A stretch of DNA of 32,894 bases from an uncultured Bacteroidota bacterium (GTDB taxonomy: Bacteria; Bacteroidota; Bacteroidia; Flavobacteriales_D; Crocinitomicaceae). The stretch covers positions 1-32,894 of the forward strand of contig CALCCB010000078.1 of the NCBI GenBank assembly GCA_937899625.1, written 5' to 3'. Each line of letters opens with the position of its first letter. The first letter of the stretch is position 1. Shown here piece after piece: positions 1-32,894 of this stretch. The position numbers and the translations under genes were made by a program. The notes under the pieces are model-generated. The model did not search any database and had not been told where the DNA came from. It saw only the letters and a list, made by a program, of their open reading frames with translations.

Positions 1-189
1 CCGTTTAAGTGTATTGCTTAAATCATATTGATTGGATTTAGCAGCAGTCTTATGAGCAATAATTTGCTTATCTTGTTTAGAAACGCTTGTTGCGTTTGTA
101 GCAACTAAAACTGGTATGAGTTTGATATCGTGGCTTCCTTCGTGGAAGTTTTTCAAATCAATAGTGTAATCAATTACCATAACCAACAT
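1..189 (-). pseudogene. Minus-strand coding fragment, possibly DUF2075-like, lacking its 5' part
   Basis: The minus strand is open without a stop for 63 codons from an ATG at 189 to the window edge, and the frame stays open back to a TGA at 225-223. The translation looks like real protein: it contains VIDYTIDLKNFHEGSHD followed by IPVLVATNA. From memory this resembles an early internal segment of DUF2075/COG3410-type ATPases, in which a DYALDLKNFH-like stretch is followed by a PVLVATEA-like strand. That assignment is tentative. In such proteins the segment lies well inside the N-terminal half, so the true beginning of the gene is missing here. It is replaced by the start of the opposite-strand coiled-coil gene at about 200-220. 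I infer a 5'-truncated remnant or a rearrangement junction. A genuine short-N-terminus gene starting at ATG 189 or 180 cannot be excluded. Confidence 0.35.
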
Positions 190-205
190 AGCAGGATTAA
201 TCAAA

Positions 206-334
206 ATGGACAATCTAATTAGTCAACTGAACGAAATGCGTCAGCGCATTGAAACTTTGATGGAACAACTGTGAATAGCCCGCAAAGCTGAACAAGTCGC
301 CGAACTCGAAAAAGAATCAGCCGCCAAAGATTCG
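206..334 (+). pseudogene. Disrupted upstream extension of the coiled-coil gene, with in-frame TGA
   Basis: An ATG at 206 opens a frame of 22 codons ending at TGA 272-274. This frame is the same as that of the gene starting at 335. After the TGA it continues without another stop as IARKAEQVAELEKESAAKDS directly into MINESLTF. Both sides of the TGA have coiled-coil composition (Glu, Lys, Gln and Leu rich), so the stop appears to interrupt one coding region. A weak purine-rich site (AGGA, 193-196) precedes ATG 206. The family normally begins with a lipoprotein signal peptide, and none is visible here. Either this is a decayed gene or only the part from ATG 335 is made. Confidence 0.5.
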
Positions 335-1039
335 ATGATCAATGAATCACTAACATTTTTCTCAGAGATCCAGAAAAACCTGGCAGCAATTGAATTAAAG
401 AAGGATGAAATCCGATTGATTTCTAAAGATGGTGAGATTTCTCAAGATGAAAAGGACTGGATCCTTGAGCAGATCAACCATATCAACTATTTAAGGGAAG
501 AGAATCTGAAGAAGGTAAAATTCTTGAATGATCAGCTTAAAAAGAATAACCTGAAGATCAAGGAACTCGAAAATATGATCCAGTCATTACTTGAATCCAT
601 TCAGGAAAAAGATGAACAAATAGCAGTACTTCAAGGCGATCTGAACGCTTTAGACAAAGCATATTCAAGATTATTTGATGCCTACCAGGAGAAAGCTGAA
701 ATGGTTGAAGAACTGACTGAAGAACTCAATAAGGTATTCTATACCTATGGAACGGAAGATGAATTGGTTAAGAACAAGGTGATCGAACGTAAAAATGGAT
801 TTATCGGGATCGGCAAAAAGATCAATTTAATGGACAATTTCAATCAGAAGTATTTTGCCCAGGTCGATCTGACGGAAGAATCTGAGATATTCATTGAAGG
901 TTCTGATGTAAAGTTTATAACTGATCATCCCTCTGCGTCCTACAAACTGATTCCCACTGGAAAAAACACCAAGATCAAGATCTTGAACGCTCGCGATTTC
1001 TGGAAAGTATCCCGTTATCTGGTGGTGATCATTGATTGA
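335..1039 (+). CDS. Coiled-coil protein of a Bacteroidota lipoprotein family (Cbp1-like), N-terminally truncated
   Basis: The 234-residue product has a long predicted coiled coil (about residues 45-140, heptad-rich, Lys/Glu/Leu/Ile). It ends in a compact C-terminal domain with FIGIGKKINLMDNFNQKYF, the strand pair around FITDHPSASYKL and a final FWKVSRYLVVII. From memory this C-terminal pattern (FGTKKEL, NKDYFTKID, THPSGSYKL, FWSVSKYLVV) marks a widespread Bacteroidota family of secreted coiled-coil lipoproteins, some annotated as Cbp1-type collagen-binding adhesins. Members normally start with a signal peptide and lipobox Cys. This copy has neither, and an in-frame TGA (272-274) lies just upstream. 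It may therefore be a non-exported remnant. ATG 335 is the first start after that TGA. The 3' end is 3 bp from a convergent gene. Confidence 0.7.
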   Translation: MINESLTFFSEIQKNLAAIELKKDEIRLISKDGEISQDEKDWILEQINHINYLREENLKKVKFLNDQLKKNNLKIKELENMIQSLLESIQEKDEQIAVLQGDLNALDKAYSRLFDAYQEKAEMVEELTEELNKVFYTYGTEDELVKNKVIERKNGFIGIGKKINLMDNFNQKYFAQVDLTEESEIFIEGSDVKFITDHPSASYKLIPTGKNTKIKILNARDFWKVSRYLVVIID

Positions 1040-1042
1040 TCA

Positions 1043-1687
1043 TTACATATGATGGAATGAAAACTCCTTTGAATTGAATTCTTCTTCAAACAAATGAGGA
1101 TAATACTTTTTCATTTCCTCATTCATCAACATCACAGGGACATCATTAAAAGTACCATAGTACTGAAGGTATTCCATAAACTTTTTCCCCTGATCAAATT
1201 CCTGGAACATTGAGTTCTCCTTTCCATTCCATTCCAAAGGAGCAACCCCTGAAATTCTACAGATTCTAGAATCGAAGGCCGGAGTGCATTTGACCCACTT
1301 ATCATTCAAATAGAGCTCAACAAATCCATGAAAAACGATCTCGGGTCTTCGAAGATATCTCGTGAGTTTTTCTACGCCTATATGATTGGTTACAATTGCA
1401 TACCCTAGACGGGAAGGTATATTGAATTTTCGTGCGCATGCAGCAAGCACGATTGCTTTTTCAACACACCAAGCTCTCCTTCCTTTTCGAATAATTTCAG
1501 ACCCAACCAACGCTGATGGTCTAAGATCAAGATGATACGGATCATAAAGGAAAGACTCGCGGACCAAATTATACATGTGCACTGCCAAAATTGTTTGGTC
1601 CTCATTCTGAACGATATTCCCACAGAATTCATCGTACACAGGAGAATGGAAATCCAGAAAATATGTATCCTTTAAAAACTCTTCCAT
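1043..1687 (-). CDS. Transglutaminase-like (papain-fold) domain protein
   Basis: The 214-residue protein has the transglutaminase-core triad pattern: Cys74 in GRRAWCVEKAIVLAACAR, His120 in VFHGFVELYLNDKWV and Asp139 in CTPAFD. This order and spacing is typical of transglutaminase-like cysteine peptidases (Transglut_core superfamily). The aromatic-Cys helix followed by a His strand and an Asp strand supports an active enzyme rather than a degenerate one. No signal peptide or membrane segment is seen, so it is probably cytoplasmic. The start is taken as ATG 1687. The frame is open to a TTG at 1723, but that would nearly abut the divergent gene at 1727. It would also swallow a plausible minus-strand -7 box (TAAAATTG, 1718-1711) 24 nt before the ATG. 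The substrate is unknown. Confidence 0.75.
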   Translation of the reverse strand: MEEFLKDTYFLDFHSPVYDEFCGNIVQNEDQTILAVHMYNLVRESFLYDPYHLDLRPSALVGSEIIRKGRRAWCVEKAIVLAACARKFNIPSRLGYAIVTNHIGVEKLTRYLRRPEIVFHGFVELYLNDKWVKCTPAFDSRICRISGVAPLEWNGKENSMFQEFDQGKKFMEYLQYYGTFNDVPVMLMNEEMKKYYPHLFEEEFNSKEFSFHHM

Positions 1688-1710
1688 TATACTTATCACG
1701 TAAATATTTG

Positions 1711-1718
1711 CAATTTTA
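1711..1718 (-). promoter_or_regulatory. Probable -7 box of the transglutaminase-like gene
   Basis: The minus strand reads TAAAATTG followed by C. This differs by one base from the Bacteroidota -7 consensus TAnnTTTG and is the same variant form as the box before rplS. It lies 23 nt upstream of ATG 1687, which supports that start over the upstream TTG. No clear -33 TTTG is seen. Confidence 0.35.
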
Positions 1719-1726
1719 CACAAAGG

Positions 1727-2311
1727 ATGTCATCATTGAGTAATAAATATCAGGCAGAGAATAAAAAGGAAACAACTGTTTTAATTAAAATGAGACGGTT
1801 GATCTTAGGAGATGAGATTGCCGATCCATTCACTCAGGTTACTTTTTATATCAACTTGGTTTTCTGGATCCTTTTCATGGTTTGGTCGGTGGCCTCTCTT
1901 ATTGCCTTCTCTCAGATAGAACTCATTATTAGCACGAAAGAAATTCCTGTTGAAGAAATTATTGACCAAAGGGGAATTCAACTTGGTTTTGAGCCTGGAA
2001 GATTCATTGATTCATTGATGTTCTATCAATACATTCGACTTTTCACTTGGATCACTTTCCTATTCGGCCTTATTTTGCTGTACCGAAAAATGAAGTCTTT
2101 CATTTATTTTACCTTGATTCCATTACTTGTGAATGTAACAGCGGTTTTATTTTTACTTGGGTACGAGTACTTCAGGAATGATGTAAGCACTTTTGACAAA
2201 ATCTCCTCATTGATCATGGCAGTGAGTTGTGTCGTCTTTTATTTTTTGATCAGAAAAGAAGACGATGAGGGAGTCATGAATTTCTTTGGGGTTGAAGATA
2301 CTGATGAATGA
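1727..2311 (+). CDS. Hypothetical four-helix membrane protein
   Basis: The family is not recognised. The 194-residue protein has a hydrophilic N-terminus of about 35 residues and four hydrophobic segments at roughly residues 38-62, 100-122, 127-148 and 157-172. It ends in an acidic tail (RKEDDEGVMNFFGVEDTDE). The layout suggests a small integral inner-membrane protein with both ends in the cytoplasm. It is divergent from the transglutaminase-like gene with little space between them. It converges on aroK, and their 3' ends overlap by 38 bp (2274-2311), so the acidic tail is encoded opposite the end of aroK. Nothing in the sequence indicates a specific function. Confidence 0.75.
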   Translation: MSSLSNKYQAENKKETTVLIKMRRLILGDEIADPFTQVTFYINLVFWILFMVWSVASLIAFSQIELIISTKEIPVEEIIDQRGIQLGFEPGRFIDSLMFYQYIRLFTWITFLFGLILLYRKMKSFIYFTLIPLLVNVTAVLFLLGYEYFRNDVSTFDKISSLIMAVSCVVFYFLIRKEDDEGVMNFFGVEDTDE

Positions 2312-2786
2312 TCTTTGGATCCTGCTCCTCTCTCTCCAGTATAAAATGTGCCATTCGATAATATTCTTCCCGCTCCGCCAGCTTTGTATCGATGTATTGA
2401 AGCAAATCTGCCTCAGATAATCCTTCAAGCAAGGGTCTCTGATTTTTAGCTTGCTTTAATCGCTGTGCAAGCTCTTTTGCTGATCTCTGAAGGTATAATG
2501 TAGTACCCAATTCATTTAACACGGACATGTTATCTGCAACACATGGCATCCCTCCTCCTGTTGCGAGAACAAAATTAGATTCTGGTAAAGAAAGGATAAA
2601 TGAACGCTCAAGATTTCTGAAATAGGCTTCACCGTGAACAGAAAAGATCTTTCCGATCGACATTCCAGTGTTCCTTTCGATTTCAAGATCGGAATCAATG
2701 AAGGGAATAGCGAGCAATTTTGCCAATTTCTTACCTATCGTGGTTTTTCCTGATCCCATAAAGCCGACAAGTATAATTTTGTTCAC
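2274..2786 (-). CDS. aroK: Shikimate kinase
   Basis: The enzyme phosphorylates the 3-hydroxyl of shikimate with ATP in the chorismate (aromatic amino acid) pathway in the cytoplasm. The 170-residue protein is of normal family length. It shows the P-loop GFMGSGKT (8-15), the shikimate-binding DSD at 31-33 and Arg57, the GGG motif at 77-79, the lid arginine in QRP (R117) and the late Arg in the EREEYYR segment. The start codon is GTG at 2786-2784, because no ATG fits the conserved MNKIILVGFMGSGK start. A perfect -7 box lies just upstream on the same strand. The 3' end overlaps the convergent membrane-protein gene by 38 bp. It appears to be transcribed alone. Confidence 0.95.
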   Translation of the reverse strand: MNKIILVGFMGSGKTTIGKKLAKLLAIPFIDSDLEIERNTGMSIGKIFSVHGEAYFRNLERSFILSLPESNFVLATGGGMPCVADNMSVLNELGTTLYLQRSAKELAQRLKQAKNQRPLLEGLSEADLLQYIDTKLAEREEYYRMAHFILEREEQDPKIIHQYLQPQRNS

Positions 2787-2802
2787 CTCGATTGATTTTT
2801 AT

Positions 2803-2810
2803 CAAAGTTA
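2803..2810 (-). promoter_or_regulatory. -7 promoter box of aroK
   Basis: The minus strand reads TAACTTTG, a perfect TAnnTTTG box, ending 16 nt before the GTG start of aroK. A transcription start a few bases after the box leaves a leader of about 12 nt. No -33 TTTG is seen at the usual distance. Confidence 0.5.
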
Positions 2811-2885
2811 GGCAAAAATTATGGTGGCTTCAGGCTTGCATATCAATGGCTTATAAATTCGGGTTAAAAATTCGAGTAAAAAAAA

Positions 2886-2915
2886 TTGCAATAAAAAATA
2901 ATACGGCTATATTTG
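2886..2915 (+). promoter_or_regulatory. Promoter of tRNA-Lys (TTG-N19-TATATTTG)
   Basis: TTG at 2886-2888 and TATATTTG at 2908-2915 are separated by 19 nt. This fits the Bacteroidota -33/-7 promoter form. The box ends 17 nt upstream of the mature tRNA 5' end at 2933, leaving a short leader for RNase P to remove. Confidence 0.6.
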
Positions 2916-2932
2916 CACTCCCAAAAGGAAAT

Positions 2933-3005
2933 GATTCCGTAGCTCAGTCGGTAGAGCAATACACTTTTAATGTATGGGTCCTGGGTTCGAGCCCCAGCGG
3001 GATCA
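2933..3005 (+). tRNA. tRNA-Lys, anticodon UUU
   Basis: A complete 73-nt cloverleaf can be drawn. The acceptor stem is GATTCCG with CGGGATC (one G-U pair). The D arm is GCTC-AGTCGGTA-GAGC. The anticodon stem ATACA/TGTAT encloses the loop CTTTTAA, giving anticodon TTT. The T arm is CTGGG-TTCGAGC-CCCAG, and the discriminator base is A at 3005. CCA is not encoded, so it must be added after transcription. It has its own promoter and a strong terminator 6 nt downstream, so it is a single-gene transcript. Confidence 0.97.
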
Positions 3006-3010
3006 CAAGA

Positions 3011-3036
3011 AGCCTCTCAAATGAGAGGCTTTTTTG
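3011..3036 (+). terminator. Rho-independent terminator of tRNA-Lys
   Basis: An 8-bp perfect stem AGCCTCTC/GAGAGGCT with loop AAAT is followed by a run of T. It begins 6 nt after the tRNA. Confidence 0.9.
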
Positions 3037-3103
3037 TTTTCCTTTTTTCAACGACTCAAATTTCGTAATTTTAGTACCCAATTAGAAACTATTTATTCTG
3101 AAA

Positions 3104-5962
3104 ATGAGACTTTTACACCTTTTATTGCTTACTGTTTTAGTCAGTTCATCAACTTATGGACAAAGTCTGAAATGGGCTACAACAATTCCTGTTTCAACCA
3201 CCTTTTCGTCTGCCAGAGCAACAGATCTTAATTCAGATGGCACTTCCGACATCGTTATTGGAGGGGGACTTGACGGTTTTCCAGAATTACATGGGGTGAA
3301 CGCAATAAATGGAGTTGACGGAACGCTACTTTGGAATTTTCCAACCGATGAAGAGATTTTTGGAAGTGCTCAGTTTTACGATATTACAGGCGATAACATT
3401 GAAGATGTTTTCATTGGTGGAAGATATGCAGAATTTTATGCAATAAACGGAGCTACAGGAAACATGATCTGGGAATTCTTCCCGTACTCTCCTACTGCAT
3501 CTGTAGATAGTGGTTGGTTTAATTTTTACAATGCTCAATTAATTCCAGATCAAAATTCAGACACCTACCCAGATCTATTAACTTCCAATGGAGGAAACCA
3601 TTCATTGCCTTCATGGGATACTTTGAGAGAACCCGGGTATCTAATGATTCTCGATATTCTGGACGGTAGTTTAATCGCAAAAGACACAATGCCTGACGGT
3701 GAGGAAACCTATTGTTCACCTGTTTACTACAACTACCTGGGTACTACCTACATTATTTTTGGTTCAGGAGGTGAAAACGATGGCGGATCACTTTGGAGAG
3801 TGACACTTACTGAGTTAATGAATAATGACATTTCCAATGCCCAAATGCTTGCAACAGATCCAGATGTCGGATTTATTGCCCCTTCATCGTTGGCCGATAT
3901 AAATGGAGATGGAGTTCTTGACATAATAAATCAAGCTTACGATGGGACCGTCAGAACATTTGACGGTATTACAGGAACTCTTATATGGCAAAACAATAAT
4001 CCTGGGACTGAATCAAGTGCTGCACCAGCAATAGGTAATTTCACCGGAAACTCGACTCCTGACGTCTTTTGTGCTTTAAGCAAAGGAACTGGTCAGACAT
4101 ATACAGATTATTATCAGTTGATGATTGATGGTAGTACAGGACAGACAATCTGGAAGGACAGTATTGGTCAAATGCATTTTGCATCGTCCTCCGCAGCAGA
4201 CCTAGACTTCAATGGAAGAGATGAGGCTATCATTTCGGTTAATTACCACAACGGAACAAACTTTAGTCACCAGCTGCATTCGATTGATTTCGATAATGAT
4301 TTAGTGAACAATCTTTACCTTGCAGAAGGTGGCGTTAACCTCGCTAGTACTCCATTGATTGAAGATCTTGATGGGAATGGAATTTTAGATTTTGTTTTTG
4401 CTTTTCGCGCAGATAGCATTAATCCGATGGGCCAGAATGGTTTTAAGATCAGATGTATAGAAGGAACAAATTTAGAAACTGGAGTTGGAATTGCGTGGGG
4501 AGGATATATGGGAACAGGATATGACGGCGTGTACAATTATGAGGGTCAACCATGCGGAAGCGTAAGTGTATCAGCTTCTATCAATAATATATCTTGTAAT
4601 TATTTCTCTGATGGTTCGATCTCATTGACTCCTATGAGTGGTATAGCTCCATTCACCTATCTGTGGGAGTCTGGACAAACAACGAGTGCGATCAGTAATC
4701 TTTCAGCAAACACTTATTCAGTGATAGTAACTGATGCCACAGGTTGCTTTACAGAGCAAACGTATACGCTGACAGATCCATTTGTCATTAGTATCGGAGG
4801 AATTATAACACCGACTTGCCCTGGAGATCTAAATGGACAGGCAACCGCCAATAGCTCGGGATGTCCTTGTACATTCAGCACCTGCATTTTTGAGTGGGAT
4901 AATGGCGTATTGGGTAAAACTGGAACCGGTCTTTCAGCAGGTTGGAATTATGTGACGATCACCCACATGAATGGCTGCGTGCTGACTGACTCAGTATACA
5001 TTCCTGAACCTTATCCTATTGTAGACAGTACAATTGTAACAAACATTCAATGTGCAACAGCTCCAGGAAACGAAGGAACCATTGAATTAATTCTAAATCA
5101 ACCTGCATTCACAAATCTACTCTGGAACACAGGTGAGACTTCTACTTTAATTGATAGTCTTTCGGTTGATGACTATTATGTCTTATTAAGCGACAACAGA
5201 GGGTGTGCAGATTCAATTTTTGTTTCTATTACCTCAAACGATACTATAATCATTAACTATTCGGTGGATCAACCATTATGTTCAAATTCTGCTGACGGAA
5301 TGATCACTTCGCAAGTCACTGGAGGAGTCCCGCCTTATTCCTACAATTGGTCCAACAGCGAACAAACCTCTCAAATCTCCGGTCTTACAGCAGGTAACTT
5401 TTCTCTGGAAGTAACGGATGATGTTGGATGTACTGTTTCTTCGGACAACATAGAAATCATCTCCCCTGAGCCGATTACAGTACAGTTCTCTTCCATTTTA
5501 AATGATGCCACAGGTAATTGCACAGGTTATGCTGAAGCAATAGTCGACAATGGAACACAACCATATACCTACGATTGGTCGCCATCGAGTTCGACAACCG
5601 AAATAAATGATAATTTATGCGAAGGATATAATGTCCTAGTCATTACTGATCAAAATGGTTGTACTGCTACAGATAGCGTTTTAATACTCAATACAGTTGG
5701 CCTTATTGAAAATGGTATAGATAATATCTCGATATATCCCAATCCATTTTCTAACCAACTACAGATAAATTGTGACCCATCAAAAGTCGAACAAATATCT
5801 GTAACTGACATTTCAGGTAAAGTAGTGTTTGAAAATGCAGCAATCGAATCGATAAATGTGATTGATTTGTCATATTTATCTTCTGGCTCATATTTTGCTG
5901 TAATAAAATTGAAAGATCAAACTAATATCAGTTTTAAACTTGCCAAGGTGAGTGACTATTAA
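3104..5962 (+). CDS. Secreted FG-GAP/beta-propeller protein with five SprB-type repeats and T9SS sorting domain
   Basis: The 952-residue protein starts with a signal peptide (MRLLHLLLLTVLVSSSTYG). Residues about 30-480 carry repeated Asp-rich Ca-binding-like loops (DLNSDGTSDIV, DITGDNIEDVF, DINGDGVLDII, DLDGNGILDFV). These are typical of FG-GAP/VCBS seven-bladed propellers, here with PQQ-like WNF/W strands. About residues 485-865 hold five divergent SprB repeats, each with a central YxW(S/E)xG strand and a C-terminal VTDxxGC. The last 85 residues (from ISIYPNPFSNQL to FKLAKVSDY) form a type A T9SS sorting domain, so the protein should cross the outer membrane and stay on or leave the surface. 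ATG 3104 gives the best signal peptide. TAATTTTA (3066-3073) is a possible -7 box. A binding or adhesin role is inferred, and no catalytic motif is seen. Confidence 0.88.
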   Translation: MRLLHLLLLTVLVSSSTYGQSLKWATTIPVSTTFSSARATDLNSDGTSDIVIGGGLDGFPELHGVNAINGVDGTLLWNFPTDEEIFGSAQFYDITGDNIEDVFIGGRYAEFYAINGATGNMIWEFFPYSPTASVDSGWFNFYNAQLIPDQNSDTYPDLLTSNGGNHSLPSWDTLREPGYLMILDILDGSLIAKDTMPDGEETYCSPVYYNYLGTTYIIFGSGGENDGGSLWRVTLTELMNNDISNAQMLATDPDVGFIAPSSLADINGDGVLDIINQAYDGTVRTFDGITGTLIWQNNNPGTESSAAPAIGNFTGNSTPDVFCALSKGTGQTYTDYYQLMIDGSTGQTIWKDSIGQMHFASSSAADLDFNGRDEAIISVNYHNGTNFSHQLHSIDFDNDLVNNLYLAEGGVNLASTPLIEDLDGNGILDFVFAFRADSINPMGQNGFKIRCIEGTNLETGVGIAWGGYMGTGYDGVYNYEGQPCGSVSVSASINNISCNYFSDGSISLTPMSGIAPFTYLWESGQTTSAISNLSANTYSVIVTDATGCFTEQTYTLTDPFVISIGGIITPTCPGDLNGQATANSSGCPCTFSTCIFEWDNGVLGKTGTGLSAGWNYVTITHMNGCVLTDSVYIPEPYPIVDSTIVTNIQCATAPGNEGTIELILNQPAFTNLLWNTGETSTLIDSLSVDDYYVLLSDNRGCADSIFVSITSNDTIIINYSVDQPLCSNSADGMITSQVTGGVPPYSYNWSNSEQTSQISGLTAGNFSLEVTDDVGCTVSSDNIEIISPEPITVQFSSILNDATGNCTGYAEAIVDNGTQPYTYDWSPSSSTTEINDNLCEGYNVLVITDQNGCTATDSVLILNTVGLIENGIDNISIYPNPFSNQLQINCDPSKVEQISVTDISGKVVFENAAIESINVIDLSYLSSGSYFAVIKLKDQTNISFKLAKVSDY

Positions 5963-5983
5963 AAACTAAACATTAGTTTTGAT
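5962..5983 (+). terminator. Possible weak terminator hairpin after the propeller/SprB gene
   Basis: An 8-bp AT-rich inverted repeat AAAACTAA-ACA-TTAGTTTT begins at the last base of the TAA stop codon. The right arm ends in TTTT but the stem is weak. The right arm also holds the probable -7 box of tmRNA, so the two functions overlap. Confidence 0.35.
5974..5981 (+). promoter_or_regulatory. Probable -7 box of ssrA
   Basis: TAGTTTTG is a perfect TAnnTTTG match. It ends 12 nt before the mature tmRNA 5' end (5994), leaving a short leader for RNase P removal. A clear -33 TTG at the usual spacing is not seen. Confidence 0.45.
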
Positions 5984-5993
5984 TACGTTCTTT

Positions 5994-6393
5994 GGGGTCG
6001 ACATTGGATTTGACAGCGGTAGCGGTAGTCAAGTGTCAGCATGCAGAGCATTGCGGTGAAGCTCTTTAATATCTTGTCGCAAACAATAATTGACAACACG
6101 TCATACGCACTTGCTGCTTAATTTACTGAATGTAAATTGGCTTAATCCCGGTGAAGCACAGTAGCCAGGACAAGTACTTCCTCTGAGGTCCCGCCCGTTG
6201 ACCTTAGTTCTTGGAAGTTCATTCCATCGGGCTGGCAGAAACGATTGTTCTACATTTCTGTAAGATCTTAGAACATAAGTCAGGGCTTTGGGTGCCATTG
6301 TCCGTACCCTGATCGAAAATCAATCACTGGATAAGCATGTAGAAAGCTTGAAAACTCATCGTTTGGACGAGGGTTCGAACCCCTCCGACTCCA
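5994..6393 (+). ncRNA. ssrA: Transfer-messenger RNA (tmRNA)
   Basis: The 5' end GGGGTCGACATTGGATTTGAC and the 3' end GAGGGTTCGAACCCCTCCGACTCCA form the tRNA-Ala-like domain. The acceptor stem GGGGTCG/CGACTCC keeps the third-position G-U pair needed for alanine charging, and the T arm is intact. CCA is not encoded. The RNA is about 400 nt and single-piece. It rescues stalled ribosomes with SmpB and adds a degradation tag. The tag end TCA TAC GCA CTT GCT GCT TAA (SYALAA-stop, 6101-6121) is clear. The likely resume region TTGTCGCAAAC (6074-6084), which resembles that of E. coli, is in a different frame and would reach TGA at 6091-6093. The exact tag is therefore uncertain: read in the SYALAA frame it would include QTIIDNTSYALAA. 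Confidence 0.95.
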
Positions 6394-6400
6394 CTTTTCA

Positions 6401-6441
6401 AAAAGCGCAGGCCTCGATTTTTCGGGACCTGCGCTTTTTTA
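6401..6441 (+). terminator. Terminator of ssrA
   Basis: An 11-bp stem AAAAGCGCAGG (6401-6411) pairs with CCTGCGCTTTT (6428-6438) around a 16-nt loop that can itself pair partly. It is followed by T residues, 7 nt after the tmRNA 3' end. Confidence 0.85.
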
Positions 6442-6508
6442 TTTGTGCTTATCGGTAGAATCTCATGAACCAATAGCGGGTAATTTTCGTTATTTTTAGT
6501 GACTCAAT

Positions 6509-9500
6509 ATGATTCGGATAAACTTGCAATTCTTGAAGAAAAAACGATTTTGGAAAAGATTCTTTTTCATTACGCTTACATTGCCCATCCTGATTTTTTC
6601 TATTGCCATTATTGTCGTCTATTATAAGCAAGATCAGATTGTTCAGGAATTGATCAAATCCTTAAATGAAAACTTTGTAGGGACTCTAAAAATCAAAGAT
6701 AGTCATATAGCACCTTTCGCCAATTTTCCTTATATCTCGGTTGATCTGGAAGACCTGGAGGTTTATGAAGGAAAAGAAATCGAGAAAAAATTCCGAATTG
6801 TCCATGTCGAGGATACATACCTTGGCTTCGATCTATTTGACATGCTAGGTGGTCAAGTAGAGATAAAAACGATCAAGCTTGCTAAAGGAGATTTAAAAGT
6901 AATCCAACATCTTGATGGTAGCTTAAATGTCGCCAACGCATTATCTGGAAAGAAATCATTAAAAGAGGTAAAGGAAGAGACTCATCTCGACCTTAAGTCA
7001 ATTAAATTGAAAGATTTCGATATCTCCAAACTAAATGAGGCGAATAACATTCTGATAGACGCCTATGTCAATTCAGCTACTTCTCAATTCACAACAAAAG
7101 AAGAACACTTGTTCATAGGCTTAGATAGCCGTTTCCAATTAAGTTTAATAAAAGATGGTGATACCACTTTTATCAAACACAAACATTTCAGTGTCGACAC
7201 AGAAATCGATCTAGATAAGAAAAAGCAAGTGCTTTCAATTTCTCCTACCGAAATCGAATTGGAAAAAGCCAATTTCGGTTTTAACGGAAAAGTTGACCTT
7301 AAAAATGAGATGGATCTTGATTTTCATTTTCACGGGAATAAACCTGATTTCAATCTCTTTTTAGCGATGGCACCAGAAGAGCTTATTCCTACGCTTCAAA
7401 AATTCGAAAACAAAGGGAAAATATTTTTTGATGCATCCGTTGTAGGTAAGTCCGCAAATGGAAAACAACCGGCAATAAATGCTCGTTTTGGATGCGAAAA
7501 AGGGTTTTTTAATAACACAGAATCAGGGAAAAAACTAGAAGAAATTGGCTTTAAAGGGAAATTCACCAATGGTTCAAAGAGAAACAGCTCTACAATGCGT
7601 TTTGAGCTGGAAAAGTTCACCGCCAAACCAGAAGCAGGAGTGTTTAATGGAAAATTAGTAGTTGAAAATTTCGACTCACCCGATATTGACATGAATCTAA
7701 ATGCCGATTTCGATCTTGATTTCCTTTCTAGATTCGTAGGGTCGAAAGAACTGACAGGTCTATCAGGAAGAGTATTTCTTAAAATGAACTTTCACGACAT
7801 TATAGACATCGACCATCCTGAAAAAAGTATCGAACGTCTGAACGAATCCTACTACACTGAATTATTGATTGAAAACTTAAAATTCAACAGTGAGACGCTT
7901 CCTGTCCCATTAAAATCCTTGAATTTACAGGCGACGATGAATGGCCATAAAACCATAATCAAGGACTTCAACATGAAAATGGGAGCCTCCGATCTTAAAC
8001 TTTCAGGAACGGTTAGTGATTTACCGGCAGTGATTCATCACACAGATATCCCGGTAACAACAAATCTCAATATTCAGTCCAAATACATTAACCTTAAAGA
8101 ATTAACTTCTTTAAAAGGGAAAGAAGGTATCGATGAAGAGATCCAAAATTTGAAACTTCAATTAAAGTTTAACAGCTCGGCAAAGGCAATCACTGAATCT
8201 CCAAATTTACCTATAGGGGAGTTTTTTATTCAAAATTTATATGCAAAGATGAAGCATTATCCGCATGTGCTTCATGATTTCCACGCAGACGTTTTCATTG
8301 ATCATCATGATTTCCGAGTTATTGATTTTTCAGGCATGATCGATCGATCCGATTTTCACTTTTCCGGGAAATTGAAGAATTATAATTTATGGTTCAAAGA
8401 AAAACTACAGGGCGATACAAAAATCGAATTTGACCTAACTTCCGATCATCTTCATCTGGACAATCTTTTTACCTACAAGGGTGATCGGTTTGTCCCTGAA
8501 GACTATAGACATGAAGAGATCAAAGGATTAAAGTTGCATGGAAGTACCGCTTTGCATTTTAACGATGGACTGAAATCGACAGATTTGCGTTTAACGCATT
8601 TTGAAGGATCAATGAAAGTACATCATCTCCGTTTCGAAAACTTTAACGGTAATTTCCACGTGGATCATGGTCATTTAAGCGTGAAAGATTTCAATGGAAA
8701 ACTAGGGCACTCCCGCTTTAAAGCTAATCTTGAATATACACTTGATCAAAAACTTTCCAAAAAACCCAATTCCCTATCCATCGTTGGACCACATCTGGAT
8801 GTAGACGAACTTTTGAACTATAATCTAGGTTCATCAGCAGAAGGAAAAAAAGAAAATACCACAGATCATGACGCTGGATTCAGCCTTTATGATTTAGATT
8901 TTCCAGAAATGAGTTTTCATTTTGACATCGGTCATTTGAACTATCATCACCACCTAATGGATCATTTTAAGTCTGACTTCAAGACCACCAGAAATCACAT
9001 GCTTCATTTAGACAAGTTGTCTTTTGATGCCGCCGGTGGACATTTTGACATTAAAGGCTATCTAAGTGGTAAGGATAAAAAACACATCTACTTCAAGCCC
9101 GATATACGTATTAAAAATGTAGACCTTGACAAGTTCATGGTGAAATTCGAAAATTTTGGACAAGATCATCTTGTCTCAGAAAACCTTCATGGAAAATTTA
9201 CAGGGCATATTACCGGAAAGATCCATCTTCACGCAGACATGGTTCCAAAACTCGATGATTCCGAACTAAAAATAGACATGACGGTCATCAATGGAAAACT
9301 TGAGAATTACGCTCCAATTCAGGCTTTGGGAGAATACTTTGAAGACAAAAATGTCAATAAGGTCCAATTTGATACGTTGAAAAACACGTTGACAATGAAA
9401 AATAGTGTCATAAACATTCCGAAAATGACCATCAATTCGAGTTTAGGCTTCATGGAAATTCAAGGAACCCAGCGCATGGATGCTAATATGGAAATGGATT

Positions 9501-9688
9501 ATATCATTGGGGTTCCCTGGAAAATGATCACTCAAATCGGTAGTCAGAAATTGTTCGGAAAACGAAAAGGAGAAGAGGAGAATGAAGATGAGATCAGCTA
9601 TAGACAAAAAAATTCAAAATTCCTTTATGTAAAGATGACAGGCGATCTTGAAAACTATAAGATCTCTCTTTCGAGAAAGCCCAAATAG
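6509..9688 (+). CDS. AsmA-like family protein, histidine-rich
   Basis: The 1059-residue protein has one N-terminal membrane anchor (about residues 16-40, FFFITLTLPILIFSIAIIVVYY). The following segment (QELIKSLNENFVGTLKIKDS and FANFPYISVDLEDLEV) is typical of AsmA/DUF748-type proteins. The rest alternates beta-rich stretches. The C-terminus (DYIIGVPWKMITQIGSQKLFG, then YVKMTGDLENYKISL) matches the AsmA C-terminal pattern of Bacteroidota. Members are periplasm-spanning bridge-like proteins linked to outer-membrane lipid homeostasis, so that role is inferred here. Unusually, residues about 508-906 contain roughly 38 histidines, often in HH or HxH pairs. TATTTTTA (6491-6498) is a possible -7 box 10 nt before ATG. 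The gene is flanked by the ssrA terminator and appears to be transcribed alone. Confidence 0.82.
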   Translation: MIRINLQFLKKKRFWKRFFFITLTLPILIFSIAIIVVYYKQDQIVQELIKSLNENFVGTLKIKDSHIAPFANFPYISVDLEDLEVYEGKEIEKKFRIVHVEDTYLGFDLFDMLGGQVEIKTIKLAKGDLKVIQHLDGSLNVANALSGKKSLKEVKEETHLDLKSIKLKDFDISKLNEANNILIDAYVNSATSQFTTKEEHLFIGLDSRFQLSLIKDGDTTFIKHKHFSVDTEIDLDKKKQVLSISPTEIELEKANFGFNGKVDLKNEMDLDFHFHGNKPDFNLFLAMAPEELIPTLQKFENKGKIFFDASVVGKSANGKQPAINARFGCEKGFFNNTESGKKLEEIGFKGKFTNGSKRNSSTMRFELEKFTAKPEAGVFNGKLVVENFDSPDIDMNLNADFDLDFLSRFVGSKELTGLSGRVFLKMNFHDIIDIDHPEKSIERLNESYYTELLIENLKFNSETLPVPLKSLNLQATMNGHKTIIKDFNMKMGASDLKLSGTVSDLPAVIHHTDIPVTTNLNIQSKYINLKELTSLKGKEGIDEEIQNLKLQLKFNSSAKAITESPNLPIGEFFIQNLYAKMKHYPHVLHDFHADVFIDHHDFRVIDFSGMIDRSDFHFSGKLKNYNLWFKEKLQGDTKIEFDLTSDHLHLDNLFTYKGDRFVPEDYRHEEIKGLKLHGSTALHFNDGLKSTDLRLTHFEGSMKVHHLRFENFNGNFHVDHGHLSVKDFNGKLGHSRFKANLEYTLDQKLSKKPNSLSIVGPHLDVDELLNYNLGSSAEGKKENTTDHDAGFSLYDLDFPEMSFHFDIGHLNYHHHLMDHFKSDFKTTRNHMLHLDKLSFDAAGGHFDIKGYLSGKDKKHIYFKPDIRIKNVDLDKFMVKFENFGQDHLVSENLHGKFTGHITGKIHLHADMVPKLDDSELKIDMTVINGKLENYAPIQALGEYFEDKNVNKVQFDTLKNTLTMKNSVINIPKMTINSSLGFMEIQGTQRMDANMEMDYIIGVPWKMITQIGSQKLFGKRKGEEENEDEISYRQKNSKFLYVKMTGDLENYKISLSRKPK

Positions 9689-9818
9689 TATTTTTCTACC
9701 TTCTTGTGAATCTAACTGTTCTTCTGACTTCTGACAATATTCAATTCAAATCATTCGATTATGTCATTCATTTAAAGAGAAATAATCGTAAATTCAGACA
9801 CCTACTTATTGCTGCCTT

Positions 9819-11633
9819 ATGAAAAAAAACACGATCCGATATTTTTTGACAATTTGCCTTGTAGCAATGTCTCATTTTGCATTCGTTCAGTCAATTTTAG
9901 ACCCAGTGGAGTGCATTGCTCCTTTTTATCACGGGGTGGCGTCCGGTGACCCTGAAAGTGATAAGGTAATGATCTGGACTAGGATAACTCCAACTGACTT
10001 CGGTTCTACTTTAACAGGAACTTACCAAGTTGCCCTGGACAACCAGTTTCAGAATATTGTTTCGACCGGCAGTTATTCTACAGATTCAACAATGGATTTC
10101 ACCGTAAAAGTAGATATCACGGGCTTACAGCCGAATACATTTTATTATTATGAATTTCATTATGATGGATATTATAGTCAGGTTGGAAGAACTAAGACCT
10201 TACCTGTAGGCGACATTGAAAACATGAGACTTGCCATTGTATCATGTGCCAACCTTGAATCGGGGTATTTCAATGTTTATGATGCTATTGCTGAAAGAAA
10301 TGACATCGATGCTATTTTGATGTTAGGCGACTATATCTATGAATACGAAAGCGGAGGATTTGGCCCAAATCCAAATGTTGACAGAAGCTGGGAGCCACTT
10401 GAAGAGATCATAGGGCTAAATGATTATCGATTGAGGTATAATTCCTACAAAATGGATCCTTCACTTAGGAAGCTTCATCAGAACTATCCATGGATCTGTA
10501 TTTGGGATGATCACGAAACAGCCAATGATTCATACACAGACGGGGCTCAAAATCACCAAACGAATGAAGGCTCCTGGTATGACAGAATGAGTAATGGGAA
10601 GAAGGCCTATTTTGAGTGGATCCCTATTCGTCCGCAAATTGCCGATAGCCAGAAAATTTTCAGAACATTTGATCTTGGTAATCTGGCAAAACTGATCATG
10701 CTCGATACAAGGCTTGAGGGCAGAAATGAACAATTGAACCAAACTGATCCTAATTTAAACAACCCTGACAGAACGATTCTGGGCACAGAGCAAATGGACT
10801 GGTTCAAAAACGAGCTACTTACCTCTCCGCAACAATGGAAAATCATCGGTAATCAAGTAATGGTAGGTGAAGTAAAAATCTTGGGAATCCCTATCAACAC
10901 CGACAGCTGGGATGGCTACCCTGCTGACAGACAGCGACTTTTTGATCACCTCACCACCAATAATATTGACAATATGGTAGTACTTACAGGAGATATCCAT
11001 ACCAGCTGGGCAATGAATCTGGAAAATGCCAATACCCCTGTTGGAGTTGAATTTGTAACTCCAAGTGTAACATCTCCTGGCTCACCGATTAATCTTTCCG
11101 GATTGATCACAATTGAAAATACGCATATTGAATGGGTTGAGCTTACTCAAAAAGGATTTGTACTGGTAGATATTGACACCAATCGTGTTCAGGGAGACTG
11201 GTACTTTGTAAATACCATCAACGACCCGGATCCATCGAACTATTGCGTAAAATCCTATTACTCGCCGGATGGAGTCAACTCTCTATCTGTCACTGGGATC
11301 CCTTCTGTTGGCCATGGTATATTTAATGAATCCTTAGCGGAACCCTGCTCGAGAAATGCCTCTACCAACAGCGCTGATCATGCGGTAATGATAGGGATAT
11401 ACCCGAATCCTTCTTCTTCAGAAATTAAGGTTCAAACAATTGACATCGACATAAGTAAGATTGAAATAATAAATACTTCAGGAGAGCGAATTGAACCTCG
11501 TTTTGCCTCGAGTAAATTGATCAACGGGGTAACGATCACCGCAATTGATATCGAAGAGCTTCCGTCAGGCAATTATTATCTTGTTGTCAATGGAGGGAAA
11601 CAATTCACTCCAATTAAGTTTATAAAATTCTAG
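9819..11633 (+). CDS. PhoD-like alkaline phosphatase with T9SS sorting domain
   Basis: The 604-residue protein has a signal peptide (cleavage near FAFVQ, about residue 24). An N-terminal PhoD Ig-like domain follows (about 30-130, with YHGVASGDPESDKVMIWTR). The metallophosphatase domain shows SCAN (C143), GDYIYEYE (D171), WDDHE (229-233, H232) and GDIHTSW (D392, H394). In the family these positions bind Ca/Fe and hold a phosphomonoester or diester. It probably releases phosphate from organic phosphorus outside the cell. From about residue 524 a T9SS type A sorting domain starts at GIYPNPSSSEIKV. A -7-like TAAATTCA lies at about 9790-9797. No PHO-type regulatory site can be recognised. It is followed by the DUF4249 gene after about 90 bp. 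Confidence 0.9.
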   Translation: MKKNTIRYFLTICLVAMSHFAFVQSILDPVECIAPFYHGVASGDPESDKVMIWTRITPTDFGSTLTGTYQVALDNQFQNIVSTGSYSTDSTMDFTVKVDITGLQPNTFYYYEFHYDGYYSQVGRTKTLPVGDIENMRLAIVSCANLESGYFNVYDAIAERNDIDAILMLGDYIYEYESGGFGPNPNVDRSWEPLEEIIGLNDYRLRYNSYKMDPSLRKLHQNYPWICIWDDHETANDSYTDGAQNHQTNEGSWYDRMSNGKKAYFEWIPIRPQIADSQKIFRTFDLGNLAKLIMLDTRLEGRNEQLNQTDPNLNNPDRTILGTEQMDWFKNELLTSPQQWKIIGNQVMVGEVKILGIPINTDSWDGYPADRQRLFDHLTTNNIDNMVVLTGDIHTSWAMNLENANTPVGVEFVTPSVTSPGSPINLSGLITIENTHIEWVELTQKGFVLVDIDTNRVQGDWYFVNTINDPDPSNYCVKSYYSPDGVNSLSVTGIPSVGHGIFNESLAEPCSRNASTNSADHAVMIGIYPNPSSSEIKVQTIDIDISKIEIINTSGERIEPRFASSKLINGVTITAIDIEELPSGNYYLVVNGGKQFTPIKFIKF

Positions 11634-11724
11634 AAATCATTTTTGACTAATCGATAAATCCCCTTCGAATGAGTACATTTACTCAACTTTGGAAAACCAA
11701 TCTATTGATCAACATTTATTTCTT

Positions 11725-12672
11725 TTGACAAGACTGCTTTTTTTATATCTATCTGTTCTTCTTCTCTTTTCATGTACGAAGGAAGTAGAAATTGATATTC
11801 CCGGATATCAGGAGCAATTGGTGGTTGACGGAAGAATTGAAACAGATGGTTTCCCAATTGTAATGCTGTCGAAATCACAAAACATTTACGCTGCAACAGA
11901 TCTTTCAAGTTATTTACAATCCTTCATTGAAGATGCTCAAGTCATGGTGTCAGACGGCTCCCAATCCTATGAACTTCAGTTGATGTATGCCTCTGAGCTT
12001 CCAGAGGAATCTCAAAAGATTTTGGCAGAAATGCTGGATGTAGAATTTGATGAAGTATTCTTCTTCCCTATTCCAGTATATTCGACAATAGATCCAGGAG
12101 CAAAAGGTGCTGTGAATAAAACGTATACTTTAACGATCGATCACAATGGCAAAACGTATTCTGGAGAAACCACTTTATTCCCTCCAGTCCCATTGACCGA
12201 ATTATGGTTCGAACCTGAATCTTCGAATCCAGACTATTCATTCCTGTACGCCAAATTATCTGATCCACCCAATCAGTATAATGCGTATAAATGGGAAGCG
12301 AAAAGAATTAACATTCAAGCCAATGGTGAAGAGTTGGATACACTATTCAGAACCCATATAAACGCCTATTTCGACGATCAGTTCTTTGATGGAATTACGT
12401 TTGAATTTGCTACTCCCAACAGACAAAAGAGAAAAGATCCTAATTTGCTATCCGACTATAAAAGGTATTATCACGTTGGAGACTCTGCGGTGGTTAAGTT
12501 TTCCAGAATGGATAGAAACGTATTCGATTTCTTTGAAAAAAAGGCTGAACAAGTTAATTCTTCAGGGAATCCATTTGCTACCCCGGTTAACATTCCAAGC
12601 AACATAAGTGGCGCTTTAGGTATATGGGCCGGATTTTCCCCGTGTTACGATACCGTATATTTTACTCCTTAA
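11725..12672 (+). CDS. DUF4249 family lipoprotein
   Basis: The product of about 315 residues starts with a lipoprotein signal MTRLLFLYLSVLLLFSC (lipobox Cys17), followed by TKEVEIDIPGYQEQLVVDGR. That sequence and the later KTYTLTIDHNGKTYSGETTL are characteristic of DUF4249 proteins. DUF4249 lipoproteins of Bacteroidota usually sit beside a TonB-dependent outer-membrane receptor, but no such receptor is present here. The start is TTG 11725, chosen because it gives a normal lipoprotein signal. An upstream TTG at 11689 would overlap a -7-like CAACTTTG (11684-11691). The nuclease gene follows after 9 nt, so the genes are probably co-transcribed. The function is unknown, and an outer-membrane ligand role is only inferred. 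Confidence 0.75.
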   Translation: MTRLLFLYLSVLLLFSCTKEVEIDIPGYQEQLVVDGRIETDGFPIVMLSKSQNIYAATDLSSYLQSFIEDAQVMVSDGSQSYELQLMYASELPEESQKILAEMLDVEFDEVFFFPIPVYSTIDPGAKGAVNKTYTLTIDHNGKTYSGETTLFPPVPLTELWFEPESSNPDYSFLYAKLSDPPNQYNAYKWEAKRINIQANGEELDTLFRTHINAYFDDQFFDGITFEFATPNRQKRKDPNLLSDYKRYYHVGDSAVVKFSRMDRNVFDFFEKKAEQVNSSGNPFATPVNIPSNISGALGIWAGFSPCYDTVYFTP

Positions 12673-12681
12673 CCATTCCCG

Positions 12682-13527
12682 ATGAAACTTCAAGAATTGA
12701 TTGTCACTAAAGCGAATGGTGAACAGGTACTCTTTTCACTTGATAAACTTCGTAATTCACTCGCTAATGCCGGAGCCTCTGAAGAAATCATTGAAAAGAT
12801 CGTAAAAGACATTTCTCCAAAGCTTTATCAGGGAATTTCGACAAAAAAGATCTACCGATGGGCCTTCTCCAAATTGAAACAAAGGTCATCACACCTTGCT
12901 GCAAAATACAAATTGAAAAATGCCATCATGGAGCTTGGTCCGGACGGATTCACATTTGAACAGTTCGTTAAAGAGCTCTTCATCTCCATGGGATATAAAA
13001 CAAAAACCGGTGTTATTGCTCAGGGAAAATGTGTGAAGCATGAGATCGATGTGCTCGCCTCAAATGAGTCAGAACATCACCTTGTAGAGTGCAAATATCA
13101 TAGTCTCCCCGGAAAGATCAGCGATGTAAAAGTTCCACTGTACATCCATTCGCGATTCAACGATGTCGCCTTCAATTGGAAAAAGGACAATGCCTTTTCG
13201 GGTAAACAATTAGGCGTTTATGTGGTGACAAATACGCGCTTTTCTCCTGATGCCGAGCAGTATGCCCGTTGTGCCGGCTTGGAACTGATCTCCTGGGATT
13301 ATCCGTTACACAAAAACATAAAAAGCCTGATCGATCAATATGGGCTTTATCCGTTAACGTGTTTAACAACATTGACCGAAGCAGAGAAAAAATCACTTGT
13401 CGACAAGAAATTTATTTTCATCAAGGAACTTTGGAAGAATCCTTCCATTCTAGACGTATTAAACTTGAGCTTATCTCGTTTGACAACTGTTAAAGACGAA
13501 ATTGAATTAATTATTAACTCCAAATGA
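12682..13527 (+). CDS. ATP-cone domain fused to PD-(D/E)XK (Mrr-like) restriction endonuclease
   Basis: The 281-residue protein has an N-terminal ATP-cone (about 5-85). VTKANGEQVLFSLDKLRNSL and the later LKQRSSHLAAKYKLKNAIMELG match the nucleotide-binding cone that senses ATP/dATP in ribonucleotide reductases and NrdR. A PD-(D/E)XK nuclease domain follows (about 88-220): a helix with E94 (FEQFVKELF), D123 in HEIDVLA and E136-x-K138 in HHLVECKYH. The C-terminal 60 residues are helical. I infer a DNA-cleaving or DNA-processing enzyme gated by nucleotide level; a role in defence or genome maintenance is speculation. It overlaps the next gene by ATGA (4 nt), indicating translational coupling, and follows the DUF4249 gene by 9 nt without a visible promoter. 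No methyltransferase is nearby. Confidence 0.83.
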   Translation: MKLQELIVTKANGEQVLFSLDKLRNSLANAGASEEIIEKIVKDISPKLYQGISTKKIYRWAFSKLKQRSSHLAAKYKLKNAIMELGPDGFTFEQFVKELFISMGYKTKTGVIAQGKCVKHEIDVLASNESEHHLVECKYHSLPGKISDVKVPLYIHSRFNDVAFNWKKDNAFSGKQLGVYVVTNTRFSPDAEQYARCAGLELISWDYPLHKNIKSLIDQYGLYPLTCLTTLTEAEKKSLVDKKFIFIKELWKNPSILDVLNLSLSRLTTVKDEIELIINSK

Positions 13528-13811
13528 CGCCTGAACAGGAAGAAAAGCTTAAGGAACTGATTGTCAAATACAATGACATCCTGATAAATTCCATGCGACT
13601 CGCTGTGGCAGAAGACCTGATCAATCTGATCATTTTGAATCGAGACGATTCTGATTTTAAATTAAAAGATACACTTCAGAATAAAGAGGAACTGAATCAA
13701 TTCATTTTAAAAGAATTCCTCAAACAAAATAGTTCATCTGTGATCCATGAGTTAAAGAAAATGGACGAACGAATTCCGAAAATCAAAAAACCGTCGAAAG
13801 GGAAAAAGTAA
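13524..13811 (+). CDS. Small hypothetical protein translationally coupled to the ATP-cone nuclease
   Basis: The family is not recognised. The 95-residue protein is charged and apparently all-helical. Residues 1-50 include a leucine/isoleucine-rich helix (LAVAEDLINLIIL). The C-terminus is strongly basic (PKIKKPSKGKK), which could contact nucleic acid. No signal peptide or membrane helix is present. Its ATG lies inside the stop of the nuclease gene (ATGA overlap), so the two proteins are very likely made in similar amounts and may act together, for example as subunit, regulator or inhibitor. It is too long and too conserved in composition to look like a random reading frame, but only the coupling speaks to its role. 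Confidence 0.7.
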   Translation: MTPEQEEKLKELIVKYNDILINSMRLAVAEDLINLIILNRDDSDFKLKDTLQNKEELNQFILKEFLKQNSSSVIHELKKMDERIPKIKKPSKGKK

Positions 13812-13917
13812 TTAAAAAGGACTTTTCCGAGGTTATCAACATTTTTTTTTGACTTTTTCAACAATCTATCAAGGACTGTTAATAATTTGTATTACATTTC
13901 GGAAAACGGCATTTTTA

Positions 13918-14484
13918 TTGGACTTCATAGTAAATCTTTTCGGAAACGGGATCCGCTATTGGATTATTTCCAAAAATGATCCTGTCGTCAACGAACTTGG
14001 TAAGTTGAAAACCACACTTGGCATACGGTGGGATCAATTGCTGTTTGACCTTACCTTAATGAAAAGATTCGGTATTGACCATTGGTCAAATTTGACTGAA
14101 ATTCCCGAGCAGTATGGTCTGATGTTAACCGTAAACGATCGAATTGAGATCAAAAACGGGATCAAGATCATTAAAAAATTCAAAGCTGCTGATTTAACAG
14201 ACCACGACAAACTCTTTCCCTTATTCAACACCAGTATTTATCGTCCGGTCAAAATAAAAAATGAAGAAAATATCCTTTTGGTAGCTCAATACGAAACAGG
14301 ATTGATTGCCAAATACCACTTCCAAACTTCAAAATTCGACCCGGATGAATTGGAATTTCATATTAGTAAACCTTTTGAAGAAACAAATGATCGACTGCTT
14401 CAACAAATAACCTACAACGGAATCTTGATCAACAAGCAGATGGAAGATACCGTGGTCAGAGGATTACGAGTTTTTGAATTCTAA
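13918..14484 (+). CDS. Hypothetical protein, non-ATG start
   Basis: The family is not recognised. The product is about 188 residues if it starts at TTG 13918 (first residues MDFIVNLFGNGIRYWIISKN), or 211 from TTG 13849. No ATG occurs near the beginning of the frame. TTG 13918 is preferred because the preceding codons read less like protein and TACATTTC (13893-13900) could be a -7 box 17 nt upstream. The protein is soluble, mixed alpha/beta, with a C-terminal half of strands (NILLVAQYETGLIAKYHFQ). No catalytic motif or signal peptide is seen. It lies downstream of the nuclease pair and could belong to the same transcript. Confidence 0.6.
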   Translation: MDFIVNLFGNGIRYWIISKNDPVVNELGKLKTTLGIRWDQLLFDLTLMKRFGIDHWSNLTEIPEQYGLMLTVNDRIEIKNGIKIIKKFKAADLTDHDKLFPLFNTSIYRPVKIKNEENILLVAQYETGLIAKYHFQTSKFDPDELEFHISKPFEETNDRLLQQITYNGILINKQMEDTVVRGLRVFEF

Positions 14485-14485
14485 A

Positions 14486-14517
14486 TTTGATAAGGACTTG
14501 ACAAATACCTAACTTTG
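14486..14517 (+). promoter_or_regulatory. Promoter of the secreted PHP metallohydrolase gene
   Basis: TTTG at 14486-14489 and a perfect TAACTTTG at 14510-14517 are spaced by 20 nt. The box ends only 4 nt before the GTG start at 14522. The transcript would therefore start at or within a few bases of the start codon. Confidence 0.5.
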
Positions 14518-14521
14518 AAAG

Positions 14522-17131
14522 GTGAAATCTACCCTACTTACCTTTCTGATTTTAGTCATCAGCTCAGCCTTCGCACATGACGATATTAAACTGACCATCG
14601 ATCAAGTACAAATCATTGATCTGCAAGGATGTAAGGCTATCCAGGTCGAACTTACCAATCACTACCCTAAACAATTGTGGGACGTGAATTTGGAAATAGA
14701 GATCGCTAAAGGCAAACACAGAACTGTCCATATCGAACAAATTGATCCTAAAAAAAAGGTTCAGATCACGGAATCGTTTTGCAATGAAACAATCGAAGAA
14801 GCTTCTTTAAAGATAACGGTCAATCGTCTAATGGGGAAAGAACATGACTGGCTTGAGTGGTCGCCTAACCTCCTTCAAAAGCAAACAAACACTGCTTTTT
14901 CCGAATTTTATGTCGATGCTCCGTGGAGAATGAAAAAATTTGACGAAAATGGAGACCTAAATGGAATTCCTGTTCATTTCTTTCTTCATGACGCAGACCT
15001 GGTGCTTCTGATGGATATTCAGATCGATAACATCAATATCCGTATAAAGAATGCCTCAGATCCGAATTTTGGTCCAATACTGACGTTTAACTCATGGAAT
15101 GCTTCAGATTTTGCGAATCTTTTTTCATGTGCTTCTCCAAATGATCCGGCATTAGACATCAAACCATTCAGTATTAATTCACTTACCCCTACCCCATCCC
15201 AGACATTTGATTTTGACATAGACTCTGACTTTTTTGGAGATTTTATAACGGTGACCGAGAAATACTGGTATTTCGATTTCACTATCCCCACTTCATTTCT
15301 TCAGGGAATGAGCGATGAGGTCGATATCCTTGTCCAGGTAGAATATGCGAATTTTTCGATCGCCGATACCTATTTCGGGTTAAGGGTGTTTAGAAAATCA
15401 GAATCACTACCAACGATTGATGGGTATTACAGAGGTGATACACATCTTCACTCAATGTACACGCAAAGTGATGCTGAAATTGGATTACCTCTGTGTTCTA
15501 CGAAAAAAGCAGCTCAAATGATCGGAATTGATTGGATCACCACAACTGATCATACTTCTGATTTTGATAATTATGGTAATGGTATAAGTGCCAACTGGGA
15601 TCGTATCCGAAGTGAAGCTCAACAATTGAATAGTGAGGATAGCTCCCTGATCTACATTGCTGGACAGGAAGTAGCAGCAAACAATGCCAATGACCGTTTG
15701 GTCCATATGTTGGCCTATCCTGATCCTGCAAATCCTTTTTCTTTACCCTTCATTGGAGATGGAAATGGAGACCTCTTCCCTACCAATGTAAGCGTCAAGA
15801 ATGCTTTAGATAATATTTCAAACAACAATGGATTTGCCTATGCGGCGCATCCTTTCGCAACGGATGACGAATTACCATTGATCCCTGTAAATGGAGGGAT
15901 CTGGAATCTTGGATCAACAGAATTCCCAGTGAATGGCTCAAACTTTCCTTTGACAGGGGGAAATATTATTTGTAACGACACTAATTTGGATTCTGATGTA
16001 TTCTATCTTCCAGGGAACGATACGTTGATCTATCCTGGTTTAAAAGGTGGTCAAATTTGGAACGCGAAGAAGACTCTTAGCTCCACGGATGACGAATTGG
16101 ATCCTTGGGATCTTCAAACAAATCAATCCGGATTTACGCCAGCAGATACTTCGAGTAATTCCTTTCATTGGAAAAGATTCAAACAGGGACAAGAAATTGT
16201 CAATACAGTTAACAGAATTGGGCTGATTGCGAAAAACAATAATTCTGCGACTGAAAACTGGAAAATGTACTATGCTGGAGGAAATGATGCTCATGGTTCC
16301 TTCAATTATTCAAATACAGATGACTTTGCTTCACTCGGCTCTATTTCGAACAATGCAGTCGGAAAGATCTCAACTGCAACCTATTGTCCAAATGGGATGG
16401 GAACAAATGGCGTTCATGTTCTGGACGCATTGAACAAAGGAAGATCGACATTAACGGATGGGCCTATCATCGCAGCATCACTTTCGAAAAATGGGAATAA
16501 CGATCCAGAAGTTTTCATGGGCGATGACACCCGACTTGATATAAACACAGTGGACGATCAGTATGTAGTTATTGATGCCGCTACAACAGCTGAATTTGGT
16601 GCGATCAGGAGATTAACCGCAATCTTTGGAACCGAAGCAGGAGAAAGTAAAAAAGTCCTTACGCTATCTGATTCAACCGGCAATTTTAGTCTAAGCTACA
16701 AATTGACAGACCTGATTGATTCCATTATTCCAGGGTTCGTTCTACCACAAGAAAAATATATGTATATCAGGTTTGAAGCGGAGTCATATAGAGATTATTC
16801 TTTCGAAATATATCAGAATCTTCAGTATGAAGTATTTCACACGGTTACCAATCCGATCTGGTTCAAATATGATGATCAAGCTTTTATCAATGAAAATGAT
16901 GAAATCGAATTTAAGCTGTATCCCAATCCTACTTCCGATATGATAACTTTGGAAACGTCACTGGATAATGGAAGATTAGTTATAAAGGGGTTAGACGGAA
17001 AGATCATTGATGAAAGAAATATTTCCAAAGGGAAAAATCATATTGATTTCCATAAATTTTCTTCTGGAATGTATGTCTTTACCATCCAATTCAATAACGG
17101 ACTGATCAGTAAGAGGGTTATCAAATTGTAA
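14522..17131 (+). CDS. Secreted PHP-domain (CehA/McbA-like) metallohydrolase with T9SS sorting domain
   Basis: The 869-residue protein begins at GTG with a signal peptide (KSTLLTFLILVISSAFA). Residues about 300-600 form a PHP-type metal-dependent hydrolase: GDTHLHS (D306, H308, H310), TTDH (D343, H344), GQEV, YAAHPF (H443) and GGNDAHG (D589, H591). These match the metal-ligand series of CehA/McbA-like secreted PHP enzymes. Residues 30-290 are beta-rich and of unknown role. The last 85 residues are a T9SS type A sorting domain (KLYPNPTSDMITL to SKRVIKL). It probably acts on a phosphoester or other ester outside the cell, but the substrate is unknown. GTG is the first possible start because TGA at 14516-14518 closes the frame upstream. 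Confidence 0.85.
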   Translation: MKSTLLTFLILVISSAFAHDDIKLTIDQVQIIDLQGCKAIQVELTNHYPKQLWDVNLEIEIAKGKHRTVHIEQIDPKKKVQITESFCNETIEEASLKITVNRLMGKEHDWLEWSPNLLQKQTNTAFSEFYVDAPWRMKKFDENGDLNGIPVHFFLHDADLVLLMDIQIDNINIRIKNASDPNFGPILTFNSWNASDFANLFSCASPNDPALDIKPFSINSLTPTPSQTFDFDIDSDFFGDFITVTEKYWYFDFTIPTSFLQGMSDEVDILVQVEYANFSIADTYFGLRVFRKSESLPTIDGYYRGDTHLHSMYTQSDAEIGLPLCSTKKAAQMIGIDWITTTDHTSDFDNYGNGISANWDRIRSEAQQLNSEDSSLIYIAGQEVAANNANDRLVHMLAYPDPANPFSLPFIGDGNGDLFPTNVSVKNALDNISNNNGFAYAAHPFATDDELPLIPVNGGIWNLGSTEFPVNGSNFPLTGGNIICNDTNLDSDVFYLPGNDTLIYPGLKGGQIWNAKKTLSSTDDELDPWDLQTNQSGFTPADTSSNSFHWKRFKQGQEIVNTVNRIGLIAKNNNSATENWKMYYAGGNDAHGSFNYSNTDDFASLGSISNNAVGKISTATYCPNGMGTNGVHVLDALNKGRSTLTDGPIIAASLSKNGNNDPEVFMGDDTRLDINTVDDQYVVIDAATTAEFGAIRRLTAIFGTEAGESKKVLTLSDSTGNFSLSYKLTDLIDSIIPGFVLPQEKYMYIRFEAESYRDYSFEIYQNLQYEVFHTVTNPIWFKYDDQAFINENDEIEFKLYPNPTSDMITLETSLDNGRLVIKGLDGKIIDERNISKGKNHIDFHKFSSGMYVFTIQFNNGLISKRVIKL

Positions 17132-17205
17132 ATTCCGGTCAGGTACAGCTAAATCAATGGTTTCAGCAGTTCAATAATTCACAGAATATTGACAAGGTGT
17201 TTCAG

Positions 17206-17234
17206 TTTGTCGTACTCTTTATTCCGTAAATTTA
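17206..17234 (+). promoter_or_regulatory. Promoter of the giant SprB-repeat gene
   Basis: TTTG (17206-17209) and TAAATTTA (17227-17234) are separated by 17 nt, close to the Bacteroidota -33/-7 form. The -7 box ends 22 nt before ATG 17257. Confidence 0.4.
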
Positions 17235-17256
17235 ATGCGTTAAACTGCGCACAATT

Positions 17257-20200
17257 ATGAACCATTCCTTTTTAGGGAAAGTTGCTTTCCTTGTTTGTAC
17301 GACCTTATCTATTTCCTTTTCAGTCAATAGTCAGATCACAGTAAATAATGGGTACACCGCCCAACAGCTGGGAAATAACTTGGCTGGAAACAATGTCAAT
17401 ATCTACAACGCCACCATTTCTGGGGGAGCCATTCAATATGGTCTTTTTCAATATACCGGTACTGATCTTGGGTTGAATTCAGGGGTCATCTTAAGTACAG
17501 GAAGTATTTTCGATGCTGTTGGCCCCAATAATCAGGGAGGTACATCTACGAATGTTGGAGGTCCCGGTAATGCAGATCTGACTGCATTAGCAGGTTTTCA
17601 AACCAACGATGCAGTTGTTTTCAACTTTGACTTTGAGGTTCAAGGTGATGAGATCGAATTTAAGTTTGTCTTCCTTTCTGAAGAATACAACGAATACGTA
17701 AACTCAGGATTTAACGATGTTTTTGCTTTTTACATCTCCGGGCCTGGTATTACAGGTCAGCAAAATTTAGCTGTAGTTCCTGGTACTACTACTCCTGTTA
17801 CGATCAACACCATTAACAACAATTCCTTCTGGCAGTTTTACAACGATAATACAGACAACGGAACCAACATCGAATATGACGGATTCACAACATTGATGAC
17901 AGCTTCAAAATCAGGTCTGCAACCATGTGGGATCTATACTTTATCCCTAAGAATAGCGGATGGAAGTGACTCAGCATTCGACTCGGCGGTACTACTTCAG
18001 GAAAACTCTCTAGTTCAGTCGAACATTTCAGCTTCGAGCAATACTTTTTCTGGAAACAATACCGCTTTGGAAGGATGTATCGAGGCAAGTTTCACATTTG
18101 CTCTGGATAGCGCACTTTCGTATGATGTAACTATTCCGATTGGAATTGGAGGTACAGCTACAAATGGCGTAGATTACAGCTTCATTGATAATTTGATCAC
18201 CATCCCTGCGGGACAATTGTCCTCTACACTAATCATTGATGCCGTTGCAGATGGTTTGACAGAAGGACAAGAAGTGGTTGAGCTTTATTTCACTCCTTCT
18301 CCGTGTGAACCTGTAGATACCGTTTTGTTGTATATTGATGATTACATTCCTCTTGAATACAATGTTGACCCTACTGATGTGACATGTTTCGGAGCAGATA
18401 ACGGTCAAGTTGACCTCACGGTTTCTGGTGGTATTTCACCATATACACTTACTTTAACTGACTCTTTAACTGGAGATGTGAATTCCTTTACCACCTTTCC
18501 TGTTGCCGGACTAACACCCGGAACGTACTATGTCGACGTGATTGATGGTTATGGATGTTCTGCAGAGGATATTATCGCAGGAAACATCTTTGATGCAGGA
18601 ACCACATTCATTCCTGATGGTCAGGGAGGTTCATACAGTAGCACCATAAATCTGGGAGGATTCGGGGCATCTCAATCGATTCAAAGTCCCGATCAGATTC
18701 AGTCAATCTGTGCCACTCTTGAACATTCAAGAATTGGTGAATTAGAAATTACGCTAACTGCTCCAAATGGTCAAATGATAACCCTTAAACAACAACCCGG
18801 AGGAGCAACTTGTAACCTTGGTGAACCTTGTGCTGTTGGTCCTACAGATGGTGGTTCAGGAAATTCGAACACGGATCCCGGTATTGGTTACAATTACTGT
18901 TGGCAGACCATTTCTACCTATGCTACAATGGTGGGTGAATCGAACAACTTCACATACACGTATACAAACCCATGTGACGGAAGTCAGCAGAGTGATAAAT
19001 ATCTCCCATCAGGATCGTATCAACCCTACGAAGGATTTGACAATTTTATTGGTGCGCCATTGAACGGAGGTTGGACAATTACCGTTACTGACCATATTCC
19101 AAATAACAACGGTTATATATTTGACTGGAGTATTGTCCTTCAGGCTAATCCGCCAGATTCAGTATTTACTATTTTGGAGCCTGCTGGACCAGCTATTTCA
19201 CATACAAGTGTTTCTCCTGCTTGTGGTGCATCCAATGGTTCCATCAACTTAACAGTAACAGGGACAGGGCCATTCACTTATTTGTGGAACAACGGTGCAA
19301 CAACCCAAGACCTTACTAATATCCCTGCAGGAGCTTATGCCGTGACAATTACGGGTCCTAATGCATGTACCTATTCATATGAGGTTGATCTTTCGAACAA
19401 CGGAACTTTGACTATATCCGGTATTGTTACGAATGAGGTTTGTGCATCCCAAAACAACGGAGCTATTAATGTTACGGTTGCGGGAGGAACAGCTCCAATT
19501 TCATACAACTGGTCGAACGGCTCAATAGCTGAAGATGTTTCAGGATTGTCACCTGGATCATATACGGTAAACGTGACAGACGCTACAGGATGTTTAGGTG
19601 TACAAACGTACAATGTCCTAGGAGCATCAAACATTAATATTTCTGGAACCACGGTGAATGAAACGTGTGGTGACGAAGACGGATCCATCTCTGTAACGGT
19701 GAATGGAGCAGTTGCCCCAATCACTTATTCATGGAGTAATGGCTCAACAACTGAAGATCTTGACCAGATCAATCAAGGGACTTATGTTTTAAGTCTTACC
19801 GATGCCAACGGCTGCAGTGCGACTGCTTCTTATAGCATCGTTAACCTTGTTGGTAACTGTGTGCCAAACTGTGATCTCGCAATCACCAATCAAACGGTTA
19901 CGAATGAATCTTGTGGAAATTCAAACGGGTCAGTTAATATCACGGTATTTACTACCAACGGACCTGCGCAATACTTATGGAATAATGGTGTAACCACAGA
20001 AGACATAAGCGGACTTCAAGTTGGTACTTATGCGGTGACCATCACGGACAATGAAGGTTGTACTGTAAATCAACAATATACAGTGAGCAATCAGTCTGGT
20101 TCCCTTTCAATAACTGGAATTAACACGACCAATGAAAACTGTGGGAATAACCAAGGTGGAGCTGACGCTACTATCACAGGAGGTGTCCAGCCTTATTTTT

Positions 20201-23200
20201 ACTCATGGTCAAATGGCTCAACAACTCAGGATCTGACGGGTGTTGCGGCAGGTACTTATACCCTTACCGTGACTGATGCATCTGGATGTTCGGTTTATCA
20301 AACAGTAACTATTCAGAATATCTCTGGAACTCTTACACAAACCTATGGAAATGCAGTGAATGAAGTATGTTCAAATTCAGCAGGATCGATCGATATTCAA
20401 ATTTCAGGTGGTCAAACTCCATATACCTATTTATGGAGTAACGGAGCGACAACTCAAGATCTAACAGGTCTTAGTGCAGGAACATACTCTTGTACAATTA
20501 CTGATAATAATGGTTGTACGATTAATACGCCAATTTATACTGTTGGAAACAATTCAGGAACACTCGCAATTTCGAACATTGACACTGACAACGAAATATG
20601 TACAAATGGACTTGGTGATATTACAGTGACCATTTCGGGAGGAACGGCGCCGTATACATTCCTTTGGAATACAGGGGCAACAACGCAAAACCTTCCTAAT
20701 CTATCTGCAGGAACCTATTCATTGACAGTGTCTGACAACTCAGGTTGTTCGTTGAACAGCGGAAATCTGGTTATCCTGAATGAAAGTGGAACACTACAGT
20801 TAACCGGAGTGTCGACCTTTGATGAATTGTGTGGAAATGGAACCGGGTCTATCAATGTCAGCGTTACAGGTGGAACAGCGCCTATATCGTATTTATGGAG
20901 CAATGGATCTACCTCACAGGATATTACCAATCTATCCGCTGGAGACTATTCACTGGTAATCACGGATTTAAATAACTGTCAAATTGATGTCAGTACATCC
21001 ATTAATAATGATCCAGGTAGCTTAACCATCGACAACATGGTGACTACGATTGAACTTTGCGGTCAGATGAATGGCGCCATAAATCTTGTCTATTCTGGAG
21101 CCGGTGCACCTTCCTCATTTAACTGGTCGAATGGAGCTACTTCAGAAGACATTACTGGAATTTCTGCAGGAACATACACCGTTACAATAACCGATGTAAA
21201 TGGTTGTCAGGCAAGCTCAAGTGCTGTTGTAAACAACATTGCCAATGGAATGACGATTGCATCATCCATCGTGGAAAGTGAATTCTGCGGAAACGGTGCA
21301 GGTTCAATCAATTTATCGATATCAGGTGGAACTGCGCCATTGACCTACTTATGGAGCAATGGTCAAACGACAGAAGATCTGAGTGGATTATCAAGTGGCA
21401 TTTATTCGTGTACAATTACAGATGCAACGGGATGTGAATTGAATGCGGGGCCATTTGAAGTGGTAAATTCGCCAGGAACTTTGAATGTATCTGTTCAAAG
21501 TATCATTAACGAGGTTTGTGGAAATAACGGTGGGTCGATCAACGCATCTGTAACAGGTGGAACAGCCCCTTATTCCTACTCATGGTCAAACGGTGCAACT
21601 ACTGAAGATATTTCAGGACTTTCTGCTGGAACATATACATTGAATGTAACCGGAAGCAATGGTTGTACAGATATGGTAAGTGCTGTTATTGACAATTTAT
21701 CAGGAACACTAACCGCATCTGCTATCATAAATGACGAAATCTGTGGAAACAATAACGGAAGCATCAACCTTACTGTCTCCGGAGGAAATGCCCCATACAC
21801 TTATTTATGGTCTAATGGAGCAACCACACAGGATCTTTCCGGTTTATCAGCTGGAAACTTCTCTGTAACTGTTTCAGATGCTTCTGGGTGTTCATTTGCA
21901 AGTGGTAATTACGTCATAAACGACAATTCAGGAAACTTCGACGTAACAGGAATAAACGTAACGAATGAAGTCTGCGGTGACGGCATGGGGTATATTGACC
22001 TCATCGTTGCAGGTGCAAACGGAACTGTTTCATATTCATGGAGCAACGGTTCGACCACTCAAGATTTATCTAACCTTTCGTCAGGTACTTATTCAGGAAC
22101 TGCAACTGATATCTCAGGATGTACGATCAGTTTCTCGGCCAGTGTATTCAATGAAGCGGGCCAAATGAATGCTTCTTCTGTCAACGTCTCTCCTACTTGT
22201 AACACAGCAAACGGATCAATCGACCTTACAGTCCTTAATGGATCTGCTCCATTAAGCTTCTTATGGTCCAATGGATCTACTACTGAAGATATCGCATCGA
22301 TTCAAAGTGGAAACTACACGGTTAACATTACAGACAATAATGGATGTATGTTGACTTACACAACAACATTGTCTGATCAGGGAATACCAACAATTGGAGG
22401 TATTTCCATTACAGATGAAACTTGTGGTAACTCAAATGGTTCGATCACAGTGAACGTATCCGGAGGAACTGCACCTTATACCTACTCCTGGTCAGGTGCA
22501 ACGTCGAATCCATGCTGTTCATATACGCTGGACATGCAGGATCTCGGAAACAGCTGGAATGGAGCTTCGATCGATGTTCTAGTTGACGGAACCAATGCAG
22601 GAAACTTTACGGTATTCGGTGGAGGTCAGAATACGGGAACTTTCAATGTTTGTGCAGGAGAAAGCATTGAATTGATATGGAACCCAGGTGGATTTGATAA
22701 TGAAGTATCATTCGATCTTCTTGACGGATCAGGAAATATTGTCTTCTCACAAGGAGCAAGTCCTACTCCAGGGACCATTTTCACAGGCACAGGATCATGT
22801 GTCACACAACCTTTAACAGGCCCTTCAATTTCGAATTTACAAGCTGGAAACTACAATGTCACGGTTACAGACGCAAACGGATGTCAGGATAGCACTGTGA
22901 TTACTGTTAATAATACCTCAGGAAATTTACAGATCACTTCTGAAGTCGTTTCAAATGAAACATGTTCTGATAATAATGGTTCGATTAACATTTCGGTTTC
23001 AGGAGATGCTCCATTTGTGTATTCATGGAACAATGGTTCAGTTTCTCAGGATCTAAGTGACCTAAATGAAGGCCTTTACACAGTTACTATTTCTGATCAA
23101 TCAGGATGTTCATTGACTGAATCGTATACGATCAATAATATCACCAATGGGCTAGTACTTGACAATGTTGTGATTTTAGAAGACAACTGTGGACAAGGAA

Positions 23201-26013
23201 CAGGATCGATCGATATCTCTGCTTCTGGAGGAGTTGGATCTTTGTCTTATATCTGGAACAACGGGTACACCGCAGAAGACATTTCTAACTTAGCAGCAGG
23301 ATCTTATAGCGTAATCATCTCAGATGGCTCGAATTGTTCACTCGAAGAAACTTTTGTTGTCACCAATAATACAGGTACTCTGGTTGTTTCGGAGGTGACC
23401 TCGAATGAAACATGTGGTTCCGGAAACGGAACAATTGACATTACAGTAACCGGAGGGGTTGCACCTTATACTTTTGACTGGTCAAACGGTGCTGCAACGG
23501 AGGATCTTGGAGGACTAAACAGTGGATCTTACGAGGTTGTGATCACAGATAATAACGGATGTATCTTCTCGTCGAGTTATTCGGTTATTTCGGCAAGTAG
23601 TGGTATACTTCTAACAGCTACTACGACTGGCGATAACTGTGCAAATAATTCAGGCGCCATCAACCTAACGGTATCAGGAGGTACTTCTCCTTATACTTAT
23701 CAATGGTCAAATGGACCTACAACTCAGGACATGAACAATCTTTCTTATGGTCCTTACACGGTTGTTGTAACAGATGCCAACGGATGTAGCGAAACGGCAA
23801 CCTACGCGGTTCAGTCTACCGGAAATATCAACCCATCAAATGTGGTGATCACTCCAGAAACCTGTGGAAATTCAAATGGAGGAATAAATCTTTCGTTTGC
23901 CGGTCCAGGCCAACCAAATCAATATTTGTGGAGCAACGGTGCAACAACTCAGGATATCACAAATGTACCTGCCGGTTGGTACTGGGTTCAAATGTCAACG
24001 ACATTTGGTCCGGGTGGTGGATGTACTGTTATGGACTCTTTCTTTGTTGCTTCTACTCAGGGAACGTTATCAATTGATTCTTTGATTGTCACTCATGAAA
24101 CCTGTTCATCTGGAAATGCAGCTATAAACGCATATATTTCTGGTGGAACTGCTCCTTACAGCTACCAATGGTCAAATGGGTCAACGACAGAAGATCTATC
24201 TGGAGTATCGGCAGGAACATTTGCTTTAGTTGTTACGGATAATAATGGTTGTGAATCAACTTTATCTGAGGAAATCCTTAATCTGACTTATGGGTTTGGT
24301 GTTTCTGCTTCCATCATTGCCAACGAGCAATGTGGTGATGCATCAGGAGCGATCGATGTTACCATTTCAGGTGGTTCTGCTCCATATATTTACTTATGGA
24401 ATAACGGAGCAACAACTGAAGATCTAAGCGGATTGAATGGTGGAACCTATTCCCTTACTATCACTGACAACAATGGCTGTTCTGTAGATAATGAATTCGT
24501 TGTTACCAATAATACGAATGGTTTTGAGATCACTTCATCAGTTATCGACGAAACTTGTGGAAATCAAAATGGAGCAATTGACCTTACGATTTCAGGAGGT
24601 TCTTCTCCGATCACTTTCAACTGGTCAAATGGATCAACTACAGAAGATCTGAGTGATTTATTAGGAGGAAACTATACATGTGTAGTAACGGATAATACAG
24701 GATGTATCATTAACATTGATGAAACTGTTCAATCGTTCAGCTCGACATTTACAATGGGCACGTCGATCATTACAGATGAAAATTGTGGTGATGCTACCGG
24801 TAGTATTGAACTTAATCCAACCGGAGGAACTGCACCTCTTACCTATTCATGGGATCTATCGAATCCATGTTGTTCATACACGTTGAACATGTATGACTTA
24901 AATAACAACGGATGGGGAGGAACACCAACGCCAGGAGTCATTGTATCTGTAAATGGAAATGTAGTTGGAACGTACATGGTTCCAGTTGGAAACGGTAACT
25001 CATTTGAATCAGTGACCATTCCAGTGTGTACAGGTGATGAAATAAGCTTCGAATATGTCGCTGCAAACCAGAATCAAAACAACACTTATGAAGTTCTTGA
25101 TGGAGATGGTAATGTGATCTTTGAAGATGGCCCTAATCCATTTGCTGGAGTTGCATTCACAACAACATCGGCTTGTTCTTTTCCAAATGTAAATGCGCTG
25201 ACAGGATTGAACGCTGGTGATTATCCGGTTACTATTACTGACGCTTATGGTTGTCAAGTGACTGATGTATTCACTGTGAATAATATTACAGGAGACTTTG
25301 CTGTTACAACAACATCGATTGGAACAATTTGTAATGGAGATCAAGGATCGATTGACCTTACGGCAACAGGAGGAACATCACCTTATACCTACCAATGGTC
25401 CAATGGTCAAACCACTGAAGATATAACTGCGATAACTGCTGGATCGTATGATGTAACAGTAACGGATAACGTGGGTTGTATGATCAACGAGACAATTGTG
25501 GTAGGCAATACTGGCAATCCAGTTGACTATACAGGAGTAGTTATTTCACATGCTACATGCGCAACTTGTAACGATGGTTCGATTGATATCAGCCTAGCCG
25601 GCAACTCAGCTCCTTATACCTTCTCTTGGTCAAGCTCTGAAACGACAGAAGATATTTCAGGTCTTACACCGGGTGATTATTCGGTTACTGTAACCAACGG
25701 CGACGGATGTGACACAACGATCACCTTCACTGTACTCAATACTGCTGGATTGGATGATATTACTAATATTCAATATCAGATTACTCCAAACCCTAACAAT
25801 GGTCAATTTACCCTAACAGCTGTTAACTTCACTGGGGATCAGCTTGTTGTAAAAGTATTTGACGCAACTGGTAGAATCGTATACGATAGTCCATTGAAGT
25901 ATGTGCAGGGAGAGTCAATCGACATGAACCTTCAGTTCCTTGAAGCTGGTTCTTATATGCTTTCTATTGAGGGATCAGGTAGAATATCCCAGAAAAGAAT
26001 AGTCATTTATTAA
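17257..26013 (+). CDS. Giant SprB-repeat surface protein, T9SS-exported, 2918 residues
   Basis: The layout is as follows. Signal peptide to about residue 26. Choice-of-anchor L domain (about 27-250, with GLNSGVILSTG and FLSEEYNEYVNSGFNDVFAF). Calx-beta-like domain (254-363, GTATNGVDYSFI then DGLTEGQEVVEL). One divergent SprB repeat (366-447). A proprotein-convertase P-domain (about 448-635, LEHSRIGELEITLTAPNG then GGWTITVTDHI). About 26 SprB repeats (649-2828) of roughly 75 residues. A T9SS type A sorting domain (about 2836-2918, ITPNPNNGQFTL). Each repeat has one Cys near its start (NEVCGNNNGSI), a WSNGxTTxDLxxLxAGxY core and VTDxxGC. Two repeats carry an extra inserted domain. The order resembles SprB-like adhesins of gliding Bacteroidota, so adhesion or gliding is inferred. 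It is followed by a strong terminator and is transcribed alone. Confidence 0.93.
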   Translation: MNHSFLGKVAFLVCTTLSISFSVNSQITVNNGYTAQQLGNNLAGNNVNIYNATISGGAIQYGLFQYTGTDLGLNSGVILSTGSIFDAVGPNNQGGTSTNVGGPGNADLTALAGFQTNDAVVFNFDFEVQGDEIEFKFVFLSEEYNEYVNSGFNDVFAFYISGPGITGQQNLAVVPGTTTPVTINTINNNSFWQFYNDNTDNGTNIEYDGFTTLMTASKSGLQPCGIYTLSLRIADGSDSAFDSAVLLQENSLVQSNISASSNTFSGNNTALEGCIEASFTFALDSALSYDVTIPIGIGGTATNGVDYSFIDNLITIPAGQLSSTLIIDAVADGLTEGQEVVELYFTPSPCEPVDTVLLYIDDYIPLEYNVDPTDVTCFGADNGQVDLTVSGGISPYTLTLTDSLTGDVNSFTTFPVAGLTPGTYYVDVIDGYGCSAEDIIAGNIFDAGTTFIPDGQGGSYSSTINLGGFGASQSIQSPDQIQSICATLEHSRIGELEITLTAPNGQMITLKQQPGGATCNLGEPCAVGPTDGGSGNSNTDPGIGYNYCWQTISTYATMVGESNNFTYTYTNPCDGSQQSDKYLPSGSYQPYEGFDNFIGAPLNGGWTITVTDHIPNNNGYIFDWSIVLQANPPDSVFTILEPAGPAISHTSVSPACGASNGSINLTVTGTGPFTYLWNNGATTQDLTNIPAGAYAVTITGPNACTYSYEVDLSNNGTLTISGIVTNEVCASQNNGAINVTVAGGTAPISYNWSNGSIAEDVSGLSPGSYTVNVTDATGCLGVQTYNVLGASNINISGTTVNETCGDEDGSISVTVNGAVAPITYSWSNGSTTEDLDQINQGTYVLSLTDANGCSATASYSIVNLVGNCVPNCDLAITNQTVTNESCGNSNGSVNITVFTTNGPAQYLWNNGVTTEDISGLQVGTYAVTITDNEGCTVNQQYTVSNQSGSLSITGINTTNENCGNNQGGADATITGGVQPYFYSWSNGSTTQDLTGVAAGTYTLTVTDASGCSVYQTVTIQNISGTLTQTYGNAVNEVCSNSAGSIDIQISGGQTPYTYLWSNGATTQDLTGLSAGTYSCTITDNNGCTINTPIYTVGNNSGTLAISNIDTDNEICTNGLGDITVTISGGTAPYTFLWNTGATTQNLPNLSAGTYSLTVSDNSGCSLNSGNLVILNESGTLQLTGVSTFDELCGNGTGSINVSVTGGTAPISYLWSNGSTSQDITNLSAGDYSLVITDLNNCQIDVSTSINNDPGSLTIDNMVTTIELCGQMNGAINLVYSGAGAPSSFNWSNGATSEDITGISAGTYTVTITDVNGCQASSSAVVNNIANGMTIASSIVESEFCGNGAGSINLSISGGTAPLTYLWSNGQTTEDLSGLSSGIYSCTITDATGCELNAGPFEVVNSPGTLNVSVQSIINEVCGNNGGSINASVTGGTAPYSYSWSNGATTEDISGLSAGTYTLNVTGSNGCTDMVSAVIDNLSGTLTASAIINDEICGNNNGSINLTVSGGNAPYTYLWSNGATTQDLSGLSAGNFSVTVSDASGCSFASGNYVINDNSGNFDVTGINVTNEVCGDGMGYIDLIVAGANGTVSYSWSNGSTTQDLSNLSSGTYSGTATDISGCTISFSASVFNEAGQMNASSVNVSPTCNTANGSIDLTVLNGSAPLSFLWSNGSTTEDIASIQSGNYTVNITDNNGCMLTYTTTLSDQGIPTIGGISITDETCGNSNGSITVNVSGGTAPYTYSWSGATSNPCCSYTLDMQDLGNSWNGASIDVLVDGTNAGNFTVFGGGQNTGTFNVCAGESIELIWNPGGFDNEVSFDLLDGSGNIVFSQGASPTPGTIFTGTGSCVTQPLTGPSISNLQAGNYNVTVTDANGCQDSTVITVNNTSGNLQITSEVVSNETCSDNNGSINISVSGDAPFVYSWNNGSVSQDLSDLNEGLYTVTISDQSGCSLTESYTINNITNGLVLDNVVILEDNCGQGTGSIDISASGGVGSLSYIWNNGYTAEDISNLAAGSYSVIISDGSNCSLEETFVVTNNTGTLVVSEVTSNETCGSGNGTIDITVTGGVAPYTFDWSNGAATEDLGGLNSGSYEVVITDNNGCIFSSSYSVISASSGILLTATTTGDNCANNSGAINLTVSGGTSPYTYQWSNGPTTQDMNNLSYGPYTVVVTDANGCSETATYAVQSTGNINPSNVVITPETCGNSNGGINLSFAGPGQPNQYLWSNGATTQDITNVPAGWYWVQMSTTFGPGGGCTVMDSFFVASTQGTLSIDSLIVTHETCSSGNAAINAYISGGTAPYSYQWSNGSTTEDLSGVSAGTFALVVTDNNGCESTLSEEILNLTYGFGVSASIIANEQCGDASGAIDVTISGGSAPYIYLWNNGATTEDLSGLNGGTYSLTITDNNGCSVDNEFVVTNNTNGFEITSSVIDETCGNQNGAIDLTISGGSSPITFNWSNGSTTEDLSDLLGGNYTCVVTDNTGCIINIDETVQSFSSTFTMGTSIITDENCGDATGSIELNPTGGTAPLTYSWDLSNPCCSYTLNMYDLNNNGWGGTPTPGVIVSVNGNVVGTYMVPVGNGNSFESVTIPVCTGDEISFEYVAANQNQNNTYEVLDGDGNVIFEDGPNPFAGVAFTTTSACSFPNVNALTGLNAGDYPVTITDAYGCQVTDVFTVNNITGDFAVTTTSIGTICNGDQGSIDLTATGGTSPYTYQWSNGQTTEDITAITAGSYDVTVTDNVGCMINETIVVGNTGNPVDYTGVVISHATCATCNDGSIDISLAGNSAPYTFSWSSSETTEDISGLTPGDYSVTVTNGDGCDTTITFTVLNTAGLDDITNIQYQITPNPNNGQFTLTAVNFTGDQLVVKVFDATGRIVYDSPLKYVQGESIDMNLQFLEAGSYMLSIEGSGRISQKRIVIY
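22507..22800 (+). other. Domain inserted within a SprB repeat, copy 1
   Basis: Residues about 1751-1848 start with NPCCSYTLDMQDLGNSWNG, continue with SIDVLVDGTNAGNFTVFGGG and FNVCAGESIELIWNPGGFDNE, and end near FTGTGSC. The segment interrupts a SprB unit right after its central YSWS strand. The unit then resumes with SISNLQAGNYNVTVTDANGC. It looks like an independent beta-sandwich with a CC start and a closing Cys. Confidence 0.75.
24862..25176 (+). other. Domain inserted within a SprB repeat, copy 2
   Basis: Residues about 2536-2640 start with NPCCSYTLNMYDLNNNGWGG, continue with VIVSVNGNVVGTYMVPVG, IPVCTGDEISFEYVAA and YEVLDGDGNVIFEDG, and end near TTTSAC. It interrupts a SprB unit at the same point as copy 1, after YSW. 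The unit resumes with ALTGLNAGDYPVTITDAYGC. It is clearly homologous to copy 1 but diverged. Confidence 0.75.
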
Positions 26014-26031
26014 TGATCGGTTGATCAAATC

Positions 26032-26060
26032 AAAAGGCGGTTGATAACCGCCTTTTTTTT
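26032..26060. terminator. Bidirectional terminator between the giant repeat gene and the serine hydrolase gene
   Basis: An 11-bp stem AAAAGGCGGTT/AACCGCCTTTT with a 3-nt loop is followed by a T run on the plus strand. It sits between converging genes and reads TTTT after the stem on the minus strand as well. Confidence 0.9.
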
Positions 26061-27222
26061 ATTCGTAAGTAAATGAATAAGGATAGTTACCAAAATACCC
26101 TGCAAGTCTTGGTACTTGATACACTACTTTCGTATATCTGTTCGAAATAGCGATAACACATGCAGTGTCTGATCTGAGTGAAGCATAGCAACCAGTGTTC
26201 CCATGCCACCATCCTGTATGAAAAAAGTACGTGTCCTTGCCTTTATCTTCAGTGATCCGAATTCCAAGTCCATAATTTGATTTCTTATGACGCTGTCTGC
26301 TATATCCAGTGTACATCTGGGCTTTTAACGAATCAGAAATAAACCCCGGAATATATGTACCCCTATCCATCTTTAAAAGATCTCTAGCTGTTGTATACAT
26401 ATTTTTGTCTCCGTAGATCGCATCCATATAGGAGAATGGTTCCACCCTGCCCCTTTCGTCATAGGACTGAGCCACCGTTTCAGGATCAATTCCAATATGC
26501 ATAATGAAACTGTGTTCCATATTCAATGGTTCGAAGATCAATCGTTTCATTATTTCAGGAAATTTTTCATCGGTCACTCTTTCCGCAATCAATGCCAACA
26601 GCGCAAAATTCGTATTACAATAATCAAATTTCTTTCCTGGAGGAAAATTCAAACGAAACTTATGCTTCACAATGAGATCCAGAACATCCTTATTTGTCAT
26701 GGTCGTACCTAAATGCCATGTTCGGAGCGTGAAATAACCATAATACTGAATTCCGCTCCGATGGTTTAGGAGCATACGCACAGTAATGCCGTCGTAAGGT
26801 AATTCAGGTAAGTATTTTCGGACATCTGCGTCCAGATCGATCAAATTTTGGTCACATAACCTCAAAACAGCAAGAGTGGTTGCCACTTTACTTATTGACG
26901 CCACGTGAATTGGAGTCTCTGCCGTTAACTTTTCTTTCTTTTTAGCATTCGAGTATCCTGTCGTTCTTTCGAACATCACATGTCCATTTTTTGATACTAA
27001 GAACATGCCCGAAAACTTATTTCTCGCAATCTCATGACTGTAAAATCTAAAGAAATACGATCTACTTTTCCTTACGTACCATTTATCAAGTGGAGGGAGA
27101 TCAATTAATAATGAGGTACTATCCTTCTTTTCAATAGCAGGCTCATTCCTTTTTCTCAAGCCATTTTCTGAGCATGAAAAAAACAATACGAACAGACACG
27201 AAAAAAGGAGAATTCTTTTCAT
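26059..27222 (-). CDS. Serine hydrolase lipoprotein (beta-lactamase class C/PBP4*-like)
   Basis: The 387-residue protein has a lipoprotein signal MKRILLFSCLFVLFFSC (lipobox Cys17), so it is membrane anchored. The hydrolase domain shows SISK (Ser109, Lys112), YCN (Tyr201, Asn203) and HTG (335-337). These are the three motifs of the class C beta-lactamase/D-Ala-D-Ala carboxypeptidase/esterase fold (Beta-lactamase PF00144). Typical substrates are cell-wall peptides or esters; resistance to beta-lactams is not implied. The start is ATG 27222, because the longer frame from 27276 would add 18 residues before the signal and cover a perfect -7 box (TATCTTTG). The 3' end meets the bidirectional terminator. 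Confidence 0.88.
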   Translation of the reverse strand: MKRILLFSCLFVLFFSCSENGLRKRNEPAIEKKDSTSLLIDLPPLDKWYVRKSRSYFFRFYSHEIARNKFSGMFLVSKNGHVMFERTTGYSNAKKKEKLTAETPIHVASISKVATTLAVLRLCDQNLIDLDADVRKYLPELPYDGITVRMLLNHRSGIQYYGYFTLRTWHLGTTMTNKDVLDLIVKHKFRLNFPPGKKFDYCNTNFALLALIAERVTDEKFPEIMKRLIFEPLNMEHSFIMHIGIDPETVAQSYDERGRVEPFSYMDAIYGDKNMYTTARDLLKMDRGTYIPGFISDSLKAQMYTGYSRQRHKKSNYGLGIRITEDKGKDTYFFHTGWWHGNTGCYASLRSDTACVIAISNRYTKVVYQVPRLAGYFGNYPYSFTYE

Positions 27223-27229
27223 TCCGCGG

Positions 27230-27237
27230 CAAAGATA
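27230..27237 (-). promoter_or_regulatory. -7 box of the serine hydrolase gene
   Basis: The minus strand reads TATCTTTG (perfect TAnnTTTG) followed by C. It ends 7 nt before ATG 27222, so the leader is predicted to be only a few bases. Confidence 0.5.
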
Positions 27238-27272
27238 GCATTGTTTCAAAAAGTCGATCGAAAGGATACAAA

Positions 27273-27295
27273 ACAAAAAAGCGGCTTTCGCCGCT
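27273..27295 (-). terminator. Terminator of the DUF6132-rhodanese operon
   Basis: The minus strand reads AGCGGC-GAAA-GCCGCT followed by TTTTT. This is a 6-bp GC-rich stem with a GNRA tetraloop. It starts 21 nt after the stop of the second rhodanese gene. Confidence 0.85.
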
Positions 27296-27315
27296 CTTAC
27301 TATTTCATTTTCTTT

Positions 27316-27624
27316 TTATCTGATCTTAGACTGCAAGGAGGCCCAGCCACCGCCGTTGTGCACATCTTCATATCCTTTTGATATCAGAATGCTTTTCGCG
27401 GAAGCACTTCTCATTCCTGATGCACAGCAAGTAATGATTGCCTTGTCCTTTTTAAGTTTTCCCAGATTTTTATCCAGTGACTGCAATGGAATGTTGATAG
27501 AACCTTTAATGTGTCCACCATTGTATTCTGCAGGCGTTCTTACATCCAGGATCACAGCCCCATCCTTGACCATTTCTTTGAAGTCAACCTTGGTTCCTCC
27601 AAAAATACTACTTAACAATCCCAT
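27316..27624 (-). CDS. Single-domain rhodanese-like sulfurtransferase (second of pair)
   Basis: The 102-residue protein has a rhodanese fold: DVRTPAEYNGGHIKGSINIPL (about 27-48) and the active-site loop CCASGMRSA with catalytic Cys67 (CxxGxR). It presumably carries a persulfide for sulfur transfer or detoxification. A short N-terminal segment (MGLLSSIFGG) precedes the domain. Its ATG overlaps the stop of the preceding rhodanese gene by one base (TAATG), so translation is coupled. It is the last gene of a three-gene operon and is followed by a terminator. Confidence 0.93.
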   Translation of the reverse strand: MGLLSSIFGGTKVDFKEMVKDGAVILDVRTPAEYNGGHIKGSINIPLQSLDKNLGKLKKDKAIITCCASGMRSASAKSILISKGYEDVHNGGGWASLQSKIR

Positions 27625-27884
27625 TATTTATTGAGATTATAATTTACATCCAACCATGAACCACCATTTTCACAGCTAATACCTTGTGCCTTAAAATACA
27701 TGGTCGCTTGTCCACTTCTATTTCCACTAGCACAACAGAAAATGATCGGTTCTTTCATTTGCTTTAATTCATCTGCTCTGTCAACGATCTCCTGAAGAGG
27801 AATATTAACTGACCCCGCTACATGTCCTCCCATGTACTCTGCTCTAGTTCGAACATCTACAATTGTAAAATCTCGGTTTTCCAT
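27624..27884 (-). CDS. Single-domain rhodanese-like sulfurtransferase (first of pair)
   Basis: This compact rhodanese of 86 residues has DVRTRAEYMGGHVAGSVNIPL (10-30) and the loop CCASGNRSG, with catalytic Cys51. It begins directly with the domain and has no export signal. It lies 1 nt after the DUF6132 stop (TAGTATG) and overlaps the next rhodanese by one base. The two rhodaneses share the same DVRT, GGHxxGSxNIPL and CCASGxRS motifs, suggesting an old tandem duplication. A sulfur-handling role is known for the family; the specific substrate is unknown. Confidence 0.92.
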   Translation of the reverse strand: MENRDFTIVDVRTRAEYMGGHVAGSVNIPLQEIVDRADELKQMKEPIIFCCASGNRSGQATMYFKAQGISCENGGSWLDVNYNLNK

Positions 27885-27885
27885 A

Positions 27886-28107
27886 CTACTTTGTTTTTGA
27901 CTTTCTTTTATTCAATTCTGTTTCAATGATATTGAAGAACAATCCACCTAAAAACAACCCATATCCCGTCATGATCAAAGGATTCGATCTGATCATACAT
28001 CCATCCTCACATCCATAGATCGTAGCAAAAAAATACCCTACAAGAGCACCCAATACACTTCCGATCAATGTTAGTTTGTTTTTGGCTATCAGTATTCCCA
28101 ATTTCAT
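27886..28107 (-). CDS. DUF6132 family small membrane protein
   Basis: This 73-residue protein has two hydrophobic helices (about 13-31 and 44-62). Between them is a Cys-containing loop GCEDGCMIRSNP, the hallmark of DUF6132 proteins (GCxxGxCxITSNP). These are often encoded next to rhodaneses in Bacteroidota. It probably sits in the inner membrane, and the loop Cys pair could take part in sulfur or thiosulfate handling; this is inference from context. It is the first gene of the operon. Its ATG is only 5 nt after a perfect -7 box, implying an almost leaderless mRNA. Confidence 0.85.
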   Translation of the reverse strand: MKLGILIAKNKLTLIGSVLGALVGYFFATIYGCEDGCMIRSNPLIMTGYGLFLGGLFFNIIETELNKRKSKTK

Positions 28108-28112
28108 CGATA

Positions 28113-28120
28113 CAAAAGTA
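28113..28120 (-). promoter_or_regulatory. -7 box of the DUF6132-rhodanese operon
   Basis: The minus strand reads TACTTTTG, a perfect TAnnTTTG, with TTG (28138-28136) 15 nt further upstream. The box ends 5 nt before ATG 28107. Confidence 0.5.
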
Positions 28121-28145
28121 CAACAGTCACTTTTTCAATTCTGTA

Positions 28146-28844
28146 TCATTGGTTACAATTAAGCTCCTGAGTAAAGTATTTCCATAGAGGATCCTCCGGA
28201 ACCGGCGCTGTAATTGAAATTTGCTCTTTGGTAGTTGGATGTATAAAGGATAGCTCCCTGGCATGTAAACTAATGGAAAGATCTTTATTTGGCCTTTTGG
28301 CTCCGTATTTCACGTCTCCTTTGATTGGACAACCAATTGAAGAAAGCTGTGCTCTGATCTGGTGATGTCTCCCGGTTTCTAATTGAATTTCGAGTAGATA
28401 ATAATTATCTGAAGATGCAATTACTTTATAGTTCAGAACAGCCTTTTTAGAACCAGGCACTTCGGTTGAATGTACGTATGACTTATTCTGACTCTCATTC
28501 TTTTTCAGGTAATTAATGAGGGCTCCAGTCTTTGGCGATGGTTCATTTTCCGTGACTGCCCAATAGACTTTGTTCGTCTCCTTTTCTCTGAATTGCTTAT
28601 TTAATCTCTCCAGCCCTTTACTGGTTCTTGCAAATAAAACGACACCACTTGTAGGCCTGTCAAGACGGTGTATAACCCCACAAAATACATTGCCCGGCTT
28701 CTGATATTTTTCTTTCAAATACTTCTTGATTCGATCCGGAAGCGTTACATCACCAGTCTTATCTCCCTGAACAATCTCAGAGGCTTTTTTATTAACGGCG
28801 ATCACATGATTGTCCTCGTACAGGATCTCAAGTGTATCTTTCAT
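28146..28844 (-). CDS. RluA-family pseudouridine synthase
   Basis: The 232-residue enzyme converts uridine to pseudouridine in rRNA or tRNA. It has the HRLDRPTSG motif with catalytic Asp62, the YEDNHVIAVNKK N-terminal strand and the RHHQIRAQLSSIGCPIKGDVKYG motif typical of RluA/RluC/RluD-type synthases. It lacks an S4 domain, as in the short RluA-type subgroup. Which uridine is modified cannot be told. The start is ATG 28844; the TTG one codon earlier is unlikely. Its ATG overlaps the panB stop by one base (TGATG), so it is translated with panB. Confidence 0.9.
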   Translation of the reverse strand: MKDTLEILYEDNHVIAVNKKASEIVQGDKTGDVTLPDRIKKYLKEKYQKPGNVFCGVIHRLDRPTSGVVLFARTSKGLERLNKQFREKETNKVYWAVTENEPSPKTGALINYLKKNESQNKSYVHSTEVPGSKKAVLNYKVIASSDNYYLLEIQLETGRHHQIRAQLSSIGCPIKGDVKYGAKRPNKDLSISLHARELSFIHPTTKEQISITAPVPEDPLWKYFTQELNCNQ

Positions 28845-29659
28845 CAATACTGTTCTTTGTCATTAGGGAAATCACCGGAACGAACATCATTGATGTATTC
28901 CTTAAAAGACTGCATCATCTGATCGTACAAATTATTGTACTTTCTCAAAAATCTTGGATTGAATTCATTATTGATCCCCAACATGTCGTGTACCACAAGA
29001 ACTTGTCCATCAACACCATTTCCAGCACCGATACCAATAATTGGAATTTGAACTTCTTTCGCAACTTTTACTGCTAATTCAGCAGGAATCTTCTCAAGTA
29101 CAATTGCAAAACAACCGATCTCTTCGAGCAATTTAGCATCCTCAATAAGCCTGTTCGCCTCTTCTTCTTCTTTGGCTCTTACTACGTAAGTACCGAATTT
29201 ATAGATCGATTGAGGCGTCAAGCCGAGATGCCCCATAACCGGTATACCAGCCGTTAGGATTCGGGTAATCGATTCACTAATCTCACGACCGCCTTCCATT
29301 TTAACAGCATGAGCACCAGATTCTTTCATTATTCGGATTGCAGAAGAAAGCGCTTCTTTTGAATTTCCCTGATAACTACCAAATGGCATATCAACCACAA
29401 CCAAAGAACGATTAACTGCTCTGACAACTGCTGAAGCATGGTAGATCATCTGATCAAGAGTGATGGGCAAGGTAGTTTCATGTCCCGCCATAACATTGGA
29501 TGCAGAGTCTCCTACAAGGATCACATCAATACCTGACTCATCGATGATCCTAGCCATTGAAAAATCGTATCCTGTGAGCATGGATATTTTCTCGCCAGCC
29601 ACTTTCATTTCATGAAGTGTATGAGTTGTCACTCGTTTTACATTCTTGTGAACAGACAT
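28844..29659 (-). CDS. panB: 3-methyl-2-oxobutanoate hydroxymethyltransferase
   Basis: The enzyme transfers a hydroxymethyl group from methylenetetrahydrofolate to ketoisovalerate, giving ketopantoate in pantothenate/CoA synthesis. The 271-residue protein is of normal length. It shows [37 protein letters not shown] (Mg-binding Asp), [22 protein letters not shown], the catalytic Glu region VLEKIP, GIGAG and VHDMLGI. No panC or panD is in the window. It has its own promoter (TACCTTTG) 21 nt upstream and is coupled to the pseudouridine synthase gene downstream. Confidence 0.97.
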
Positions 29660-29679
29660 AATTCTCTGATTTAAGGATT

Positions 29680-29687
29680 CAAAGGTA
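29680..29687 (-). promoter_or_regulatory. -7 box of panB
   Basis: The minus strand reads TACCTTTG, a perfect TAnnTTTG, ending 20 nt before ATG 29659 and lying in the 43-bp gap after the AstE-like gene. This separates panB from the upstream cassette. Confidence 0.5.
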
Positions 29688-29702
29688 GAAAAAGAGATTA
29701 AC

Positions 29703-30665
29703 TTAAGCCTCCCTGCCTATATGGAATATCGCGTCCCCCTTGTACACAACCGGAGATTCATTGAGACAGATTAAATATCCTGCCTGCGCTGCCTTGATCT
29801 TTTTCTCGAAATTTCCATAGGGATCTGTAACCATACCAATGATATCACCTTTATTCACTTTAGCTCCGTTATCAACCAGAGCTTGGAACATTCCTGAATT
29901 TGGCGACCTCATCCATTTACTATCTTTCAAAATTACGGGCTCTCTATCTCTTGAAATGTCTATTTTGAAGGTACGCATTCCCAAATGGCTTAATAGTCTC
30001 TTAACTCCGTTTAGTCCTTCTTCAACGATCAATTCTTCGATATTATTTGTCTTTCCTCCTTCAAACAACAGCATGTTCTTCCCTAGCTTATTGATTGACT
30101 CACGGATCGTTTTTGGAATATATGATGAATTCAGAATAAATGGTGGGTTAAAGATCTTTGCCAGATCCAGATGTTTCTCGTCTTGTAACACACACCTGAT
30201 CTGAGGGTAATTATTTCGTTGTGCTGACCCTGTGTGAAAATCGATCACGTAATCCACATGTGGAGCAATTTCCTTCATAAAATGAAAGGCAAACTGCGCT
30301 GCCAATGACCCGCTTTCACTTCCTGGAAAACTCCGGTTCAGATCTCTACCATCCGGTAATTCTCTTTTCACGTTCAGAAATCCGAAAATATTGAACACCG
30401 GAAGACAAATGATCGTTCCTATTTGCGGTTTATTGAATCCCTTTCGAAGCACTCTTCGAATGATCTCAATCCCATTTATCTCGTCTCCGTGGAGGCCCGC
30501 CATTAACAAAACTGTAGGACCATCCACTTTTGCTCTTTCGATGATCACTGGAACAAGAATTGGCGTAGTTGTATGAAGCTTTGCTACATCAAGATTGAGT
30601 TGCGCTCCTTTACCAGGTAAGATCTCCTTCCCAAGGATCACCATTTTTTTGTGTTTCTCGGACAT
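29703..30665 (-). CDS. Succinylglutamate desuccinylase/aspartoacylase-like metallopeptidase-fold deacylase
   Basis: The 320-residue protein belongs to the AstE/AspA branch of the M14 zinc-carboxypeptidase fold. The Zn ligands His59 and Glu62 are in [12 protein letters not shown] and His144 is in [17 protein letters not shown] (105-115) gives substrate-binding Arg and Asn, and Glu202 (LLFEGGK) is the likely catalytic acid/base. The last 90 residues form a beta-barrel, biotinyl-like region ([15 protein letters not shown]). The family cleaves N-acyl amino acids or similar amides. Its ATG overlaps the rimK stop by one base (TAATG). Placement behind a RimK-type ligase and a COG4067 protease suggests it acts in the same amino-acid-adding or -removing process, but this is inference. 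Confidence 0.88.
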
Positions 30666-31543
30666 TAGCGTTTAACGTTCCTTTCGATGTAATTAATTAT
30701 TTTACCCGCTATGTCAACATCTGTCGCTTTTTCTATTCCTTCAAGTCCAGGTGACGAATTGACTTCAAGAACTAGCGGACCTCTTTCCGACTGAAGAAGG
30801 TCAACACCTGCTACTCCTAATCCTACCGCTTTAGCGGCTAGTATTGCCGTATACTTCTCTTCCGTCGTCAGTTCGATCATCTGAGAAGTTCCTCCTCTAT
30901 GTAGGTTAGACCTGAATTCTCCGGGTTTCCCTTGTCTTTTCATTGCTCCGACCACTTCACCATCCACAACAAACGCTCTGATATCTGCACCTTTTGCTTC
31001 TTTAATGAATTCTTGTACGATCACCCTTGCTCTCAAACCATTGAACGCTTCCAAAACAGATTGTGCTGCGTTTTCATTTTCAGCCAATACAACTCCTAGT
31101 CCCTGGGTTCCTTCCAATAGCTTTAAAACCACAGGAGCACCACCTGCACTTTCTACAACATGCTTCACATTTTTCGAATAGTTCGTGAACACCGTTTTGG
31201 GCAAACCAATTCCTTCCTTGGATAGCACTTGTAAGCAACGCAATTTATCTCTGGAATGAACGATACCTCTGGAACCTACTACAGAGAACACGTTCATCAT
31301 TTCGAATTGACGAACCACCGCAGTACCATAGAAAGTAACCGAAGCTCCAATTCTTGGAATGATCGCATCAAAACCGGTCAGGTAATCGTCACCATAATAT
31401 AAGGCCGGACCTGTTTGTTCGATCTCAATATTGCACTTTAAGTGGTCGATCACGTGAGCCTCATGCCCCTTTGCTGTGGCTGCCTCAACTAATCTTCGAG
31501 TCGAATATAAATTCGCGTTTCGCGATAAAATTCCAATTTTCAT
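30665..31543 (-). CDS. rimK: RimK-family ATP-grasp amino-acid ligase
   Basis: The 292-residue protein has the RimK pre-ATP-grasp domain ([21 protein letters not shown]), [20 protein letters not shown] and [21 protein letters not shown]. The ATP-grasp core follows: [42 protein letters not shown] and [13 protein letters not shown] (Mg-binding Glu/Asn). In E. coli RimK adds glutamates to the C-terminus of ribosomal protein S6 and can also make poly-glutamate. It starts 1 nt after the stop of the COG4067 protease gene and overlaps the deacylase gene by one base, so the three genes form a tight operon. The substrate here is not known; the S6 tail is not in this window. Confidence 0.93.
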
Positions 31544-31544
31544 T

Positions 31545-31982
31545 TTACTTTTTATGAACGTATTTAAGTGATGTATCTACCATAAAATTCTTGTTCAACA
31601 GTTTCCGTCCAAGCAAAATCGGGTATCTCATTCCTGATCGCTGAGTAAGTGAGAATTCGGTTTTTATTAACCTACCAGCTATTCTGATCCTACCAAACAC
31701 AAAATACCTTATTTGCTCCTGCCCTGTCGAACTTTTTACTTTCTTTCTTCTAAAATTTTCAAAGTGTATTTCTTCACCTGTGTAAGACTCGAATTTGTCA
31801 TCTAGAAAGATCACTTTCAGAATATCTTTTCCATCCTGCTGCTCAAGATTGCATTTGCTAACATGAATACTCGAGGTATATGCCCCAGTATCCGTTTTAA
31901 CATCGACTCCAGACAAACCAAAATCAGGGAGATCAGCCATCTCTCGTCTACCTATAATTGACTTTTCTTTTGAGGCATTCAT
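31545..31982 (-). CDS. COG4067/RimB-type retropepsin-like protease
   Basis: The product of about 145 residues has [14 protein letters not shown], with the single-domain aspartic-protease motif Asp31-Thr-Gly, and the later [10 protein letters not shown] of the family (Zn_protease/COG4067, retropepsin fold). Proteins of this family accompany RimK; in Pseudomonas the related RimB acts with RimK on S6 glutamylation. It is therefore likely to trim or control RimK products. It is cytoplasmic, without a signal peptide. The start is taken as ATG 31982. An in-frame ATG at 32000 adds six residues but lies 1 nt from a -7-like TAGATTTA (32009-32002), so it would need a leaderless start. It is the first gene of the cassette. 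Confidence 0.85.
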
Positions 31983-32091
31983 TTTTCGAAGAATAAGCAT
32001 GTAAATCTATTAAATTTGCAGACTCACAAAACCCAATTCTCACCAAATCGGCGAATTGTGATTTTTATTGAAATATTTTTTAATAAAATCT

Positions 32092-32119
32092 TTTGTTTGA
32101 GAATTATTTCGTAATATTG
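32092..32119 (+). promoter_or_regulatory. Probable promoter of rplS
   Basis: TTTG (32092-32095, repeated at 32096-32099) and TAATATTG followed by C (32112-32119) form a near-consensus -33/-7 pair with a spacer of 12-16 nt. The box ends 39 nt before ATG 32159. A second perfect box, TAAATTTG, lies further upstream at 32011-32018. Confidence 0.4.
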
Positions 32120-32158
32120 CACCCCGTTTTGCGCGGTTGAACAAGAATTTTAAGAGTC

Positions 32159-32512
32159 ATGGATATTATAAGAGAAATTCAGAGCGAGCTTGTTGAGGTG
32201 AAGGAATTCCCAAAGTTCGGAGCAGGTGACACAATCACTGTATCATACAAGATCAAGGAAGGAAATAAGGAGCGTATCCAGCAATTCCAGGGTGTTGTTC
32301 TTCAGCGTCGCGGATCAGGTGCAACTGAAACTTTCACAGTTCGTAAGATGTCTGGAAACGTTGGTGTTGAGCGTATCTTCCCAATCGCTTCTCCTTTCAT
32401 TGATGCAATTGCTGTAAACAAGAAAGGTTCAGTGCGTAGAGCACGTATCTTCTACTTCAGAGAAAGAACTGGTAAATCAGCTCGTATTAAAGAAAAGAGA
32501 TCTTTCAATTAA
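32159..32512 (+). CDS. rplS: 50S ribosomal protein L19 (bL19)
   Basis: The 117-residue protein is a typical bL19: MDIIREIQ at the N-terminus, [20 protein letters not shown], then [40 protein letters not shown] and the basic [19 protein letters not shown] tail. It sits at the 30S-50S interface of the ribosome. Codon use is strongly biased (CGT for Arg, GTT for Val), as expected for a highly expressed gene. It is monocistronic, not in a rimM-trmD-rplS operon, with a promoter and a strong terminator of its own. It is divergent from the RimK cassette. Confidence 0.98.
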
Positions 32513-32534
32513 GAAACGATTATATCAAAATAAT

Positions 32535-32561
32535 AAGCCTTCCATTTGGAAGGCTTTTTTT
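32535..32561 (+). terminator. Terminator of rplS
   Basis: A 9-bp perfect stem AAGCCTTCC/GGAAGGCTT with loop ATTT is followed by a T run. It lies 22 nt after the stop codon. Confidence 0.92.
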
Positions 32562-32648
32562 ATTCCCATAGGGACAGAATCATTAAACTACCAAATAAAG
32601 TGAAGCTCCCAATTTTTTATTTCTAGCGAAAATTAGACCTGAACTAAT

Positions 32649-32656
32649 TACATTTA
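32649..32656 (+). promoter_or_regulatory. Possible -7 box of the GH25 gene
   Basis: TACATTTA followed by G is one mismatch from TAnnTTTG and ends 4 nt before ATG 32661. No -33 TTTG is seen at the usual distance. Confidence 0.3.
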
Positions 32657-32660
32657 GCTA

Positions 32661-32894
32661 ATGAAAAGCAGAAAGAAAAATATTAAAAAAAGAAAAGGAC
32701 TCAAACTCCTTTTACCTTTTATTTTCATTCTTCTTTGCTGTGCTGGTCTCTTCTATTATTATTCTTCCGACAAAAGCATCAGAAGCGCATCAATTAGAGT
32801 TAAAAAGAGTGCATTCCTATCGATGGTGCCAGATGGATTTGAATCGATAGGAATTGATATCTCTCATCACCAAGGATCAATTGACTGGGATAGA
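32661..32894 (+). CDS. GH25 lysozyme-like protein, 5' part only
   Basis: The first 78 codons are present and the gene runs off the right edge. A Lys/Arg-rich N-terminus (MKSRKKNIKKRKGLK) is followed by one membrane helix or uncleaved signal (about 16-33, LLLPFIFILLCCAGLFYYY). The beginning of a glycoside hydrolase family 25 domain is seen at GIDISHHQGSIDW, whose Asp is conserved in the active site. GH25 enzymes cleave the MurNAc-GlcNAc bond of peptidoglycan, so this is probably a membrane-anchored muramidase acting in the periplasm. ATG 32661 is the first start in frame. Confidence 0.82.
   Translation, partial: MKSRKKNIKKRKGLKLLLPFIFILLCCAGLFYYYSSDKSIRSASIRVKKSAFLSMVPDGFESIGIDISHHQGSIDWDR

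Follow-up and report, generated by a model that had tools for sequence, protein, structure and literature searches.

ATP-cones are known from work on RNRs and NrdR. In the cone of E. coli NrdA the nucleotide is contacted by K9, R10, H59 and K91, of which R10 and K91 are phosphate contacts, while T55 belongs to the coordination environment and K21 to a second site (PMC11447812). A further described relative of the protein reported here is AF1548 from Archaeoglobus fulgidus (PDB 1y88), a predicted endonuclease with D38, E51 and K53 as its catalytic residues (PMC1821046, GOS paper).

The window, which is the whole stretch of 32,894 nucleotides that we analysed, encodes on its forward strand a protein of 281 aa (12682..13527) that combines both elements: an ATP-cone (approximately residues 5-80; 12694..12921, +), a PD-(D/E)XK nuclease core of the Mrr/AF1548 type (approximately residues 86-205; 12937..13296, +) and a C-terminal helical domain (approximately residues 213-279; 13318..13518, +). 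Pfam recognises the cone at residues 7-76 (PF03477, E 2.6e-6, 28.3 bits against a gathering cut-off of 25.8) and the core at residues 88-144 (Mrr_cat, E 6.5e-8, 33.1 bits against a cut-off of 21); no NCBIfam model matched the protein. In a phmmer search residues 95-250 matched 1y88 with E 1.5e-27. The AF2 model, which was built on an alignment of 57 sequences, has a mean pLDDT of 93.9, and its residues 86-281 superpose on 1y88 with Z 21.7 over 183 of 184 residues (rmsd 3.6, 32% identity), so that the two-domain fold of 1y88 is predicted for the nuclease as well. The alignment with 1y88 and the helices of the model define the C-terminal domain as the counterpart of that in AF1548, and from the SCOP class of AF1548 we take it to be HhH-like. 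Residues 1-80 of the model match the cones of NrdR and of NrdA from RNR (Z ~9-11, rmsd 1.5-2.4). A profile of the cone only returned nothing except designed repeat proteins when it was run against PDB sequences; the match of the cone therefore rests on Pfam and structure.

The fusion of an ATP-cone with a PD-(D/E)XK nuclease, proposed in an earlier note made from the sequence alone, is thus upheld by sequence, predicted structure and conservation. The same can be said of the catalytic pattern D123 and E136-x-K138, which the earlier note had called intact: none of these three residues varies among the 57 homologues, and neither does E93. The family of AF1548-like ATP-cone nucleases, to which the protein adds a new member, is known but has been little characterised. 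In the literature that we searched, which takes in few of the subscription journals, no published description of a fusion of an ATP-cone with an Mrr or other nuclease domain and no record of cleavage activity for AF1548 or its relatives was found, and an earlier description of the fusion is possible.

The structural comparison also bears on the idea that the protein is a DNA-repair or genome-maintenance nuclease of the EndoMS/NucS kind, regulated by the dNTP supply. The folds of a Pyrococcus repair endonuclease and of EndoMS are indeed similar to the model (Z ~11), and an ATP-cone would be well suited to the sensing of dATP. However, these matches reflect the shared PD-(D/E)XK core and lie far below that of AF1548, and no repair gene recurs among the labelled clusters of neighbouring genes. 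We therefore consider a repair function unlikely.

Several residues of the cone (K10, G13, T54, Y58 and K79) are invariant or nearly so among the 57 homologues, with T54 present in 56 of them. In an alignment of the cone with the NrdA and NrdR encoded by the E. coli genome, K10, K22 and T54 fell at the positions of NrdA K9, K21 and T55, and these equivalents are conserved in the nuclease family. The position of H59 is occupied by Y58 and that of R10 by A11, and K91 has no clear counterpart. Binding of ATP or dATP by this cone and nucleotide gating of the nuclease are both plausible, but the equivalents of R10 and K91 are not conserved, and nucleotide binding may thus differ from that in NrdA or be lost.

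The nuclease gene overlaps the start of the next gene, which codes for a basic protein of 95 aa (13524..13811, +), by the four nucleotides ATGA. The earlier note had seen in this overlap the sign of a two-component unit, in which the small protein could be an antitoxin, an inhibitor or a specificity factor. The overlap is real, and the arrangement is retained in the genome G014, whose nuclease is 97% identical. Nevertheless, these two genomes are the only ones within the genus where both genes are adjacent. Of the 25 other genomes of the genus, 14 have the 95-aa gene (two of the copies being partial), mostly without the nuclease; in G005 and G007 the two genes are present at different sites, and in G002 and G003 the nuclease is present while no 95-aa gene was detected. 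Outside the genus the 95-aa gene has a clear match in G052, which belongs to another family (E 5e-23). The co-occurrence search that the earlier note had proposed found the small gene absent beside almost all homologues of the nuclease, with none at the 51 nuclease loci drawn evenly across the phylum, a result which that note had itself counted against a coupled pair. Neither conserved adjacency nor co-occurrence, as would be expected of a toxin-antitoxin or other two-component system, is thus seen, and the two genes are separable. The 95-aa gene is genuine and forms a conserved genus-level family, but it is independent of the nuclease and is a chance neighbour; the two-component reading is largely refuted, and we give it hardly any weight.

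A further argument against such a unit comes from the sister genome G012. In the window the nuclease gene follows a gene for a DUF4249 lipoprotein (11689..12672, +; Pfam DUF4249). In G012 nothing separates the DUF4249 gene from the 95-aa gene, the stop of the former and the start of the latter sharing one base, and downstream of them lie the same 211-aa-type and 869-aa genes as in the window. The flanks are therefore intact without the nuclease, which behaves as a clean presence/absence unit; it may have been gained in the genome of the window or lost in G012. The five nuclease copies of the genus that were included in the tree form one clade (support 100/97), so there is no need to assume that the genus acquired the nuclease more than once, and its three locations in the genus suggest that it was relocated or lost. 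In the tree a copy from a MAG with the label Gammaproteobacteria falls among those of Bacteroidota, which may reflect either transfer or a mislabelled contig. As one part of our best overall explanation, which we put forward at slightly less than an even chance, the nuclease in the window is an orphan copy lodged between the gene for the lipoprotein and the unrelated gene for the 95-aa protein. No Pfam family matched the 95-aa and 211-aa proteins above the cut-off.

Other features of the window are recorded here for completeness: an ORF of 2918 aa with many similar repeats (17257-26013), a neighbour of it with SprB repeats and a Por secretion tail (3104-5962) and two short tandem rhodanese-like ORFs on the minus strand (27316-27884), the latter named from a reading of the sequence only.

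The earlier note had reported no methyltransferase, and neither a methyltransferase nor a defence gene was found among the window proteins scanned. The genes flanking the nuclease are the DUF4249, 95-aa and 211-aa genes, and thus no cognate methyltransferase or specificity subunit stands beside it, as it would in a restriction-modification system. One could argue that the protein might still act on its own, as an anti-phage or modification-dependent restriction nuclease under the control of (d)NTP levels, considering its Mrr-type core, its patchy distribution, the presence of AspBHI, MspJI and the CRISPR ancillary nucleases Can2/Cdn1 among its fold neighbours and a similarity, albeit weak, to the ZorD and CARF-PDDEXK models of PADLOC. 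However, no relatives of the nuclease were found in phages or viral contigs, its links to mobile elements being two plasmids, and PADLOC gave no match among 8 further window proteins. The 69 proteins near the nuclease loci matched 21 PADLOC models, each by one protein; many of these are DrmC models, so that the matching proteins number a handful or fewer, and the Pfam families among the 69 are mixed and largely metabolic. A location among defence genes, or the enrichment near defence islands that the earlier note had suggested looking for, is therefore not evident from these raw counts, which stand without a matched background set. Since the recurrent context consists of metabolic and stress genes together with an RNase, we regard an anti-phage role as improbable, and the earlier proposal of an undescribed defence system is not borne out.

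This recurrent context is best illustrated by a metallo-beta-lactamase (MBL) gene of the beta-CASP type, whose product matches the ribonuclease TTHA0252 with E 5.8e-68. The named genomes that were scanned contain 80 nuclease loci, 46 of which have the beta-CASP MBL gene. In an even draw across the phylum the nuclease occurs in 49 of 296 genomes, and a comparison of coordinates in these showed that a beta-CASP MBL of the close clade adjoins the nuclease at 32 of 54 loci. Conversely, 32 of the 36 close-clade genes sit next to a nuclease and the next ten MBLs by score do not, the clade of 36 being delimited by a score cut that was set after the list had been viewed. The gaps between the two genes are mostly 6-65 nt. 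Thus the pairing with the beta-CASP RNase is a better lead than the 95-aa gene. In the genome of the window the beta-CASP homologue lies on another contig (C19), next to a gene for an FAD-linked oxidase, and the argument from context is therefore borrowed from relatives.

A small protein of 84 aa with a CCGGH-like end is encoded between the nuclease and the beta-CASP gene at L130:5963-6217 and at 19 other loci, mostly of Flavobacteriaceae; its kinship with the 95-aa protein was considered and rejected (hhalign probability 0.2%).

The tight adjacency to an RNase could be taken to mean that the nuclease processes RNA together with it. The nearest folds of known activity are nevertheless mostly DNA endonucleases, although RNA is conceivable as a substrate given the CRISPR ancillary nucleases among them, and we find this reading about as improbable as the anti-phage one. 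Among the 80 loci the other recurring neighbours are genes for universal stress proteins, PRPP synthetase, the thymidine phosphorylase family and 2-hydroxyacid dehydrogenase, as well as for phosphofructokinase and a metal P-type ATPase, the last two and some others being names read from sequence and not based on profiles. On two plasmids, from Pontibacter and Criblamydia, the genes for the nuclease, MBL, thymidine phosphorylase family protein and PRPP synthetase stand in a row (NUC-MBL-TP-PRS).

Around these loci two additional arrangements were observed. The Criblamydia plasmid NZ_LK031773.1 (L140) has the nuclease operon with genes for phosphoketolase, glycogen phosphorylase, acetate kinase and metal export, near a site-specific integrase. 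At L174:7185-8720 (also at L172 and L175) a gene that joins an ATP-cone to a putative glucoamylase domain (PF10091) lies one gene downstream of the nuclease, and in L174 the gene in between is glutaredoxin-like.

Our preferred reading, held tentatively and with not quite even confidence, is that the protein of the window is a DNase of the AF1548/Mrr type which works on its own, is gated by nucleotides and serves nucleic-acid turnover under stress or starvation. The N-terminal cone would bind ATP or dATP. Like the cones of RNR and NrdR, it would then shift the oligomeric state or the packing of the domains, which would switch the attached nuclease, while the C-terminal domain probably grips DNA. 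Because the wider family lies beside the beta-CASP RNase and genes for nucleoside phosphorolysis, glycolysis, universal stress and metal export, controlled turnover of nucleic acids or clearance of damage under energy or metal stress appears to be the most likely role, as far as gene neighbourhoods can suggest one. A broader proposal, to which we give somewhat less credence, is that the nuclease and the adjacent beta-CASP RNase form an undescribed energy-sensing module, which on a drop in ATP would break down DNA and RNA for salvage. Such a module would be widespread in Bacteroidota, plasmid-borne and often accompanied by nucleoside phosphorylase and PRPP synthetase, and the window would hold an orphan, relocated nuclease of it. 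If the gating is true, a nuclease under an ATP-cone would extend the kinds of output that such a switch controls, coupling the energy state of the cell to the cutting of nucleic acids. The link to the beta-CASP RNase replaces a chance neighbour with a concrete candidate partner, and the result for the window corrects an inference that had been drawn from operon overlap.

Compared with the known systems, the ribonuclease TTHA0252 is a beta-CASP MBL like the usual neighbour of the family, whereas none is encoded beside the nuclease of the window. The proteins annotated as 'ATP cone domain-containing protein' on the Pontibacter and Criblamydia plasmids (WP_237151220.1, WP_176454803.1) have the same length and architecture as the window nuclease at ~44-45% identity, but they are part of the NUC-MBL-TP-PRS operon and the window copy is not. 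AF1548 has the nuclease domain, the C-terminal domain and the D/E-x-K triad in common with the window protein; the 1y88 entry (199 aa) aligns from its residue 3 at residue 86 of the latter, and thus the ATP-cone is without a counterpart there. The cones of NrdR and RNR, in turn, share with that of the window the fold and the equivalents of K10 and K22, differing from it in the R10 and K91 of NrdA; what the cone is attached to there is a Zn-ribbon or a reductase, whereas in the window protein it is a nuclease.
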